Positions 1 to 64,000 of a stretch of DNA of 64,000 nucleotides are shown here, one piece after another. Each line of letters starts with the position of its first letter. The first letter of the stretch is position 1. A program made the translations under genes and the position numbers. Under the pieces are notes generated by a model. It worked only from the letters and a program-made list of their open reading frames with translations. It was not told the DNA's origin and searched no databases. Where the stretch lies: assembly GCF_003610195.1 (NCBI RefSeq), contig NZ_RAPO01000003.1:62001-126000 (forward strand). Direction: 5' to 3'. Source of the DNA: Halopiger aswanensis. Lineage in GTDB: Archaea > Halobacteriota > Halobacteria > Halobacteriales > Natrialbaceae.

Positions 1-338
1 TCGCGTTTGTCTTCCAGCGGCCGGTTCGGCTCTTCCGGCGGGTACCACTCCGCGTCCGCCGTGTTATCGGCTTCGTCGCCGGTCGCGTTCTCCTCCTCTG
101 TCTCGTTCGTCGGGTCGTCAGTGTCGGCCGTCCCCTCGTCGCTCAACTCGTCGTCCGGACTCGTCGACTCGTTTTCGTCCTCGGTTTCGTTCGTCTCGGT
201 ACCCCCGACGGACTCGTTCTCGAGGTCCGCCGTCTCGTTCGATTGGCTCTCGGTGACGCCCTCGAGGGCGCTACAGCCCGAAAGGGCGACCATCAGTGCG
301 ACTGCGACCACAGCGAGCGTTCGGACGTTGAATCGCAT
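1..338 (-). CDS. Putative lipoprotein, N-terminal part (cut by window edge)
   Basis: The protein begins with a short lipoprotein signal peptide: basic MRFNVR, a hydrophobic stretch, then a lipobox LSGC with the cysteine at residue 22. The rest that is visible (to about residue 112) is a low-complexity linker rich in Glu, Asp, Asn and Thr, as is common between the lipid anchor and the folded domain of haloarchaeal surface lipoproteins. The folded domain lies beyond position 1, so the function cannot be told. The ATG start is chosen because it gives the full signal peptide. Confidence 0.75.
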   Translation of the reverse strand, partial: MRFNVRTLAVVAVALMVALSGCSALEGVTESQSNETADLENESVGGTETNETEDENESTSPDDELSDEGTADTDDPTNETEEENATGDEADNTADAEWYPPEEPNRPLEDKR

Positions 339-564
339 CGTAGTCGCTCGTAGCGGAAACGGCGCCATTATTACAACCTCGATAAGCGTCATCCGGGACA
401 CCATCGAGAACCGGCAGGAGGAGCCCCGAGAATCGAATTTTTCGTCCGGTTGAGCGCAGCGGAACGGTCGTTGCGCGGCGGACAATCGAGATATCTCAAC
501 TATAACCCTCGTTCTAGCACCAGTTTCTCGAGCGTAATCGCGAGTGTGCGTCGCCCATTACTGT

Positions 565-683
565 TCCAAAAATCTGCACCAAAAAGCCGCCCGTTCGCTC
601 CGCTCACTCGCGGTGCAACCACTACGCTAGCGGCGTCCGTTCGACGACCTGCCCGTCGTAACTCGGGTACTGCTCGACGATTT
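565..683. repeat. 119-bp direct repeat, copy 1 (extragenic)
   Basis: This block is the same as 726-844 apart from one C/T difference that I can see (position 591 against 752). The copies are offset by 161 bp with 42 bp between them. In this copy the sequence that encodes the last 20 residues of the radical SAM protein, including its stop codon, lies outside the gene as a dead fragment. Confidence 0.9.
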
Positions 684-703
684 ACGCGCACCTTTTTCTC
701 GTC

Positions 704-722
704 GGGTTCGCTCCGCTCACCC
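704..722 (-). repeat. Stem-loop, GGGT/ACCC stem with GAGC-GGA-GCGA core
   Basis: Read on the minus strand, a 4-bp stem GGGT/ACCC encloses GAGC-GGA-GCGA. This can form tandem G-A pairs, two Watson-Crick pairs and a GNA triloop. It lies in the 42-bp spacer between the two 119-bp repeats and has the same core as the hairpins behind tRNA genes further along. Confidence 0.6.
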
Positions 723-725
723 TCC

Positions 726-844
726 TCCAAAAATCTGCACCAAAAAGCCGCTCGTTCGCTCCGCTCACTCGCGGTGCAACCACTACGCTAGCGGCGTCCG
801 TTCGACGACCTGCCCGTCGTAACTCGGGTACTGCTCGACGATTT
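726..844. repeat. 119-bp direct repeat, copy 2 (overlaps gene 3' end)
   Basis: This is the parental copy. Its right half codes for the C-terminus and stop codon of the radical SAM protein, and its left half is the gene's 3' flank. The flank includes a stem-loop at 748-774 (minus strand: outer stem CCG/CGG, core GAGC-GGA-GCGA) followed by T-rich sequence. Confidence 0.9.
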
Positions 845-1778
845 CGCCGTCCTCGAGGTCGCCTTCCTCGATCATCTCCTCTAAGAGCCACCAGGCGACC
901 TCGACGTGGTTCGACTTGACGGTGTAGAACTCCTCGGGGACGCCCAATTCTTCGAAGCGTTCGGGATCAGCGTACGTTTTCCCGTAGACGAGGGTGCCGT
1001 CGTCGGTAACGTCGTCGAACTCGCGGCGGACGTTGCGGGCCATGCGCTTCAGCCGACGGCGGTGCTGGGCGGCGTCCTTGAACACCGAGGTACAGAAGTA
1101 GACCTGCTCGTGATCGCCCATCACCTCGAGGATTTCCTCCCGCGACCCGTCGACGGCGCTCATGTGATCTTCCTTGAGTTCGAAGCCTTGCTCCTGCATT
1201 CGGCGGTAGTTGCCCTGGGACATCTCGAACTCGTTGACGTTACAGAAGTCGGCGGCGCCCTCGTCCAAGAACTCGAGGAATTCCTCTTCGGCCCGAATAC
1301 CCGGAATCTCGAAGGCGGGCGTGAGCCCCTCTTCGCGGGCGATGTACAGAATCTCCTCCCATTCGGTGCCGTGGAGGTCGCCCCACTGTTCGTAGGGCGG
1401 GTGGAACCGGATTTCGTCGAGTCCGGCCTCTGAGAGGCGGCGCATGTTCTCGCGGCCGCCGGTGATGCCGGTGTAGAGGTGGGTGTGGTGGTCCTCGCCG
1501 AACTCCTCTTTGAGCAGGGAGAGGTAGTGGCAGGTTCGGTCCAGCGCCTCCTGGGGCTCGCCGCCGGTGATCGAGGTGCCCAGAGCGTCCATCCGCTTTG
1601 CCTCGGCGATGACGTCCTGGTCGTCCTCGACCCGTCGCTCGTTGGCGTAGACGTCGGTGACGTTCTTGCGGTTCTCGCCGAGCGGGCAGTAGAAGCAGTC
1701 GCGCTGGTCGCAGTAACCGTAGACGAACAGGACCATCTTGCCGCCTTTCGCGCACTGCTCACAGCCCTTTGAGATCAT
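783..1778 (-). CDS. Radical SAM domain protein with CX4CX2C cluster motif
   Basis: A 331-residue cytoplasmic protein. The cluster-binding cysteines appear as YGYCDQRDCFYCPLG (C23, C28, C31), which is CX4CX2C and not the usual CX3CX2C. A GGEP motif for S-adenosylmethionine binding follows (TGGEPQEA). Two more cysteines precede the cluster (KGCEQC, C6 and C9). Motif order and the later histidine/glutamate-rich barrel segments fit a radical SAM enzyme, which would reduce SAM at a 4Fe-4S cluster to start radical chemistry. The substrate is unknown, and the gene stands alone, so its neighbours do not help. Its 3' end has been duplicated downstream (see repeats). Confidence 0.8.
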   Translation of the reverse strand: MISKGCEQCAKGGKMVLFVYGYCDQRDCFYCPLGENRKNVTDVYANERRVEDDQDVIAEAKRMDALGTSITGGEPQEALDRTCHYLSLLKEEFGEDHHTHLYTGITGGRENMRRLSEAGLDEIRFHPPYEQWGDLHGTEWEEILYIAREEGLTPAFEIPGIRAEEEFLEFLDEGAADFCNVNEFEMSQGNYRRMQEQGFELKEDHMSAVDGSREEILEVMGDHEQVYFCTSVFKDAAQHRRRLKRMARNVRREFDDVTDDGTLVYGKTYADPERFEELGVPEEFYTVKSNHVEVAWWLLEEMIEEGDLEDGEIVEQYPSYDGQVVERTPLA

Positions 1779-2038
1779 CTACTCGCACTGAGCGGTTCCA
1801 GCGGAATAAGCGAACCGGGTTCGAAACGGTGTGTGAGTGGGTGTCCTCCGACGGACCGCGGTTCAATTCTCGAGAGCGAATCGGAACGAATAGAAGCAAG
1901 CGTCGGATGCGAGATGCGAGCGGATAGACGGGAGATAATGACTGTTTACGGCCGAGTAGTAGTCGCTATTACCTCACTCGATACCGATCGCTCGGGAACC
2001 CAGAAAACGGAAATACCACGCCCGCGAACCACGAACCG

Positions 2039-3175
2039 ATGCTGCTGGTCCTGTGTGTCGACCTCGACGACGACCTCGGTCGCAAGACCGGCTTCACGAC
2101 GCCGGTGATCGGTCGCGACCCCGTCGAAGAGGCGGCCATCGCCCTTGCGACCGAAGACCCCGAGGACTCAGACGTCAACGTCATCTTTCAGGGGTTGCAC
2201 GTCTACGACGATCTGGACGAGCGCGACGAGAGCGTCGAAGTCGCCGTCGTCACCGGAAACGAGGACGGCGACGTCGCCGCCAACCGCGAGGTCGGGGACG
2301 AAGTCGACACCGTCCTGGCGAGTCTCTCGACCGCCGAGGACGTCACCGCCCTGGTCATCACCGACGGGGCGCAGGACGAATCCGTCATCCCCGTCATTCG
2401 GTCGCGAGTCCCTATCGACGGCGTGCGCCGCGTCGTCGTCCGCCAGGCCCAGAACTTGGAGTCGATGTACTACACCATCAAGCAGGTGTTGGACGACCCC
2501 GAGACGCGGGGGACCGTCCTGATCCCGCTCGGCATCCTGCTGCTAATCTACCCGCTCGCGCTGATCGGCAGCGCCCTCGAGATGCCCGGCTTCGTCCTCG
2601 GAACGACCTCGGCGCTGCTCGGGCTCTATCTCATCTCCCGCGGGTTGGGGCTGGGCGACCGACTCGATACGGCAGTCGAGCGCGCCCGGCGCTCGCTGTA
2701 CGCCGGCCGGACGACCCTGCTCGCGTACGTCGTCGCCGCGGCCCTGTTCGTCCTCGGCGGCGTCAGCGGAACGAACGAACTCGAGACGATCCAGGAGTCG
2801 ACGGCCGGCGAAGTCAGTGCGCCGGTCATGCTCGCGGCGCTGGTCTACGGCTCGATCCAGTGGCTCGCCGCCGCCGGCGTGACGACCAGCCTCGGGCAGA
2901 TCACCGACGAGTACATCGCCGGTTCCCTCGAGTGGCGGTACCTCAACGCGCCGTTCTACGTCGTCTCGATCGCGCTCGTCCTGCGCGCGGTCAGCGCCTT
3001 CTTCCTCGATAAGGTGGAGATCAGCTACCTCGCGACGGCCCTGACCGCCGGCACGCTGCTGGGTATCGCGAGCACGCTCGCCTTTGCAGTACTGGAGTCG
3101 CGGTACACGGACTCGGACGCCGAGAGGGAAGCCGATGCTGACGCCGAGGGCAGGCGCCAGACCGATAGCGCCTGA
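2039..3175 (+). CDS. DUF373 family membrane protein
   Basis: A 378-residue protein. The N-terminal half is soluble and begins LLVLCVDLDDDLGRKTG, with a GLHVYDDL motif near residue 60, as in the archaeal DUF373 family. The C-terminal half holds about six hydrophobic segments from roughly residue 160 onward and ends in a charged tail. DUF373 proteins are widespread in archaea and have no established function. The gene is single, convergent with the prenyl synthase, and follows a 260-bp spacer after the divergently transcribed radical SAM gene. Confidence 0.85.
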   Translation: MLLVLCVDLDDDLGRKTGFTTPVIGRDPVEEAAIALATEDPEDSDVNVIFQGLHVYDDLDERDESVEVAVVTGNEDGDVAANREVGDEVDTVLASLSTAEDVTALVITDGAQDESVIPVIRSRVPIDGVRRVVVRQAQNLESMYYTIKQVLDDPETRGTVLIPLGILLLIYPLALIGSALEMPGFVLGTTSALLGLYLISRGLGLGDRLDTAVERARRSLYAGRTTLLAYVVAAALFVLGGVSGTNELETIQESTAGEVSAPVMLAALVYGSIQWLAAAGVTTSLGQITDEYIAGSLEWRYLNAPFYVVSIALVLRAVSAFFLDKVEISYLATALTAGTLLGIASTLAFAVLESRYTDSDAEREADADAEGRRQTDSA

Positions 3176-3236
3176 CTCCGGGTCGTAATCCGGGCGGTGA
3201 GAAACCGAGTATCGAATCGACGCTTCTACTACTGCC

Positions 3237-4079
3237 TTACCGCTCGCGCTCGACGACGAATTCCGCCAGCTCGAGCAGGTACTCCTTGGCCTCGGGATCG
3301 GCGACCTCGACCCGATCGAGCGCGTCGATCGCGCGGTCGGCCTCCGCTCGCGCGCGTGCGTTCGCTTCTTCGGGCGTGAGGTCCGTCACCTGGACGACCG
3401 AGGGGCGCTCGAGGGCGGCGTCGTGGCCGGTCGGCTTGCCGAGGTCCTCGGGATCGGCGACGGCATCTAAGACGTCGTCCCGGATCTGGAAGGCGATGCC
3501 GACGCGCTCGGCGTACTCGCCCAGCGCCTCGACGGTGACCGGCTCGGAGTCGGCGGCGATCGCTCCGAGTTCGGCCGCGGCGCGAAAGAGGGCGCCGGTC
3601 TTGCGGCGAGCAAGGGTCATGTACTCCGCTTCGTTGGCCGGCTTGGCCGAGAGCTCCGTCGCCTCGCCGATGCCGAGTTCGACCATCGCGTCGGCGACGA
3701 CTCGGGTTGCGTCCGGATCCGTCGAGAAGAGGCTAAAGGCTTCGCCGAGCAGGCCGTCGCTGGCGATAATCGCCGGCCCGTAGCCGAACTCGGCCCAGGC
3801 GCTTGGGGTCCCGCGGCGCAGTTCCGAGCGGTCGATGATGTCGTCGATGACGAGCGAGGCGTTGTGGACGAGTTCGATGCCGACGCCGAACTCGACTGCA
3901 TCCTCGGCCGTTCCGCCGACCGTTTCGCAGGCCAACACCGTCACCATCGGCCGCACGCGCTTCCCGCCGGACAGCGCGACGTGGCGAACTTCCTCGTTGA
4001 GCGTCTCGGGATCGACCCCGTCGATGACGTCGATGAGACGCTCCTCAATTAGCGCCCGACGGCGCTCCAGAAGTTCCAT
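3237..4079 (-). CDS. Polyprenyl diphosphate synthase (short type)
   Basis: A trans-isoprenyl diphosphate synthase of 280 residues. It condenses isopentenyl diphosphate with allylic diphosphates to build prenyl chains for ether lipids or quinones. The first aspartate-rich motif is DDIID followed by RRGTPSAW, and the second is FQIRDDVLD. Archaeal geranylgeranyl diphosphate synthases are usually about 320-350 residues, so this is a short paralogue and its chain length cannot be read from sequence. It lies 57 bp from the chemoreceptor gene upstream on the same strand. Confidence 0.88.
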   Translation of the reverse strand: MELLERRRALIEERLIDVIDGVDPETLNEEVRHVALSGGKRVRPMVTVLACETVGGTAEDAVEFGVGIELVHNASLVIDDIIDRSELRRGTPSAWAEFGYGPAIIASDGLLGEAFSLFSTDPDATRVVADAMVELGIGEATELSAKPANEAEYMTLARRKTGALFRAAAELGAIAADSEPVTVEALGEYAERVGIAFQIRDDVLDAVADPEDLGKPTGHDAALERPSVVQVTDLTPEEANARARAEADRAIDALDRVEVADPEAKEYLLELAEFVVERER

Positions 4080-4136
4080 TGGCGGGCTTTAGGAGAGGGT
4101 GAAAAAGTAGGTGACGGTTCGGCGCCTCGAGTTCGA

Positions 4137-6896
4137 TTACTCGTCGTTCGATCGATCGAACTGGAACGAGTCCGAGAGCGGGTCCGTGCCGTCGTCCGTT
4201 TCGACGGCCTCGCTGTCGTCCTGCACGTCGCCGCTCTCCGCGTCCTCGATGGCGTCGTCAACCGAGTCCGTGCCGTCCGTGTCCTCCGCGTCGGTCGAGG
4301 ACTCCGACGGTCCGGATTCGGCGTCCGACTCGTTCAGTTCGACGCCCGATTCGTCGAAGGAGATTACCTCGTCGCCCTCGGCGATATCGTCGTCCGCGTC
4401 GTCAGCGAGTTCGAATCCAGCCGCGTCGTCGCTCGCAGCGCCATCGTCGGTACCGCCGATCACATCCTCACTGTCGGTGCCGCCGATCACGGTCTCGGCG
4501 TCCGAATCGTCGTCCTCGTCGCTTTCCCACGCCTCGTTCGACAGATCGGTCTCGAGCGCGTCGCCGTCGGCCGCGTCGAAGTCGGCGTCCGAAACGGAAT
4601 CGAACTCCGGCTCCGACTCGAGGTCCGCAGCGGCACCGGGGTCGACGTCCGCGTCGGTCTCGAAGCTATCGAGCGTCTCCGAGAGGTGGGAGGCGCGGTT
4701 CGCAAGTTCGCCGGCGCTGCGGGAGACTTCGGTGAGCGCGGTCGTCTGTTCTTCGGCGGCAGCCGCGACCGTCTCGCTCTCGGAGCTGGTCTGTTCGGCG
4801 ATCGCCGCGACGTCGTCGACCATCGCGACGACCTGCTGGGTCGAGGCCGCCTGTTCGTCGCTGGCGTTGGAGATTTCCTGCACGCCGGTGTTGGTCTCGG
4901 TCGCGTAGTCGGCGATCTCGTCGAGCGCGTCCGCGGCGCGTTCGACCGAGTCGGTGTGCTCGGAAACCCGGTCGCTGGTGCGCTGGACCTCGGTTGCAGT
5001 GCGGTCGGTCTGCTCTTTGATCTGTTCGAGTCGGTCTTCGATGTCCGCGGCCGCTTCGCGGGTGTCCTCGGCGAGTTCCTTGACCTCGCCGGCGACCGCC
5101 GAGAAGCCCTCGTTGGAACTGCTCGAGCGCGAGGCCTCGATGTTGGCGTTCAGCGCCAGCATGTTGGTCTGCTCGGCGACCTCGGTGATGAACTCGAGCA
5201 GGTCGTCGATCTGTTCCATTTCGGCCTCGAGGCGTTCGATCTCCTCGACGGCGGACTCGGAGTCGGTTTCGATCTCCTGCATCCCCTCGATGGCTTCCTG
5301 TGCGGCTTCGCGACCGCGTTCGCCGGTCCGGGCGGTCCGTTCGGCGAGTTCGGCGACCTGGTTCGAGGAGGCCGCGATCTCCTCGATGGTCGTCGAGAGT
5401 CCGTTCATCTCCTGGGTGACCGACTGGAGACTGTCGTTCTGGCGGTCGGCACCCTCGGAAATCTCCTGAATGGATTCCGCGACCTGCCCGGAGGCGGAGC
5501 GGACCTCCTCGCTCGAGGCGGTCACTTCCTCCGAAGCCGTGGCGACCTCGGTCGCGAAGGACTTGACCTCGGCCGTCGTCGCCTCGATTTCGGCGATCAT
5601 GTCGTTGAACTCCGTGGCGATTGCGGTCATCGCCTCGTTCTCGCTTTCGGGATCCATCCGCGCGGTGAGATCGCCGTCGGCCGCGGTCTGCATCACGTCG
5701 CTGTACTCGTCGGCCTTCGCCTCGAGGTGGGCGTTGAGCCGCTCCGCCTCGGCGCGGGCCTCCTCGGCCTCCTCGCGGGCCTGGGTCGTCTCCTCGATCT
5801 GGGTCTGCAGCGAGTCGCGCATGCTGTCGAACCCGTCATAGAGGCGTCCGATGCTGTCGATCCGGGGGGAGTCGAGATCGACGTTGAGGTCGCCCTCCTC
5901 CATGCGGGCGGCCTTCGTGGTCAGCCGGTCGATCGATCTGGAGGTGTTCCAGCCGAAGACCGCGCCGACGAGGCCGATGAGCAACACGGCGCCGACCGTC
6001 GCGAGCGTGCCGTAGAGGCGAACGTCCTCGACGAACCCGTAGGCCTGCTCGGTCGGCGTGTGCACGAGCGTCACCCAGTCGGTGCCGGGGACCGACGCGT
6101 AGCCGACGACGTAGGTCTCGCCGGCGAACGCGTCGTCAGTCGTGAGCACGCCCTCGGCCGGCCCGGCCTCCATGCCGCCGGACTCCATCGATCCGGCGTC
6201 GGTCAGCAGCTGGTCGGCTTCGTCGTAGTCCTTGAGCAGACCGCTTCTGGTCTCGCCGAAGGCGATCGTGCCGCTCGAGTCGACGACCATCGTCCGAATG
6301 CTGTCGGTGCTACTGATGGAGTAGTCGCTGACCGGCACCGTGTAGACGAGCACCCGTCCGTCGGGCACGTCGCCGGAATCGGTCACGTACGCGACGCGCG
6401 CCGTGGAGTCGTCGTACTCGCCGCTCTCGTACGCGTTCGTCACGTACGTATCACTCCGCTGGTCGAGCTCGTCGACCCAGTCACCCTCGAGTTCGGTGCC
6501 TTGGTCGACGAGCGAACTCGCGATGACGTCGCCGTTCGTCTCGAGGTAGTGGACGTTTACTTCCCCTGCGCCACCGCCGTCGAGATCGGCGACTTCGCTG
6601 TCGATGTAGGCCTGTGCTTCGGATTGATCGGCAGAATCGAGCCCGCTGTAGCGAGCGATCGATTGGACCGTCCGTCGATTATCCTCGTGGAACTCCTGGA
6701 CCGCCTCCGACTGCTGGAGCGCGAGCGTTTCGTAGTTCTCGTAGACGTTCGACTGGACGCCGTCTTCGATCTGTGCGGTCCCGACGACCCCGATTGCACC
6801 CACCGAGATGCCGATGACCAGCAAGATGATCGCAAATTTCAACGAATAACTCCTGCGTATAAATTTCGGCACAATAGCCCGAATCCTTGGAGACAT
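4137..6896 (-). CDS. Methyl-accepting chemotaxis transducer
   Basis: A 919-residue membrane receptor. TM1 is near residues 19-41, followed by an extracellular sensor domain of about 250 residues (probably Cache-like), TM2 near 290-310, a HAMP domain and a long coiled-coil signalling domain. The hairpin tip is around residue 580 (NANIEASR, FSAVAGEVKELAED). Such transducers control CheA and so the archaellum. The last 170 residues form an acidic Asp/Glu/Ser tail with a VIGGTD repeat. A TATA-like element lies about 27 nt upstream of the ATG, which suggests a leaderless transcript. The signal sensed is unknown. Confidence 0.93.
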   Translation of the reverse strand: MSPRIRAIVPKFIRRSYSLKFAIILLVIGISVGAIGVVGTAQIEDGVQSNVYENYETLALQQSEAVQEFHEDNRRTVQSIARYSGLDSADQSEAQAYIDSEVADLDGGGAGEVNVHYLETNGDVIASSLVDQGTELEGDWVDELDQRSDTYVTNAYESGEYDDSTARVAYVTDSGDVPDGRVLVYTVPVSDYSISSTDSIRTMVVDSSGTIAFGETRSGLLKDYDEADQLLTDAGSMESGGMEAGPAEGVLTTDDAFAGETYVVGYASVPGTDWVTLVHTPTEQAYGFVEDVRLYGTLATVGAVLLIGLVGAVFGWNTSRSIDRLTTKAARMEEGDLNVDLDSPRIDSIGRLYDGFDSMRDSLQTQIEETTQAREEAEEARAEAERLNAHLEAKADEYSDVMQTAADGDLTARMDPESENEAMTAIATEFNDMIAEIEATTAEVKSFATEVATASEEVTASSEEVRSASGQVAESIQEISEGADRQNDSLQSVTQEMNGLSTTIEEIAASSNQVAELAERTARTGERGREAAQEAIEGMQEIETDSESAVEEIERLEAEMEQIDDLLEFITEVAEQTNMLALNANIEASRSSSSNEGFSAVAGEVKELAEDTREAAADIEDRLEQIKEQTDRTATEVQRTSDRVSEHTDSVERAADALDEIADYATETNTGVQEISNASDEQAASTQQVVAMVDDVAAIAEQTSSESETVAAAAEEQTTALTEVSRSAGELANRASHLSETLDSFETDADVDPGAAADLESEPEFDSVSDADFDAADGDALETDLSNEAWESDEDDDSDAETVIGGTDSEDVIGGTDDGAASDDAAGFELADDADDDIAEGDEVISFDESGVELNESDAESGPSESSTDAEDTDGTDSVDDAIEDAESGDVQDDSEAVETDDGTDPLSDSFQFDRSNDE

Positions 6897-6916
6897 AGGC
6901 AGAGGTGACTATCAAC

Positions 6917-6930
6917 AGATAATAAATCTT
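6917..6930 (-). promoter_or_regulatory. TATA box of the transducer gene
   Basis: On the minus strand this A/T-rich stretch reads TTTATTAT and is centred about 27 nt before the transducer ATG. That is the position expected for an archaeal TATA box driving a leaderless mRNA. Confidence 0.5.
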
Positions 6931-7034
6931 CGTGTTCGCAGAACGACGCTGGAACCGAATATCTCGAATAGACACCACGGTCAGCGGAGGGAGAAACCGA
7001 TAGAAATAGCCGCAGCGAATTCCCAGCCGGCGAA

Positions 7035-7988
7035 TTAGCTAAATTCCGCCGTCAGCGCCGGCACGACATCGAACAGGTCGTCGACGATCGCGTAGTCCGC
7101 GATATCCATGATCGGCGCGTTGGGATCGGTGTTGATCGCGACGATCGTGTCGGACCCCTTCATTCCGGCAACGTGTTGAACGGCACCGGAGATGCCGATC
7201 GCGATGTAGACGTCCGGCGTGACGACCTTTCCGGACTGGCCGACCTGTCGGTTCTTGGGCAGCCAGCCGTTGTCGACGATCGGCCGGGAGGCCGATACCG
7301 TCGCATCCAGCGCCTCCGCGAGGTCGAAGACGAGATCCAGATTTTCCTCCTCCTCGATCCCGCGACCGACGGAGACGAGCACGTCGGCGTCGCTGATGTC
7401 GACGTCGCCGCCGGCAACCTCTTCGAACCCGTTGACGGTCGAACCGAGCGCGTCCTCGTCGATCGTCACGTCGGCGGGTTCGATCGCGGCGTCGCCGGTT
7501 CCTTCCGCGGCGGGCCACTCCGCGCCGCGGATCGTCACGACCGCGGGGCCCTCGAGTTCGGTCGTCGTTTCGACCTTTCCGCCGTACATCTCGCGGGTGG
7601 CGGTCAGCGTCTCGCCGTCGGTCTCGAGGCCGACGACGTCGGTGACGATCGGCACGTCGAGTGTAGTCGCGACGGCGGGCGCGTAGTCCAGTCCGTTGAC
7701 GCTGTTGGGCGTGAGGACGTACCGCGGCGCGAGTCGGTCGTAGAGTTGGGTGATCGCCTGCGCGTAGACGCCGTGGTTGAACTCCTCGCCGTAGTCGACG
7801 GTGTGGACGACGTCGACGCCCTCTCGATCGAGTTTCGACGCGAAATCCTCGACGGTACCGCTGATGACGGCGACGTGGAGATCGCCGCCGGTTTCGTCGG
7901 CAAGCAGACGGCCGGCGGTGAGCAGTTCGTAGCTGACGTCGCGCAACTCGCCGCGTCGGTGATCGGCGACCGCGAGGATATCAGTCAT
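7035..7988 (-). CDS. etfA: Electron transfer flavoprotein alpha subunit
   Basis: A 317-residue alpha subunit of the ETF heterodimer, which passes electrons from acyl-CoA and other dehydrogenases to the respiratory chain. The C-terminal FAD domain shows the family signature from about residue 235: VGQSGKVV, PDVYIAIGISGAVQH, NTDPNAPI and ADYAIVDD. The ATG overlaps the etfB stop codon in an ATGA junction, so the two are co-translated in the order etfB-etfA. Confidence 0.95.
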   Translation of the reverse strand: MTDILAVADHRRGELRDVSYELLTAGRLLADETGGDLHVAVISGTVEDFASKLDREGVDVVHTVDYGEEFNHGVYAQAITQLYDRLAPRYVLTPNSVNGLDYAPAVATTLDVPIVTDVVGLETDGETLTATREMYGGKVETTTELEGPAVVTIRGAEWPAAEGTGDAAIEPADVTIDEDALGSTVNGFEEVAGGDVDISDADVLVSVGRGIEEEENLDLVFDLAEALDATVSASRPIVDNGWLPKNRQVGQSGKVVTPDVYIAIGISGAVQHVAGMKGSDTIVAINTDPNAPIMDIADYAIVDDLFDVVPALTAEFS

Positions 7989-8776
7989 TGTGCCACCCCC
8001 TTGTCGCGAAGCAGATCAGCAAGTTCCGTTGCTGTCTGTTCGGCATCGCCCTCCCAGACCGTCACGTCGCTCTCGCTTTCGGGTTCGTACATGTCCGTCA
8101 GCGAGAGTTCCGGTTCGATCGCCGCCGCGTCGATACCGAGGTCCGCGAGTCCGACGACATCCAGTTCCTTACGCTGGGCCTGGCGGATCCCCCGCAGACT
8201 GGCGTACCGAGGCTCGTTGATCCCCGTCTGGACGGTCAGGACGGCCGGCAGTTCGACCTCGGTCAACTCCTCGACGCCGCCCTCGAGTTCGCGCCGGACC
8301 GAGGCGGTGCCGTCCTCGAAGTCGTGCTCGAGGTGGTTGACGACGGCCGCCCACTCGTAGCCGAGCGCCTCGGCGACCGAGACGCCGGTCGCGCCGAAGT
8401 TATCGTCGCCGGACTGAACGCCCGTCAGGACGAGATCGGGATCCTCCTCCGCGATGACGGCGCCGAGGAGGTCCCGCTTCGCGCCGACGTCGAGGAGGTT
8501 GATCTCCTCGAGCGCGTCGTCCCAGACGCGGATCGCGCGGTCGGCGCCCTTCGCGAGCGCCTGGCGGATCGTCTGCTCGCAGTCTTCGGGGCCGATGGTA
8601 ACGGTGACGACTTCGTCGGCGATCCCCGCTTCCTGCAGTTGGACGGCCTCCTCGACGGCGTAGTCGTCCCACTCGTTCAGATCGGCACCGAGATACCGCT
8701 CGGCGATCTCCGTGCCTTCGATCTCGAACTCGTCGTCCACGGTGGCGACTTCCTTGACCGTGACGAGTATTTTCAT
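7985..8776 (-). CDS. etfB: Electron transfer flavoprotein beta subunit
   Basis: A 263-residue beta subunit starting MKILVTVKEVA, with the AMP/nucleotide-binding core including GVQSGDDNFGATG near the middle and the beta signature LPAVLTVQTGINEPRYASLRGI. The reading frame is open 44 codons further upstream, but the family's canonical start is at MKILV. It is the first gene of the etfBA operon, and no dehydrogenase or ETF:quinone oxidoreductase gene lies beside it. Confidence 0.95.
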   Translation of the reverse strand: MKILVTVKEVATVDDEFEIEGTEIAERYLGADLNEWDDYAVEEAVQLQEAGIADEVVTVTIGPEDCEQTIRQALAKGADRAIRVWDDALEEINLLDVGAKRDLLGAVIAEEDPDLVLTGVQSGDDNFGATGVSVAEALGYEWAAVVNHLEHDFEDGTASVRRELEGGVEELTEVELPAVLTVQTGINEPRYASLRGIRQAQRKELDVVGLADLGIDAAAIEPELSLTDMYEPESESDVTVWEGDAEQTATELADLLRDKGVAQ

Positions 8777-9090
8777 GGGGTATGACTCCACGCCCCAGCC
8801 GTAAACGTTTTCGAAACAATTCACACCGGGTTTACCGTTGTCACAGTGCAAGCCCGTGGCGGTCCGATCGAACCGTACGTCGGGCAGAACGATTAGTGGC
8901 GGCGACACTCAAGGCGGCACACTTGCCACGGCGGTCGATCGTCTCGATGGTGCCCGCGGAAACGGCGACCAGTCGACGGAACGACGACCGTCACGACCGA
9001 CACTGCAGTAACGCAGAGTAGCCGAACGGCCGTCGTTCCCGCCGCGTACGAGACGGAAACGGTTTAACGTCGCCACTGGTACTACGATTC
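8777..9090. other. Divergent intergenic region between etfB and TRAM gene
   Basis: No gene is recognisable. It should carry both divergent promoters. The stretch just before the TRAM gene contains an A/T-rich element (GGTTTAAC) about 25-30 nt upstream of its ATG, consistent with a TATA box. Confidence 0.4.
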
Positions 9091-9585
9091 ATGGCAGACT
9101 GTCCGCTCGCCGACGACTGTCCGAGCTTCTCCGAACGGATCTCGGGAATGGGGTGCCAACACTACGGTGATCGAGGGGGCAAGGAGTGGTGCCAGCACTA
9201 CAACCAGCCCATCGAGGATCTGAAGACCCAGCCCGTCAAATCCGGCGAAGAAGTCGTGCTCGACATCGTCGACATGCACGAAAGCGGCGCCGGCGTCGGC
9301 CGCACCGAGGACGGCTTCATCGTCCTCGTCGACGGCCTGCTGCCCGAGTGCCGCGCTCGCGTCGAGATTACCCAGGTCCACAGCAACCACGCCCGCGCAG
9401 AGAACCTCGAGCAGCTTCCGATGGACGGGGAGGAAGAGGAACCCGCAGACGCGGACGACGATTCGGACGACGACGCGGACGCGGACGAGGCCACGGCGGA
9501 CGACGAGAACGAGGACGAGGAGACGGACACCGGGACCCGCGCTCGCGAACGGCTCGGCAGTCGCGAGAACTTCTGGGGCTCGTAG
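9091..9585 (+). CDS. TRAM domain protein with N-terminal cysteine motif
   Basis: A 164-residue protein. The N-terminus has cysteines in MADCPLADDCPSF and GCQHYGDRGGKEWCQHY, suggesting a small metal site. A TRAM domain, a small beta-barrel that binds RNA, spans about residues 48-110 (VVLDIVDMHESGAGVGRTEDGFIVLVDG). The C-terminus is an acidic linker of about 45 residues. Haloarchaea carry several short TRAM proteins, thought to act as RNA chaperones or in tRNA modification. No partner gene is adjacent. Confidence 0.88.
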   Translation: MADCPLADDCPSFSERISGMGCQHYGDRGGKEWCQHYNQPIEDLKTQPVKSGEEVVLDIVDMHESGAGVGRTEDGFIVLVDGLLPECRARVEITQVHSNHARAENLEQLPMDGEEEEPADADDDSDDDADADEATADDENEDEETDTGTRARERLGSRENFWGS

Positions 9586-9803
9586 TCGGCGCGGACAGGA
9601 CAGCCAGTCGCCGGTCGCCGCGCCGCGCAACCGCGGCGATCGGCCGTTGTACATCGACCGGTTGGAGATCGTTTTCGGCCGCAAACTCACGAGTGAGCGA
9701 CGCGGCCGCCCCTCGAGACCGGGGAAGCTTTGATCCTACCGCATCATAGCACCGGTATGAGCGTGCGGCCGAGCCGATTCGACCGGCGGTGGTCACCGTG
9801 GCC

Positions 9804-10262
9804 ATGATCGACGACATCGAGAACCTCCTCGAGGAGATCGGGTTCGATCCCGACTCGAGCGTGTTGACGCACCGTCAGGCACAGGTACTCGCGCTGCGGG
9901 AGCGAGGGATTTCGCAGGCCGACATCGCCGAGGCGCTCGGTACTTCGCGCGCGAACGTCTCCTCGATCGAGTCGAGCGCGCGGGAAAACTTAGAGAAGGC
10001 CCGCGAGACGGTCGCGTTCGCGGAGGCGCTCCGGGCGCCGGTTCGCGTCCGCGTGCCTGCGGGCACTGACCTCTACGACGTGCCCGACCTCGTCTACGAG
10101 GCCTGCGACGAAGCCGGCGTGAAGGTCGATTACACCGCGCCGGACCTGATGAAAGTCGTCAGCGACTCGGCAGGCTCGGCCGTCTCGGGGCGCGAGGTAT
10201 CGACGCCGCTTATCATCGGCGTCACCTCGAAGGGGATGGTGCGCGTTCGCCATCAGGAGTAA
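9804..10262 (+). CDS. Tfx-family DNA-binding regulator
   Basis: About 152 residues. An N-terminal helix-turn-helix (LTHRQAQVLALRERGISQADIAEALGTSRANVSSIE, roughly residues 20-55) precedes the Tfx C-terminal domain, which is a molybdenum-type ligand domain (RVRVPAGTDLYDVPDLVYEACDEAGVKVDY). In methanogens the founding member binds downstream of the formylmethanofuran dehydrogenase operon; the targets here are unknown. An in-frame ATG-like start five codons upstream is possible. The chosen ATG begins the conserved MIDDIENLL segment. Confidence 0.85.
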   Translation: MIDDIENLLEEIGFDPDSSVLTHRQAQVLALRERGISQADIAEALGTSRANVSSIESSARENLEKARETVAFAEALRAPVRVRVPAGTDLYDVPDLVYEACDEAGVKVDYTAPDLMKVVSDSAGSAVSGREVSTPLIIGVTSKGMVRVRHQE

Positions 10263-10447
10263 GGCTGTCCCCAACGGTTCCGTTCCCCGGTCTGCGTGTG
10301 ACTGTTCAGTCGCGATTCCGATCCAGCCGGCGGACCTCCCGGGACGAGACGCTACTGCAGTTACGTTCGACACGAGATGTGCCTCTCACAGTCCGATCGG
10401 CCGTCGAGCGACACGGACTAGAACGGACGGTGCACCGGCCACCGTAG

Positions 10448-10723
10448 TCACTCCTCGATGTACTGGCGCTCCCACTCGCGGCGCTCTTCGATCGCCTGTA
10501 CTCCCTGGTCGCTGATCTCGTAATAGTTCGTCCGACGGTCGAGCTGTCCCTTCTCGACGAGCCCCTTGTTGACGAGGGTGTCCAGATTCGGATACAGTCG
10601 TCCGTGATTGATATCGGCGCTGTAGTACGACTCGATTTCGTCTTTGACGTCTTGGCCCGACGGTTGGTCGGCGCCTGCGATGACGTACAGGAGATCCCGC
10701 TGGAATCCGGTCAGATCGTCCAT
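10448..10723 (-). CDS. PadR-like winged-helix regulator
   Basis: A 91-residue single-domain protein with the PadR winged helix: FQRDLLYVIAG, then GQDVKDEIESYY, then GRLYPNLDTLVNKGLVEKG, and the wing DRRTNYYEISDQG. It ends just after the wing helix, so it lacks the long C-terminal dimerisation domain of classical PadR, as is common in haloarchaea. A 12-bp perfect palindrome sits 10 bp upstream of the start codon, which suggests autoregulation. Confidence 0.9.
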   Translation of the reverse strand: MDDLTGFQRDLLYVIAGADQPSGQDVKDEIESYYSADINHGRLYPNLDTLVNKGLVEKGQLDRRTNYYEISDQGVQAIEERREWERQYIEE

Positions 10724-10732
10724 GTTTCACCC

Positions 10733-10744
10733 GTGTGATCACAC
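10733..10744. promoter_or_regulatory. Palindrome GTGTGATCACAC upstream of padR-like gene
   Basis: A perfect 12-bp palindrome lies 9 bp upstream of the first base of the PadR-like gene's start codon. Position and symmetry suit a dimeric winged-helix repressor acting on its own promoter. Binding is inferred. Confidence 0.55.
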
Positions 10745-10935
10745 CAAGAGAGCGACTATTTGTTATCTATCGCGTATCACGCCCCCGTAGACGGTTTCAA
10801 ACGGACTAATACAGCGTTAGACCGCGTACTCGGCGTTTCCGGTATCGTACACTCCTCGAGATTGTGATACAACAGCGTCGCTCGAGCGCCGAGCGATCGA
10901 TTGCGGAGCGTCGTCACTCGGACGGTCGGTCGCCA

Positions 10936-10941
10936 AAAAAC
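10936..10941 (-). terminator. Oligo-T tract after cspA
   Basis: On the minus strand a run of six T lies in the intergenic space after the cold-shock gene. Oligo-U tracts are the usual archaeal intrinsic termination signal. Confidence 0.4.
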
Positions 10942-10984
10942 TGATTTGTATACTGAAACCCGTTACCGAACGCGAAGCACCGTG

Positions 10985-11179
10985 TTACAGGCGGGTGACG
11001 TTGGTGGCGCGGGGGCCCTTGGGGGCCTGTTCGATGTCGAATTCGATCTCTGTGCCTTCTTCGAGGTCCGGGCCGCCAACGTCTTCCATGTGGAAGAATA
11101 CGTCTTCGTCCGCGTCCTCAGTCGAAATGAAACCGTAACCGCCTGTGTCGTTGAAGAAATCAACGTTGCCTTTCGCCAT
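10985..11179 (-). CDS. cspA: Cold-shock domain protein
   Basis: A 64-residue single cold-shock domain. It starts MAKGNVDFFNDTGGYGFI with RNP1 (GGYGFI) and RNP2 (DVFFH), binds single-stranded nucleic acid and probably acts as an RNA chaperone. The ATG at MAKG is chosen because it matches the family and gives a TATA-like element (GTTATACG on the minus strand) about 28 nt upstream. A run of six T follows the gene about 45 nt after the stop (minus-strand sense), a likely terminator. Confidence 0.95.
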   Translation of the reverse strand: MAKGNVDFFNDTGGYGFISTEDADEDVFFHMEDVGGPDLEEGTEIEFDIEQAPKGPRATNVTRL

Positions 11180-11656
11180 TGCAACCGTACGAACCGGCCC
11201 CACACGTATAACAGTTGTGCTACAATTAGTGTTTTGAAACGAAGATAATTTTCGATAGAACTGGGCAAACAGTCCTCGAGCGGAACAGAATCGGATAGAA
11301 ACGATTGTATTCGAACCCGATACGATGCCGTTAATCGATCCGAATCGTAACCGTCGTCAGTCCACGAGCGGCGTTCGTCGGGGCGCTCGAGCGAGTTGCG
11401 GCGGTACTGCCGATTCGCTACGAAACAGAATCTGGCGAGATAACCGGTAAAGGGATCGATCTCGATAGTGACCGATCGGTCAAAAGTTCGTGTCGCCTCG
11501 GTGGGACACACCCGGCCGTACTCGAGTGCGATCGGTTCGCATCATCGCACAGTCATCGTTCGGCCACCCTTCGATCCGCACTCGAGAGTAACGACGGCGT
11601 ACTCGAGTCCGACTCGAATAGTATCGTTTAGGTGTATCCGACAGCGAGCCGACGGT
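11180..11656. other. Divergent intergenic region cspA / transporter
   Basis: No gene is supported in these 477 bases. The left edge carries the cspA TATA element. The right edge has an A/T-rich box (ATCGTTTA near 11623-11630) about 30 nt before the transporter ATG. Several CTCGAG-containing short inverted repeats occur between them but none stands out. Confidence 0.4.
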
Positions 11657-12382
11657 ATGAGTCACGCACGAGCCACTACCGCGCCGACGATCGCGCAGGT
11701 CGCACTGATCGGCCTGTTCGTCACGGCGCTCGTCACCGCCCAACTAACAGCGTCGAAGGTGCTCGCGTTCGAACTGCCCGTTGCGCTCCCGATCACGGGC
11801 TCGCAGCTCGCGCTGCCCGGCGCCGCGCTCGCGTACGCGCTCACGTTCCTCGCGAGCGACTGTTACACCGAACTCTACGGTCGCCGCGCGGCCCAGATCG
11901 TCGTCAACGTCGGCTTCCTGCTGAACTTCATCGTCCTCGCGCTGGTCTGGTCGACGATCGCCGCACCTGCTGCGCCCTCGAGCGTCGACCCCGCCGCCTT
12001 CGAGACGGCCCTGGGCGCCTCGACGAACGTCGTCATCGGGAGCCTGCTGGCCTACGTCGTGAGCCAGAACTGGGACGTGATCGTCTTCCACCGCATTCGC
12101 GAGGCGACCGGCGCGCGGATGCTCTGGCTGCGCAACATCGGCTCGACGGCCACCAGCCAGGCGATCGACACCGTCATCTTCGTCTCGGTCGCCTTCGCCA
12201 TCGCGCCCGCCGTGCTCGGCGTCGGCGCCGTCCTTCCGACGAACGTCCTGCTCTCGTTGATCGTCGGCCAGTACCTGCTGAAGTTCGCGATCGCGCTGCT
12301 GGACACGCCGATCGTCTACGCCGTCGTCTCGCTCGTGCGCTCCCGTGAGGGGATCACCCCCGACGACGCGCATACGGCCTGA
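11657..12382 (+). CDS. Queuosine precursor transporter (YhhQ/VUT family)
   Basis: A 241-residue integral membrane protein with six to seven hydrophobic segments. Family marks include the N-terminal TASKVLAF segment, SDCYTELYGRRAAQ after the third segment, and the later LRNIGSTATSQAIDTVIFV stretch. YhhQ transporters import deazaguanine precursors of queuosine; in archaea these would feed archaeosine in tRNA. No archaeosine gene is adjacent. The ATG is chosen for position: an upstream in-frame extension would have no family match and would place the TATA-like box inside the gene. Confidence 0.9.
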   Translation: MSHARATTAPTIAQVALIGLFVTALVTAQLTASKVLAFELPVALPITGSQLALPGAALAYALTFLASDCYTELYGRRAAQIVVNVGFLLNFIVLALVWSTIAAPAAPSSVDPAAFETALGASTNVVIGSLLAYVVSQNWDVIVFHRIREATGARMLWLRNIGSTATSQAIDTVIFVSVAFAIAPAVLGVGAVLPTNVLLSLIVGQYLLKFAIALLDTPIVYAVVSLVRSREGITPDDAHTA

Positions 12383-12468
12383 TTTTCGCTGCCGCCCGTT
12401 TTGTCAGCCGGTCCGAACCGATCGCGTCGAACGGAGAGCGTTTAGTGGCGCGCTCGAGAGGAACGGGT

Positions 12469-13566
12469 ATGGACGAACGCGTCCGCGAACACGCCGACGT
12501 ACTGGTCGACTGGAGCGCCCGCGTTGAGGAGGGAGACGACGTCATTCTCTCGGTCGGACCCGACGCCCACGAACTGGCAGTCGCCGTCGCCGAGAAACTC
12601 GGCGAGCGAGGGGCGAATCTGCTCGCGACCTACAGCACCGGGGAGATCACGCGCGCGTACCTGCGGGCTCACGACGGCGACTTCGACGAGAACCCGGCGC
12701 ACGAACGCGCGCTGTTCGAAAACGCGGACGTCTACCTCTCGCTGGGCGGCGGCCGGAACACGAGCGCGACGGCCGACGTACCGAGCGAGACGCGGCAGGC
12801 CTACGGGAACGCCCGCACGGAGATCCGCGAGGCGCGCTTCGACACGCGGTGGGTCTCGACGGTCCACCCGACGCGGTCGCTCGCCCAGCAGGCCAACATG
12901 GCCTACGAGGAGTACCAGGACTTCGCCTACGACGCCATTCTGCGCGACTGGGAGTCGCTCGCCGACGAGATGGCCAACATGAAGGACCTGCTCGACGGCG
13001 GTTCGGAGGTCCGGCTCGTCTCCGAGGGCACCGACCTCACGATGGCGATCGACGACCGCACCGCGGTCAACAGCGCCGCCTCGGTCGCCTACGACTCGCA
13101 CAACCTCCCCAGCGGCGAGGTCTTCACCGCGCCGTACGCCACCGAGGGCGAGGTCACGTTCGACGTCCCGATGACGCTGCACGGCGAAGCCGTCCGGAAC
13201 GTCCGCCTCGAGTTCGACGACGGCGAGGTCGTCGAGTACGACGCCGAACAGGGCGCGGACGTGATCGAGGAGATTCTCGAGACCGACGAGGGGGCGCGTC
13301 GACTGGGCGAACTCGGCATCGGGATGAACCGCGGCATCGACCGCTACACGGACAACATCCTCTTCGACGAGAAGATGGGCGAAACGGTCCACCTGGCGCT
13401 GGGGCGGGCCTACGACGCCTGCCTCCCCGAGGGCGAGTCGGGTAACGAGTCGGCGGTCCACGTCGACATGATCACCGACATGAGCGAGGACTCGCGACTC
13501 GAGATCGACGGCGAGGTCGTGCAGCGGAACGGGACGTTCCGGTGGGAGGACGGCTTCGAGGCGTAA
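12469..13566 (+). CDS. Aminopeptidase, M29 family
   Basis: A 365-residue metallopeptidase of the thermophilic aminopeptidase (AmpS/PepS) type, which removes N-terminal residues from peptides in the cytoplasm. The C-terminal metal-binding half shows the expected segments in order: LPSGEVFTAPYATEGEVTF (with the metal-binding Glu), ELGIGMNRGIDRYT, DEKMGETVHLALGRAYD and NESAVHVDMITDM. The start is the ATG eight codons inside the longest open frame, at MDERVREHADVLVDW, which matches the family N-terminus. Confidence 0.9.
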   Translation: MDERVREHADVLVDWSARVEEGDDVILSVGPDAHELAVAVAEKLGERGANLLATYSTGEITRAYLRAHDGDFDENPAHERALFENADVYLSLGGGRNTSATADVPSETRQAYGNARTEIREARFDTRWVSTVHPTRSLAQQANMAYEEYQDFAYDAILRDWESLADEMANMKDLLDGGSEVRLVSEGTDLTMAIDDRTAVNSAASVAYDSHNLPSGEVFTAPYATEGEVTFDVPMTLHGEAVRNVRLEFDDGEVVEYDAEQGADVIEEILETDEGARRLGELGIGMNRGIDRYTDNILFDEKMGETVHLALGRAYDACLPEGESGNESAVHVDMITDMSEDSRLEIDGEVVQRNGTFRWEDGFEA

Positions 13567-13941
13567 AGCGAAACGAGATCGGACGCGACAGTACTCGAGC
13601 GGGGATCGGCGGATACCCTCGAGTAGACAGCGTTTACGATCGCCGTTGCCGGCACCTAGAGCAGGAACCGAGTTCATACTAATGGGCGATCCTGCCGTTT
13701 CGTCGAGTACCGCCTTGACCGGTGGCGGCGAATAACCGGTCGGGATGCTCGGCGTCCCGCTCCCCGTTTCGACAGTTGTCTGCCCGCCCCGCCGGAGGCG
13801 GCACGTATCCGGCACTTTTTATACTCCATCCCCCTCGGCGGGGCGCAGTATCGCGTCAGTTCGGTGCGGAGCGACGCTTCGCGGCCCCAACAGCAGCCGC
13901 GCATCCGTGACGTTCTCGAGTCTCGAGCCCCTATCGCGGAT
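13567..13941. other. Intergenic region upstream of DUF309 gene
   Basis: No gene is supported. A strong TATA-like box (TTTTTATA, about 13815-13822) lies roughly 120 nt upstream of the DUF309 start. It is preceded by a GC-rich inverted repeat around CCGCCGGAGGCGG at about 13790-13802. Confidence 0.4.
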
Positions 13942-14556
13942 ATGCGCAACCAGCTCCGGGCCGGCGCCGCCATCTACAACGACGGCCGCTACCACGCCGC
14001 CCACGACGCCTGGGAAGACCGGTGGCTCGAGTGCGAAGACGGGACCGACGACGAGCAGTTGCTCCACGGGTTGATTCAACTCTCCGCCGCGGTCCACCAC
14101 GCCCACGACGGTAACTGGGAGGGCGCCGTCGGGCTGGCCGAAAGCGCCCGCGAGTATCTCGCGGGGAGCCCCGCAGATTACCGCGACCTGAATCTCGAGG
14201 GGATCCGCACATACCTCGCCGCGCTCGCGGCCGATCCGGAGCTAATCGAGCGCCGAGCGCCGGTGCGACTCGAACACGACGGCGAGGTGCCGAAATTGGC
14301 CACGCTCGACTTCGAGGAAACGATCGTCGCCGCACCCGTCCTCGCCGACGAACTGGGGTACGACGCGGACCCGATCGAACGCGCGTGCGAGTATGCACAG
14401 CGGGATCTATCCGAGGGGGAAGACGACAGTCGGTTCATCACCCTGTTGTTCGACTTCGTCCGCGAGGAGGACGCTCGCGGAATCGTCTTCCAGCGACTCA
14501 CCCAGCACGTCGACCGGCGAGCAGCGCGCGAGTCGGACGTCGAGGGGCTGTTTTAA
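13942..14556 (+). CDS. DUF309 family protein
   Basis: A 204-residue soluble protein with the DUF309 signature in its first third: GRYHAAHDAWEDRWLE, then DEQLLHGLIQLSAAVHHAHDGNWEGAVGLAESA. The His/Glu/Trp set (HAAHDAWEDRW, HGLIQLSAAVHH) is the conserved core of this helical family, whose function is unknown. The start is the ATG at MRNQLRAGAAIYNDG; the frame is open 26 codons upstream but that part is unlike the family. Confidence 0.85.
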   Translation: MRNQLRAGAAIYNDGRYHAAHDAWEDRWLECEDGTDDEQLLHGLIQLSAAVHHAHDGNWEGAVGLAESAREYLAGSPADYRDLNLEGIRTYLAALAADPELIERRAPVRLEHDGEVPKLATLDFEETIVAAPVLADELGYDADPIERACEYAQRDLSEGEDDSRFITLLFDFVREEDARGIVFQRLTQHVDRRAARESDVEGLF

Positions 14557-14627
14557 CCGATATCGACCGCGCCGTCGGCGGAAGTCAGTACGTTTTCCTA
14601 CCGGAACCCCGAATGTCAGCGTGAGCT

Positions 14628-14747
14628 ATGTCCGACTTCGTTTCCGTCACGTGCGACCAGTGTGGTGACGAGTTCAAGGCATACCCCGACGCGAACGCGG
14701 CCGACCGGGGCTACTGCAGTCCCGCGTGCGCGCTCGAGGACGCGTAA
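14628..14747 (+). CDS. Small zinc-finger-like protein (39 residues)
   Basis: A 39-residue open frame beginning MSDFVSVTCDQCGDEF and ending YCSPACALEDA. The spacing CxxC ... CxxxC (C9, C12, C29, C33) is that of a treble-clef or MYM/TRASH-like zinc knuckle. It lies 71 bp after the DUF309 gene on the same strand. The codon pattern is like that of the neighbours. Small zinc proteins of this size are abundant in haloarchaea and many affect growth or biofilm phenotypes; this one is unassigned. Confidence 0.65.
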   Translation: MSDFVSVTCDQCGDEFKAYPDANAADRGYCSPACALEDA

Positions 14748-14893
14748 CGTCCGACAGACGCCGAACGATCAACGATCGGCACTCTCTCAGGTTGGTCCGA
14801 GCCGGAATCGTAGCTGCATCCGGTTCGGACGCGTTATTTTTGGCAGCTACCGTCCGCCAGGAGCGACCGGCGGGCAGAAGGCAGAAAAGCGAG

Positions 14894-15637
14894 TCAGTCG
14901 TGACGCGCGGAGTTGTCCTGGGGCTCGTAGCCCAGCACCTCTCGAGCGCGTTCGATGGAGTAGTACTTGCGGTCGTTGTCGGAGATTCCGTAGACGATTT
15001 CGTAGCCGTAGTCGGCCGCGATGCAGCGATCGAAGAGGTGGGCACAGTCGCGGTAGGAGAGCCACATCGCCTGGCCCCGTTCGTAGTCGATCGGCGGGTG
15101 GTCCTTGGTGAGGTTACCGATGCGGACGCAGACGACCGAGAGGTCGTACTCGTCGTGGTAGTACCGCCCGAGCGACTCGCCCGCGGCCTTCGAGACGCCG
15201 TAGAGGTTGCCAGGCCGCGGCAGTTCGGTGCCGTCGAGCAGGTAGTCGTCGTCCGCGCGGTACATCTCGGGCGTGCGTTCCTCGGTCTCGTAGTGACCGA
15301 CGGCGTGGTTCGACGACGCGAACGCGACCTTCTCGACGCCGGCGTCGACGGCGGCCTCGAAGACGGTCTGGGTGCCGTCGATGTTGTTCGTCAGGACGCT
15401 ATCCCACGGCGCGTCCGGCCGCGGATCGCCGGCGAGGTGAATCACGGCGTCGACGCCCTCCATCGCCTCGCGGACGGCCTCGTCGTCGGTGATGTCCGCG
15501 ACGACGAACTCGCCCGGGTAGTCCTCCGTCGGCGGATCCCGATCCAGCAAACGCCACTCGTACTCGTCCGCGAGGCCGCCGAGGATAGCGTCTCCGACCC
15601 GCCCCGCAGCCCCCGTGAGCAGGACTGACTGTGCCAT
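14894..15637 (-). CDS. azf: NAD-dependent glucose-6-phosphate dehydrogenase (Azf-type), SDR
   Basis: A 247-residue extended short-chain dehydrogenase. The nucleotide-binding motif is TGAAGRVG at residues 7-14, an acidic LLDRD follows beta-2 (favouring NAD), and the catalytic YGVSK is near residue 150 with SSNHAVG upstream. The sequence closely resembles what I know of the haloarchaeal Azf enzyme, which starts an oxidative pentose phosphate route by oxidising glucose 6-phosphate. Uronate dehydrogenase is the nearest alternative. The ATG at MAQSVLLTGAAG matches the family; 24 more codons are open upstream. Confidence 0.78.
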   Translation of the reverse strand: MAQSVLLTGAAGRVGDAILGGLADEYEWRLLDRDPPTEDYPGEFVVADITDDEAVREAMEGVDAVIHLAGDPRPDAPWDSVLTNNIDGTQTVFEAAVDAGVEKVAFASSNHAVGHYETEERTPEMYRADDDYLLDGTELPRPGNLYGVSKAAGESLGRYYHDEYDLSVVCVRIGNLTKDHPPIDYERGQAMWLSYRDCAHLFDRCIAADYGYEIVYGISDNDRKYYSIERAREVLGYEPQDNSARHD

Positions 15638-15771
15638 TCGTTGTTCGGTGGAAAGGAAAGCGGCGATAAGTACCATGCGGTTCCGCGCCGGCACGGTCGT
15701 CGCTGACACGCACGTCCCGGAGAACCGAACGGATCGGAACCCCCTTCCCGGCCGCGCGCGAGGAAATCAGT

Positions 15772-16143
15772 ATGGCAGACACCGCGCCGACCACCGCCGA
15801 AGCCGCCTGCTTCGAGGCCGGCATCAAGTTCGGCACGCTCTACCACCAGTTCGCGGGCACCCCGCTCTCGCCCGACAGCGCCGCGAGCATCGAGACCGCC
15901 ATGGAGGAGGCGATCGAAAACCAACCCCACTGTACCGACGTCACTGTCGAGGTCCAACGGGACGCCCTCGAGGCCGAACTCGCCGATTCAGCCGCCGACT
16001 ACACCGAGCTGACCGGTCGCTTCCTCGAGGTCGAGATCGTCGTCGACTACGAGGGCTGCGAGGTCCTCACGCGGATGGCGATGGAGGACGGTTACCCGCT
16101 GATGAAAGTCGTCTCGGTTCGAGATGCAGACGATTCTGTGTAA
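15772..16143 (+). CDS. mptD: Dihydroneopterin aldolase, archaeal MptD type
   Basis: A 123-residue protein of the archaeal dihydroneopterin aldolase family (formerly DUF381). It cleaves 7,8-dihydroneopterin to 6-hydroxymethyl-dihydropterin and glycolaldehyde in pterin biosynthesis. The family's N-terminal signature EAGIKFGTLYHQFAGTP, with its conserved Glu, is at residues 15-31, and YPLMKVVSVRD closes the fold. The gene is transcribed divergently from azf over a 134-bp spacer. Confidence 0.8.
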   Translation: MADTAPTTAEAACFEAGIKFGTLYHQFAGTPLSPDSAASIETAMEEAIENQPHCTDVTVEVQRDALEAELADSAADYTELTGRFLEVEIVVDYEGCEVLTRMAMEDGYPLMKVVSVRDADDSV

Positions 16144-16217
16144 CGGGTAGTGGCGCTGTCGATTCTCGAGTCGCTACCCACCAACCCCCTCATTTCCATC
16201 AGATATATCGACTCGAA

Positions 16218-16230
16218 ACTGTTAAATTTA
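16218..16230 (+). promoter_or_regulatory. TATA box of PGF-CTERM protein gene
   Basis: The A/T-rich stretch TGTTAAATTTA is centred about 26 nt upstream of the ATG of the following secreted protein gene, suggesting a leaderless transcript. Confidence 0.5.
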
Positions 16231-16250
16231 GCCAACGTTCGAACGATACT

Positions 16251-16964
16251 ATGGGCTCGGTATCCACGAGACGCATCTCGATCGCACTCACCACGCTCCT
16301 CCTCGCGGTGGCCGCAATCGGCCTTACCGCAACGCCGCTGGTCGCACAGGAAACCGGACACGTCAGTTCGGAACTGACGATTACCGTGACGGACGACGGC
16401 GAGGTCGAATCCCAGGAGATCCACCAGGAGCTGCCCCTCGAGATGGCCGAGGGAATGGAGGCGATGATCGCGACGGACGAGTACGACGACTTTGCGGAGT
16501 ACCTGGCCGAGACGATCGTCGAGGCCGAGAACGGCGTCGGCGACTACGAGTCGGCCGAGACGCGGGAGGAAGACGACGTCTACGTCGTGGACCTGACCCT
16601 GACCGACATCGAGACGGACGAACTCGACGACACGGCGATCACGGTCGCGGACGGGACCGTCAGCGTCGAAATGCCGGGCAGTGCCGATCCCGTATACGGG
16701 GGCGAAGGCGTCGACGGGGCCGCGTTCGCGGCCGGCGGTGAGCACACCGTCACCGTCGAGATGCCCGGCGAGATCCGCGACTCGAACGCACTCGAGGAGG
16801 ACGGAACCGCCGCGACGTGGCACCTCCACGAGGAGATGCCCGAGACACTGACCGTCGAATCCGGAACCGGCGGCGGGGACGACGGCCTTCCCGGCTTCGG
16901 TCCCGCGGTCGCGATCTGTGGTTTCCTGCTGGGGACGCTCCTGCTCGCCCGACATCGAACGTAA
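16251..16964 (+). CDS. Secreted PGF-CTERM protein
   Basis: A 237-residue exported protein. A Sec signal peptide covers about residues 1-33 (RRISIALTTLLLAVAAIGLTA, then VAQE). The middle is acidic with beta-rich, alternating segments. The C-terminus has the archaeosortase A sorting signal, PGFGPAV followed by a hydrophobic helix and basic end, so the protein should be cleaved and lipid-attached on the cell surface. I do not recognise the ectodomain. Confidence 0.8.
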   Translation: MGSVSTRRISIALTTLLLAVAAIGLTATPLVAQETGHVSSELTITVTDDGEVESQEIHQELPLEMAEGMEAMIATDEYDDFAEYLAETIVEAENGVGDYESAETREEDDVYVVDLTLTDIETDELDDTAITVADGTVSVEMPGSADPVYGGEGVDGAAFAAGGEHTVTVEMPGEIRDSNALEEDGTAATWHLHEEMPETLTVESGTGGGDDGLPGFGPAVAICGFLLGTLLLARHRT

Positions 16965-17117
16965 AGCAGTCGTCGGGTCCTTCTCGTTCCAGTCGCGACG
17001 GCCTCGAGAAGCCTTTCGAAATCCACCCGCCGTTCGGCGCGTATCGCCCCTCAGGAGCCCGGTTTCACTTTCACTTTCGGGCGACCTTTTAACCTCGGGC
17101 CCCGTGAAGGTGGACAC

Positions 17118-17585
17118 ATGAGCCAAGCGACGTTCGGCGACGACGAGGAACTGTTCGGCGAAGCAGCCAACGAAATGCGCGAGGACGTCGAATCCTCGCT
17201 AGCCGAGGCCTGGGCGGCGCTGCCCGACGCCGACGACGTCTGGGACGCCGACGCCGACAACGTATTGGGCGTGCTCAACGGCCTCAACTCCGCGCTTGAC
17301 GCCGGCGACGCCGAGGATCACCTCCGCGACGCTAAGAAGTGGTTCACGATGGGCCAGCGCGCCGACGCCTTCGAAGATGCCGACGACTTAGAGGCTGAGA
17401 TCGCCGACCTCGAGGAGGCAATCGAGGACATCTCCGAGGCGGGCGAGCAGGTCGGCGAACTCACCTCGACGATTCCGGCGCTTCGCGGGACGCTCGAGGA
17501 TGCGGGCCCGAGCGATGAAGATGACGACGCGGAGGAGGCCGACGCCGAATCCGAGGACGAGGAGGCCGAGGAGGACGAGGAGTAA
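17118..17585 (+). CDS. DUF5790 family protein
   Basis: A 155-residue very acidic, helical protein with an N-terminal MSQATFGDDEELFGEAANEMREDVE segment and a central KKWFTMGQRADAFEDADDLEAEI region, as in the haloarchaeal DUF5790 family. The last 35 residues are almost pure Asp/Glu/Ala. A TATA-like box (CTTTTAAC) lies about 27 nt upstream, so the mRNA is probably leaderless. Function is unknown. Confidence 0.75.
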   Translation: MSQATFGDDEELFGEAANEMREDVESSLAEAWAALPDADDVWDADADNVLGVLNGLNSALDAGDAEDHLRDAKKWFTMGQRADAFEDADDLEAEIADLEEAIEDISEAGEQVGELTSTIPALRGTLEDAGPSDEDDDAEEADAESEDEEAEEDEE

Positions 17586-17676
17586 CCGCCGCTCGACGCA
17601 TCGCACCGTCTCGATCGCCGACCACCCATAGGTTCATCCGTGCCGCTCGAGTGTCCCGTAGCGGCGTCGACCGCGG

Positions 17677-18420
17677 CTACCGGTGTTCGGGCCGCGAGAC
17701 GTCGCGCTCGGCCACCGCCTCGAGCAACCTGACCAAGGCGTCCGTCGCCAACTCGAGCAGTTCCTCGCCCCGTCGTGCGTCGCCGTCGTCGGGGTCGCCG
17801 ACCACACCGTTTTCCGTGAACTCGGCCGAATCGTAGGCCAGATTCGCGTAGCTGACCCACTCCCCCCACCGATCGGCAGCTCCAGCCTGGGCCTCGTCGA
17901 TGCGGTCCTCGCGGATCAGTTCCGGCTCGAGATGGCGGATGAGACTCGTCTCGAGGGGGCCGCCGTGGCCCATGTCGCTCGAGTGCTCGCCGACGGCCTC
18001 GAACCAGGTGAACGGGACGGCGTAGGCGTCGGTGTCGTCGCTGCGGGTGATCGTCCCCCCGACCTCCCGCAGGGCGTCGACGTTGCCGCCGTGGCCGTTG
18101 ACGATGACGACGCGGTCGAAGCCGTGGTGCGCGAGGCTCTCGACGGCTTCGCGAACGTAGTCCCGAAACGTGTCCTCCGAGACCCACATCGTGCCGGGGA
18201 ACTGGCGGTGTTCCTCGGCGATCCCGACGGGAATTGCTGGCGCCCGGACGACCTCGCGGTCGATCCGGTCGCAGCCGGCATCGGCGATCGCTTCGGCGGT
18301 CAGGACGTCGGTCCCGAGCGGCGCGTGGGGGCCGTGCTGTTCAGTGCTCCCGACGGGGACGACCGCGAGATCGGTGTCGCAGTCGCGGACGTCCGTCCAC
18401 GTCGCGGTGCGGAGATCCAT
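17677..18420 (-). CDS. Creatininase family amidohydrolase
   Basis: A 247-residue metal-dependent amidohydrolase. The metal-binding residues appear in VPVGSTEQHGPHAPLGTD (residues 21-38), VNGHGGN (about residue 114) and MGHGGPLETS (about residue 150). Family members include creatinine amidohydrolase and ArfB, the archaeal formamide hydrolase of riboflavin and deazaflavin biosynthesis. Organism and length favour an ArfB-like role, but the sequence alone does not settle it. The ATG at MDLRTATWTDV fits the family start; a start nine codons upstream is possible. Confidence 0.82.
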   Translation of the reverse strand: MDLRTATWTDVRDCDTDLAVVPVGSTEQHGPHAPLGTDVLTAEAIADAGCDRIDREVVRAPAIPVGIAEEHRQFPGTMWVSEDTFRDYVREAVESLAHHGFDRVVIVNGHGGNVDALREVGGTITRSDDTDAYAVPFTWFEAVGEHSSDMGHGGPLETSLIRHLEPELIREDRIDEAQAGAADRWGEWVSYANLAYDSAEFTENGVVGDPDDGDARRGEELLELATDALVRLLEAVAERDVSRPEHR

Positions 18421-18567
18421 GCGCGAGTACTCCGAGCGCGCAGACATGAAACCGTCGGTGACGTCGGTGCAGCGTCGCGGCTCGGTCGGCGATGGGCAGC
18501 CGTCGACCCGGCGTCCGTGGCGAACGCAGGGTCAACCCGTTTCCGATCCGTTGACGTATGGCCGGGT

Positions 18568-18915
18568 ATGCCAGACGAAGACCGCGAACTCGGCGTCGAA
18601 CTCGGCGACCTCGGCGACGAACTCCGGAACCAGGAGTATCCGATCAGCCAGGACGACCTGCTCGAGAAGTACGGCGACGAGGAGGTCGGCATGGGCGGCG
18701 AGGAGACGATGACCCTGGAGGAACTCATCGGCCCGATGAACGAGGACGAGTACCAGGATTACGGCGAGGTCGAGCAGTCGATCATGAACATGGTCGGCGA
18801 CGACGCGATCGGGCGGAAGAACTACAGCGACCGCACGCCGCCGGCGTCGGGCGAACAGCGCCAGGACGAGGGGGCGCCGGATCAGGACGGACAGGAAGGA
18901 CAGGAGTCGTTCTAA
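18568..18915 (+). CDS. DUF5789 family protein
   Basis: A 115-residue acidic protein with the DUF5789 layout: an N-terminal helix LGDLGDELRNQEYPISQDDLLEKYGDEEV, then TMTLEELIGPM, and a C-terminal MVGDDAIGRKNYSDRTPP motif followed by a polar tail. The family is confined to haloarchaea and has no known function. The frame is open far upstream, but the ATG at MPDEDRELG is the only start that gives the family length. Confidence 0.75.
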   Translation: MPDEDRELGVELGDLGDELRNQEYPISQDDLLEKYGDEEVGMGGEETMTLEELIGPMNEDEYQDYGEVEQSIMNMVGDDAIGRKNYSDRTPPASGEQRQDEGAPDQDGQEGQESF

Positions 18916-18952
18916 GTCTCGCGGCGATTCTATCGGCTACCGTCGACCGCCG

Positions 18953-20917
18953 TCAGTCGTCATCGTCTCCGACGTCGACGTCCACTTCGGTTCGCGCCTG
19001 CCGACGCTGGGCGCGCTCGATGAACTCCTGCGGTAACTCGTCGATCTCGCCGGCCTGGACGCCCCAGAGGTGCGAGTACAGCCCCTCGTTTTCCAGCAGT
19101 TCCTCGTGAGAGCCGCGTTCGACGATCTCGCCGTCCTCGAGGACGAGGATCTGATCCGCGTCCTTGATCGTCGAGAGGCGGTGGGCGATGGCGAAGGTGG
19201 TGCGGTCTTCGGCGAGGTCGTCGATCGAGCGCTGGATGAGCATCTCCGTCTCGGTGTCGACGTCGCTGGTCGCCTCGTCTAACACGAGGATGTCGGGGTC
19301 CTTGAGGATCGCCCGCGCGATGGAGATGCGCTGGCGCTGGCCGCCCGAGAGTTTGACGCCCCGTTCCCCGACCTCGGTGTCGTAGCCGTCGGGCAGGTTC
19401 TGGATGAAGTCGTGGGCCTCGGCCATCTTCGCGGCCTCGATCACGTCCTCGCGGTCGGCGTCGAAGGTGCCGTACTTGATGTTCTCCTCGACGGTGCCGT
19501 AGAAGAGGAACGTGTCCTGACTGACGTAGCCGATCGAGTCTCGCAGGCTCTCGAGAGTGACGTTGCGGATGTCCTGCCCGTCGACGGTGATCGCGCCCTC
19601 GTCGACGTCGTACATCCGGAGCAGGAGTTTGAGGACCGTCGACTTACCTGCACCCGTGGGACCGACCAGCGCCAGCGTCTCGCCGGCCCGGACGGTGAAG
19701 TCGATGTCGTCGACGATCGTCTCCTCCTCGTCGTAGCCGAAGGTGACGTGGTCGTACTCGACGCGGCCCTCGCGCACCTCGAGGCCGCTCGCGTTCGGGT
19801 TCTCGGCGACGAGGTTCGGTTCGTCCATCAGGCCGAACATGCGCGCCGAGGACGCGCGGGCGCGCTGGTACATGTTGATGATCTGCCCGAACTGCGCCAT
19901 GGGCCAGATAAAGCGCTGCGTGTAGAGGATGAAGACCACGAACTCGCCCTCGCTCAGCGTCCCGGTGAAGGGACCGGGCGGTCCCTGGAAGACCCACAGG
20001 CCGCCGACGAGGAACGTGACGACGAAGCCGATCCCCGCGAGGACGCGCAGCCCCGGGAAGAACTTGATGCGGGTCTCGATGGCGTCCCAGTTGGCGTCGA
20101 AGTAGTCCTGCGAGACGTCCTCGACGCGCTCGGACTCGTACTCCTCGGTGGTGCTCGACTTGATCACCTGAATCCCGCCGAGGTTGTTCTCGAGGCGAGA
20201 GTTGACCTTGCCGACGGTCGAGCGGACGGCGGCGTACTTCGGCTGGATGATCTTGACGAACAGGTAGGTGAAGCCGGCGATCAGCGGCACCGGCAGCAGC
20301 GCCACCAGCGCGAGTTGCCAGTTGTAGGCGAAGAGGATGACGCCGATGCCGACGATCATCACCGCCATCCGGAACAGGGAGTTCATCCCGTCGTTCAGGA
20401 ACCGCTCGAGGCGGTTGACGTCGTTCGAGAGGATGGACATCATCTCGCCGGTCTGCTTGTCGGCGAAGAAGTCCATGTTCAGCCGCTGCATCTTGTCGTA
20501 GGTGTCGGTGCGGATGTCGTGCTGGATGTTCTGGGCGAAGGCGTTGAAGCCCCAGTTGCGAAGCCAGTGAAAGGTTGCGCCGAAGAAGAAGGCGCCGGCG
20601 ATAACGCCGATGGTCAGGTAGAACTGGCCGAGCTGCGTCGCGGGAATGTACGGTTCGACCAGGCTGCCGCCGAAGGGTAACGCCGCCGCGTAACTGCTGA
20701 CTTCGTCGCGAAACACCGCGTCGAGCGCGACCGCCAGCATGATCGGCGGCAGCAGATCGAGAACGCGGGCGACGATACTTGCGAGCACGCCGACGATCGC
20801 CGGGAAGGCGTAGTCGCGCCCGTACTCGAGGAACAGCCGCTTCATCGGGTTCTCGATCTCTTCGCGTTGCTCCTCGAACGGGTCGTCCTCCTCCCAATCG
20901 ACGCCGCTCCCGCTCAT
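18953..20917 (-). CDS. ABC exporter, fused membrane and ATPase domains (copy A)
   Basis: A 654-residue half-transporter of the MsbA/MDR type. Six membrane helices lie between about residues 35 and 345. The ATPase domain shows Walker A GPTGAGKS, the signature LSGGQRQR, Walker B ILVLDEATS and the H-loop FAIAHRLS. The catalytic glutamate is present, so a homodimer would be competent. The end of the ATPase (LWGVQAGEIDELPQEFI) closely matches the second exporter about 9.5 kb away (copy B). The substrate is unknown. Confidence 0.93.
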   Translation of the reverse strand: MSGSGVDWEEDDPFEEQREEIENPMKRLFLEYGRDYAFPAIVGVLASIVARVLDLLPPIMLAVALDAVFRDEVSSYAAALPFGGSLVEPYIPATQLGQFYLTIGVIAGAFFFGATFHWLRNWGFNAFAQNIQHDIRTDTYDKMQRLNMDFFADKQTGEMMSILSNDVNRLERFLNDGMNSLFRMAVMIVGIGVILFAYNWQLALVALLPVPLIAGFTYLFVKIIQPKYAAVRSTVGKVNSRLENNLGGIQVIKSSTTEEYESERVEDVSQDYFDANWDAIETRIKFFPGLRVLAGIGFVVTFLVGGLWVFQGPPGPFTGTLSEGEFVVFILYTQRFIWPMAQFGQIINMYQRARASSARMFGLMDEPNLVAENPNASGLEVREGRVEYDHVTFGYDEEETIVDDIDFTVRAGETLALVGPTGAGKSTVLKLLLRMYDVDEGAITVDGQDIRNVTLESLRDSIGYVSQDTFLFYGTVEENIKYGTFDADREDVIEAAKMAEAHDFIQNLPDGYDTEVGERGVKLSGGQRQRISIARAILKDPDILVLDEATSDVDTETEMLIQRSIDDLAEDRTTFAIAHRLSTIKDADQILVLEDGEIVERGSHEELLENEGLYSHLWGVQAGEIDELPQEFIERAQRRQARTEVDVDVGDDDD

Positions 20918-20992
20918 CGGCTCGAGTTTGGGATCCGCGCCAATAAGGGTTGCTACGAATCGAAACAGTTCGGTTCCGGATCGACCGGACAG

Positions 20993-21484
20993 TTACTCGT
21001 ACTCGATCTCGACTTCGTCGCCGACGGCCATCCCGGTCTCGTTCGCGTAGCTGCGAGGGATCTCGAGCACCCATTTCGCCCGGCCGGTGTATCGGAGATC
21101 TTCGCCGTCCTCGTCGGGTTCGGGGGCGCGTGCGTGTTCGATCCCCGTGATTTCGCGGTCAGCCCCGATGAAGACGATGTCGATAGGGAAGTCCATCTCC
21201 CGCATGACGTACGTGCGATCGTCCTCGCTCGAGTGGACGAACAGCATTCCCTCACCCGACTCGAGAGAATCGTGGTCGCTGAGGCCGGTGTACTGCTCCT
21301 GACGGGTATCCGCGACGGAGACGTTGACGACGGCCTTCGGCTCCCCGCTGTTGTCGAGCACGCGAACTTCACCCCGATCGACGTGCCAGGGCGCCGAGAC
21401 GAAGCCGGCCTGCACGAGGACGACGCCGACGAGCAGGACCAAAACGACGGCGAGCAGCGCTTGCCAGACGCGCTCGAGTGTCAT
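20993..21484 (-). CDS. DUF192 family membrane-anchored protein
   Basis: A 163-residue protein with one N-terminal membrane segment (residues 8-28). The DUF192 domain shows EQYTGLSDHDSLESGEGMLFV, then MREMDFPIDIVFIGADREI and AKWVLEIPRSYANETGMAVGDEVE. DUF192 proteins are small extracytoplasmic beta-barrels of unknown function. The gene is transcribed away from tRNA-Val, whose promoter must lie in the 60-bp spacer. Confidence 0.88.
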   Translation of the reverse strand: MTLERVWQALLAVVLVLLVGVVLVQAGFVSAPWHVDRGEVRVLDNSGEPKAVVNVSVADTRQEQYTGLSDHDSLESGEGMLFVHSSEDDRTYVMREMDFPIDIVFIGADREITGIEHARAPEPDEDGEDLRYTGRAKWVLEIPRSYANETGMAVGDEVEIEYE

Positions 21485-21544
21485 ACGCGAACTGCGCGGC
21501 GAGAAAGTAAAGGTTATTCGGACGGCGGGACTTGGTTCGAATGC

Positions 21545-21617
21545 GGGCTCGTGGTCTAGCTGGTCATGACGCGGCCTTTACAAGGCCGAGGTCGGTGGTT
21601 CGAACCCGCCCGAGCCC
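21545..21617 (+). tRNA. tRNA-Val (TAC anticodon)
   Basis: The acceptor strands GGGCTCG and CGAGCCC pair fully. The anticodon stem-loop is CGGCC-TTTACAA-GGCCG with anticodon TAC, and the T-arm is GGTGG-TTCGAAC-CCGCC. CCA is not encoded. Two truncated copies of its 3' end and two stem-loops follow within 220 bp. Confidence 0.95.
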
Positions 21618-21620
21618 ATT

Positions 21621-21647
21621 TCTCTGGCGAACAACGTGAGCCAGAGA
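21621..21647 (+). repeat. Stem-loop after tRNA-Val (8-bp stem, GAAC-AAC-GTGA core)
   Basis: A perfect stem TCTCTGGC/GCCAGAGA encloses GAACAACGTGA. The core can form G-A, A-G, A-T and C-G pairs around a three-base loop. It starts three bases after the tRNA 3' end. Confidence 0.8.
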
Positions 21648-21693
21648 CATGTCTCGAAGGCGGGTTCTAATCAGGGAGGAGTTTACTCCGACC

Positions 21694-21717
21694 GTGGTTC
21701 GAACCCGCCCGAGCCCA
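21694..21717 (+). repeat. tRNA-Val 3'-end copy 2
   Basis: 24 bases identical to the T-arm and acceptor strand of tRNA-Val, 99 bp downstream of the original. No D-arm or anticodon arm is attached. Confidence 0.9.
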
Positions 21718-21723
21718 CTATTT

Positions 21724-21750
21724 CTGTCGCGAACAACTCGTGAGCGACGG
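21724..21750 (+). repeat. Stem-loop, CTGTCGC/GCGACGG with GAAC-GTGA core
   Basis: A seven-bp stem (one G-T pair) encloses GAAC-AACTC-GTGA. It follows tRNA-Val copy 2 at nearly the same distance as the first hairpin follows the real tRNA. Confidence 0.75.
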
Positions 21751-21811
21751 TATCGTGATGCGAGTGGCGGTTCGAACGACGGAACGAGCGAGCGGCAGCG
21801 AGCGAAGTTCA

Positions 21812-21834
21812 GGTGGTTCGAACCCGCCCGAGCC
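21812..21834 (+). repeat. tRNA-Val 3'-end copy 3
   Basis: 23 bases match the T-arm and most of the acceptor strand of tRNA-Val. The preceding 21767-21810 holds a degenerate GGCGGTTCGAAC element and a GAGC/GCGA-type hairpin core. Confidence 0.85.
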
Positions 21835-22239
21835 GTTTCATCACCCTCGAGTCGTCCTGGCGCCGCCCGGGCCGATCTTACTCGAGCCTGTCGCACCACC
21901 GACCAGCACTGTGTGCGATCGTGACGAGACTGCGTTCCATACGCAGTGCAACGGCACGAGCGCAGGTCTTCAGATCACCTCGGCTAATCAGTTAGTAACC
22001 GGGGGTAACATCGTGAGGGCATCCGTTTCAGCCGGTTTCAATCTGTAGGACACATCCGGGAACTGGTAACTCCGTATCGTTTCCCTTCCGACCGCAAGCA
22101 ACGGTACAAAAGGAGGCGCCCGGACGTGCTCCGATCAGCCTCGAGTCGGTCGTGAATCCGTGCGACCTCGAGTCCAGTCTAGCAGTAGCCGCTCGGCTAT
22201 CCTCGGTCGATCGCACGCCACGTGCGATCGGCGGCCCGC

Positions 22240-22686
22240 TTACTGCTTGAGGCGAGCGACGTTCTCCCGGATCGAACTGAAGAAGCCCTCACCGGATTCG
22301 GCTTCCAGCGCCGCGTGCAGCGTCGAGTTCTCCGGTTCGTCCTTGACGACAACCCGGAGGTACGGCTCGAGCTGCTTGAAATTGTCCGCGAGGACGACGG
22401 TGTGGTTGTCCTCGTCGTGGTCGACGACGCCCGCGTCGGCCAGTTTCGGGACGTGGCACTGGACCGACGAGACGTAGACGCTCTTGTACTCGTTTTTCTC
22501 GACGTCGTCCGGGTGGACGTCGTGTTCCCAGCCGGCGACCTGCTCGGCCAGCGTCGAGAGTTCGATCGGGTCCTCGCGACCCCGGAGCGCGTAGAGCAGG
22601 TATCGCCGACGCCGATTCGCGAGTAACTCGAGGATGGTGTCGGCCGAAAGCTCTTGCGCCTCCTGACTCGAGGTAAGTGCTTCCAT
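22240..22686 (-). CDS. DUF7344 winged-helix protein
   Basis: A 148-residue soluble protein with a winged-helix of the haloarchaeal DUF7344 type: LLANRRRRYLLYALRG, then IELSTLAEQVAGWE, VSSVQCHVPKLADAGVVDHDEDNHTVVL. An insertion after the second helix (residues 55-72, NEYKSVYV) is typical of the family. The C-terminal 45 residues form a separate amphipathic region. It is a probable transcription factor with unknown targets and no operon partner. Confidence 0.82.
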   Translation of the reverse strand: MEALTSSQEAQELSADTILELLANRRRRYLLYALRGREDPIELSTLAEQVAGWEHDVHPDDVEKNEYKSVYVSSVQCHVPKLADAGVVDHDEDNHTVVLADNFKQLEPYLRVVVKDEPENSTLHAALEAESGEGFFSSIRENVARLKQ

Positions 22687-22880
22687 AACACGATGTTACT
22701 CCCCGGTGCGGAAAAGGGTGTCTTGAATATCCGCAAATCCGACAGGCGGTCGCTAACCGATAGAAACCGGAGCCTATGGGGAAATTACTGTTCGTTTATT
22801 GCTTCCTCACAACTGGGATATCGGGGTGGTACCACGACACCTATGAGAACGAGTCGAATGCCGCTTCCGATTCGAAATCC

Positions 22881-22890
22881 TTTTTTATAT
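22881..22890 (+). promoter_or_regulatory. TATA box of tRNA-Phe
   Basis: TTTTTTATAT, preceded by a purine-rich BRE-like CGAAAT, is centred about 26 nt before the first base of tRNA-Phe. Confidence 0.7.
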
Positions 22891-22911
22891 CATCGACCGA
22901 GAGATGAGTAA

Positions 22912-22985
22912 GCCGCCTTAGCTCAGACTGGGAGAGCACTCGACTGAAGATCGAGCTGTCCCCGGTTCAAATCCGGGAGGCGGCA
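22912..22985 (+). tRNA. tRNA-Phe (GAA anticodon)
   Basis: The acceptor GCCGCCT/AGGCGGC is fully paired. The anticodon loop is CTGAAGA with anticodon GAA, and the T-arm is CCCGG-TTCAAAT-CCGGG. Discriminator A; CCA is not encoded. Confidence 0.95.
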
Positions 22986-22988
22986 TTT

Positions 22989-23016
22989 CTGTCGCGAACA
23001 AATCCGTGAGCGACGG
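22989..23016 (+). repeat. Stem-loop after tRNA-Phe (CTGTCGC/GCGACGG, GAAC-GTGA core)
   Basis: A seven-bp stem, the same as one behind tRNA-Val, encloses GAAC-AAATCC-GTGA. It begins within four bases of the tRNA 3' end. Confidence 0.75.
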
Positions 23017-23046
23017 AAATGGAATTCTGACCGGATTCGTAACTCT

Positions 23047-23071
23047 GGAAGACGAACGAAGTGAGTCTTCC
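23047..23071 (+). repeat. Stem-loop GGAAGAC/GTCTTCC with GAAC-GAA-GTGA core
   Basis: A perfect seven-bp stem with the conserved core and a GAA triloop. It abuts the extra T-arm element that follows. Confidence 0.8.
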
Positions 23072-23096
23072 TCCGGTTCAAATCCCGGAGGTCCAT
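23071..23096 (+). repeat. Extra tRNA T-arm/acceptor fragment
   Basis: A T-arm CTCCGG-TTCAAAT-CCCGGAG is followed by GTCCA, which looks like the 3' acceptor strand and discriminator of a tRNA. The acceptor differs from that of tRNA-Phe (GGCGGCA), so the fragment may come from another tRNA. Confidence 0.6.
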
Positions 23097-23320
23097 ACTG
23101 CTGCTGCAACGGACACCGGTCGAGTTGTGTGTCCCGATTTTGAGCAGATCAGCACTGGATAGCGGCGGCGATTTGAGCCCCGAGTGAGCCGGTTTGCTTG
23201 TGGGGCCGACGGAGGCTGAAGCCGATGCGCGAGCGTGCGAGCACACGCAGTCGGCGAGACGGGCGCGCTCTGCAAGGCCAACAGCTACCCACCGGAGACG
23301 GGTAGCCGGAACCGAGAATC

Positions 23321-24076
23321 GTGGTGCTCGCCACCGAGGTACTGATCGCCCTCCTCGCGCTTTCGTTTCTCGGCGGCGTGATCGTCGCGACGATCGGTCC
23401 GGGAGGCATCCTCATCGTCACCGGACTGTACCTGCTCACCTCGCTCTCGAGTAGCGAAGTCGCGGGGACCTCGAGCGCGATCTTCACCGTCGGAGCGGTC
23501 TTCGGGAGCCTGATCTACGCGCGGTCGGGCGAGATCGACTGGCGGGTCGCGGGCGTCGTCAGCGCGGCCGCCGCCGTCGGCACGTGGATCGGCGTCCAGG
23601 CGAACGCCTCTCTCTCGCGACAAGCCTACGGTGTAACGCTGGCCTTCCTGCTCGCGATCGTCGGCTGCAACATCGTCTATCGGGAGTACCGGGACCTCGA
23701 ACCGCGCGTCGAACTCGGACGGGGTCGGCGGGACCTCGCAGCGTTCGGCGCCATCGGGCTCGTAATCGGCGTCTTCGGCGGGCTGTTGGGAATCGGCGGG
23801 GCGGCGCTGTCGGCGCCGGCGCTCGTGCTGGTCGGGATCCCGATGCTCGTGACGATCGCGGTGACCCAGATCGTCGTGGTGTTCACCGCGCTCTTTACGG
23901 CGGTCAACTACCTGCTCCGCGATGCGATCGTCCTCGGACTGTTTGCGCCGATTACGGCGGCGTACCTCGGCGGCGTCGGGATCGGTTGGCTGCTCGCACA
24001 CCGGATCGACGCGGATCGACTGAAATTCGCGCTGGGCGTCGTGCTGATCGGACTGGCGGTTTCGCTGGTCGTGTGA
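23321..24076 (+). CDS. TauE/SafE family membrane permease
   Basis: A 251-residue integral membrane protein with about eight hydrophobic helices in two similar halves. The first half has GGVIVATIGPGGILIVTGLYLL and the second GVFGGLLGIGGAALSAPALVLVGIP, the repeated glycine-rich motif of the TauE/SafE family. Members export sulfite, sulfoacetate or similar anions produced in organosulfur metabolism. It begins with GTG. It is convergent with the NitT/TauT-type importer operon, which fits a shared sulfonate theme. Confidence 0.85.
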   Translation: MVLATEVLIALLALSFLGGVIVATIGPGGILIVTGLYLLTSLSSSEVAGTSSAIFTVGAVFGSLIYARSGEIDWRVAGVVSAAAAVGTWIGVQANASLSRQAYGVTLAFLLAIVGCNIVYREYRDLEPRVELGRGRRDLAAFGAIGLVIGVFGGLLGIGGAALSAPALVLVGIPMLVTIAVTQIVVVFTALFTAVNYLLRDAIVLGLFAPITAAYLGGVGIGWLLAHRIDADRLKFALGVVLIGLAVSLVV

Positions 24077-24154
24077 ATCGGAGCGGCGACGGCGGTAACT
24101 GTCGTCGGACGATCGGTTGCGTCTCGGAAACACGAGAGCCGAAAACGGCGGCGT

Positions 24155-24910
24155 TCAGGTCGGCTGATTCTCGCCCCAGTTCAGCTGCCAGTCGCCGACG
24201 AATCGAACGATCGCCGAGGAGAGCGCGCCGAGCAGCCCGATGGTGATGATGCCGACGATGATCGTCGGGTACGAGCCGCTCGTGTAGGCCGACCACGTCA
24301 GGAAGCCGAGGCCGGTGCCGCCGGCGACCATCTCGGCGGCGATCAGGTTGACCCACGCGAGCCCCATGCCGACGATCATGCCGGCGTGGATCGCGGGCAG
24401 CGCGCTGGGGTAGATGACGTGGCGGAACGTCTGGTAGGAGTTCGCACCGAGCGACTGGGCGGCCCGCGAGTACTCCACCTCGACGCCGCGCGCACCCTGA
24501 ATTGTGTTCAGCAGGATCGGGAAGAAGGCGCCGAGGAACGTGATGAACATGATCGAGAGTTCGGCGGCCGGCAACACGAGGATCGTGAAGGGAATCCACG
24601 CGATCGGCGGGATCGGCCGAAGCATCTCGAGGGCGGGGAAGGTCAGATCGGCGAACGCCTCGTAGCGCCCGATCAGTAGTCCCAGCGGGATCGCCAGCGC
24701 CGCCGCGACGGCGAACGAGACGAACACCCGGATCGTGCTCTGGACCGTCGAGAGCCAGAAGTCCTCGCGGTAGAGTTCGGCGACGTAGGCGTCGATCACC
24801 TCGATGGGCGTCGGCAGTCCCGAGAGCAGCCCGAAGCGACTGGCGACGAGCCAGAGGAGCGGCACCGCAAGGATCGAACCCGCGCGGACGAGTCGGCGTC
24901 GGGAGTCCAT
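24155..24910 (-). CDS. ABC transporter permease, NitT/TauT type (permease B)
   Basis: A 251-residue inner-membrane permease with about six helices and the EAA loop in the middle (VEYSRAAQSLGANSYQTFRHVIYPSALPAI). It is the last gene of a four-gene importer operon. Its ATG shares one base with the ATPase stop codon (TGATG). It is a paralogue of permease A upstream, so the channel may be a heterodimer of the two. The open frame continues upstream inside the ATPase gene but that part is out-of-frame shadow. Confidence 0.9.
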   Translation of the reverse strand: MDSRRRLVRAGSILAVPLLWLVASRFGLLSGLPTPIEVIDAYVAELYREDFWLSTVQSTIRVFVSFAVAAALAIPLGLLIGRYEAFADLTFPALEMLRPIPPIAWIPFTILVLPAAELSIMFITFLGAFFPILLNTIQGARGVEVEYSRAAQSLGANSYQTFRHVIYPSALPAIHAGMIVGMGLAWVNLIAAEMVAGGTGLGFLTWSAYTSGSYPTIIVGIITIGLLGALSSAIVRFVGDWQLNWGENQPT

Positions 24911-25758
24911 CAGCCGCCAGCCTCCTGTTCGAGCGCGCGCTCGGCCTCCTCGCGGATGACCGACAGCGCCCGTTCCCGGAGTTCGGTGAACCGATCGGTC
25001 GTGACGACTTCGCGGTCGCGCGGGCGGTCGATATCGACGTCGATGACGTCTTTCACCTGGCCGGGTCGGGCCGTCATCACGATCACGCGATCGGCGAGCA
25101 GGATCGCCTCCTCGACGTCGTGGGTGATGAACAGCACCGTCCGGTTGTCGCGCTCCCAGACCTCGAGCAGTTTCTCCTGCATGATCTCCTTGGTGAGGGC
25201 GTCGAGCGCGCTGAACGGCTCGTCCATCAGCATGATGTCCGGATCGTTCGCGAGCAGGCGGGCGAGTTCGGCCCGCTGTTGCATCCCGCCGGAGAGGCCG
25301 GGCGGGTACGAGTCCTCGAACCCGTCGAGCCCCATCTCGTCGAGGATTGATTCGGCGCGGCCCTCCTCGACCCCGTCGCGCATCTGCGGGCCGAACTCGA
25401 CGTTCTCCTGGACCGTCTTCCACGGGAACAGGCGGTTCTCCTGGAAGACGACGCCGCGCTTCGGATCGGGTTCGGAGACCCGGTTTCCGTCGACGAGGAC
25501 GTCGCCCGCGGTCGGCTCGAGGTAGCCGGCGATGCAGTCCATGACGGTGCTCTTCCCGCAGCCCGAGGGGCCCAGAATCGCGACGAACTCCTCGGCATCG
25601 ACCTCGAGGTTCATGTCGTCGACCGCGACGACGTGCTCGCCGTTGGGATCGTATACCTTTCGTAGGTCGTCGATCGTTATCTCGCCGGTCTTGCCGGTCG
25701 TACCGGAGGTCGGTCCTGCGGTCGTCGAATCGTCGGGGGGTGTGTTGGGTTTGCTCAT
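24910..25758 (-). CDS. ABC transporter ATPase, NitT/TauT type
   Basis: A 282-residue nucleotide-binding subunit. Walker A GPSGCGKS is at about residues 59-66, the signature LSGGMQQRAE near 155, Walker B IMLMDEPFSALD near 175 and the H-loop ITHDVEEA near 208. The first 25 residues are a polar, Thr/Pro-rich extension. It powers uptake of a small oxyanion or sulfonate together with two permeases and a lipoprotein receptor. Confidence 0.93.
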   Translation of the reverse strand: MSKPNTPPDDSTTAGPTSGTTGKTGEITIDDLRKVYDPNGEHVVAVDDMNLEVDAEEFVAILGPSGCGKSTVMDCIAGYLEPTAGDVLVDGNRVSEPDPKRGVVFQENRLFPWKTVQENVEFGPQMRDGVEEGRAESILDEMGLDGFEDSYPPGLSGGMQQRAELARLLANDPDIMLMDEPFSALDALTKEIMQEKLLEVWERDNRTVLFITHDVEEAILLADRVIVMTARPGQVKDVIDVDIDRPRDREVVTTDRFTELRERALSVIREEAERALEQEAGG

Positions 25759-25849
25759 AGTAGGTTTGCGTGTCGGTCGGGTGGTAGACGGGGGACGGTT
25801 GCGGAGACGGGACGATCGGTCGCGGTTGCGCTTGCGCTTGCGTTCACGT

Positions 25850-26680
25850 TCACTCGACCTCCTGCCAGCGGGTGAGGTAGTCGCCGATCCGGTAGACGGC
25901 CGCGGCCGAAACGTAGCCGAGGGCGCCGATCGCGATCATGCCGACCGCGACGACGTCGGTCTGGAGCAGCCGGTAGGCCTGGAAGATGATGTAACCGATG
26001 CCGACGCCGCCGGCGATCATCTCCGCGGCGACGACCGTGATCCACGCCAGACCGACGCCGATCGAGACGCCGGTGACGATCGACGGCAGCGTCGCGGGGA
26101 CGATCACGTGGCGAAACACCTGGCGCGACTCGGCGCCCAGGCTCGAGGCCGCCTGCACGTACTCCTCCTCGACGGTCCGGACGCCCTCGACGGTGTTAAC
26201 GAGGATCGGGAAGAACGACCCGACGAACACCACGAAGATCACGCCGCTGCGGAACGTCGGCAGTAGCAGGAGGGCAATCGGCACCCAGGCCACCGGCGGG
26301 ACCGGCCGGAACACCTCGAGCCCGGGGAACAGCGCGTCCTCCCAGCGCCGGCTCGTGCCGATCGCCAACCCGAGCGGGATGGCGACGAGGACCGCGAGCG
26401 TGACGGCGACGAGGACCCGCAGCGCCGAGTAGGCCGCGTGCTCGTAGATCGTCTCGCCGCCCTCGGTCATCGGCGCGCCGCCCAACGCCGAAACTAGCGT
26501 CTGCAGCGTCGTCTCGGGGCCGACGAACTTGTCGAACCCGAGGAAGCCGACGCGGACGGCGAGCGACCAGCAGGCGAGAAACAGCGCCACCGACAGCAGC
26601 TGGCGGAGTCGCTTCGAGGGGAACGGGACGGACAGTTCGCCGACCTGGCGCTGGAGCCGGTCGATCGGTTCGGCGCTCAT
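25850..26680 (-). CDS. ABC transporter permease, NitT/TauT type (permease A)
   Basis: A 276-residue permease with about six helices. The EAA loop reads VEEEYVQAASSLGAESRQVFRHVIVPATLPSIV. The ATG overlaps the end of the substrate-binding protein gene by 4 bp. It is separated by 91 bp from the ATPase gene. It is similar in layout to permease B but longer at the N-terminus. Confidence 0.92.
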   Translation of the reverse strand: MSAEPIDRLQRQVGELSVPFPSKRLRQLLSVALFLACWSLAVRVGFLGFDKFVGPETTLQTLVSALGGAPMTEGGETIYEHAAYSALRVLVAVTLAVLVAIPLGLAIGTSRRWEDALFPGLEVFRPVPPVAWVPIALLLLPTFRSGVIFVVFVGSFFPILVNTVEGVRTVEEEYVQAASSLGAESRQVFRHVIVPATLPSIVTGVSIGVGLAWITVVAAEMIAGGVGIGYIIFQAYRLLQTDVVAVGMIAIGALGYVSAAAVYRIGDYLTRWQEVE

Positions 26681-27840
26681 CGCTCGGCCCCCCGGAGCGG
26701 CTCCCAGTCCGCCTCGTCGTCGTCCTCGAGTTCGTCGATCGCCGCCTGTAGCGGCTCGGTGCGGTAGCGATCGTCCGGCGGCACGCCGTCGATGACGCCC
26801 TGGTTCTCGGCGAGGAACGCCGGCGCCTCCTCCTTCATCAGCCGCTCGGCCTCGTCGACGGCCTCGTAGTCGGTGTAGAACAGCATGCGCTCGACGTCGG
26901 GGTTGACGTCGATGTTCTCGTAGAGGGTCGCGTGCAGCGTCTCGCGCTCGTAGTCCCGAAGCTGTCCCTCCTGCTGGATCAGGTCGATCGTCCGCTCGGG
27001 ATCGGTCGCCATGATGTGTTTGGCCTCGAGTTCGGCCTTCAACCAGCCGCGCGCGGCCTCGGGGTGGTTCTCGACCAGCGAGTCCAGCATCAGGAGCCCG
27101 GCGGCGTCGTACGCGTCGTAGTCCGCGCCGGTGAACAGGTATTCCGCGGCGCCCTCCTGAATAACCGACCGCGAGGGAGAGGGTTCCCAGCCGGCGCCGG
27201 CCGGGATGTTCCCCTCGCGGATGTTCGTGACGATCGTCTGCATCCCCTGATCGGAGAAGTCGGGACTGATCCCCTCGTCCTGCACCGCCTCGAGGAGGAA
27301 CCGGTGGGTGCAGGCGCCGGTAGTGACGCCGATCTCGCGGCCGTCCAGATCCTGCGCGTCCTCGATGTCGACGCCCTCGGGGACGAAACAGAGGTTGCAC
27401 TGCTGGCCCGCCGAGAAGCCCGCGATCGCGACCATGTCGATCGCCGTCTCGTCGTTCGCCATCGCGGTGATCGTCGGCATGTCGCCGGTGTAGCCGATGT
27501 CGTTCTGTTCCGAGATCATCTTGTTTCCGACCACCGCGCCTTGGAGGGCGACCTCCCAGCTCGCGACGGAGTACTCCTCGGGGAGGTACTTCTCCGCGAG
27601 GCCGGCGTGGCGGATTACGAGCGCCGACCACGACTCGGTGTAGAAGGGCTGGTAGCCGACGATAAACGCCTGGTCGTCGAAGCCGGCGAGAGCCCCGCCG
27701 AGGACTTCGCCGCCGGTGCAGCCGGCGAGCGCGCTCGCGCCGATCGCGCTCGAGGCTCCGAGTAGCCGTCGCCTGCTCACCCCCGTTTCGGTCGTCGATT
27801 CGTCGGTTCGTCGATGTGAATGTCGTCCGGTAGCGTCCAT
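26677..27840 (-). CDS. Substrate-binding lipoprotein, NitT/TauT type
   Basis: A 387-residue receptor. A Tat signal (SRRRLLGAS, residues 23-31) leads into a lipobox ALAGC, so it is exported folded and lipid-anchored. The two-lobed domain contains FIVGYQPFYTESWSALVIRHAGL at the start, NDIGYTGDMPTITAMANDE for ligand contact, and DLDGREIGVTTGACTHRFLLEA. The family takes nitrate, taurine, alkanesulfonates or thiamine-like pyrimidines. The ligand cannot be told, although the nearby TauE/SafE gene favours an organosulfur compound. Confidence 0.9.
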   Translation of the reverse strand: MDATGRHSHRRTDESTTETGVSRRRLLGASSAIGASALAGCTGGEVLGGALAGFDDQAFIVGYQPFYTESWSALVIRHAGLAEKYLPEEYSVASWEVALQGAVVGNKMISEQNDIGYTGDMPTITAMANDETAIDMVAIAGFSAGQQCNLCFVPEGVDIEDAQDLDGREIGVTTGACTHRFLLEAVQDEGISPDFSDQGMQTIVTNIREGNIPAGAGWEPSPSRSVIQEGAAEYLFTGADYDAYDAAGLLMLDSLVENHPEAARGWLKAELEAKHIMATDPERTIDLIQQEGQLRDYERETLHATLYENIDVNPDVERMLFYTDYEAVDEAERLMKEEAPAFLAENQGVIDGVPPDDRYRTEPLQAAIDELEDDDEADWEPLRGAER

Positions 27841-27918
27841 AGAATATTCCCTCGCTGGTCCGTGTCGCTGCAATTTCGCTCGGCGGGGTCGTCCCCGACG
27901 GGAAGAGCAGTCACCTAT

Positions 27919-27937
27919 CAGCTATTATCGATAGCTG
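27919..27937. promoter_or_regulatory. Inverted repeat CAGCTAT-TATCG-ATAGCTG
   Basis: Perfect 7-bp arms flank a 5-base spacer, 79 bp upstream of the substrate-binding protein's ATG. It could be an operator for the importer operon; no regulator gene is adjacent. Confidence 0.4.
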
Positions 27938-27971
27938 GGGAGAAGGAGCCGGCCTGCAGGTGCAGTCCGCT

Positions 27972-27990
27972 CGAGGGCAATACGCCCTCG
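27972..27990. repeat. Inverted repeat CGAGGGC-AATAC-GCCCTCG
   Basis: Perfect 7-bp GC-rich arms around a 5-base loop, 35 bp beyond the AT-rich inverted repeat. It could equally be a hairpin terminator-like element or an operator. Confidence 0.35.
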
Positions 27991-28189
27991 TATGCGCCGG
28001 TTATTCGACGCCCGCTCGGGGGTAGCGCGTATCGACATTTGGAGCGAAAGTGTTGCGTACTCCCGAATACGGACACCGGTGCGGCGGTTGCGCCGCCACC
28101 TTCGAGAAGCGAAAGTGCCGATCCGACGGGTGCGGCGCCGGCTCGGTGGTGCGGCCGCGGGATCAGCGCGCGAGCCGCCGGTCGAGTCA

Positions 28190-28360
28190 GTCGTAGGCGC
28201 GCGAGCGGATCTCGGCGGGAAACTCGCGGCCGCCGTCGAAGAACGCGGTCTCGAATCGATCCGAACGTCAGCAGCAGCGTATGCGTCGGCGACCGTCGGC
28301 TCGAGTTCGCGGACCGAATCGGCCGGGAGGTCGCCGTCGTCGGTCCGTGCCTGCGCAACA
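28190..28360 (-). pseudogene. Possible gene remnant with frameshift
   Basis: On the minus strand one frame reads like a normal haloarchaeal protein (DDGDLPADSVRELEPTVADAY, then ADVRID). Coding character then jumps to another frame (SDRFETAFFDGGREF, then PAEIRSRAYD and a stop). The two pieces join at GATCGATTC, as after a 1-2 base indel. A preceding in-frame start is not clear. I do not recognise the family. The alternative is chance, given the high GC. Confidence 0.35.
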
Positions 28361-28452
28361 GTGCCGTCGGGACGACCACATGAGAATCGGTGACGGTTCA
28401 CCGGCCGTCGATCGGCGAACGGCGGCGCCTGCCGACGCACACTGCGTCCCGA

Positions 28453-30435
28453 CTACTGCCCGGAGGTCCGATCGATCGCGTCGTCGATGAACTCCTCGGG
28501 CAGTTCGTCGATCTGGCCCGCCTGAACGCGCCAGAGGTTCGCGTAGAGGCTGTCTCGCTCGAGGAGTTCGTCGTGGGTCCCGCGTTCGACGATCTCGCCG
28601 TCATCGAGGACGAGGATTTTGTCGGCGTCGCGGATCGTCGAGAGCCGGTGGGCGATGATGAACGTGGTCCGGTCGGCGCTGAGGCGGTCGAGCGAGCGCT
28701 GGATGAGCATCTCCGTCTCGGTGTCGACCGCGCTCGTCGCCTCGTCGAAGATCAGGATGTCCGGATCGCCGACGACGGTCCGGGCGATCGAGATCCGCTG
28801 GCGCTGGCCGCCGGAGAGCCGGACGCCGCGCTCGCCGACCTGCGTGTCGTAGCCCTCGGGGAGTCGCTCGATGAACTCGTGGGCTTCGGCGACCTTCGCG
28901 GCCTCGCGGATCTCCTCGTCGGTCGCGTCGAACCGACCGTAGGCGATGTTTTCGCGGATCGTGCCGCCGAAGAGGTACGTCTCCTGGCTGACGTAGCCGA
29001 TCGACTCGCGCAGACTCGCGAGGGTGACGTCCCGCAGGTCGTAGCCGTCGATGCGGATCGAACCCTCGTCGACGTCGTAGAGTCGGAGCAGCAGTTTGAG
29101 CACCGTCGACTTGCCCGCGCCGGTCGCGCCGACGAGCGCGACGGTCTCCCCTGGTTCGGCCTCGAAGGAGACGTCCTTCAGCACCGGATCGGTCTCGTCG
29201 TCGCTCGAGTCCCGGCCCTCCTGCGCGTCGGCCGCGACGGTGCCGCCGTCGGGTTCGGCGTCCGCCGGCGACGGGATGGCGTTCGCGTAGTCGAACGTGA
29301 CCGAATCGTACTCGACGTGGCCGTCGACGGCGGGGAGTTCCTCGGCGTCGGGGGCGTCCGTGATCCTGACGGGCATGTCGAGCAGCCCGAAGACGCGCTT
29401 GCCGGACGCGCGAGCGTTCTCGTAGAGGTCGACGACGCTGGCGATGTCCCGCATCGGGTTGCGAATCCGCTGGCTCATAAACAGGAAGGTGACGAGCGTC
29501 CCGACCGACAGCTCGCCGGTGAACGGCCCCGGCGGGCCGCTGACGAGCCAGACGCCGCCGACCAGGAACGTCATTCCGAAGGCGACGTTGGTGAGGAACC
29601 GGGATCCGGGGTGATAGAGCAGCTCGAGCTTGATCCGCCACCAGTTCGATTCGAAGTAGTTCCACGAGACGTCGTTGACCCGCTCGTTCTCGTACTCCTC
29701 GGTCGCGGTCGACTTGATGAGTTGCATCCCGCCGAGGTTGTTCTCGAGGCGCGTGTTCATCGAGCCGACGGCCGACCGGATCGCGTCGTAGGCGGGCTCG
29801 ACGAGGCGGTGAAAGAGGAGGGTGCCGACGGCCAACAGCGGAAGCGCGCTCAGCGTCACCAGCGCGAGTTGCCAGTTCAGGTAGATGAGGATGGCCGTGA
29901 CGCCGAGGAGGACCGCCGCGATCCGGGAGGCCCTGACGAACGCGTCGTCGAAGAACCGCTCGAAGTTCGAGACGTCGTTGTTGAGCACGCTCATCAGTTC
30001 GCCGGTGTCCTCGGACTCGAAAAAGCCCATATCGAGCCGCTGGAGCTTCCGGTACGTCGCGGTCCGGACGTCGTGCATGACGCGATGCGAGAAGTAATCC
30101 ATACAGAGGCCGCGAGCCAGCGAGGAGACCGCCAACAGGAGGTAGCTCCCGATAATCAGGCCGAAGGAGAACCACAGTTGTCCGGCCCGATCGCCCGGAA
30201 TCCACGCCGCGGGGAGCAGGGGGAGTTCGTAGCCCCGGGTCTGGTTAAAGACGGCGTCGATCGCCACGCCGAGGATAAACGGCGGCACCAGCGACGCTCC
30301 CCGCTGAATCAGGTTCAACACCAATCCGACACCGAAAACGGCCCAGTGGTCGCGACCGAACGTCGTAAAGATACGAACCAACGGCTTGGAGACGCGGTCG
30401 CGATAGGCCTCAAACGTACTCTTCTCGACAGCCAT
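28453..30435 (-). CDS. ABC exporter, fused membrane and ATPase domains (copy B)
   Basis: A 660-residue half-transporter. Six helices lie in roughly residues 30-340. A linker of about 40 acidic residues (near 365-410, rich in Asp, Glu and Ala) separates the membrane part from the ATPase. Walker A is GATGAGKS, signature LSGGQRQR, Walker B ILIFDEATS, H-loop FIIAHRLS. It is a paralogue of copy A and ends with the similar LWRVQAGQIDELPEEFI. The ATG at MAVEKSTFEAY has a TATA-like box about 29 nt upstream (leaderless). Confidence 0.93.
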   Translation of the reverse strand: MAVEKSTFEAYRDRVSKPLVRIFTTFGRDHWAVFGVGLVLNLIQRGASLVPPFILGVAIDAVFNQTRGYELPLLPAAWIPGDRAGQLWFSFGLIIGSYLLLAVSSLARGLCMDYFSHRVMHDVRTATYRKLQRLDMGFFESEDTGELMSVLNNDVSNFERFFDDAFVRASRIAAVLLGVTAILIYLNWQLALVTLSALPLLAVGTLLFHRLVEPAYDAIRSAVGSMNTRLENNLGGMQLIKSTATEEYENERVNDVSWNYFESNWWRIKLELLYHPGSRFLTNVAFGMTFLVGGVWLVSGPPGPFTGELSVGTLVTFLFMSQRIRNPMRDIASVVDLYENARASGKRVFGLLDMPVRITDAPDAEELPAVDGHVEYDSVTFDYANAIPSPADAEPDGGTVAADAQEGRDSSDDETDPVLKDVSFEAEPGETVALVGATGAGKSTVLKLLLRLYDVDEGSIRIDGYDLRDVTLASLRESIGYVSQETYLFGGTIRENIAYGRFDATDEEIREAAKVAEAHEFIERLPEGYDTQVGERGVRLSGGQRQRISIARTVVGDPDILIFDEATSAVDTETEMLIQRSLDRLSADRTTFIIAHRLSTIRDADKILVLDDGEIVERGTHDELLERDSLYANLWRVQAGQIDELPEEFIDDAIDRTSGQ

Positions 30436-30761
30436 TCGGTCGTGCCGTCTTTCGGTACTGAGTACATAAAACCGTGGGCAGGGAGAACGTGGCACCGGTT
30501 TCAGTACGGGCTCGAGCGCCGCCGTGACGGCGATGAACGGCCCGCAGAGCGAACCCGCAGACGGTACGGCTCGAGAAACGGTATCGACGCGCTGAGAACG
30601 GCGTTTCGTATTCTGTCGGAGATAGCCGTCACATTGTACGGGAACCGAGCTGCGTTCGGCAGTGGTACGGAGTTGCGCTCCAGGGCGGAACGGACGCCGA
30701 CGAACCCCACGAGGCTACCGCAACGACCACACCTATCAGGCTGCCGTCCAGATATAGGGCC
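30436..30761. other. Divergent intergenic region, exporter B / aldo-keto reductase
   Basis: A TATA-like ACATAAAA (30464-30471, reading as TTTTATGT on the minus strand) serves exporter B. No other gene or strong repeat is seen in these 326 bases. Confidence 0.45.
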
Positions 30762-31622
30762 GTGAGCAGCAACTCGATCGAAAACGAGAGCGACACGTTC
30801 GAGATCGGCGACACGACCGTCCACCGGCTCGGATTCGGCGCGATGCGTCTCTGCGGGGATGAGATCATCGGCCCGCCGGACGACGAAGAGACTGCACGCG
30901 AGGTCGTCCAGCACGCAGTCGACCTCGGCGTCGACCTCATCGACACCGCCGACTCCTACGGCCCCGGCGTGAGCGAGCGGCTCATCCGCGAGGCGATCGG
31001 CGACCGCGACGACGTGCTGGTCGCGACCAAGGCCGGCCTGCTTCGCAACCGCGAGGGCGACTGGCTCGCTCACGGCGACCCGGACTACATCCGCAATCAG
31101 GTCCTGACCTCGCTCGACCGGCTCGGGACCGACACGATCGACCTCTACCAGTTCCACCGTCCCGACGAGGACGTCCCCTACGAGGACTCCATCCAGACAT
31201 TCGCCGAACTGCAGGACGACGGCCTCGTCGACCAGGTCGGCGTCAGCAACGTCTCCGTCGAACAACTCGAGACGGCCCGCGAGTACGTCGACGTCGCTAC
31301 CGTCCAGAACCGGTACAACGTAGACGACCGCTCGAGCGCGGACGTGCTCGAGGTCTGCGAGCAGAACGACATCGGGTTCATCCCGTGGGCGCCGATCGAC
31401 GGCGACGACCTCGACGCGCACGGCGACGTGTTAGACGAGATCGGCGACGAACACGACGCGACGCGCCGACAGGTCGCGCTGGCGTGGCTACTGGCCCACT
31501 CCGACGTCGTACTGCCGATTCCGGGCACCTCGGATCCCGACCACCTCGAGTCGAACGTGGCCGCCACGCAGCTATCGCTGTCGGACGAGGAAGTCCAGCG
31601 GCTGACCGACGTCGCGGAGTAG
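30762..31622 (+). CDS. Aldo/keto reductase
   Basis: A 286-residue TIM-barrel NAD(P)H oxidoreductase. The catalytic tetrad is visible: Asp and Tyr in DLIDTADSYGPG, Lys in LVATKAG, His in LYQFHRPD. The C-terminal cofactor region holds LPIPGTSDPDHLESN. It reduces carbonyl substrates, and the physiological one is unknown. It starts with GTG, because no ATG gives the N-terminal strand. The gene is single and convergent with the membrane protein that follows. Confidence 0.9.
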   Translation: MSSNSIENESDTFEIGDTTVHRLGFGAMRLCGDEIIGPPDDEETAREVVQHAVDLGVDLIDTADSYGPGVSERLIREAIGDRDDVLVATKAGLLRNREGDWLAHGDPDYIRNQVLTSLDRLGTDTIDLYQFHRPDEDVPYEDSIQTFAELQDDGLVDQVGVSNVSVEQLETAREYVDVATVQNRYNVDDRSSADVLEVCEQNDIGFIPWAPIDGDDLDAHGDVLDEIGDEHDATRRQVALAWLLAHSDVVLPIPGTSDPDHLESNVAATQLSLSDEEVQRLTDVAE

Positions 31623-31627
31623 CCGAC

Positions 31628-32923
31628 TTAGCCGCTGTTTTCGCTCTCGAACTGACCGGCGATCCGGTTGGAGAGATCCGTGAGGTAGAACGAGCCCCAG
31701 ACCGCCGCGACGATCGCACCGACGACGTCGTAGACGAGGTCGACGATCGTATCGCTCAGTCCGTGTTGGGAGACGACCGCATCGATGCCGAGCACCCGCG
31801 CGCTCCAGTCGATGCCGAACTCGAAGAGCTCCCAGACGACCCCGAACGCGAGGACGAACACGAGGATGAAGGCGAACAGCATCGCCGGCGGGAAGTAGAC
31901 CTCGTCTGTGTGGAGATCGATCGCTCGGACGACCGCGTAGCCGGCCGCGGCGACGATCGACGCCGACATCGTATGCGTCAGGCTGTCCCACTGCCCGATC
32001 AGGCCGTAGAACCCGGCCGAGCCCAGCGCGTGAAGGAAGACGGCCGCCGTCAGCCAGAAGACGATCCCCGGCTCGAGCGGGAGGCGAGCGTCGCGCTCGA
32101 GGACGGCGGGCAGGAACGTGATCGCCAGCGCGATAGCGGCGTTAGCGACCGTCGGCAGGTCCCGCGTGACGAGCCCGTACAGTAAGATTCCCGCAAGCGC
32201 GACCTGCATGACTCGAGCGAGGCGACGAACGATTTCGTCGGGGACGTCTAGCCGATCGCGAAGCAGCGGCGGCACGGGATCGGGTTCCGAGTCGGGTGCT
32301 GGCTCCTCGTTCTCGCTCGTCGCCGATCGTTCGGAGACTGGCTCGGAGTAGGTCTTGAAGAGCCGGTCAAAGAGCACGCCGGCCGCGAGGCCCGCGACCG
32401 CGGCGTAGGCGAAATCGATCATCATCGCGCGGTTTGCCGCGTCCTCCGACCGGCCCGTCAGGATGTAGTCGGTCCCGAGCGTCACGTCGGCGACCCACTG
32501 GGCGACGTTCCACGCGCCGGCGACGGCCAGCGTCGTCAGAACGACCAGCGCGATCGCAAAGCCGTGGGTCATCCGTACCGCCGTGAACCGGTCGATCTCG
32601 ACGACCGCGACGAGCGCGATGGCGGCGACGGCGACGTACGTTTCGACGGTCGTCAGGAACGACTCGCCGAGCACCGTCGCGTGGACGATGGGGAGGAGCA
32701 CGAGCACCAACAGCGTCCACGGCGGCATCGCGAGCGGATCGCGGCGCGCGATCACCGGAAGCAGGACGATCGCGACCGCGGCGAGGGTGAAGGCGAACCA
32801 GCGGTACGAGCGCGTCCCGCCGTGGCCGATCGCCAGCACGACGAGGACGATCGTGACGAGCCACGCCAGCGCCGCGTTCCGTCTCGGCTCCTCGCGCCGC
32901 GCACCGCGCCGAACGTCCGCCAT
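31628..32923 (-). CDS. Polytopic membrane protein with internal duplication
   Basis: A 431-residue protein with about twelve hydrophobic segments in two halves, separated by an acidic Pro/Glu linker near residues 205-230. The C-terminal half (QWDSLTHTMSASIVAAAGYAV, FGVVWELFEFGID, SDTIVDLVYDVVGAI) resembles the DUF2238/YjdF membrane family, with polar His/Asp/Glu residues inside helices. The N-terminal half has the same helix order (WNVAQWVADVTLGTDY, MMIDFAYAAVAGLAAG) but has lost the His residue. Function is unknown. Confidence 0.75.
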   Translation of the reverse strand: MADVRRGARREEPRRNAALAWLVTIVLVVLAIGHGGTRSYRWFAFTLAAVAIVLLPVIARRDPLAMPPWTLLVLVLLPIVHATVLGESFLTTVETYVAVAAIALVAVVEIDRFTAVRMTHGFAIALVVLTTLAVAGAWNVAQWVADVTLGTDYILTGRSEDAANRAMMIDFAYAAVAGLAAGVLFDRLFKTYSEPVSERSATSENEEPAPDSEPDPVPPLLRDRLDVPDEIVRRLARVMQVALAGILLYGLVTRDLPTVANAAIALAITFLPAVLERDARLPLEPGIVFWLTAAVFLHALGSAGFYGLIGQWDSLTHTMSASIVAAAGYAVVRAIDLHTDEVYFPPAMLFAFILVFVLAFGVVWELFEFGIDWSARVLGIDAVVSQHGLSDTIVDLVYDVVGAIVAAVWGSFYLTDLSNRIAGQFESENSG

Positions 32924-33091
32924 ACCCGTCGGTACGGGACGCTCCGTCTAAACGCGAGGGCATGACCACGCCGCCGCCCTCGATACGCGAGCCGATCTCG
33001 ACTCATCGGCACGATGGCCGCTCCGTCATCGCGCCGCCTCGAGTTCCGTTCTGACGATGCCTGCGACTCGCCGGTTTGCTCGCGGCAAAAC

Positions 33092-33113
33092 GTCCGGGTG
33101 CGAGAATCGAACC
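33092..33113 (-). repeat. tRNA-His 3'-end copy
   Basis: 22 bases identical to the acceptor strand and T-arm of tRNA-His, 121 bp beyond the original in the tRNA's downstream direction. It is followed by a further hairpin (GAGC-AAACCG-GCGA core, about 33058-33089). Confidence 0.9.
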
Positions 33114-33172
33114 GTAGCCAGACGGTCGGCCTCACTCCGTTCGGCCGCTGCGACTGGCGGGGTTCGATTCTC
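33102..33172. repeat. Long stem-loop made of direct and inverted tRNA-His T-arm
   Basis: 12-bp perfect arms (GAGAATCGAACC at 33102-33113, GGTTCGATTCTC at 33161-33172) are T-arm sequence in opposite orientations. Inside, on the tRNA strand, a CGGCC/GGCCG stem (33127-33147) encloses GAAC-GGA-GTGA. Confidence 0.8.
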
Positions 33173-33179
33173 TGACGAC

Positions 33180-33211
33180 TTCTGTGGCTCACGAGTTTGT
33201 TCGCCACAGAA
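33180..33211 (-). repeat. Stem-loop after tRNA-His (9-bp stem, GAAC-GTGA core)
   Basis: On the tRNA strand TTCTGTGGC/GCCACAGAA encloses GAAC-AAACTC-GTGA. It begins one base after the tRNA 3' end. Confidence 0.8.
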
Positions 33212-33212
33212 G

Positions 33213-33285
33213 GTCCGGGTGCGAGAATCGAACCCGCGTCTCAGCCTCCACAAGGCTGAAGGATAACCACTACCCCAACCCGGAC
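33213..33285 (-). tRNA. tRNA-His (GTG anticodon)
   Basis: Eight pairs in the acceptor (GTCCGGGT/ACCCGGAC), including an encoded G-1 opposite C73, the hallmark of tRNA-His. The anticodon loop is TTGTGGA with anticodon GTG, and the T-arm GCGGG-TTCGATT-CTCGC. CCA is not encoded. Confidence 0.95.
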
Positions 33286-33462
33286 ACGCTTACGTGCTTA
33301 CGTAGGACCGGTCGAACTGAAATACGTTACGACTCGAGAAACGGCGTGAGAAACCGGAACAAGGCCACCATCCAGTTGCGCCGTCGTATGCGGTGTACAC
33401 TCCGGCCGCAGCGCTCGCGACCGAGACGCTTTTCGGGAGTCCGATCCTATACCCGCCAACGC

Positions 33463-33918
33463 GTGGCCATCACCGACAAGATCTACGTCAAGAATCACCA
33501 GCAGTTGAGCTCCCAGCTCGAGACGAATATCCCGAAAGGGGCGTTCAAGGGGGCGACGCTGGACATGCTCTTTCAGGGGGACGGCCTCGAGAAGTTAGAT
33601 GATGCAACCCAGGAGCGGGTGCTCGACTTCTCGAGCGACTTCCTCGACTGTAGCTGCGACAACAACCCCTACTGCGGCTGCCCCGAGCGCAAGTTCGTCC
33701 GCTACCTCCTCGAGTTGCGCGCGGAGGGGCTCGGGCCGGACGCGATCGTCGACGTGATGACCGACGACTACATGGTCTACGCCTACCCCGGCGACATCCT
33801 CTCGTTCCTCGACGACGCGGTCCGGACGCTCGAGGCGGCCGAGGGGCTCGCGCGGGTCGACGGCGAATCGGAGAAGCGAGACGAGATTCGGCGGGCGAAG
33901 CAGGATCTCGCGCGGTAA
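33463..33918 (+). CDS. DUF5814-like cysteine-rich protein
   Basis: A 151-residue soluble protein. The first part (ITDKIYVKNHQQLSSQL, KGAFKGATLDMLFQGDG) leads into a cysteine cluster CSCDNNPYCGCPERK at about residues 64-78, probably a metal site, then a helical tail. It matches my memory of the haloarchaeal DUF5814 proteins, which occur alone or fused to helicase-like proteins. It starts with GTG; a longer frame upstream runs through the tRNA-His gene and is rejected. Confidence 0.7.
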   Translation: MAITDKIYVKNHQQLSSQLETNIPKGAFKGATLDMLFQGDGLEKLDDATQERVLDFSSDFLDCSCDNNPYCGCPERKFVRYLLELRAEGLGPDAIVDVMTDDYMVYAYPGDILSFLDDAVRTLEAAEGLARVDGESEKRDEIRRAKQDLAR

Positions 33919-33939
33919 CGCAGTAACGCGATAACCCAG

Positions 33940-34368
33940 TTAGCGGAGCGGATACGATTCGTCGTCCTCGTCGAGTTCGTCGAGCAACAGCACCTCGTCC
34001 TGTTCGTCCTCGAGCCGGTCCTGCAGCTCGGTCACGTAGGACTTGTACTCGTCGAGTTGCTCCCGAAGGTGGTCGGCCTCGAGCTCGAGGCGCTCGTGTT
34101 CGCGGATGAAGCTCTTGGGGACTTCGACGGTCGGCGGGAACGAGAGGTCCTCGCCCTCGCCCTCGCCGTCCCCGTCGCCGGTCGCCGGGCCGGCGCCGAG
34201 TTCGTCCTCCGGGACGACCGCGACCTGTCCGTCGTGTTCGACGAGCTGGTCGACGTAGTCCCGGAAGACCGCGGACAACGAGATGTCGCGCTCCTCGGCG
34301 ATGTCCTGGAGCGATTCGAACGCGTCCTCGTTGACGCGAAACGAGATCGTCTTGTTCTTGTTGCCCAT
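33940..34368 (-). CDS. Ribbon-helix-helix protein with coiled coil
   Basis: A 142-residue regulator. A ribbon-helix-helix fills residues 5-45 (KTISFRVNEDAFESLQDIAEERDISLSAVFRDYV), then an acidic Gly/Asp/Glu linker, and a coiled coil from about residue 90 to 125 (HERLELEADHLREQLDEYKSYV). RHH domains bind operators as dimers, and the coiled coil probably fixes oligomeric state. The haloarchaeal cell-division regulators CdrS and CdrL are RHH proteins, but the usual ftsZ2 neighbour is missing here, so I give no symbol. Confidence 0.82.
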   Translation of the reverse strand: MGNKNKTISFRVNEDAFESLQDIAEERDISLSAVFRDYVDQLVEHDGQVAVVPEDELGAGPATGDGDGEGEGEDLSFPPTVEVPKSFIREHERLELEADHLREQLDEYKSYVTELQDRLEDEQDEVLLLDELDEDDESYPLR

Positions 34369-34514
34369 TCTCACTATGAATCTCGGTTCGTCTCACTTAA
34401 CAGTTTGTCAGACTCAGCAAATTCGACAGGCGGCGGGTTCGCCCCGAATTACCGGCGAATCCGCGTCCGGACCAGACACGCTATCCGCCTCGAGCCCCTA
34501 CCCCGAGCCAGACT

Positions 34515-35483
34515 ATGCTGACGGACACGCCGGGGATCCACCACGTGACGGGAATCGTCGGCGACGCCCAGGAGGCCATCGACTTCTACACCGGCGTGCT
34601 CGGACTCGCCCTCGACACGCAGACGGTGAACTTCGAGGACGTCCTCCAGCACCACCTCTACTTCGGCGACGCGGCTGGAACGCCGGGCACGGTCTTTACC
34701 GTCTTCGCCGACCCGCACGGCGATCCGGGTCGCGTCGGCAAACCGCAAGTCGAGCGGGTCTCGTTTCTCGTTCCGGACGAGAACCTCGCGTACTGGCGCG
34801 ACCGCCTTCGCGAGCACGACGTCGCACTCGAGGACGACGAACCGCTCGAGCGCGAGCGGTTGGACGAACGCGTTCTCCGCTTCGAAGATCCGGTCGGGAC
34901 GCACCTCGAACTCGTCGGCGGTTCGCCCGGCGAGATCGAAGCCGCCGCCGTCGAGCCGTGGACCGCCGGCCCGGTTCCGGACGACGTCGCGATCCGCGGC
35001 CTACACGGTGTCTCGGCGCTGTCCGTCAACCCCTACGCGACCGCGAGTACGCTCGAGACGCTGGGATTCGAGTACGAGGCGGAAACCGACGAGCGCGTGC
35101 GGTACCGGGCGCCGGGCGACCGGGCGACGGTCGTCGACGTCCTCGACCGCGAGGCGCCGTTCGGTCGGGAGGGGATCGGCACGCACCACCACGTCGCGGT
35201 TCGCGTCGAGGAAGAGGACGACCTCTACGAGTGGCGGAAACTGTTCGACGACCGCGGCTACGACGTCTCCCGCGTGAAGGATCGGCACTTCTTCCACTCG
35301 CTGTACGTCCGCGAGCCGGGCGGCGTGCTCTTCGAGTTGGCCACCGAAACCGACGGCGTTGCCGCGAACGATACGTCCAAATCGGGCACATCGCTGTACC
35401 TCCCCGAGTGGTTCGAGCGGGACCGCGATCTGATCGAGAGCCAACTGCCGGAGCTAACTGTTCCGGATATCGATTCAGCGTAA
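34515..35483 (+). CDS. VOC-family ring-cleaving dioxygenase (MhqO-like)
   Basis: A 322-residue protein with two tandem vicinal-oxygen-chelate modules. The first starts PGIHHVTGIVGDAQEAIDFYTGVLGL; the second starts GLHGVSALSVNPYATASTLETLGF and contains THHHVAVRV and PGGVLFELATE, giving the His, His and Glu metal ligands. Members open aromatic diols or quinols with Fe(II). The esterase gene follows after 3 bp, the arrangement of MhqO-MhqD, which act against methylhydroquinone in Bacillus. Confidence 0.88.
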   Translation: MLTDTPGIHHVTGIVGDAQEAIDFYTGVLGLALDTQTVNFEDVLQHHLYFGDAAGTPGTVFTVFADPHGDPGRVGKPQVERVSFLVPDENLAYWRDRLREHDVALEDDEPLERERLDERVLRFEDPVGTHLELVGGSPGEIEAAAVEPWTAGPVPDDVAIRGLHGVSALSVNPYATASTLETLGFEYEAETDERVRYRAPGDRATVVDVLDREAPFGREGIGTHHHVAVRVEEEDDLYEWRKLFDDRGYDVSRVKDRHFFHSLYVREPGGVLFELATETDGVAANDTSKSGTSLYLPEWFERDRDLIESQLPELTVPDIDSA

Positions 35484-35486
35484 GCG

Positions 35487-36176
35487 ATGACCGACGACCC
35501 TCGCCGTCCGATGGATTTCGTCTCCGGTCCTCACGGCGGCCAGCCGCTGCTAACCGCCGGCGCACCCGCACTGGCAGCCGAGGCGGCCCTCATCCTCTGT
35601 CACGGCCGCGGTGCCACCGCACAGGGCGTCGTCAACCTCTTCGAACCCGTCTACCAGCATGGCGTCACCGTCCTCGCGCCGCAAGCCGACCGCAGCCGTT
35701 GGTATCCGAAGTCTGCGTCCGCGCCGCGGACTGACAACGAACCGTGGCTCACCTCGAGCGTCGAGTGCGTCGCGGCGGCGCTCGAGGCCGCGCGAGAAAT
35801 CGATATCCCGCCGGAGAAAACCGTCATCGCCGGCTTCTCGCAGGGTGCCTGCGTCGCCGCCGAGTTCGTTCGCCGGAATCCGCGGCGGTACGGCGGGCTC
35901 TGCTGTCTCTCCGGGACACTCCCTGGTGCGCTCGACGACGACTGGACGGTCGCCGAATCCAACGGCAGCGACCCGCTCGAGGGAACGCCAGTCCTCCTCG
36001 GGTACGGTGAAGACGATCCCCACCTCGAGCCCGACCGAGTTGCGAGAACGGTTCGGACGTTCGAGGATGCGGGCGCGACCGTCGATGAACGGGCCTATTC
36101 CGATACCGGACACGAGGTTACGGACGACGAGTTCGACGCGATAGCCGCGCTGCTCGAGGGGCTCCTGTCGACGTAG
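35487..36176 (+). CDS. Alpha/beta hydrolase, phospholipase/carboxylesterase family (MhqD-like)
   Basis: A 229-residue serine hydrolase. The oxyanion region is LILCHGRGATAQ. The nucleophile elbow is GFSQGA with Ser near residue 117, the acid Asp in GYGEDDPHLEPDRV, and the His in DTGHEV near residue 210. It is co-transcribed with the VOC dioxygenase (3-bp gap) and probably hydrolyses an ester formed or encountered in aromatic detoxification. Confidence 0.88.
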   Translation: MTDDPRRPMDFVSGPHGGQPLLTAGAPALAAEAALILCHGRGATAQGVVNLFEPVYQHGVTVLAPQADRSRWYPKSASAPRTDNEPWLTSSVECVAAALEAAREIDIPPEKTVIAGFSQGACVAAEFVRRNPRRYGGLCCLSGTLPGALDDDWTVAESNGSDPLEGTPVLLGYGEDDPHLEPDRVARTVRTFEDAGATVDERAYSDTGHEVTDDEFDAIAALLEGLLST

Positions 36177-36220
36177 GCGCCAAAACAAAAACCGGCCGCG
36201 TCAGCGTTCGACGACGATCG

Positions 36221-36856
36221 TCAGGCCGTCGCTTCCGCGTCTTCGACCTCCTCCAGACTCTCGAGCGCCTGGATCACGTCGCGGCGGTAGTTCTCGACGG
36301 GCGAGTCGTACCGGTCGCGGGCCATCTCGGCGTACTCGTTGGTCGGGGCGGTCGAGCCGCTCTCGGGCGCTTCCTGCTCGCTTTCCCACTCCTGGAAGGC
36401 CTCGATGCGCTCGAGCGTACGTTCTGCGGTTTCGACGACCCAGCGGTCGCGGGTGTCGTCGTCGACGACCGCGATGTTCTCCGGGCGGAGGGAGACGTTG
36501 ACCGTGCCGTCCTCCGTCTCGTAGGTGCGGGGTTTACCGACGACGGAAACGTAGGCCGGCGGCTCGGTGTCGCGAAGCGTCGCGGCCGCCTCGGGCTGGT
36601 ACTGACCGGCGTAGACGAAGAACGTCCCGGTCGGGTCGACGACCCGGCCGCGCCAGTACTCGCTGTCCTCGCCGACGTCCTCGGTTTCGGTGAGCGTGCC
36701 GACGATGAACACGCGGTTCGCGCGGTCGCCCGTCGGGAGCAGGGCGTAGTTGGGCGCGCGTTCGTCGTCGCTTTCCTTGAACGAGTACGTCGAGTCGTTG
36801 AATTCCGATGCGAAGACGCGGCGAGCGACTTCGCGGGTGAGTTCTGCCTGGCTCAT
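36221..36856 (-). CDS. rpap3: RPA-associated protein (COG3390), partner of Rpa3
   Basis: A 211-residue protein with one OB-fold in the first 130 residues (NRVFIVGTLTETEDVGEDSEYWRGRVVDPTGTFFVYAGQYQPEA, YVSVVGKPRTY) and a helical acidic C-terminus. RPA-associated proteins are encoded next to haloarchaeal RPA genes and their products act with them in DNA repair. It begins one base after the rpa3 stop codon, so the two are a single operon. Confidence 0.85.
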   Translation of the reverse strand: MSQAELTREVARRVFASEFNDSTYSFKESDDERAPNYALLPTGDRANRVFIVGTLTETEDVGEDSEYWRGRVVDPTGTFFVYAGQYQPEAAATLRDTEPPAYVSVVGKPRTYETEDGTVNVSLRPENIAVVDDDTRDRWVVETAERTLERIEAFQEWESEQEAPESGSTAPTNEYAEMARDRYDSPVENYRRDVIQALESLEEVEDAEATA

Positions 36857-36857
36857 A

Positions 36858-37787
36858 TCACATCGACCTCGCTTTGATCAGCAGGTCCTCTGCATCCGCC
36901 GGTCCGTCGAGTTCTTCGACCTCGTCGGCCAGCACGTAGCGGCCGAACGTCGGGCCCTCGATCCGGTAGTAGGTACCGACGATGTCGTCCGCAATCTCGT
37001 CGGCGACGATGGTCGTGTCTAAGGCGTCCATCGCCATGTCCTTGGCCTCCTCGAGGCTCAGCCCGGTCAGTTCCTCGGTGGCGTCCTTGTCGAAGATGAC
37101 CTCGTGGGCGTCGATACCGTCGTCGACGACGGCCTTGATCCGGAGGTCGAACTCGCCCTCGACCTCGCCGTGTTCGTTACAGCGGCCGTTCTGCAGGACG
37201 CGGGTACAGTCGTCCTTCGGGCAGCGCTTGATCAGGCCGCTGCCGCTTTGCATGTCCACGAGCGCGCCCTCGATCTCGCTCGTGTCGTCGCCGACCTCGA
37301 GTTCCTCGTCGAGTTCCTCCACGACGGTCGTGCTGTTGAGTTTGACCGAGTACCGGCCCTGGTACTCGTCGGTGACGACGTTGCGGAGTTCGTAGACGCC
37401 GCCCTCTTCGAGCGTCGGCAGGTCGGATTTGGCCCACTTGGTGAACTTGATCGTCCCCGTCGGGTCGCCGAGCAGGCCGACCTGCGCGACGGAGTCGCTG
37501 CGGGGATCCCACAGTTCGATGACCTTCGCGGTGAGGTCGATCCACTCCTCGGGCTCGTCGACGTCCTCGATCTTGGCGGCCTCGCTCGAGCCGCCCGCGA
37601 GATCGTCGCGCTCTAAGCCGGCTTCCTCGAGGTAGTGGTTGGTGACGCTTCGTCGGGCCTCGTCGATCGGCACTTTGTACTCGTCGACGAGGGTCGTCAG
37701 CCGCTCCTCGATGTCGTCGACGCTGACGTCTATATGGTCCGAAAACTGGTCGTGAATATCGTCTGCGTGCTGTCGTACGTCGCTCAT
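36858..37787 (-). CDS. rpa3: Single-stranded DNA-binding protein, RPA type (Rpa3-like)
   Basis: A 309-residue replication protein A homologue. An N-terminal helical domain (IEERLTTLVDEYKVPIDEARRSV) is followed by an OB-fold of about residues 75-165 (VELWDPRSDSVAQVGLLGDPTGTIKFTKWAKS in the middle), a second OB-like region, and a zinc finger CPKDDC ... CNEH near residues 190-210. Length and layout match the Haloferax Rpa3. It binds ssDNA in replication and repair. The ATG at MSDVRQHADD is chosen by family; 15 more codons are open upstream. Confidence 0.9.
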   Translation of the reverse strand: MSDVRQHADDIHDQFSDHIDVSVDDIEERLTTLVDEYKVPIDEARRSVTNHYLEEAGLERDDLAGGSSEAAKIEDVDEPEEWIDLTAKVIELWDPRSDSVAQVGLLGDPTGTIKFTKWAKSDLPTLEEGGVYELRNVVTDEYQGRYSVKLNSTTVVEELDEELEVGDDTSEIEGALVDMQSGSGLIKRCPKDDCTRVLQNGRCNEHGEVEGEFDLRIKAVVDDGIDAHEVIFDKDATEELTGLSLEEAKDMAMDALDTTIVADEIADDIVGTYYRIEGPTFGRYVLADEVEELDGPADAEDLLIKARSM

Positions 37788-37924
37788 TGTGTCACGCCTC
37801 CTCTTTCGTTTCAACGGGAGGCATACGCCCATTCGCGCCGGATGGTATTTAAATCTCCGGCACCGGAGCGAAAGTGGACAGCGGGCCTGAGTCGCCCGAA
37901 TCGGGGATACGGGCCGGCGACGGA

Positions 37925-38518
37925 TTACTCGTCACCGTAGGCCGACAGCGACTGGTCGGTGGTGTCCTTCCGGTGGCGCGTGGCCAGGCCTGCGAGGTGG
38001 GGTGCCTCGGGGACGATCAGCTCCTCGCAGGCGGTTTGACAGGCGCTCCGACTGCCGGGCAGACAGAAGACCGGCGTATCGACCGCGATGCCGGCCGTCG
38101 CGCGCGAGGCCATCGCGCGCGTGCCGACTTCTTCCCACGAGAGCGAGCGGAACAGTTCGCCGAAGCCGGGCAGCTCGCGCTCGAACAGCGACGCGGTCGC
38201 CTCCGGCGAGACGTCGTCGGCGGTGACACCCGTTCCGCCGGTCGCAAGCACGACGTCGATATCCCGGCGCGCGACGAGGCTGCGTACGGCCGTCCGGATC
38301 GCCGAGTAGTCGTCGCGGACGAGTACCCGTTCCTGGACCTCGTGGCCCTCGTCCTCGAAACACTCCTGGATCATGTCGCCGCCCGGGTCGTCGGGATCGT
38401 CCTCGTCCGCCTGCGCGCGCGAACTCGAGACCGTGACGATTCCGACGTAGAGGGGATCGATGACGTCGTGACCGTGGTCGTCCGTGCTCCGCCTGTCGCT
38501 GTGATCCTGTGTTGTCAT
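37925..38518 (-). CDS. moaB: Molybdenum cofactor biosynthesis protein MoaB/MogA
   Basis: A 197-residue molybdopterin adenylyltransferase-type protein. Family motifs are IVTVSSSRAQADEDDPGG-like N-terminus, VLATGGTGVTADDVSPEA (nucleotide/pterin site) and FCLPGSRSACQTACEELIVPEAPHL at the C-terminus. It adenylates molybdopterin before metal insertion. The first 20 residues are a polar extension typical of haloarchaea. No other cofactor gene is adjacent. Confidence 0.92.
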   Translation of the reverse strand: MTTQDHSDRRSTDDHGHDVIDPLYVGIVTVSSSRAQADEDDPDDPGGDMIQECFEDEGHEVQERVLVRDDYSAIRTAVRSLVARRDIDVVLATGGTGVTADDVSPEATASLFERELPGFGELFRSLSWEEVGTRAMASRATAGIAVDTPVFCLPGSRSACQTACEELIVPEAPHLAGLATRHRKDTTDQSLSAYGDE

Positions 38519-38637
38519 ACGCGCGTGTGCGTGTCGGAGGCCGATAATAGCTCCCCTCGGATCGCCTTGAGTTCGAAAACGAGCAGCTACGAATCGGCGG
38601 TGCCGTAACTACCGGAACGAAGAGTGTTATGAAGAAG

Positions 38638-38710
38638 CGCCGAAGCCAGGACTCGAACCTGGGACAACCTCGTTAACAGCGAGGTGCTCTACCATCTGAG
38701 CTACTTCGGC
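38638..38710 (-). tRNA. tRNA-Asn (GTT anticodon)
   Basis: The acceptor GCCGAAG/CTTCGGC is paired, the anticodon loop CTGTTAA gives anticodon GTT, and the T-arm is CCAGG-TTCGAGT-CCTGG. A TATA-like CCTATCAAAT with a BRE-like CGAAAG lies about 27 nt upstream. Unlike the other four tRNAs here it has no 3'-end copies or hairpins behind it. Confidence 0.95.
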
Positions 38711-38836
38711 TCATCTCCTGATTGGGTGGTGGATTTGATAGGGCTTTCGTTTTCACTTCTTGCGATTCGATACCTCATCACCCGCTGCTCGAGGGGTTCG
38801 ATACCCTTTCACCCGCCGCTCGAGAAGGCTCCGATA

Positions 38837-40276
38837 ATGAGCGACGAGCACGCAGACGCCAACGGAGGTGCGAGACGCAACGACTTCGAGCGCGTCCTCA
38901 CCACCGTTCGCGAGCGCGTCGACCCCGACGCGGAGGAACGCGAGCGGTTGCGCGAGGTGGCTGACCGACTGACAGAGCGCGCCGAGGCGGCCGCGACCGA
39001 TCTGTGTCCCGACGCCGACGTGTTGCAGGTCGGCTCGACCGCACGGAACACGTGGATCAGCGGCGACCGCGACATCGACGTCTTCGTCCGCTTCCCGCCG
39101 GAACTGGACCGCGAGACGCTCGAACAGTACGGCCTCGAAGTTGGCCACGCGACGCTCCCCGACGGCCACGAGGAGTACGCCGAACACCCCTACGTCAAGG
39201 GGACCGTCGAGGGGTTCGACGTCGACGTCGTCCCCTGCTTCCGCCTCGAGTCGGCCACCGAAATCCGGTCGGCCGTCGACCGGACGCCGTTTCACACGCA
39301 GTACCTCGAGCAACGGCTGGACGACGACCTCGCGGGTGACGTGCGCCTCGCGAAGCAGTTCCTGAAGGGGATCGGCGCCTACGGCAGCGACCTCCGAACC
39401 CAGGGGTTCAGCGGCTACCTCACCGAACTGCTGGTCTGCGAGTACGGCGGCTTCCGCGACCTGCTCGAGGCGGCGGCCGACTGGCAGCCGCAGGTCGAAC
39501 TCGATCCCGAGGATCACGGCGAGCGCGAGACGGCTTCGCCGTCTCGGAACGAGGAGGGCGGCGTTGCCGACCTCCCATTCGACGACCCGCTCGTCGTCAT
39601 CGATCCGACCGATCCCGAGCGCAACGTCGCCGCGGTCTGTTCGGCCGAGAACGTCGCCCGGTTCCAGCACTACGCCCGCGAGTTCCTCGCCGAGCCGGCG
39701 GTCGAGTTCTTCGAACCCGCAGATCCGGAGCCGCTGACGGAGTCCGAACTCCAAGAACACCTCGAGCACCGCGGAACGACGCCGGTCGCGGTGCGGTTCG
39801 ACGCCCCGGACCTCGTCGAGGACCAGCTCTACCCGCAACTCCAGAAGTCTCTAGCAGGGATCACACAGGGGTTGGACGACCGCGGCTTCGACGTGTTCCG
39901 CGCGACGACGTTCGCCGACGACACCGCCGTCGTGTTCGCCGAACTCGCGGTCGCCGAACGACCGTCGGTCGAGCGCCACGAGGGGCCGCCCGTCCACGTT
40001 CCGGGTCACGCGGAGGGCTTCTACGACGCCTACGCCGACGACCCGGAGGCCTACGGCCCGTTCATCGCGGACGACCGATACGTCACCGAGCGCGAGCGCG
40101 AGTTCACCGCTGCCGCGGACTTTCTGGAGAGCGACCGACTCTTCGATGTCGGACTCGGCGCTCACATCGAGACGGTCCTCGAGGACGAGTACGAGGTGCT
40201 GGTCGGCGACGAAATCACAGGGCTGCTCGAGGAGTTCGGACGCGAACTGCGGACCTACTTCGAACCCCGGCCCTGA
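38837..40276 (+). CDS. cca: CCA-adding tRNA nucleotidyltransferase, archaeal class I
   Basis: A 479-residue enzyme that adds or repairs the 3' CCA of all tRNAs, needed here because none of the five tRNA genes encodes CCA. The nucleotidyltransferase site is GSTARNTWISGDRDIDVFVRF (residues 68-88), with the DxD metal pair, and a third carboxylate in FDVDVVPC. The middle has LAKQFLKGIGAYGSDLRTQGFSGYL as in archaeal class I enzymes. The ATG at MSDEHADANGG is preferred; the longer frame begins inside tRNA-Asn. Confidence 0.94.
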   Translation: MSDEHADANGGARRNDFERVLTTVRERVDPDAEERERLREVADRLTERAEAAATDLCPDADVLQVGSTARNTWISGDRDIDVFVRFPPELDRETLEQYGLEVGHATLPDGHEEYAEHPYVKGTVEGFDVDVVPCFRLESATEIRSAVDRTPFHTQYLEQRLDDDLAGDVRLAKQFLKGIGAYGSDLRTQGFSGYLTELLVCEYGGFRDLLEAAADWQPQVELDPEDHGERETASPSRNEEGGVADLPFDDPLVVIDPTDPERNVAAVCSAENVARFQHYAREFLAEPAVEFFEPADPEPLTESELQEHLEHRGTTPVAVRFDAPDLVEDQLYPQLQKSLAGITQGLDDRGFDVFRATTFADDTAVVFAELAVAERPSVERHEGPPVHVPGHAEGFYDAYADDPEAYGPFIADDRYVTEREREFTAAADFLESDRLFDVGLGAHIETVLEDEYEVLVGDEITGLLEEFGRELRTYFEPRP

Positions 40277-40321
40277 AAACGAGGCTCGAGCGGCCGCGGC
40301 GAGTTCGTGGCGAAAAGACGG

Positions 40322-41350
40322 TCAGCAGTCGATCTCGAGATCCAGTCCGTGCGCGTCGACGACGTCCTCGAGCGTCGCGACGGCGTCGTCGCTGCACTCG
40401 CCATCGGGATCGAGCGGCTCCCGCCCGTCGAAGGTCTCGTGGACCATCGCGACGCTGTCGGCGAGGACGTCCAGTCCGTAGCCCCCCTCGAGGACGAACG
40501 CGAGCGCGGCGTCGCAGTTCTCCGCGATGGTTCGCAGTCGATCGGTCATGAGGGCGTACGCCTCCGTCGAGAGCCGAATGCGCGAGATCGGATCGTGACG
40601 GTGCGCGTCGAACCCGGCGCTGACGAGCACCAGATCGACGTCGTGGGCCTCGAGGGCGGTCGCGATCGGCCCCTCGACGGCGGCGAGGTAGGCCTCGTCG
40701 CCGGTGCCGGCCGGCATCGGAACGTTCATCGTCGTCCCGCGACCGTCGCCCTCGCCGATCTCGTCGATCGCGCCGGTCCCGGGGTAGAGCCCCTTCTCGT
40801 GGATCGAGACGAAGAAGACGTCCTCGCGCTCGTAGAAGATGTCCTGGGTTCCGTTGCCGTGGTGGACGTCCCAGTCGACGACGGCGACGCGGTCGACGTC
40901 GTACTCGTCGTGATCGAGCGCGTGCTGGGCCGCGACGGCGGCGTTGTTAACGAAGCAAAAGCCCATCGCGTCGTCGACGACCGCGTGGTGTCCCGGCGGT
41001 CGGCCGATCGAGAATGGCGTCCGTCGGCCCGTCGCCCCCTCGAGGGCGGCCTCGACGGCCCAACACGCGAGCCCGCTGCTGTGGCGGATGGCTTCCCAGG
41101 TTTCCGGGACGGCGGAGGTGTCGGGATCCCAGTCCCCGCCGCCGTCGGCGCAGAACTCCCGGACCGATTCGACGTACTCCCGGTCGTGGACGGCGGCGAT
41201 CGTATCGATATCGACGGGGTCGGCGTCGACGTACTCGACACCGTGTTTCTTCTTCAGTCGCTCCCTGATCGCCCGCAGCCGATCCGGCGTCTCGGGGTGG
41301 CGCGACCCGGGATCGTGTTCGAGACAGACCTCGCTGTAGCCAAATTGCAT
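40322..41350 (-). CDS. Histone deacetylase family protein
   Basis: A 342-residue zinc hydrolase of the arginase/deacetylase fold. Active-site residues are all present: His-His in RPPGHHAVVDDAMGFCFVNNAA, Asp/His in VDWDVHHGNGTQD, Asp in LVSAGFDAHRHDP and the LEGGYGLDVL loop. It should remove acetyl groups from lysines or polyamines. It lies 7 bp downstream of the histone gene on the same strand. Histone as the substrate is my inference. Confidence 0.93.
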   Translation of the reverse strand: MQFGYSEVCLEHDPGSRHPETPDRLRAIRERLKKKHGVEYVDADPVDIDTIAAVHDREYVESVREFCADGGGDWDPDTSAVPETWEAIRHSSGLACWAVEAALEGATGRRTPFSIGRPPGHHAVVDDAMGFCFVNNAAVAAQHALDHDEYDVDRVAVVDWDVHHGNGTQDIFYEREDVFFVSIHEKGLYPGTGAIDEIGEGDGRGTTMNVPMPAGTGDEAYLAAVEGPIATALEAHDVDLVLVSAGFDAHRHDPISRIRLSTEAYALMTDRLRTIAENCDAALAFVLEGGYGLDVLADSVAMVHETFDGREPLDPDGECSDDAVATLEDVVDAHGLDLEIDC

Positions 41351-41357
41351 CGCGCGG

Positions 41358-41789
41358 TCACTCGAACAGCGAGAAGTACGTCTCGATGTCGTCTTCGGTG
41401 ATGGTTCGTCGATCGGCGTGGCGCGCGAGGATCGCCGCCGACTCGGCGACGTTGTCGGCGTACGCCTCGAGAATGTCGGCGAGGGCGACACGAGCGTCCA
41501 TCGAGACGCGATAGCGATCGTCGATCTCCAGTCGGGCAATCCGGTCGACCGGGGCGACCGGAAGTTCGAGGTCGTCCTTGTCGACGACCGTCTCGACGCC
41601 GAAATCCTCGGCCATCAGCGTCTTGCGCCCGTCTTGGGTCGCCCGTTCGGCGGCGTCGATCGCGAGTTCGCTCCCGTGTTCCTGAATCCGCGTTGCGAGT
41701 TCCTTCGACGCGTCAGCACTCACCCGAAGATCACCCGCGTTCCGCCGGATGATCGTATCAACCGGGGCGAACGGGAGTTCGACGTTCAT
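41358..41789 (-). CDS. Archaeal doublet histone (two fused histone folds)
   Basis: A 143-residue protein with two histone folds in one chain. The first is residues 3-68 (ELPFAPVDTIIRRNAGDLRVSADASKEL ... TLMAEDFGVETV) and the second 75-141 (ELPVAPVDRIARLEIDDRYRVSMDARVAL ... RTITEDDIETYF). Fused doublets are the haloarchaeal form. The fold is acidic compared with methanogen histones. It is probably co-transcribed with the deacetylase gene and follows rpa2 by 66 bp. Confidence 0.95.
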   Translation of the reverse strand: MNVELPFAPVDTIIRRNAGDLRVSADASKELATRIQEHGSELAIDAAERATQDGRKTLMAEDFGVETVVDKDDLELPVAPVDRIARLEIDDRYRVSMDARVALADILEAYADNVAESAAILARHADRRTITEDDIETYFSLFE

Positions 41790-41855
41790 ATAATCATAGG
41801 CGAAGCTAACTCCCTTAACGCTTTTCCTAGCCGCTCGAGGAGGTTGCTCGGCCGT

Positions 41856-43322
41856 TCAGAAGACGTCGCTCGCCTCGAGGCGGCCGTCGCGGACGACCCC
41901 GCGGGCGGTTACCTCCTCGCCGAGCCCGACATCGGTGTCGGTGGCGACGCTCATGGTCGTCTCGCCGTCGTCTAAGACGACCGGGTCGCCGGCCTGGACG
42001 ACGACGCCGGTGAACTCGATTTCCTCGCCGTCGGCGGGGTCGTCGTCAGTATCAGCGTCGGTGGCCGCTGCGGCGTCGTCGCTCGCACTCGAGTCGGATG
42101 GGGTGTCGGTATCGGCACCGGCATCATCGGAACCGGAATCGTCGCCGGCGAACGCCGACAGCCCTGCGTTGGCGTCGTCGGTCCCACCGCCGTCACCGCC
42201 CGCCTCGGCGGCGTCCGAATCGGACTCGAGGACGGTGATCGTCGACTGCCAGCCCGCGGAGGCCTCGAGGTCGTCCTGCCAGCCGTCCTGAATCTCGACG
42301 TCGCCGAGCGCGAGTTCGTCGCCGGGCCCGATGTCGATGTCGGCTTTCTCGCCCCACAGGGCGACGCGGATGTCGCCGGTCGCGTCCTGCACGCGGATGT
42401 TACGCACCTGGCCCTCGGAGCCGTCGTCGCGGTCGAAGGTCCGCTTGGGGTCGGCAGAGCGGACGACGCCCGCGAGGTCGACCGTCTGGCCGATTTCGAC
42501 CTCTTCGATCGGCGTACTCTCGGGGACGTACTCGACGTCCTCGTCGACTTCCTCGACGGTGCCGCGGTTGCCGACGTGAAGCTCGAGGTTGCCGTCGCGT
42601 TCCTTGACGTAGCCGTCGACCACCTCGACGGTCGTGCCGGGCTCGAGTTCGGTCGCGAGATCGGCCTGCTCGTCCCACAGCGTCACGCGCACGCGGCCGG
42701 TTTCGTCGCCGACTGCGAGGTTCGAAACCTTCCCCTCGGAGCCGTCGTCGCGGTCGAACGTCCGCACGCTGTCGGTGTCGAGCACGACGCCGACGAGGTT
42801 GACGTTCGAGAGGCCGAGCGAGAGGTCCTCGACGGTGTGGGTGTCCGAGACCTGGACATCGACCTCGGTATCCGGATCCGGTTCCACGTCGTCGACGCTG
42901 ACCTCGACGCCCGAGAAGCCCTCCTTCGGACGGCCCTTGATCCGCAGCACCTGTCCCTCCTCGAGTTCCTCGATCGCCGCCTCGGCGTGCTCGTCCCAGA
43001 AGGCCGCGCGGACGGAGCCGGTCTCGTCGGCGACTTCGACGTTGACGACGCGGCCGTCCTCGTCCTCGCCGTCGCGCTCGAAGGTGCGTACCTCGCCGAT
43101 CGAGAGCACCTTCGCGACGAACTTCGCCTCCTCCATCCCGGGTTCGATGTCGGCGATCCCGCCGACCTCGCTCTCGCCGACCTCGTGAGCGACGAGCATC
43201 GCCGCCGTCTCCTCGTCCGCGAGTCCCCCCATCTGCTCGACTTTCGCCTCGACGGCCTCGCGAAACTCCTCGAGAGAGACGTCGGCCTCGAGGTCCTCGT
43301 ATACGCCCTCGATGTCGCTCAT
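41856..43322 (-). CDS. rpa2: Single-stranded DNA-binding protein, RPA type, multiple OB folds (Rpa2-like)
   Basis: A 488-residue RPA homologue. Three similar OB-folds lie at about residues 60-150, 165-255 and 270-365. Each carries a VRTFDRDDGSEGKV-like strand and a VRVTLWDEQA-like strand. An acidic Asp/Ser/Ala linker (about 375-440) then leads to a short C-terminal OB-like strand set ending EASDVF. Length and layout match Haloferax Rpa2, the essential form. It is the first gene of a run rpa2-histone-deacetylase. The ATG at MSDIEGVYED is the family start. Confidence 0.93.
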   Translation of the reverse strand: MSDIEGVYEDLEADVSLEEFREAVEAKVEQMGGLADEETAAMLVAHEVGESEVGGIADIEPGMEEAKFVAKVLSIGEVRTFERDGEDEDGRVVNVEVADETGSVRAAFWDEHAEAAIEELEEGQVLRIKGRPKEGFSGVEVSVDDVEPDPDTEVDVQVSDTHTVEDLSLGLSNVNLVGVVLDTDSVRTFDRDDGSEGKVSNLAVGDETGRVRVTLWDEQADLATELEPGTTVEVVDGYVKERDGNLELHVGNRGTVEEVDEDVEYVPESTPIEEVEIGQTVDLAGVVRSADPKRTFDRDDGSEGQVRNIRVQDATGDIRVALWGEKADIDIGPGDELALGDVEIQDGWQDDLEASAGWQSTITVLESDSDAAEAGGDGGGTDDANAGLSAFAGDDSGSDDAGADTDTPSDSSASDDAAAATDADTDDDPADGEEIEFTGVVVQAGDPVVLDDGETTMSVATDTDVGLGEEVTARGVVRDGRLEASDVF

Positions 43323-43662
43323 TCTATGCTCGTGCATGGGTAGGCCGCGCATAAGCATTGCCCATTCGGTATGCAGTCTGCCTGGAGATACGGCGGTTCC
43401 GTCGACCGACTCGAGGGCTCCGTCGGGTGCGCAACCGACGCTCTCGAGTGCTCGAGACCTGCGGACGATCGCATACCGCTGCTGGCCGCGTCCCGATAGA
43501 TAAACCTGCGGTTCAATTTCAATCCCGTCTCGCACAGCTCGAGTCGATCACCGACGCGTCGCCGCCGTCGTGTGAGTATCGGTCCCGTGACGGACGAGAA
43601 TGCAACACAGAGCGGGGTACTTTCGAAAGGGCTTTAATGTCGAGGCGGGTACTGAGAGATGA
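43323..43662. other. Intergenic region rpa2 / tRNA-Arg
   Basis: No gene is supported. It should hold the rpa2 promoter. Near its right end lies the tRNA-Arg promoter. Confidence 0.4.
43624..43639 (+). promoter_or_regulatory. BRE/TATA of tRNA-Arg
   Basis: CGAAAGGG followed by CTTTAATG, centred about 27 nt upstream of the first tRNA base, fits an archaeal BRE plus TATA box. Confidence 0.65.
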
Positions 43663-43735
43663 GTCCTGATAGGGTAGTGGACTATCCTCTTGGCTTGCGG
43701 AGCCAGGGACCGGAGTTCAAATCTCCGTCAGGACG
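43663..43735 (+). tRNA. tRNA-Arg (GCG anticodon)
   Basis: The acceptor GTCCTGA/TCAGGAC pairs fully. The anticodon arm is TTGGC-TTGCGGA-GCCAG with anticodon GCG, and the T-arm CGGAG-TTCAAAT-CTCCG. Discriminator G; CCA is not encoded. Confidence 0.94.
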
Positions 43736-43739
43736 TTTT

Positions 43740-43784
43740 CACCGACGCAATACCACCGAGCAGCGCGAGGTGTACGCGTCGGTG
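43740..43784 (+). repeat. Stem-loop after tRNA-Arg (9-bp stem CACCGACGC/GCGTCGGTG)
   Basis: A perfect 9-bp stem with a 27-base loop starts five bases after the tRNA 3' end, the place taken by the GAAC/GTGA hairpins behind the other tRNAs. The loop lacks the GAAC/GTGA core. Confidence 0.75.
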
Positions 43785-43797
43785 TAAACTCATACAC

Positions 43798-43868
43798 GGA
43801 GATTTGAGTAGGAAAGTCGCAGTGGTCGAGCGAAGCGAGACCGACCGTCTTTCCGCGTTCAAATCTCC
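43798..43868. repeat. Nested long hairpin with inverted tRNA-Arg T-arm
   Basis: The outer 10-bp stem GGAGATTTGA/TCAAATCTCC is T-arm sequence in opposite orientations. Inside it are GGAAAG/CTTTCC and then GGTC/GACC, which encloses GAGC-GAA-GCGA. The architecture parallels the long stem-loop behind tRNA-His. Confidence 0.8.
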
Positions 43869-43876
43869 GTCAGGAC
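43857..43876 (+). repeat. tRNA-Arg 3'-end copy 2
   Basis: 20 bases identical to the T-arm and acceptor strand of tRNA-Arg, 142 bp downstream of the original. Confidence 0.9.
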
Positions 43877-43927
43877 ACTCACTTATCGCAGGCGCTTCGC
43901 ATTGCTCAGCGGCTGCTCTTGCGTTCG

Positions 43928-43977
43928 GTCCTGACGTGCCCAACGCTCGCTGCGCTCGCGTTGGACTCCGTCAGGAC
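43928..43977. repeat. tRNA-Arg acceptor inverted repeat with internal hairpin
   Basis: GTCCTGACG and CGTCAGGAC (acceptor strand sequence) flank CCAACGC/GCGTTGG, which encloses a loop reading GAGC-GCA-GCGA on the minus strand. The right arm is a third, shorter copy of the tRNA-Arg 3' end. Confidence 0.8.
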
Positions 43978-44099
43978 GCTCGTGAAACGGCCGATCCTTC
44001 TCGAGCGGCGGCTACGAACTCCGAAGTAGTACAAAAGGCGACAGTTGGATAGAGTTCGAAGGAGAGACCCCGCAGCAGTCTCGAGCGTCGAGGACGACC

Positions 44100-44447
44100 T
44101 TACTGGGTAGAACCGACCGGCGACCGACCGTCGGCCACCACCGAAAGCAGTCGCGTGGCGTCCTCGAGATCGAGGGCTTCGATTCGCTCTCGGTGCGGGT
44201 CGTACTCGATCAGGCCCGCGTCCTCGAGCATCGGGACGTGGACGTGGACGAGCGAGAGGTAGACGTCCGTGACGGCGTCGGACGGAACGTCGGTGAGCGG
44301 CGCCGCGTACGTTCGGCTGACGACGGTGTTGGAAACGTCTCGAAGCGTCATCGAGTTCGTGCTCGCGAGCGCGGCGATCGCGTGGCGACGATACGGGTGG
44401 CTCAGCGCGCGAAAGAGGTGATCGTCCGGTGACACAGTATGAGACAC
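44100..44447 (-). CDS. DUF7344-like winged-helix protein
   Basis: A 115-residue regulator. A winged helix is visible as LFRALSHPYRRHAIAALAS, TLRDVSNTVV, VYLSLVHVHVPMLEDAGLIEYDPHRERI, with a short tail. It starts with GTG. It is the last of three minus-strand regulatory genes (HalOD1, HTH-10, this). Two copies of GTATATAC lie 44-64 bp upstream of its start. Confidence 0.8.
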   Translation of the reverse strand: MSHTVSPDDHLFRALSHPYRRHAIAALASTNSMTLRDVSNTVVSRTYAAPLTDVPSDAVTDVYLSLVHVHVPMLEDAGLIEYDPHRERIEALDLEDATRLLSVVADGRSPVGSTQ

Positions 44448-44490
44448 GGGTGGGCAGTCTAGGCACCCGGCCGGGATGACGTCACCGGCT

Positions 44491-44511
44491 GTATATACAC
44501 GGGTATATACC
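44491..44511. promoter_or_regulatory. Twin palindromes GTATATAC / GGTATATACC
   Basis: Two self-complementary TATA-like elements are centred 12 bp apart in the 99-bp space before the DUF7344-like gene. One may be the TATA box and the pair an operator covering it. Confidence 0.45.
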
Positions 44512-44546
44512 TGCTCGAGGCTCGAGTCTCGAGCCCCGCAGCGCGG

Positions 44547-45218
44547 TTACTCCTCGAGTTTCGGGTCCTCACTCGGCGGCGTCACGGCTAAGGCGTGCTG
44601 AATCAGGTTCTCGTAGCCGCGCTGGAGCCGCCGCGAGAGCGACTGTTGGCTGATGCCCAGCGAGTCGGCGACGTCGGTCAGCGAAACGTCCGTCGAGCGG
44701 TAGTACCCCATCTCCCAGGCGGTGACCAGCGCCTCGTGCTGTTTCGTCGTCAGCCCGTACTGGCCGCCCGCGCGGGGGTGGGCGCGTTCGTACAGTTGGG
44801 TGAGCGTGAACGGAATGTCGTGCTCGTCGCAGTACTCGCGGAACTGGTCGAGTCGATCGCGGTTGTTAAAGCGGATACTGAGTTCCCACTCGTCGCCCTG
44901 CGCCGAGGCCTCGAGGATCGTCGCCCCGACGGTCGTGTACGCGTAGACGATGGACTCGACGTTCTCGGTCCACTCGGCGCGGTACAGCGACGCCCGGTCG
45001 ACGTCGTCGATGTGACGGAGGTGTCGGATCGAGGGATCGTCCGCAGCGGCGTCCTCGAACGCGACGCCGTCTTCGCCCGACACCCAGAAGTACGGGGTGA
45101 GCACTTCCTCGGTCGCGGCGACCCGCTCAGTCTCGATGATGAGTTCGGGCGCGGTCGCGAGCGTCTCGGCGAGCGCGAACGCGTCGGCGGGAACGTGGAA
45201 TTCGCCGAAGAGACTCAT
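44547..45218 (-). CDS. Bacterio-opsin activator-type HTH regulator
   Basis: A 223-residue transcription factor. The N-terminal 150 residues are the GAF/HTH-associated ligand-like domain of the Bat family (SLFGEFHVPADAFALAETLAT ... WELSIRFNNRDRLDQFREYCDE). The C-terminus is the HTH-10 domain (GLTTKQHEALVTAWEMGYY, SLTDVADSLGISQQSLSRRLQRG, residues about 158-205). Target genes are unknown. The ATG at MSLFGEF is the family start; the longer frame upstream has no match. Confidence 0.9.
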   Translation of the reverse strand: MSLFGEFHVPADAFALAETLATAPELIIETERVAATEEVLTPYFWVSGEDGVAFEDAAADDPSIRHLRHIDDVDRASLYRAEWTENVESIVYAYTTVGATILEASAQGDEWELSIRFNNRDRLDQFREYCDEHDIPFTLTQLYERAHPRAGGQYGLTTKQHEALVTAWEMGYYRSTDVSLTDVADSLGISQQSLSRRLQRGYENLIQHALAVTPPSEDPKLEE

Positions 45219-45267
45219 CGCCGGTCGCTCCCCGTTCCCGCGCCGCTCGAGCCGGCGAACGGAGACA

Positions 45268-45642
45268 TTACACCCCGTCCGATTGCCGCGGAGATTCGAG
45301 CGTCGAGGACTGTCGTCCGTGAATCCGGTCCGGTGCCCGCTCTCGTGATCGAGGCTGCGTCGTTTCGTCGTCGGCCTCGGAGACCGCGATGGTGATCTGG
45401 TGTTCGGAACCACCGGCTACGCTGACGGTGACGCGATACGCGGCATACGAGAACTCGATCCGCCCGCGCCGTGTCGTCCCGCCGTCTGTCGGTGCGAAGA
45501 GCGCCTCGAGCGCCTCGGGGTCGACGACGTCGTACAGCGGCGGCGAGAGATCGACTGGATCGACATCCGCCGCGTCTGCGATTGCTTGAACGAGCTGGAC
45601 GGTGAGTGACTCGTCGTCAGCGACGGTATACTGGGTAGGCAC
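45268..45642 (-). CDS. HalOD1 output-domain protein
   Basis: A 124-residue protein with the HalOD1 fold: DDESLTVQLVQAIADAADVDPVDLSPPLYDVVDPEALEALF, then IEFSYAAYRVTVSVAG. The C-terminal 30 residues are an Arg/Ser/Glu-rich tail. HalOD1 domains are haloarchaeal signalling outputs, often at the end of response regulators; stand-alone copies are common. I take the GTG start at VPTQYTV; a TTG start 16 codons upstream is possible. Confidence 0.75.
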   Translation of the reverse strand: MPTQYTVADDESLTVQLVQAIADAADVDPVDLSPPLYDVVDPEALEALFAPTDGGTTRRGRIEFSYAAYRVTVSVAGGSEHQITIAVSEADDETTQPRSRERAPDRIHGRQSSTLESPRQSDGV

Positions 45643-45940
45643 ATCCCGCCTAGCTACCGACTGCGTAAAAGTATCACTGTCAGAATACAACCATCATCTT
45701 CTTTGAAAGGGGTCGTTCGGATCGGCCATCGAAACGCGTATGTCCACGACCCAAAACGAACAAAACGGCCAGTAGCGCGACTCAAAACCGGTATTCGAAG
45801 CTCCAGAATCCCCGCTGCCTGACGGTGAATGCACTCACACTGGAACCCCGCTCGAGCACAATCGTGTCTATTTTTAGTGCGATACGGCCGGTTTAGATAG
45901 TTTTTTGTAAGACGATGTTGGCTCTCAGGCAGAGAACCGT

Positions 45941-46249
45941 ATGGGATCGAAACTTCGTGACTCTTTCCGAGGCGATGCTGACGGAGAATCGCTACTGCGG
46001 CGGGACTGCGACGACACCGAACCGATTACGGTCGCCGTTATTGATGCCGTCTCGACGATGGCGGGCGTGGACCCGACCGCCCTGCCGCCGCTGTACGAAA
46101 CGATCAATCCGGACGCGCTGGACGGGTTGTTCGATGCGGGATCCTCGGACGCAGAATCGGTCCGCGTCGCCTTTTCCTACGCCGACCACGAGGTCGTCGT
46201 TCAGGGCGGGCCGCCCGTGACCGTGACGGTGACGCCCGACGGGACGTAG
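45941..46249 (+). CDS. HalOD1 output-domain protein
   Basis: A 102-residue protein of the same family as the gene on the opposite strand 300 bp away: EPITVAVIDAVSTMAGVDPTALPPLYETINPDALDGLF, then VRVAFSYADHEVVVQGG. It is nearly a bare domain. The two HalOD1 genes are divergent, with the A/T-rich stretch around 45900 as shared control region. Confidence 0.78.
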   Translation: MGSKLRDSFRGDADGESLLRRDCDDTEPITVAVIDAVSTMAGVDPTALPPLYETINPDALDGLFDAGSSDAESVRVAFSYADHEVVVQGGPPVTVTVTPDGT

Positions 46250-46259
46250 CGGGACGACG

Positions 46260-46601
46260 TTACTCGTTTTGCGGTGCGATCGAAACGGTCGTCTCGTCGA
46301 TATCGAGATAGGGCTCGAGATCGGTCGCATCCTCGAGGACGACGTCGCCGTTGCGCGCGTCGTACTCGAGAACGCCGTGATCGGCGAGTCGCGGAAGGTG
46401 ATCGTGAAGCAGCCCGATTTTCGTGCGCTCGAACCGGTCGGTATCCGACTCGGCGACCGTGTCGTCCTGTCGGCGAGCGTCCGCGAGTCGCTCGGAGAGG
46501 GCGTCGATCGTCGTCGTCTCGGTCTCGGTCTCGAGGAGGGCAGCCACCACGCGTCTGCGGTCGGTATCGGCGAGGAGCGTAAACGCCTCGGCAGTGTTCA
46601 T
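46260..46601 (-). CDS. DUF7344-like winged-helix protein
   Basis: A 113-residue regulator starting MNTAEAFTLLADTDRRRVVAALLE. The winged helix continues with TTIDALSERLADAR and TKIGLLHDHLPRLADHGVLEYDARNGDVVLED. It is convergent with the HalOD1 gene, leaving only about 10 bp between stop codons. It is the third DUF7344-type protein in the window. The ATG is chosen by family start. Confidence 0.78.
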   Translation of the reverse strand: MNTAEAFTLLADTDRRRVVAALLETETETTTIDALSERLADARRQDDTVAESDTDRFERTKIGLLHDHLPRLADHGVLEYDARNGDVVLEDATDLEPYLDIDETTVSIAPQNE

Positions 46602-46733
46602 GGATGGGGATAGTTCAGAATCAATGAGCAAAAGGGCCGCTCCAAAATGGTTTGGTATGTCAATGAGAACGGATCGATCGCGGCGGTACAGAGCAGTGCG
46701 AGCGACGCAGTAGCGCCGCTCAGTGGGTAAAAT

Positions 46734-47250
46734 CGGTGAGAGGAGTAAGCCCCCTTCTGTTCGGCCCGGCATTCGGCTGAGCGTCCGCGCCGTCCGCGAC
46801 CCGAAGGCCGCGGGGCGTTCGGGCTACCACGGCACGGACTTGCACCGGTGAGGGTTCGCCGTTCCATCGATCCTCGGCCGTCGCAGTGCGGCCAGTCGCG
46901 CCGAGCGCGACTCGCGGGTTCGAACCGCGTTCGAACGACCGCACACGGCGGGCGGCATCCGCCGCTCGCCTGTCGGCAGTTCTCGCACCGAGGGTGCGAG
47001 AATCGCCCTTCCTCTGCGGGTTAGCTCCCCTTCCTCGCGGTCGGGTTCGCACGCATCATCGGTCGGGCCGAGACGTGTCGTTTCTGTTCCAGAGCCAGCG
47101 GTCTCCCGCTCCGGACTTGCGTCCGGTCACCTGCCCGAACTGGTGGGGGGACTTTCCTCGCGCGCGTGATGCATCCCAGGGGGATGAATCACGTTGCACA
47201 GGCGCGTCGTCACCGACGCGCCCGCCGCGGCAGCCGGGCTCTCTCTCCGG
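46734..47250 (-). ncRNA. rnpB: RNase P RNA
   Basis: The catalytic RNA that trims tRNA 5' leaders. On the minus strand the universal regions occur in order: GAGGAAAGTCCCCCC near the 5' end (CR-I, about 47146-47160), GGAACAGAAACGACACGTCT, GGTGCAAGTCC, and ACAGAAGGGGGCTTAC near the 3' end (CR-V). CR-I and CR-V pair as P4 (CCCCCC with GGGGG). P1 forms between CGG-GAGAG and CTCTC-CCG at the two ends, each with one mismatch, and sets the limits given here. A TATA-like CTTATT lies about 26 nt upstream. Confidence 0.93.
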
Positions 47251-47342
47251 GTTTCCGTAGGACCTTGGCCGGAATAAGTGCCCCGGTCGATCCGTGGTAC
47301 GGCTCTCGAACGGAATGGAAGCGTTTTAGGAGAACTATTCCC

Positions 47343-47954
47343 ATGTACATCTGTATGTCCCAGCGACAGGGCGTCGACCTCTCCTACGAGGACGGCGCGC
47401 GCGCCGTCGAACTCGCGCGCGAAGCCGTCGAATCCTACGTACAACACGGGCAACGAGAACAACCGGGCAGCATGCGGGAAGCCTTCTACGAGCGGACGGG
47501 TGCGTTCGTCCGCCTCGAGTCGACGCGCGGCCGGGGGAGCCTGCGCGGCTGTGCCGGCGGCTACCGATCGGGCGACCAGCTCGGCCACGTCATCGTCGAC
47601 GCGGCGATCGAAGCCGCCAGCGAGGACTCCTGTGGCTCCGAGGTCAGCCCCTCGGAACTGCCGAACCTGACCGTCTCGGTCTGTACCGTCAAGAACGTCG
47701 TTCTCACCGACGATCCGCTGGCCGACCTCGAGATCGGCACCCACGGCGTCGCTATCGACGGCGGCGAGGGCGGGTGGCTCTACCCGACCGTGCCGGTCGA
47801 GAACGGCTGGAGCGCACGCGAGTACCTCGATCGGACCTGTCGGAAGGCCAAGCTCGCGCCGGGCGCCTGGCAGGACGACGACGTGGTCGTGACGCTGTTC
47901 GAAGGGCAGGTCTTCCGCGAGCGAGACGCCGACGGCAGCATCGAAGAGGTCTAA
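47343..47954 (+). CDS. AMMECR1 domain protein
   Basis: A 203-residue protein of the AMMECR1/MEMO-associated family. The signature RGSLRGCAGGYRSG is near residues 63-76, with AIEAASED, LPNLTVSVCTVKNVVL and GTHGVAIDGGEGGWLYPTVPVENGWSA following. The family is conserved in archaea and eukaryotes, and its biochemical role is unsettled. A Shine-Dalgarno-like GGAG sits 10 nt before the ATG; a second in-frame ATG four codons later (MSQRQG) is also plausible. It is divergent from rnpB. Confidence 0.9.
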   Translation: MYICMSQRQGVDLSYEDGARAVELAREAVESYVQHGQREQPGSMREAFYERTGAFVRLESTRGRGSLRGCAGGYRSGDQLGHVIVDAAIEAASEDSCGSEVSPSELPNLTVSVCTVKNVVLTDDPLADLEIGTHGVAIDGGEGGWLYPTVPVENGWSAREYLDRTCRKAKLAPGAWQDDDVVVTLFEGQVFRERDADGSIEEV

Positions 47955-48117
47955 CGGCGAACGAAACGAACAGCGAGCAACGGACAACGGGCTGCAGACC
48001 GCGGACCGCGAACGCAAGTGGGGACGGGGTTGACGAAACGAGAACTTTCGATCCTATCGTTCGGTTTCGACGGCCGATAGCAGCCAGCGGCAGCGCCGGC
48101 GATCAGGAATCGTCGAA

Positions 48118-48162
48118 GCCGACCGCCTCGGCGTCCTCGAGACACCGCTCGCTGGCGTCCTC
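48118..48162 (-). pseudogene. Fragment of nicotinate phosphoribosyltransferase 3' end
   Basis: 45 bases match the 3' end of the downstream-lying pncB gene (49035-49079) with two mismatches. In frame they read EDASERCLEDAEAVGF, against EDAGERCLEDAEAVGF in the intact gene. The fragment follows the chlorite-dismutase-like gene, 917 bp from its parent. Confidence 0.85.
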
Positions 48163-48193
48163 GTCGCTCCAGAGCCGGGCACTGGGACCGCCG

Positions 48194-48931
48194 TCACGGC
48201 GGCGCGAGTAACGGCGTCAGTTTCTCGACGACCGTGGACGGCGATTCCGGCCGGCCGATAACCACGGGCCCCTCGTCGACGTAGCGGTACTCCGGAATCG
48301 ATTCGAGATCGCGGTACAGGTCGACAAACGCCTCGAGGTCGTTCGTTTCGAAGTAGGTGACGAACTCGTACTCCGAGAGACCGCTGGCGTGGTAGAGCTG
48401 GCGACGGATTCGATCGAGGTACGGAAGCGACACTTCGATGTGCTCGCGCATCCTCGCGAGGCGGTCGTCGGGCGGGAGCATCCACCACTCGGCGGTCTTC
48501 CGCACGGGGATGACGATCGCGTACTCCGGAGGCTCTGCCCCCTCGAAGCTGATGGCGGTCTCTATCGCGTCGAGATCGGGTGCCTGCGGGAGGTAGACGG
48601 GATCGCGGATCGCCCCGACGAACGCGTCGACTAGTTCCGAGCAGCGCCCGATTGGCGTCGTCCGAAACTCGCGCAGTACTTCCTGTGCGGTCGCCAGATC
48701 GCGCGCGTGGAGGCGAACGAGGTAATCCACGTCCGGCGTGAGACCCTGCGTGAGATAGGTATCCGCGAGGACCGGTTCCGTCCCGTTCCGATCCTTGAGA
48801 ACGGCCTCGACGTCGTCGGCGGAGACCGCACTAGCGTCGACAGTTCGGGAGCGATCGAGTTCGAACGCGGCGAACAGTCCGTACGCGCCCGCCGCTTCGA
48901 GCGGGTCCGAATCGCGGCTCGGTGTCCCCAT
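48194..48931 (-). CDS. Chlorite dismutase-like (Cld/HemQ superfamily) heme protein
   Basis: A 245-residue protein. The C-terminal half carries the family pattern: YAIVIPVRKTAEWWMLPPDDRLARMREHIEV, then YHASGLSEYEFVTYFETNDLEAFVDLYRDL and GPVVIGR. In bacteria this superfamily includes chlorite-detoxifying enzymes and the coproheme decarboxylase HemQ. The N-terminal half is a more divergent repeat of the same ferredoxin-like fold. HemQ-like function in heme synthesis is likely but not certain. It is followed by the pncB fragment. Confidence 0.82.
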   Translation of the reverse strand: MGTPSRDSDPLEAAGAYGLFAAFELDRSRTVDASAVSADDVEAVLKDRNGTEPVLADTYLTQGLTPDVDYLVRLHARDLATAQEVLREFRTTPIGRCSELVDAFVGAIRDPVYLPQAPDLDAIETAISFEGAEPPEYAIVIPVRKTAEWWMLPPDDRLARMREHIEVSLPYLDRIRRQLYHASGLSEYEFVTYFETNDLEAFVDLYRDLESIPEYRYVDEGPVVIGRPESPSTVVEKLTPLLAPP

Positions 48932-49021
48932 GTTGCAACGCGTCTTCGCTCGGCGGGATATATCTACGGCGTGGCAACGTCACGCGCGGTAGTCCGGACC
49001 TCGGCACGCGCGACGGTACAG

Positions 49022-50173
49022 TCACCTAGCGAATCCGACCGCCTCGGCGTCCTCGAGACAGCGCTCGCCGGCGTCCTCGAGGTCGAACTCCCGGACGATC
49101 TCGCCGTCGCGGACGAGCGGCTCGAGCAGCGCGTCGCCGTCCTCGGGGCCGTCGCGGTCGGCGAGCGCGACGTGGTGGCCCCCGTCGGGGGTGCGGTAGA
49201 CCTGCTTGACGCCCGAGAGCTTGCCGCGCTTGGAGATCGGTTCGCCGTCGATTTCGACGATGTCGAGGCTGAAGTCCACCGAGTCGGCGCCCGTGATGTG
49301 GCTGCCGACGCCGAACCCGTCGGCGACGTCCCGAAGCTCACGAATAGCGTCGGGGTCGAGCCCGCCGCTGCAGAAGATGTCGACGTCCTCGTGGCCGCGC
49401 GCGTCGAGTTCCCAGCGGACCTCGCGGATGATGTGGCGGAAGTTGCCGCGTCGGGATCCGGTGGTGTCGATGCGAACGCCGTCGAGATCGTCGCCCAGCG
49501 TCTCGGCGGCTAGCAGGCTCTCGCTTTTCTCGTCCCAGAAGGTGTCGACCAGCGCGATGCGGGGGACCGCTTCGGGGACCGCCTCGTCGAATGCCGTCCA
49601 CGCCTCGGCCTGGTTCCCCTCGCCGAAGCAGAACATCAGCGCGTGGGGCATCGTCCCGCTCGCCTCCCGGTCGAGGAGTTCGCCCGCGGCAACGTGGGAG
49701 AACCCGTCGAGTCCGGCGAGCAGGGCGGCCCGTTCGACCGTCGCGGCGATCGAGGGGTGGACGTGGCGCGCGCCGAAGGAGAGGACGAGCGACTCCGGCG
49801 CGGCCAGGCGCGCCTCGAGCGCGGCCGTCGCGAAGCCGCTGGGCTGTGACAGAAAGCCGAGCAGGGAGGTCTCGAGTTCGGCGAACTCGAGGTACGGCCC
49901 CTCGATCCGCAGGACGGGGCCGCCGTCGAACAGTTGCCCGTCCGGCAGCGCGTCGACGTCTACGTTGTGCCCCTCGAACAGCGTCGCGACGTCTTTCACG
50001 CCGGTGAAGACGTCGAACTCGCCGGTCGGAAACTGGTCGGCGGTCACTTCGGCGACGACGGTCGGGTTCTTCTCCGCGTGCTCGAGCGTCGCCCGGGTGC
50101 GCTCGAAGTAGGCGTCGGTCGCGGTCCCCTCGAGAATGGCCTCCGGGGTGACGGTGCCGAACGGGTTTGACAT
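49022..50173 (-). CDS. pncB: Nicotinate phosphoribosyltransferase
   Basis: A 383-residue enzyme of NAD salvage. It joins nicotinate to phosphoribosyl pyrophosphate. Family segments include the N-terminal YFERTRATLEHAEKNP, FGARHVHPSIAATVERAALLAG, VDTFWDEKSESLLAAETLGDDLDGVRIDTTGSRRGNF and DIFCSGGLDPDAIRELRD for the phosphate-binding part. It pairs in pathway with the nicotinamidase gene 3.6 kb away. A piece of its 3' end is duplicated near 48.1 kb. Confidence 0.92.
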   Translation of the reverse strand: MSNPFGTVTPEAILEGTATDAYFERTRATLEHAEKNPTVVAEVTADQFPTGEFDVFTGVKDVATLFEGHNVDVDALPDGQLFDGGPVLRIEGPYLEFAELETSLLGFLSQPSGFATAALEARLAAPESLVLSFGARHVHPSIAATVERAALLAGLDGFSHVAAGELLDREASGTMPHALMFCFGEGNQAEAWTAFDEAVPEAVPRIALVDTFWDEKSESLLAAETLGDDLDGVRIDTTGSRRGNFRHIIREVRWELDARGHEDVDIFCSGGLDPDAIRELRDVADGFGVGSHITGADSVDFSLDIVEIDGEPISKRGKLSGVKQVYRTPDGGHHVALADRDGPEDGDALLEPLVRDGEIVREFDLEDAGERCLEDAEAVGFAR

Positions 50174-50278
50174 ATCGGCGACTTTCGGCGGGACACAAAA
50201 AAGCTACCCGTCTGCGGCCGCGTCGGCGGCTGCTTCGGGTCCTCAATCGATGCGAGCAGACGGCCGATCGCCGACCGG

Positions 50279-51796
50279 CTACGCTGGTGCTGCTGACGGG
50301 GGCGACGGGGCCGACGAGCCGCCGGCGACGGCAGCCGACGGCGTCGGCGCCGCGTGTTCGGCGTGAATCGCCTCGAGGGCGTCGACGGTCGGCGCACCGA
50401 CGATTTCGACGGTATCGCCGGTCACAGTAAGGCGGTACGCACCGGCGAACGGTTCGTCGTCGGAGATGCGGTACATTTCGCCCGCGGTCGCTCCGTCGGA
50501 TTCGACCCGCTCGCCGCCGTGGGTCTCGAGCAGCGACCGGTAGGCGGTCGCGAACTCGTCGGCGTCGGTCTCGCTCTCCCAGGCGAGGCGCCAGACGTGG
50601 CCGGTCCGATTCTCGTCGTTCGCGTCCCGGTAGACGTGGAACGTGTCGCCGGCCCAGCCCGCCGTCGCGGGAGCTGAATAGTTGTACGGCGATCGGTTCG
50701 TTCCGCCCTGCGTGAGCGGGCGGTCGATGACGCCGTCGGCCCAGAGGCTCGCGAACAGGGTCGCCTCGCCGACCGTTTCGGCGCGGGGGTCGGCGCTCTC
50801 GTTACTGTCACCGTCGCCGCCGCTACCCTCGAGAACCGGCTCCCACGCGTCGCTCGAGCGATCCTCGATTTCGACGTCGACGGGACGGTCGTCGGGGTAG
50901 TGGTCGGGGTGGATCAACTGCGCGGTGCTCGCCGGCCGCCGGTCGTGAGCGCGGTCGACGGCGGTCCAGCCGTCGCGCTCGTACAGGGCGTCGACGAACG
51001 TCGGCCCCTCCGAGTAGGGCGCGTAGATCGAGAGGAAGAGCCCGACGTTGTACGGTCGCTGCTCGAGGGCGCCGGTCGCAGTCTCGGTCGTCGCGTTCGC
51101 GTCCGCATCCGTCGCGGACTCGCCGGGTCGGGAGAGACACTGCCACTCCGCGCCGCAGCGCTCGGCGTACAACTGCGGGAGATAGCTGGCTTCGCCCTCG
51201 ATCAGCCCGGTCTCGGCGCGCTGTCCGTCGAGCGTCTCGCCGCGGCGCTCGAGGCCGAACCGTTGGTCCTGCAGCGCGTGGACCAACTCGTGGACCAGCG
51301 TGCGTCGGTCGATCCGAATGTCGTCGCCGTCCTCGGTGACGATGACGATCCGATCGTTGATGTAGTACCCCTGCACGGACGTTCCGTAGAGGTCGTCCAT
51401 CGCCCGATTGACGTCCGTCTGCCCGTCGACGACGAACGCGCCGCGCCAGAGTTCGTTCCGGAAGGCGGAGGCCGGGCCGCGGCCGGACCGTTGCTCCCGG
51501 AACTCCGAGCGGTCGATCACCTCGAGTTGCACGTCGCGTTCGAACTTCAATCCGCGGAGCACCTCGATCCGCGCCATCGAGCGGTACTTGAGGTCGCGAA
51601 GCTCCGATTCGGTGAGTCCGTCGCTGGCGTTGAACGCGAACTCGTCGTCGTGAGCGTAGTCGCCGATCCGGCCGAGTTCGCGGTCGGTGTCGAACTCGTC
51701 CGGCGAACTCGGCACCGTACAGCCCGCCAGCAGGACGAGCACAATGACGGCGATCAGTTGGAGCTTCAGCCCGCGTCCGGGTCGGACTCGTCCCAT
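50279..51796 (-). CDS. Hvo_1808-type surface lipoprotein with HExxH motif
   Basis: A 505-residue exported protein. The lipoprotein signal (LQLIAVIVLVLLAGC) places the cysteine near residue 26. A zincin-like HELVH motif lies in TLVHELVHALQDQRFGLE near residue 175, followed by GLIEGEASYLPQLYAERCG with a Glu suited as third ligand. A C-terminal region (WAGDTFHVYRD, GEMYRISDD) is shared with the neighbour. The family is haloarchaeal and its activity is unproven; a surface metalloprotease is my inference. It lies 7 bp after the paralogous gene. Confidence 0.85.
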   Translation of the reverse strand: MGRVRPGRGLKLQLIAVIVLVLLAGCTVPSSPDEFDTDRELGRIGDYAHDDEFAFNASDGLTESELRDLKYRSMARIEVLRGLKFERDVQLEVIDRSEFREQRSGRGPASAFRNELWRGAFVVDGQTDVNRAMDDLYGTSVQGYYINDRIVIVTEDGDDIRIDRRTLVHELVHALQDQRFGLERRGETLDGQRAETGLIEGEASYLPQLYAERCGAEWQCLSRPGESATDADANATTETATGALEQRPYNVGLFLSIYAPYSEGPTFVDALYERDGWTAVDRAHDRRPASTAQLIHPDHYPDDRPVDVEIEDRSSDAWEPVLEGSGGDGDSNESADPRAETVGEATLFASLWADGVIDRPLTQGGTNRSPYNYSAPATAGWAGDTFHVYRDANDENRTGHVWRLAWESETDADEFATAYRSLLETHGGERVESDGATAGEMYRISDDEPFAGAYRLTVTGDTVEIVGAPTVDALEAIHAEHAAPTPSAAVAGGSSAPSPPSAAPA

Positions 51797-51803
51797 TGGC
51801 GGC

Positions 51804-53621
51804 TTATTCGCGAGCGGGTGCAAAGGCCCGTCGGTTGCCTGACGGCACCGGGTCCGCGACGGTGCCAGTGGTCGCGGCCGCGTTGCGGCTCCGGAGGGTG
51901 GCTATCGAGACGCCGATCACGATCAAGAGCCCAACAGCGAACGCGAGCAGCGCCGGCGCCGCGCCGATCCGACCGAGTGCGGCGAGGACGCCGTCGTCAC
52001 GGTCCGTATTCGTCTCGGCGCTCGCGGGTTCGGCAGTGCTCTCCGACTCCTCGTCACCGAACGCGAGCGTATCCTCCCCGCTCGGGGCGGCACCCGCCTC
52101 GAGCGCGTCGAGGTCGTCGACCGAGGGCGCGCGGACGATCGTCACGGTCTCGCCGTCGTGGTCGACGTAGTAGGCGCCGGGGTAGTCGGCCCCGTCGATC
52201 GCGTAGGTGTTCCGTCGGTCCTCGACCGGCTCGGCGCCGTACCCCTCGAGCAACTCGAGGTAGGCGTCGGCGAACTCCCGGCCCTCCTCGCTCGAGACCC
52301 ACTCGCTCCGCCAGACGTAGCCGGCGTGGTCGACGGCCTCCATCGTGGCGTTCGCGTTCACGTCCCGGCTCTCATTGACGTAGGTGACCAGCGTGTCGCC
52401 GGCCCAGCCGTCCGTCTGGGGCTGGTCGTAGTCGTAGCCGGGATCGCCCGACTCGAGGAGCGCGTTCCGGTCGATCACCGACGGCTCGCCGGACTCGAAG
52501 GCGCCGCCGGCGAACATCGCGACCATGCCCGCCTCGCCGACGGTTTCGGTCGCGGGCTGGCCCTCAACCCGGTACTGCGTCCAGTCGTCGTTCGATCGGT
52601 CCGGCACGTCGACGGCGGCCGGTTCGCGCTCCGAGTCGGGATGGATCACCGCGGAACTGGTGGTCGGCGGATCGTCGTAGGCGGCGTTGAGCCGCTCCCA
52701 GCCGCCTTCCTCGTAGAGGAAGTCGACGTACTCGGGCCCCTCGTCGTAGGGCAGGTAGATGGAGAGGTAGAGTCCCCAGTTCGGCTCGAGAGCACCGTCG
52801 CTGCTCGAGCCGGCGTTCTGCCCGCCGTTCGCGGGGAGCACGCAGTCCCACTCGCTGCCGCACTCGCGCTCGTACCGGGATTCGATCCACGAGGCGTCGC
52901 CTTCGATGAGGCCGTTCTTGGCGTTGTCCGCGTCGATGGTCGGGCGCTCGTAGCTCGTCAGATCGAACTGCTGGTCCTGTAGCGCGTGGACCAGTTCGTG
53001 GCCCAAGATGACTTCGTTCAGCTCCGGCGTTTCGGGCGTGTTGGAGACGATGACGATCCGATCCTCGGTCGGCTCGTAGTAGCCGCCGACCGAATCGCCG
53101 TAGAGGGCCTCGGCCTCGTCGATCGCGTCGGTGTCCCGATCGACGGTAAAGAGCGCCTCGTAGTTGACGTTCTCTTGGAGGCGCTGCTCGGCGGTCACGT
53201 TGACGAAGAGGTCGTCGTTCCCCTCCTGAAACTCCGCGCGGGAGACCACGTCGACGGGGACCTCCTCGTCGAAGGTCGTGTTCCGCAGTCGCTCGACGCG
53301 GGCCATCGAGCGGTAGACGACCGGCTCGAGTTCGTCCTCCTCGAGGGCGGCGTCGTCGCGGTCGTCGGCGGGGAGGGAGTCGTCGTACCAGTAGCCCTCG
53401 ACGTAGCCGATCGTGTCGTTCGTCGAGGGATCGTCGGGGCGGTCGTCGGGGGCAGTGGCGTCAGATGTCCCGTTGCGGTCGATCTCGGTCGAGTCAGCGG
53501 CGTTGTCGTCGGATAGCGGACCGAAAACGCCGAGTCCGGCTCCGACTGCGAGTCCTGCGACCGTCAAGAGAGCAAGCGCGACGACGACCACACCGGCGGC
53601 GCGCGTTCGCGATGGCGTCAT
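51804..53621 (-). CDS. Hvo_1808-type surface protein with HExxH motif and two membrane anchors
   Basis: A 605-residue paralogue of the next gene. The N-terminal hydrophobic helix (residues 9-33) is a signal or anchor. The HExxH motif is in ILGHELVHALQDQQFDLT, with GLIEGDASWIESRYEREC after it. The C-terminal domain (WAGDTLVTYVNES, AYYVDHDGETVTIVRAP) is followed by an acidic stretch and a membrane helix near residues 555-578, so it is anchored at the C-terminus. The ATG at MTPSRTRAAG is used; upstream frame is non-family sequence. Confidence 0.85.
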   Translation of the reverse strand: MTPSRTRAAGVVVVALALLTVAGLAVGAGLGVFGPLSDDNAADSTEIDRNGTSDATAPDDRPDDPSTNDTIGYVEGYWYDDSLPADDRDDAALEEDELEPVVYRSMARVERLRNTTFDEEVPVDVVSRAEFQEGNDDLFVNVTAEQRLQENVNYEALFTVDRDTDAIDEAEALYGDSVGGYYEPTEDRIVIVSNTPETPELNEVILGHELVHALQDQQFDLTSYERPTIDADNAKNGLIEGDASWIESRYERECGSEWDCVLPANGGQNAGSSSDGALEPNWGLYLSIYLPYDEGPEYVDFLYEEGGWERLNAAYDDPPTTSSAVIHPDSEREPAAVDVPDRSNDDWTQYRVEGQPATETVGEAGMVAMFAGGAFESGEPSVIDRNALLESGDPGYDYDQPQTDGWAGDTLVTYVNESRDVNANATMEAVDHAGYVWRSEWVSSEEGREFADAYLELLEGYGAEPVEDRRNTYAIDGADYPGAYYVDHDGETVTIVRAPSVDDLDALEAGAAPSGEDTLAFGDEESESTAEPASAETNTDRDDGVLAALGRIGAAPALLAFAVGLLIVIGVSIATLRSRNAAATTGTVADPVPSGNRRAFAPARE

Positions 53622-53789
53622 TCGAACTGAATACGGAGCCGTACGGAGGCGCCTGCAAAAAGGACGGCGGTCAACGGGACGGGGTGCGACGGGGGCGCGG
53701 CACCTTGCGCCGGTCGCGATTCCGAGGCAGCCGCACCGCCTCGCGTCGCTCGCACGAACGTTTTTACTGCCGCCTTCGTAGGATGGCAC

Positions 53790-54368
53790 ATGAGCGTCGA
53801 ACTCGAGCCAGACAGCACCGCGGTCGTGGTCGTGGACATGCAAAACGGCTTCTGCCACCCCGACGGCTCGCTGTACGCGCCGGGCAGCGAGGAAGTTATC
53901 GAGCCGATCGCAGCCCTCGTCGAGCGCGCTCGCGAGGCGGGCGCCTCCCTGCTGTTCACGCAGGACGTTCACCCGCCCGAGCAGTTCGAGGACGCCCACT
54001 ACTACGACGAGTTCGAGCAGTGGGGCGAACACGTCCTCGAGGGCTCGTGGGAGGCCGAAATCGTCGACGAACTCCCCGTCGAGGCCGCCGACAACGTCGT
54101 CGAGAAACACACCTACGACGCCTTCCACCAGACGGAACTCGAGGGATGGCTAAATGCTCGCGGCATCAAAGACCTCGTACTCTGTGGCACTCTCGCGAAC
54201 GTCTGCGTGCTGCATACGGGCGGCAGCGCCGGGCTGCGTGACTTCCGACCGATCCTCGTCGAGGACTGCATCGGCGCGATCGAGGACGACCACAAGGAGT
54301 ACGCCCTCGAACACGCGGAGTGGCTGTTCGGCGAGGTCGTCGACAGCGACGACCTCGAGTTCGCGTGA
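53790..54368 (+). CDS. pncA: Nicotinamidase (isochorismatase superfamily)
   Basis: A 192-residue hydrolase that converts nicotinamide to nicotinate for NAD salvage. The catalytic triad appears as Asp in VVVVDMQNGF (residue 16), Lys in VEKHTYDAF and Cys in CGTLANVCVLHT. A metal-binding Asp/His pair is present in FTQDVHPPEQF. It is divergent from the Hvo_1808-type pair and feeds the phosphoribosyltransferase encoded at 49-50 kb. Confidence 0.9.
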   Translation: MSVELEPDSTAVVVVDMQNGFCHPDGSLYAPGSEEVIEPIAALVERAREAGASLLFTQDVHPPEQFEDAHYYDEFEQWGEHVLEGSWEAEIVDELPVEAADNVVEKHTYDAFHQTELEGWLNARGIKDLVLCGTLANVCVLHTGGSAGLRDFRPILVEDCIGAIEDDHKEYALEHAEWLFGEVVDSDDLEFA

Positions 54369-54466
54369 AGCGGTCGAGCCGAGAGGATTTTTACGGGCTC
54401 CTCCGAAGGGAGGCGTATGCACCGAGATCTGAGCGGAAGTACCGACCGCGCGGCGAGTGATCGCGC

Positions 54467-54628
54467 GTGAACCAGCAGCACCTTCGCTGGCTGTACGTCG
54501 TCGGCATTGCGTTCAACCTCGTCGCGCTGGCGAGTGCGGCCTCGACCGGTGCGATGCTGTACGCCGTCACCTTCGGACTGATCACGGTCTATCTGGGAGC
54601 GCGGTACTGGATGATCGCGCGGTCCTGA
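54467..54628 (+). CDS. Small membrane protein (53 residues)
   Basis: A GTG-initiated frame reading VNQQHLRWLYVVGIAFNLVAL and ending RYWMIARS. It has two hydrophobic segments (about residues 8-22 and 27-46) and a basic end. Codon use matches the neighbours. Function is unknown. It follows pncA by about 100 bp. Confidence 0.55.
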   Translation: MNQQHLRWLYVVGIAFNLVALASAASTGAMLYAVTFGLITVYLGARYWMIARS

Positions 54629-54730
54629 GTGCAGGCGCTCGAGCACTCGAGAGTCAGGATTCGGCCACCGATTTGAACCGTGAACTAGGACAGCCCGGAG
54701 CGTATCCGCTGCGCCCGCAACGTGGCGCGT

Positions 54731-54892
54731 ATGGAACCGGGTGCCATCCCGCCGTACGTCGAGGTCGTCATCTATCTCTACTTCGTGGCGGTCGCCGCGA
54801 TCGGCTGTTACCTCCACGGTCGGCTCTGGTTCGGCGCTCGCAACGTGGCTGATCGGTCCGGCGACGGCTCGGTCCCGAGGCAAAATCCGTAG
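54731..54892 (+). CDS. Small membrane protein (53 residues)
   Basis: An ATG-initiated frame: MEPGAIPPYVEVVIYLYF, one membrane helix of about 20 residues, then a basic/polar C-terminus (GRLWFGARNVADRSGDGS). It is the same length as the preceding small gene but not obviously related. It lies 68 bp before the convergent end of nosL. Confidence 0.55.
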   Translation: MEPGAIPPYVEVVIYLYFVAVAAIGCYLHGRLWFGARNVADRSGDGSVPRQNP

Positions 54893-54959
54893 TCAGTGGC
54901 GTCGCGGTCGTCCTCGGTATCCCATTACGGTACGCTCCTCGGCCTCGAGCCGACCATCG

Positions 54960-55571
54960 CTACGCCGATTCGCCCGAGGAGAGGGCTTCCCACGTGTCTA
55001 CCGTCCCACCGTGCTCGTCGGCGAACGCCTCGGCGTCGTCGGCGTTCGAGAACGGGACGATATCCTCGCCCATCGCGCCTTCGATCCCGCTGTCGACGAC
55101 GAACGACGCCGCCGTCGCGTCGGTGAAGTCCTCGGCTCCTACGTGACTCGAGATGTACGTCGCCCCCTCGCGTTCGTCGAGGTCGTAGTCGACGCGCGAG
55201 TAGTCGGTGACGAAGGCCGCACGGAGGTCGCGGCCCCGCCGGTCGTGGTCGGCGCGGGCAGTGACGAGTTCGCGGACGCTGTCGAACCACGCGGGCCCGT
55301 CCCGATCCTCGGGGTAGTCCGCGTAGAACAACTGGCCGGCAGGGCCGTAGTGGTCGGCGATGGTCATGCCGCAGGCGTCGCAGGCCTGTCCGTCGGTCAG
55401 CGCGATCGCCTCGGCCGGCTCAGTCGCCGTTTCCTCGCTTCCGCCACCGAGGCAGCCGGCGAGTCCGCCGACGGCGGTGAGACCGACGCCGGCGAGGACG
55501 CGACGGCGCGAGGGGCGGTCTCGAGGTCGGGGCGACGGTCGAGTACCGGATCGCGGCCGTAGCGGCGTCAC
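54960..55571 (-). CDS. nosL: NosL family copper lipoprotein
   Basis: A 203-residue Tat lipoprotein. The RR motif SRRRVLAG and lipobox LAGC lie in the first 45 residues. The NosL core has the copper-binding CDACGMTIADHYGPAGQLFY near residue 64, then DEREGATYISSHVG and DIVPFSNADDAEAFADEHGGTV. NosL delivers Cu(I) to nitrous oxide reductase. It is the last gene of the nos operon. The GTG start overlaps the nosY stop codon. Confidence 0.9.
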   Translation of the reverse strand: MTPLRPRSGTRPSPRPRDRPSRRRVLAGVGLTAVGGLAGCLGGGSEETATEPAEAIALTDGQACDACGMTIADHYGPAGQLFYADYPEDRDGPAWFDSVRELVTARADHDRRGRDLRAAFVTDYSRVDYDLDEREGATYISSHVGAEDFTDATAASFVVDSGIEGAMGEDIVPFSNADDAEAFADEHGGTVDTWEALSSGESA

Positions 55572-56515
55572 AGTCGTCGCCTCCGGATCGCAAGGGCAGC
55601 GATCCCGATCGGAACGATGATCCAGGCGAGCAGCGCCCCGATCAGGACGCCCGTCGAGAGTCCCGACTGGGCCAGCACCGACGCGAATCCGGCGTTGCCG
55701 CCGGCCCCTAGCGATCCCAGCACGAGCGCCCGGAAGACCCCGGTCGGATTCGCCAGCAACATCGCCGAGACGGCCGTCTCCGAGAGCTCGAGCGCGCCGA
55801 TCAGCCCGAGCGCGAGCAGGTCGTGGACGAGGACGAACCACGCCCACGCCAGCAGCGAGACCCCGAGCGCGTGGGTCTTCTCGCGGGCCAGCGTCGAGAC
55901 GAGGACGCCGACCGCGAGGAAGGTCAGGCCGAGTCCGACGGTCCCCAGCATGAAGGTCGCGTAGGCGTCGAACCCGTCAAGGCCGTACTCGCGCAGCAGG
56001 AAGCCGCCGGCGACGCCGAAGCCGATGATCGTCGCGCTCGCGAGCACGACGGCGCGGCCGACGGCGGCGCCGACGACGATCCAGGCGCGGTCGACCGGCA
56101 GGGAGAACAGGGTGTGGAGCCACCCGCTCTCCTTCCGGCCGACGATGACGTCGTAGCTGAAGGCCAGTGCGACCAGCGGCACGAGGTAGACCGCGAGCAC
56201 GGCTAGACTCCCGACGGTTCGTTCGAACCCCTCGGGGCTTACGCTCGCGCCGCTGAAGGTCGTCAGCCCGAGCGCGAAGGCGGCGAAGATCGCGGTCAGC
56301 GCGATCGCCCAGCGGCCCCGCACCGCGAGGCGGTACTCGGTTTCGGCGACGACCAGCAGCTGGCGGTACCACGCGCCGGACGCGAAGTCGTCGGTCTCTG
56401 CCTCGTGGACGGTTTCGGCGTCCGTATCCGGTGCCATCGCGGTGGTGTACCCGCCGTCGGGCGCGGGTTCGGGAGTCGATCGATCCCGGTCGGTGTCGTA
56501 TTCAGCGTCGGTCAT
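55568..56515 (-). CDS. nosY: NosY-type ABC permease
   Basis: A 315-residue permease of the nosDFY system. About 40 polar residues precede six hydrophobic helices (starting WAIALTAIFAAFALGLTTF, then SLAVLAVYLVPLVALAFSYD). VGRKESGWLHTLFSLPVDR after the second helix is the family's cytoplasmic motif. It pairs with NosF to move material, probably sulfur, for the copper-sulfide centre of NosZ. Its ATG overlaps the nosF stop (TGATG). Confidence 0.9.
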   Translation of the reverse strand: MTDAEYDTDRDRSTPEPAPDGGYTTAMAPDTDAETVHEAETDDFASGAWYRQLLVVAETEYRLAVRGRWAIALTAIFAAFALGLTTFSGASVSPEGFERTVGSLAVLAVYLVPLVALAFSYDVIVGRKESGWLHTLFSLPVDRAWIVVGAAVGRAVVLASATIIGFGVAGGFLLREYGLDGFDAYATFMLGTVGLGLTFLAVGVLVSTLAREKTHALGVSLLAWAWFVLVHDLLALGLIGALELSETAVSAMLLANPTGVFRALVLGSLGAGGNAGFASVLAQSGLSTGVLIGALLAWIIVPIGIAALAIRRRRL

Positions 56516-57498
56516 CACGCGCTCACCTCCTCGGTCGCTCGAGTCGGGTCCGAATCCGGCTCCCGATCGGCGTCGTCGGATTCGTCGTCGGTGCCCGCCA
56601 GCACGTCCCGGAACACCGCCTCGAGGCCCGGCTCTCGAACCTCGAAACCGTCCAGCAGCGACGAGTCGAGATCACCGCAGAGGTCGAACGCGGCGTCGCG
56701 CTCGCAGGCGACCGCGATCGTCTCGCGGGTTTCGGTCACGTCGCCGCGGTCCTGGACCGCCTCGAGCAAGTCCGGTCGAACCCCCTCGCCCGCCGGCCGG
56801 AGCGAGACGGTGACGCGGTCGTCCGCGCCCGTTTCCGACCGCAGGTCGTCGATCGGGCCGGCCGCGCGCAGGTGGCCGTCCTCGAGGATCGCGACGTCGT
56901 CGCAGAGCCGCTCGACCTCGCTCAGCACGTGCGAGGAGAGGACGATCGTCGTCTCCGTCTCGCGGCCGAGGCGCTCGATGGTCCGGTGGAACGCCGCGAC
57001 GCCCCGCGGGTCGAGGCCGGCGGTCGGTTCGTCGAGGACGAGCACCGGCGGATCGGCGATCAGCGCCGCCGCGAGGCCGAGCCGGCGGCCCATCCCGTTG
57101 GAGTAGCCCTCGACGGCGCGGTCGGCGGCGTCGGTGAGCCCGACGGTCTCGAGGGCTTCGTGGATGCGCCGATCGCGGTCCTCGAGGCCGCGGATGCGGG
57201 CGTGGACGTCGAGCACCTCCCGGCCGGTCATCGCCGGCGGGAAGCCGGCGTGTTCGGGCAAGAAGGCGACGCGCTCGCGGACGCGGTGGCCGGCCTCGGC
57301 GACGTCGATGCCGCCGACTTCGATCCGCCCCTCGTCGGGCCGGTCGTGGCCGACCAGCAGTTCGAAGAGCGTCGTCTTTCCCGCACCGTTCGTCCCGAGG
57401 ACGCCGAACGTCGATCCGGACGGAATCTCGAAGGATGGGCCGTCCAGGGCGACGACGTCGCCGTAGCGTTTGTGTACGTCAGTGATCGTGATCTGCAT
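56515..57498 (-). CDS. nosF: NosF-type ABC ATPase
   Basis: A 327-residue ATPase. Walker A is GTNGAGKT near residue 34, signature GYSNGMGRRLGLAA, Walker B VLVLDEPTAGLD and H-loop LSSHVLSEVE. The C-terminal 90 residues are a regulatory extension with an acidic end. The first 20 bases overlap the end of nosD, so translation is coupled. Confidence 0.92.
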   Translation of the reverse strand: MQITITDVHKRYGDVVALDGPSFEIPSGSTFGVLGTNGAGKTTLFELLVGHDRPDEGRIEVGGIDVAEAGHRVRERVAFLPEHAGFPPAMTGREVLDVHARIRGLEDRDRRIHEALETVGLTDAADRAVEGYSNGMGRRLGLAAALIADPPVLVLDEPTAGLDPRGVAAFHRTIERLGRETETTIVLSSHVLSEVERLCDDVAILEDGHLRAAGPIDDLRSETGADDRVTVSLRPAGEGVRPDLLEAVQDRGDVTETRETIAVACERDAAFDLCGDLDSSLLDGFEVREPGLEAVFRDVLAGTDDESDDADREPDSDPTRATEEVSA

Positions 57499-58858
57499 AG
57501 TAGTCCCTCCAGTTGTCGTGGGCCGGTTCGGCGAGCGGTCGGTGATCGACGATGCCGGGCGATTCGACGACCGGGAACGAGCTCTCGGCCATCCGGACGG
57601 CGTCGAAGGCGGGGCTCTCGGCGAAGGCCGCCGCCTGCGGTCGTTCGTGAACCAACTGCTCGACGGCGCCGGCGGGCTGGTGGCGAAGCTCGCTGATGCC
57701 GTCCTCGTCGAGGTCGGTCGTGCGGGCGTCCGCCCAGTAGTTGCCCCGGTCGGTGGCGTTCCAGTGGGCCTGCGAGGTCGTCTCCGCGAACGCCGCCTGG
57801 TCGTTGGCGACGAAGCTGTTGCCCGCCACGACGGCGTTGGTGCTGCCGGCCGTGACGTGGACGCCGACCTCGTTCTCGAGGACGAGGTTGTCCGCCAAGC
57901 GGTTGTCCTGCGCGTTGGTGACGTACAGGCCGTTCCCGTTGCCGACGAGTTCGTTGCCGACGACCGCGCTGTCCTCGACGTCTTTGAGCAGGACGCCGTG
58001 GCCGCTCGTGCCGTCGTTGTTCACCGCGGTGTTGTTCTCGAGGGTCAACCCCTTCGAGACCATCAGCGCGAAGCCGACGTCGTTGTCGAAGGCGGTGTTG
58101 TTCTCGAGGTGGTTGTCGTTCGAGTACATGTAGTGGACGCCGTAGCGCATGTCCCACATCCGGTTGCCCTCGGCGTGGACGCCCTCGGCCCACTGGTAGT
58201 AGATGCCGTCGCGGACGGTCGTGATCGAGTTGTTGCGGATCTCGGCGTCCGTCGACTCCCAGAGGTGGATCCCGTTGCCGCGCTGGACCGTCTGGACGTC
58301 CTCCCGTCCCGCGATCAGACTGTCCTCGACGGTCACGTCGTCGACGCTCCCGATCCAGATCCCGAAGGCGTTCTCCGTCAGCCGAAGCTCCGAGAGCGTC
58401 GCGCTCGAGCCGTTTACGAGCACGCCGCTGTCGTCGGTGTTCTTGTCGAGTCCGGAGTTGCGGACCCAGACGCCCTCGAGGGTCACGTCGTCCGCGGTGA
58501 TCTCGACGACCGTTCCCTCCTCGCCGCCGTCGATCACGGCCGCGTCGCGCTCGACGGCCGCGACGGTCACGTTCGGCGTGTCGACGGTGACGCGCTCGTC
58601 GAAGCGGCCCTCGAGCAGGATCTCGTCGCCGGGTTCGGCGGCGTCGACGGCTGCTTGCAGGGAGTCGTATTCCTGGCCCTCGAGCGTCGCCGTGCCGTCG
58701 GCTTCGGGGGCGTCGGCGTCGTGGACGTCCGGCACGTCCGCGCGCCAGTCGTCGACGCTCTCGTCGCTGCTCGAGCCGTCCGTCGCGGCGACGGCGGCAC
58801 CGGCCAGCGAGGCGACGAGCACGACCGCAGCGAGGACGGCGAAGTAGCGCTCGGTCAC
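57479..58858 (-). CDS. nosD: NosD periplasmic beta-helix protein
   Basis: A 459-residue exported protein needed to assemble the NosZ copper-sulfide cluster. A Sec signal fills residues 5-25. A right-handed beta-helix follows, seen as many repeats of the type NNSITTVRDGIYYQW, NHLENNTAFDNDVGF and NTAVNNDGTSGHG from about residue 100 to 370. The start is GTG in a GTGA overlap with the stop of the preceding membrane-protein gene. Confidence 0.92.
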   Translation of the reverse strand: MTERYFAVLAAVVLVASLAGAAVAATDGSSSDESVDDWRADVPDVHDADAPEADGTATLEGQEYDSLQAAVDAAEPGDEILLEGRFDERVTVDTPNVTVAAVERDAAVIDGGEEGTVVEITADDVTLEGVWVRNSGLDKNTDDSGVLVNGSSATLSELRLTENAFGIWIGSVDDVTVEDSLIAGREDVQTVQRGNGIHLWESTDAEIRNNSITTVRDGIYYQWAEGVHAEGNRMWDMRYGVHYMYSNDNHLENNTAFDNDVGFALMVSKGLTLENNTAVNNDGTSGHGVLLKDVEDSAVVGNELVGNGNGLYVTNAQDNRLADNLVLENEVGVHVTAGSTNAVVAGNSFVANDQAAFAETTSQAHWNATDRGNYWADARTTDLDEDGISELRHQPAGAVEQLVHERPQAAAFAESPAFDAVRMAESSFPVVESPGIVDHRPLAEPAHDNWRDYYADHDH

Positions 58859-59736
58859 GGTCCATCACCGTCCGGTCGAGTATCGCCGTCAGTTCGGGCA
58901 CGGGGACCGCCGTCCGTCCGCGGGCTGTGGCCGTCAGTTGCGACCGACTCGGTCGTCTGGCCGGTCGCGCCGGGCTGCTCGCCGGTCGGCTGGTCGTCTG
59001 TCGGGTGGTTGCCGTCGCTCGAGTCCTCGCGCTCGCCTCGATCGCCGATTCGATCCCGGAACCGCTCCCAACCGCCGCGGACGAGCGCCGGCGCGTCGTC
59101 GATCGTCGCCTGGGAGTGTCGCAACACGGCGGCGACCGCCAGCAGGGCGACCGCGACGACCAGCAGGTAGCCGCCGGGGCCGAGCCAGGCGGTGCCGTCG
59201 ATGTTGGCGACCGCGTAGTCGCCAAGCAGCGGCGGGGTAAAGCCGTCGACGCCGTTGAGCGGCGCCGCCGGATCGAGGGTGTGGCCGGCCTGGTAGAGCC
59301 GGTACTGGATGATCGCGGCCATCGTCCCGAAGATGGCAACCGTCCCGCCCAGCAACGCGACCAGTCCGCGCTCGAGTTTCCCGCTCGGGAGCAGGGAGAC
59401 GACCGCGGACGCACCGGCCAACCCGACGAACGCGACCGGGCCGAGGATCCACTCGGGGGCGGCGATCGCCTTCTCGTGGACGTCGTAGTTGGGGTCGACG
59501 TACACCGGGTCCGGGTAGTAGAACCCGACGTACTTGTTGAGCGCGTGGACCTCCTGGAAGTCGCCGCCGATCCGCGGGTAGGCGTACAGTTCGACGACGA
59601 GCGTCTCGACGTACTGTGGCGCCTCGAACGTGATCCGCCACACTGGCAACGCCAGTGCGAGCAGGAACAGCCCCGCCGCTGTCAACGGGAGGGCGCGCCG
59701 GAGTTCGGTCAGTCGCGTGAGGCGGGACGTAGTCAT
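58855..59736 (-). CDS. Nos-operon membrane protein of unknown function
   Basis: A 293-residue protein with four hydrophobic helices (about residues 15-32, 95-115, 122-142 and 190-210). A large extracytoplasmic loop after the first (YAYPRIGGDFQEVHALNKYVGFYYPDP) contains His and Tyr residues. The C-terminal 80 residues are a polar Asp/Gly/Thr tail. It sits between nosZ and nosD, where an electron-donor or assembly factor is expected because nosR is absent. That role is inferred from position. Confidence 0.75.
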   Translation of the reverse strand: MTTSRLTRLTELRRALPLTAAGLFLLALALPVWRITFEAPQYVETLVVELYAYPRIGGDFQEVHALNKYVGFYYPDPVYVDPNYDVHEKAIAAPEWILGPVAFVGLAGASAVVSLLPSGKLERGLVALLGGTVAIFGTMAAIIQYRLYQAGHTLDPAAPLNGVDGFTPPLLGDYAVANIDGTAWLGPGGYLLVVAVALLAVAAVLRHSQATIDDAPALVRGGWERFRDRIGDRGEREDSSDGNHPTDDQPTGEQPGATGQTTESVATDGHSPRTDGGPRARTDGDTRPDGDGP

Positions 59737-59743
59737 GGGTGGA

Positions 59744-61648
59744 TCACTCCGCGGGTTCGACGATCAGTCGCGAGCGCATCTCGAGGTGCAGTGCGCTACA
59801 GAAGAACGCACAGTACATCCAGTAGACGCCGGGCTCGTCGGCGGTGAAGGTGACCTCGCGGGTTTCCTGTGGCGCGAGCTTCAGGTTGATGTCGTGTTCG
59901 GGGATCGCCAGCGAGTGGAGGATGTCGGGCGTCTGCTCGATGTTGGTGACGGTCATCGTCACCTCGTCGCCCTCCTGGACGGTCACCTCCTGGAAGCCGA
60001 ACTCGTTGCGCGTCGAGTACATCTTCACGTGGACCTGCCCGTCCTCGCGGACGATGTCGGACTCGCCGTGGTCGACGAACTCCTCGTCGTAGTCTTCGGG
60101 GTCGTAGATGTCCGCGGGTTCGATCTTGTCCGCGCTGACGATCGAGGCGTCGTGGGGCTCGGCGTAGGACGGCGTGTCCTTCACGAGTTGCATCCCCGCC
60201 TCGTCGTCGCCGATGTAGATCAGCTGGTCGTTTTCGGGCTTCATCGGCCCGACGTTGAGGAACCGATCCTTCGAGAGCTTGTTCAGCGAGATCAGCCAGT
60301 CGCCCTGCGGATCGGCGGTGTACGACTCGGCGGCGATCAGGTGGCCGGGGTTGTAGTGGACGTCGATCTTCTCGACGACCGGATCCTCGGACTGAGCCTC
60401 CGCCTCGACGGCGGCTTCGATGTCCCACTTGACGACCTGCGAGTCGATGAACAGCGTCGTGTAGGCGTGGCCGCGGCCGTCGTAGGCGGTGTGCAGCGGC
60501 CCCATCCCGAGGCTCGGCCGGCCGACGATCGCGTCGTTGGGGTCGTCGACCTCGGCGAGTTGCTCGATGTCGATCACTGAGGCGGTCGGGTCGAGCTTCC
60601 CGCTGGCGATCGCGTACTGGTTGTCCGGTGTGACGCTGACCCCGTGGGGGCTCTTGGCCACGTCGATGTAGCGGACGATCGGCCGGTCGCCGCCGTTCAG
60701 GTCGCTGTCGCGGGTACCGTCGACGACCGGGACGCCGCCGATCTCCTCGTACTGGCCGTTCTCGACGGCCTCCTCGATGGCGGGCACGTCGAAGGCCTTC
60801 AGCCAGTCGGTGTCGGTCGAGGACATCTCGCTCTCGGTGGTGGCGTGCTCGCTGTTGTAGCCGGTCGCGAAGAACCACCGGCCCTCCTTGCTGCCGTCGC
60901 CGTTGTCCATGTTGCCGTCGACCAGCACCTCCCACTCGACGTTCATCGTCTCGGGGTCGATCGCGGCGATGGTCGACGTGTAGCTGTCGGGGTCGGTGAG
61001 GTCCTGTCCGTCGTTTGGCATCGGGACGCGGAACTCGCCGACGCCGAAGACGTACTTCGTGTCCGGCAGCAGACAGCAGGCGCCGTGGGTCCCCTGCTGG
61101 TTGGGAATGTCGACGATGGCGTCCGTCTCGAAGTATTTGAGGTTGATCCGGGCCATCCGGCCGTTCGCCTTGTCGTTGACGAACGCCCAGCGGCCGTCGT
61201 AGTCGTTGTCGGTCTGGCTCACGCGCGGGTGGTGCGTGTCACCCCACGAGTAGCCGCCCGACTCATCTAACATCTCGCTCGTACGATCGTCGTAGCCGTA
61301 GCCGCGGGCGCTCTCCCGGCCGAACACCGGGATTCGCATCAGCTGACGCATCGACGGCACGCCGTAGACGCGGATCTCGCCGGAGTGACCCCCGGAGAGG
61401 AACGCGTAGTAGTCGTCGTGCTCGCCCGGCGGGACGCTCGCATCGACGTCGCCGGCCGCGGCGAGCCCGTCGTCCTGATCGTTGAGCAGGCCCGTACAGC
61501 CGGCCAGCGAGCCCATCGCACCGGCGGCTGCACCCGCCTTCATGAAGTCGCGGCGCGGAATGCGATCGAACAGCGGTTCTCGCTCGGTGCCCGCGTCGAT
61601 CTCGCTCTCGCTCGAGTCCTGCGTCGGGGAAGTGGATTCGTCGGTCAT
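59744..61648 (-). CDS. nosZ: Nitrous oxide reductase
   Basis: A 634-residue copper enzyme that reduces N2O to N2 outside the membrane. A Tat motif RRDFMKAG and lipobox LAGC near residue 52 suggest lipid anchoring. The seven-bladed propeller contains the CuZ histidine segments (GGHSGEIRVYG, DTHHPRVSQT, QGTHGACCLLPD). The C-terminal cupredoxin has the CuA ligands in YWMYCAFFCSALHLEM. It is the first gene of the operon, with candidate operators 88-150 bp upstream. Confidence 0.96.
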   Translation of the reverse strand: MTDESTSPTQDSSESEIDAGTEREPLFDRIPRRDFMKAGAAAGAMGSLAGCTGLLNDQDDGLAAAGDVDASVPPGEHDDYYAFLSGGHSGEIRVYGVPSMRQLMRIPVFGRESARGYGYDDRTSEMLDESGGYSWGDTHHPRVSQTDNDYDGRWAFVNDKANGRMARINLKYFETDAIVDIPNQQGTHGACCLLPDTKYVFGVGEFRVPMPNDGQDLTDPDSYTSTIAAIDPETMNVEWEVLVDGNMDNGDGSKEGRWFFATGYNSEHATTESEMSSTDTDWLKAFDVPAIEEAVENGQYEEIGGVPVVDGTRDSDLNGGDRPIVRYIDVAKSPHGVSVTPDNQYAIASGKLDPTASVIDIEQLAEVDDPNDAIVGRPSLGMGPLHTAYDGRGHAYTTLFIDSQVVKWDIEAAVEAEAQSEDPVVEKIDVHYNPGHLIAAESYTADPQGDWLISLNKLSKDRFLNVGPMKPENDQLIYIGDDEAGMQLVKDTPSYAEPHDASIVSADKIEPADIYDPEDYDEEFVDHGESDIVREDGQVHVKMYSTRNEFGFQEVTVQEGDEVTMTVTNIEQTPDILHSLAIPEHDINLKLAPQETREVTFTADEPGVYWMYCAFFCSALHLEMRSRLIVEPAE

Positions 61649-61735
61649 GGTCCTGAACGATGTCGGGGTGGCGCCCGACGGTGGGCGCCCCCGATCATCA
61701 CAGATGATTCTCGGAACTCCGGGGTATTAGAGCAG

Positions 61736-61780
61736 GAGAGCTATTCCTACGGGGTGAGAGCAATTCCTACCGCGTAGGAA
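61736..61780. promoter_or_regulatory. GTAGGAAT repeats upstream of nosZ
   Basis: On the nosZ strand GTAGGAATTGCTCTC and GTAGGAATAGCTCTC form a direct repeat with exactly 20 bp period. The outer one is extended by an inverted copy to a perfect palindrome TTCCTAC-CGC-GTAGGAA (61764-61780). A TATA-like CTAATA lies just downstream near 61727. This looks like an activator or repressor site. Confidence 0.6.
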
Positions 61781-61786
61781 GTCACG

Positions 61787-61798
61787 CGAACCGGTTCG
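61787..61798. promoter_or_regulatory. CGAA-N4-TTCG palindrome upstream of nosZ
   Basis: CGAACCGGTTCG is a perfect palindrome, seven bases outside the GTAGGAA palindrome. It has the form CGAA-N4-TTCG that I recall as the proposed site of NarO, the haloarchaeal denitrification regulator. Confidence 0.5.
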
Positions 61799-61896
61799 GC
61801 ACAACAGTGGTTACGGGACGATGAGTCTCGGTTGCGGGTACTGTTCCGGGCAGCCCGGACCGGCCACCGGACCGTCACTGAACCGTCGACCGCCGC

Positions 61897-62421
61897 TCAG
61901 ACGTCCCGGAAGATCCGGTACGCGCCCTGGCCGATCGCCACCTCGCGCGTCTCGCCGTCGGGCGTCGTACTCTCGACGAGGATCTCGCTGACGCCGACGC
62001 TCGAGCCGGCTCGGACCACGTTCGCCGTCGCCGCCAGATCCCCCGTCGCGGGCCGCAGGTAGTTGACGTTGAGGTTGATCGTCGCGATGCTCGCGGCGAA
62101 GGGGTCCTCGAGTTCGGTCCGCAGCGCCAGGCCGCCGGCCGTATCGAGCAGGGTGGCGGCGATACCGCCGTGGATGTCCGCCCGGCGGCCGTCCGGGCCG
62201 TGCGGGCGCGTGTTGGTCAGTTTCTCGTCGTAGGGCACCGAGAGCGTCATCGTTCCCGGGCCCACGTTGTCGACGCTGGTACCGATCCACGAGAGGAACT
62301 CCTGGTGTTCGTCGATGAAGTGCTGGACGAACCCCTCGAGGTCGCCGGTCGACTCGAACTCGTCCATCGCCGCGCTGAACTCGTCGGCGTCGGCGTCGGC
62401 GTCGGTGTCGGTGTCGGTCAT
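61897..62421 (-). CDS. PaaI-type hotdog-fold thioesterase
   Basis: A 174-residue protein. The hotdog domain starts near residue 30 with FVQHFIDEHQEFLSWIGTSVDNVGPGTMTL. The active-site motif ADIHGGIAATLLDTAGGLAL and the strands TINLNVNYLRPATGDL and VGVSEILVES follow. It hydrolyses acyl-CoA thioesters. The first 14 residues are an alternating Thr/Asp/Ala run (repeat of GTCGGC/GTCGGT on the DNA). It is transcribed in the same direction as nosZ but separated by about 250 bp. Confidence 0.88.
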   Translation of the reverse strand: MTDTDTDADADADEFSAAMDEFESTGDLEGFVQHFIDEHQEFLSWIGTSVDNVGPGTMTLSVPYDEKLTNTRPHGPDGRRADIHGGIAATLLDTAGGLALRTELEDPFAASIATINLNVNYLRPATGDLAATANVVRAGSSVGVSEILVESTTPDGETREVAIGQGAYRIFRDV

Positions 62422-62565
62422 GCACCCCCGTCCGACGGGGACGCCCTTTATCGCTGCGTTTCACGGTCGTTCGGTTGTCGTGCGTTTGTTTCCGGATCGG
62501 GTCTCGAGTGCGGGGCGAGCCGTTTCACGCGTACAACGAAGTGCCCGACGACCGTACGATCGCGT

Positions 62566-63948
62566 ATGGCCGACCGATCGACTCCCCGAACTCGAGCGCG
62601 ATCTCTACCCGCCCACGAGGCGGATCCGCCGACGCACGAGGGCCTGCCCGTCATCGGCAACACGCACCAACTCGTTCGCGAGCAAGGCGGGCTGTACGAG
62701 GACGCAGCCGAGCGCGGCGACGTCGTGGAGCTTCGGATTCTCGGCTTCGGCGAGTTCTACCAGGTGAACCACCCCGACTTGGCCGAGCGGATCCTCGTCG
62801 ACGACCGCGACCGGTTCCGGAAGGCCAGCCTGAGCCGAGACGACCTCGGCGACCTCCTCGGGCAGGGACTGGTCTTGAGCGAGGGCGACCTGTGGGAGCG
62901 ACAGCGCGCGCGGATCCAGCCGGCCTTCTACATGGATCAGATCGCGGACTACGCCGACGTGATGACCGCGGAGACTCGGGCAGTAGCCGACCAGTGGGCC
63001 GAGAAGCCGATCGTGAACGTCGAGCGCGAGATGAAAGCGCTCACGCTGCGGATCCTCGTGAAAGCGATGTTTGGATCCGAGATCGACTACGAGGCCGCGG
63101 GAATCCCCGAGACCGTGCGCAAGCTCCAGGAACCCGGCAAGCCGACCAAGCAGCCCATCGCGCGGCTGGTACCGAAGTGGGTCCCGATCCCGATGTGGCG
63201 CCGGTACAAGGAGGGGATCCGCGAGATGGAGACGCTCATCGAGACGTTCGTCGAACGGCGCCGGGAGGCGGGCCTCGAGGGGCGCGACGACCTCCTCTCG
63301 AGGCTCCTGACCGCCACCGACGAGTCGGGTGAGACGATGTCCGAACGGTTGCTCCGGGACGAACTGATGACGTTCCTGTTCGCCGGCCACGAGACGACGG
63401 CGACGGCGCTGACCTTTACTTGGCTGTTACTCGCTCAGCATCCGGCCGTCGAACGGCGACTCGTCGACGAACTCGAGGCGGTGCTGGACGGCGACCGCGC
63501 GACCTTCGCGGACGTTCCCGAACTCGAGTACACCGAGGCGGTGCTACGCGAAGCGATGCGGCTCTATCCGCCCGTACCGTCGATTCCGCGGGAGACGACG
63601 GAAGCGCTCACCCTCGGCGGGTACTCGATCCCCGAGGGCGCGACTGTGGCGCCGATGCAGTGGACGATCCACCGCGACGACCGCTTCTGGGACGAGCCGC
63701 TGACGTTCGATCCCGGACGGTTCCTGGGAGACGAGGCCGAGCGGCCGGACCTGGCGTACTTCCCGTTCGGCGCCGGCCCGCGGCGGTGTATCGGCCAGCA
63801 GTTCGCGCTCGTGGAGGGCACGCTGATCCTCGCGACGCTGGCCCGGCGGTACCACCCCGAGCTCGTCTCCGATCCGGACGTCGACCTCTCCGTGAGCATC
63901 ACGACGCGGCCGCTCGAGCCGATCGAGTTGCGCGTCGAACCGCGCTGA
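62566..63948 (+). CDS. Cytochrome P450
   Basis: A 460-residue soluble monooxygenase. The I-helix oxygen-binding motif is FAGHETTA near residue 270, the ExxR of helix K is in LREAMRLYPP near 330, and the heme loop FPFGAGPRRCIGQQFA near 400 carries the cysteine ligand. The lack of a membrane anchor suits the CYP174-like haloarchaeal P450s. Substrate and redox partner are unknown; no ferredoxin gene is adjacent. The ATG at MADRSTPRTR is the first that excludes thioesterase-gene shadow sequence. Confidence 0.93.
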   Translation: MADRSTPRTRARSLPAHEADPPTHEGLPVIGNTHQLVREQGGLYEDAAERGDVVELRILGFGEFYQVNHPDLAERILVDDRDRFRKASLSRDDLGDLLGQGLVLSEGDLWERQRARIQPAFYMDQIADYADVMTAETRAVADQWAEKPIVNVEREMKALTLRILVKAMFGSEIDYEAAGIPETVRKLQEPGKPTKQPIARLVPKWVPIPMWRRYKEGIREMETLIETFVERRREAGLEGRDDLLSRLLTATDESGETMSERLLRDELMTFLFAGHETTATALTFTWLLLAQHPAVERRLVDELEAVLDGDRATFADVPELEYTEAVLREAMRLYPPVPSIPRETTEALTLGGYSIPEGATVAPMQWTIHRDDRFWDEPLTFDPGRFLGDEAERPDLAYFPFGAGPRRCIGQQFALVEGTLILATLARRYHPELVSDPDVDLSVSITTRPLEPIELRVEPR

Positions 63949-64000
63949 TAGACGTCACCGTCCGTCGTTGACGGGCGCATTCCTCGCGGCCGCCGCCGTG

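Follow-up and report, generated by a model that had tools for sequence, protein, structure and literature searches.

What are the nested hairpins and repeated gene ends that follow a haloarchaeal tRNA gene, and how did they come to lie there? The question is raised by the tRNA-Arg(GCG) gene in a 64,000-nt stretch of the genome of Halopiger aswanensis (contig NZ_RAPO01000003.1, positions 62,001 to 126,000), hereafter called the window. An earlier note had described a nested-hairpin layout behind this gene, and indeed every piece of it was found, base for base, including an inverted acceptor-end pair around CCAACGC/GCGTTGG, which is present at 43928-43977. The tail consists of two units, A and then B on the opposite strand, with the following parts.

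43663..43735, plus strand: tRNA-Arg(GCG), the putative landing gene, whose positions 53-73 are the copied part (ARAGORN; copy profile)
43736..43788, plus strand: hairpin 1 of unit A, CACCGACGC..GCGTCGGTG with an inner GAGC/GCGA (DNA fold, z -3.5; homologous position in other units)
43796..43807, plus strand: inverted T-arm (left arm) of unit A, ACGGAGATTTGA (12-nt complement of the tRNA-Arg T-arm; cognate matching across 96 units)
43808..43856, plus strand: type I core of unit A, GGAAAG-T-CG-CAG-TGGTC-GA-GC(GAA)GC-GA-GACCG-AC-CG-T-CTTTCC (DNA fold, z -4.6; structure as in His; compensatory changes in 32 relatives)
43857..43876, plus strand: direct copy of the tRNA-Arg 3' end (right arm and acceptor strand) in unit A, GTTCAAATCTCCGTCAGGAC (20/20 identical; 89 copies with boundaries at G53 and 73)
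43877..43979, motifs on the minus strand: unit B, of the acceptor-stem type, with the copy GTCCTGACGGAG, the hairpin CCAACGCGAGC-GCA-GCGAGCGTTGG, the inverted CGTCAGGACC and then a GAGC..GCGA hairpin (14 orthologues with compensating stem changes)
43928-43936 and 43969-43977: inverted acceptor-end pair GTCCTGACG / CGTCAGGAC, flanking the inner pair CCAACGC (43940-43946) and GCGTTGG (43958-43964)

When three segments of the Arg tail were folded as single-stranded DNA and compared with dinucleotide shuffles, z values of -3.5, -4.6, and -3.6 were obtained; the core of unit A contains GAGC-GAA-GCGA. The same plan had been claimed for tRNA-His, and it was found there on the minus strand with a core structure matching that of Arg. 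The other tails in the window are composed as follows.

33212..33284, minus strand: tRNA-His(GTG) (ARAGORN)
33180..33211, minus strand: hairpin 1 of the His unit, TTCTGTGGCGAACAAACTCGTGAGCCACAGAA (sequence; DNA fold)
33160..33172, minus strand: inverted T-arm of the His unit, GAGAATCGAACCC (complement of the tRNA T-arm)
33114..33159, minus strand: type I core of the His unit (pattern match; DNA fold)
33092..33113, minus strand: 22-nt direct copy of the tRNA-His 3' end in the His unit (sequence comparison)
33059..33091, minus strand: second, hairpin-1-like remnant beyond the His copy (sequence)
21619..21717, plus strand: tRNA-Val(TAC) unit 1, with hairpin 1, inverted arm, type II core and copy (sequence comparison)
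21718..21836, plus strand: tRNA-Val(TAC) unit 2, in tandem (sequence comparison)
22986..23095, plus strand: tRNA-Phe(GAA) unit, partly diverged (sequence comparison)

The predicted secondary structure is identical for the His and Arg core hairpins. Its outer part comprises an arm of 11-13 bp, an internal loop, a stem of 5-6 bp, a T-T mismatch, and two CG pairs, and its inner part a CAG/AC loop, a stem of 4-5 bp, tandem G-A pairs, and a GC-GNA-GC cap. The His tail folds had z values of -4.0 and -3.2 against dinucleotide shuffles, whereas the tRNA-Asn tail folded no better than its shuffles (DNA z +0.7). The earlier note had used tRNA-Asn as an internal contrast to His and Arg, but tails are present at four of the five tRNAs of the window (Val, Phe, His, and Arg); Val carries two units and Phe one diverged unit, which leaves Asn as the odd one.

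Altogether, 105 distinct units were collected behind 24 tRNA kinds. They are non-coding and about 80-200 bp in size, and the interval that they copy runs over 21 bases, from G53 to base 73 of the cognate tRNA. In the 89 copies profiled, identity to the cognate tRNA was 0.97-1.0 from G53 and at least 0.89 up to base 73; outside these edges it was 0.61 at position 52 and 0.53 at position 74. The inverted arm follows the sequence of the cognate tRNA as well: over four T-stem positions in 96 units, arm and own T-stem pair in 281 of 384 cells, whereas 1000 shuffles that reassigned the arms averaged 192 pairing cells and never exceeded 213. Each cassette has a body that includes hairpin 1, and at its 3' side a second, cassette-end hairpin. 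The latter has this inverted T-arm copy as its left arm and the T-loop and T-stem of the next tRNA-end copy as its right arm. Its cores fall into types that carry our own names: I (AGTCGCAG..ACCGTCT), Ib, II (CAGGGAGNAGC-TTC-GCTNCGACCG), III (CTGAGGTTCTGCGAGC..GCGAGCAGGTTCTCAG), and plain stems. For 61 of 96 cores, the closest relative sits behind another tRNA kind. At five loci (L055, L058, L067, L123, and L127), the core loops are lengthened by nested palindromes (e.g., GGGATCTTCGATCCC and GGCGCGAAGCGCC) and resemble a variable terminal structure.

Gain and loss were followed among relatives, with 47 Natrialbaceae loci compared around the neighbouring moaB gene. The unit behind tRNA-Asn is missing in the window and in many species and present in others, and the Asn contrast is a presence/absence polymorphism; the absence noted earlier stands for the window but is not a property of tRNA-Asn, since several related species have a unit there. 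Two strains of Natrinema hispanicum (L074 and L076) provide one filled and one empty site, in which the flanks align and the difference is one whole unit. Orthologues of tRNA-Arg are followed by A alone, B alone, A-B, or B-A, with several unrelated hairpin-1 sequences, and unit B sometimes lies immediately beside the tRNA. Tandem arrays contain up to four units (L122), in which the cores differ and the tRNA end is constant. If arrays grow at the tRNA, inner copies should have fewer mismatches than the outermost ones. Indeed, we counted 0.27 mismatches per 20 bases in inner and 2.2 in outermost copies, with some of the outer matches of 5 mismatches possibly being due to chance.

The hairpins are conserved as pairs. 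The GARC/GYGA pair of hairpin 1 was counted as G-C in 75 cases, A-T in 54, A-C in 13, and G-T in 7 (20 broken). Across 32 cores of type I, two positions of the middle stem each show three Watson-Crick types with almost no breaks (m4, CG 21, GC 9, AT 2; m3, GC 15, AT 12, CG 3), and the CG pairs co-vary (c1, CG 29, TA 2; c2, GC 28, AT 2). RNA helices tolerate G-U. Counted at aligned positions, because an unsupervised count over all stems barely separated even tRNAs and had no power, G-T and A-C mismatches occur at 42:45 in the arms, hairpin 1, and core of the units but at 70:4 in tRNAs of these same genomes, counted over T and acceptor stems (Fisher 3e-11, a value that is too small and overstates independence, since the sequences are related). 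This count excludes, as a stem terminus, an arm-end column with 22 G-T; its inclusion gives 64:45 and 1.8e-8. The units show no preference for G-T, which argues for a constraint at the level of DNA, with the compensatory hairpins kept as DNA and not as RNA.

How specific are these structures for tRNA genes? The genome that holds the window comprises 4.87 Mb in 17 contigs, and the tail of each tRNA found was inspected, a survey that the earlier note had proposed. At 15 of 45 tRNA loci, a 19-nt copy of T-loop plus acceptor end (at most 3 mismatches) was found within 700 bp, and about 19 of 45 carry tails once diverged units are counted (Phe, Pro-tgg, Ser-cga, and the third Asp). Equally complex arrays at random sites had been named as the observation that would speak against the reading, but this was not seen: the same 19-nt copy turned up at only 123/17447 random window positions (0.7%). 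Genome-wide, the GCGAAC..GTGAGC form of hairpin 1 has nine matches and the type I core pattern three, every one of them behind a tRNA. Specificity for tRNAs holds for these two elements but not for the bare GARC/GNA/GYGA hairpin (CGARCGNAGYGAG), which has 52 sites in the genome, about three times as many as the reversed control (17), with roughly 9 in tRNA tails and most elsewhere. Three tRNA-Asp(GTC) genes lie within 3.6 kb (contig C3:246936-250480, L042) with a related tail unit behind each, and a methyl-accepting transducer-like gene separates the second from the third.

Beyond this genome, a pattern in which a T-loop is joined to hairpin 1 at 10-40 nt spacing has matches in 267 of the 391 haloarchaeal genomes searched, which belong to 63 of the 86 genera, and the reversed pattern had zero matches in each of the 391. 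The pattern is strict and underestimates the distribution; it misses the Arg hairpin 1 of the window itself. Some haloarchaeal genera (g29, g57, and g20) are almost without it. In a phylum-wide sample, 36 genomes matched, all within the order of the window, and the exact pattern was found in 0 of 242 genomes of the other classes, whose base composition differs. The claim that one mechanism underlies the tails of two unrelated tRNAs is strongly borne out by a unit family behind 24 tRNA kinds across Halobacteria.

A second class lies upstream of tRNA-Gly, -Gln, and -Thr genes. Its units repeat the first 11-13 bases of the tRNA as a direct copy and also contain the hairpin GAGCAGTTCCGNNGGAACTGCGA, the acceptor strand in inverted orientation, and a hairpin of the GARC form. 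The pattern was found just upstream of a tRNA in 15 of 15 fetched loci, some of them in tandem. Examples are contig C3:246600-246669 and L035 (upstream of tRNA-Gln-ttg) as well as L165-L179. Unit B behind tRNA-Arg is of the acceptor type on the opposite strand and resembles this 5'-side class.

Taken from the sequences compared, the Arg tail is probably an array of small, non-coding mobile DNA cassettes that are anchored on the tRNA and use its T-loop as a landing site by means of folded DNA. Integration itself is a step that we infer. A site-specific recombinase would act on a folded single strand of the cassette, with cutting and joining at G53^T54 in the T-loop. The inserted cassette would provide a new 3' end for the tRNA and push the old one outward, and this displaced end would then serve as the right arm in the hairpin of that same cassette, much like insertion by attI x attC in integrons; arrays would grow by repeated insertion at the tRNA. 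Insertion at G53^T54 with displacement of the end would explain the edges of the copies, the tandem order, the filled and empty sites, and a hairpin kept at the level of DNA. Exchange of cores between tRNA kinds would require a step beyond simple crossover, possibly a correction of one hairpin arm by the other, or else insertion with duplication of the target. More tentatively, Halobacteria might host an integron-like system with tRNA genes as platforms, in which folded single-stranded sites insert at G53^T54 and one arm adapts to each tRNA, and a related class works outward from acceptor ends, on the 5' side or on the reversed 3' side.

A recombinase and a vehicle were looked for. No integrase lies near the arrays among the window neighbours examined. 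The genome has 11 Phage_integrase genes, of which none is classed as IntI and none lies beside an array. Proximity to integrases had been proposed as a correlate of the arrays, but no association was found: the only one of the 11 that adjoins a tRNA sits at Gly-tcc, which has no unit. At this locus (L156, contig C2:1086267-1087599), a conventional integrase gene lies directly downstream of the tRNA, and a neighbouring gene looks, by eye, like one for a GmrSD-type (DUF262) restriction protein. Two tyrosine recombinases of the same genome (the L154 query and the L158 recombinase domain) were tried as candidates for the enzyme, and neither correlated with the arrays across 40 array-rich or array-poor genomes. 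In L158 (contig C1:886738-887235), the tyrosine recombinase domain is fused to sensor-like domains (PAS/GAF by eye); it resembles the fam30-04 type (PMC8371274), and relatives of L158 occur in array-poor genera too. Circular intermediates and within-strain events were not seen in the sequences compared. A viral vehicle was considered and rejected: the four pattern matches in viral contigs are without a tRNA and look like chance coding matches, and two core patterns had no matches there. BLAST of the Arg tail against phage and plasmid collections gave only one weak 26-bp match, inside a viral gene, and the phage, plasmid, and viral collections yielded neither a larger relative that shares these ends nor an autonomous parent.

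The units could instead act as RNA in the trailer of the pre-tRNA (in processing, in attenuation, or as a small RNA), where the inverted T-arm would shield the T-arm of the tRNA or compete for it. Strong predicted folds, sense-strand motifs, the position beside the tRNA, and a copy edge that coincides with the mature tRNA 3' end fit such a role, but G-U is not preferred (42:45 versus 70:4 in tRNA stems), many orthologous tRNAs are without a tail, and T-rich bases right after the tRNA seem to indicate termination of transcription. Since, in addition, Rfam has no match except the tRNAs, and unit B and the 5' units would require separate explanations, we regard a trailer RNA as quite improbable. 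Quasipalindrome correction is a known process that yields perfect arms. Replication slippage and template switching at palindromes might duplicate tRNA ends in this way with no dedicated enzyme; this would fit the perfect arms and the nested loop palindromes and could explain the cognate match of the arm. Homologous cores and hairpin 1 behind 24 tRNA kinds in 63 genera of one class only, the constant boundaries (G53 and 73) of the 89 profiled copies, and different cores inside one tandem array nevertheless make slippage very improbable.

Alternatively, the units might be mini-integrative elements that ordinary tyrosine integrases with tRNA targets move in trans, with double-stranded att sites and with the inverted arm and core as protein-binding sites. 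Archaeal integrases prefer tRNA 3' ends and can use short att sites, down to 8-13 bp (PMC8371274); the 21-bp block of identity and the filled/empty pairs would fit attL/attR, and the genome has 11 integrase genes. However, the stems vary freely as pairs (GC/AT/CG), which fits pairing better than binding to a fixed sequence, no integrase adjoins the arrays of the window or the carrier tRNAs while the integrase-adjacent tRNA is without a unit, and the phage, plasmid, and viral collections hold no large relative with the same ends. We therefore consider double-stranded integration in trans unlikely and favour cassettes that insert as folded DNA.

Which known system do such cassettes resemble? Arrays of variable units whose order differs between relatives are shared with integron attC sites and integrase-less clusters (CALINs), as is a putative junction at G^TT. 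The imperfect hairpin that ends each unit has its counterpart there as well, down to the short complementary ends, the internal loop with a second stem, and a cap that varies. ORF-free cassettes are known among integrons as well. A folded, pairing-conserved site at the cassette end, as integrons have, is found in the tRNA units at the level of structure only: the attC consensus ends are RYYYAAC ... GTTRRRY, but the units end in the tRNA T-loop GTTCRAN and its complement. Unlike integron cassettes, the tRNA units land in a T-loop, have ends that copy the local tRNA, are non-coding, and occur at many loci per genome; no Phage_integrase gene of the genome that holds the window is classed as IntI. 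Islands and proviruses that target tRNAs restore the tRNA gene and leave the displaced 3' fragment as a direct repeat (PMC4383910, PMC8371274). Such a repeat and empty sites also exist here, as with Islander-type islands and SNJ2-like proviruses, but the units, at about 80-200 bp, have neither the integrase nor the cargo genes of an island and differ in their tRNA-matched inverted arms, conserved hairpins, and tandem order.

Tandem units behind a tRNA, each with a tRNA 3' end, are also known from the tyrT tail of Escherichia coli, where repeats of about 178 bp carry the last 19 bp of tRNA-Tyr (rtT RNA). These repeats occur at one locus, are described as RNA and peptide coding, and to our knowledge do not belong to a tRNA-matched hairpin family. 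When the window was scanned with the covariance models of Rfam 15 (gathering score), only tRNA and RNase P were returned, and RF00391 was not among the matches. With MITEs, IS200/IS605, and the PATEs of Haloquadratum, which are non-autonomous haloarchaeal elements with palindromic DNA ends of fixed sequence (PMC3119063), the units share palindromic DNA ends and a non-autonomous nature. In contrast to the fixed ends and autonomous parent of MITEs and PATEs, the ends of the haloarchaeal units follow the target tRNA, and insertion is tRNA specific. The open literature searched covers archaeal tyrosine recombinases, archaeal integrons, and PATEs; we found no description of the tRNA-tail units in it, and an earlier description in subscription literature is possible.

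Fragments of tRNA ends such as these can mislead tRNA annotation and the calling of att sites in archaeal genomes. As a pattern that stands behind tRNAs in two thirds of the sampled haloarchaeal genomes, has no match in Rfam, and was not met in the open literature searched, the units would amount to a novel class of mobile DNA. If the cassette reading is true, recombination of folded strands as in integrons is not limited to attC sites, and a possible route is given by which tRNA genes became preferred sites of integration. The tails would then serve as a natural experiment on DNA hairpins that have to track the sequence of the gene ahead of them.
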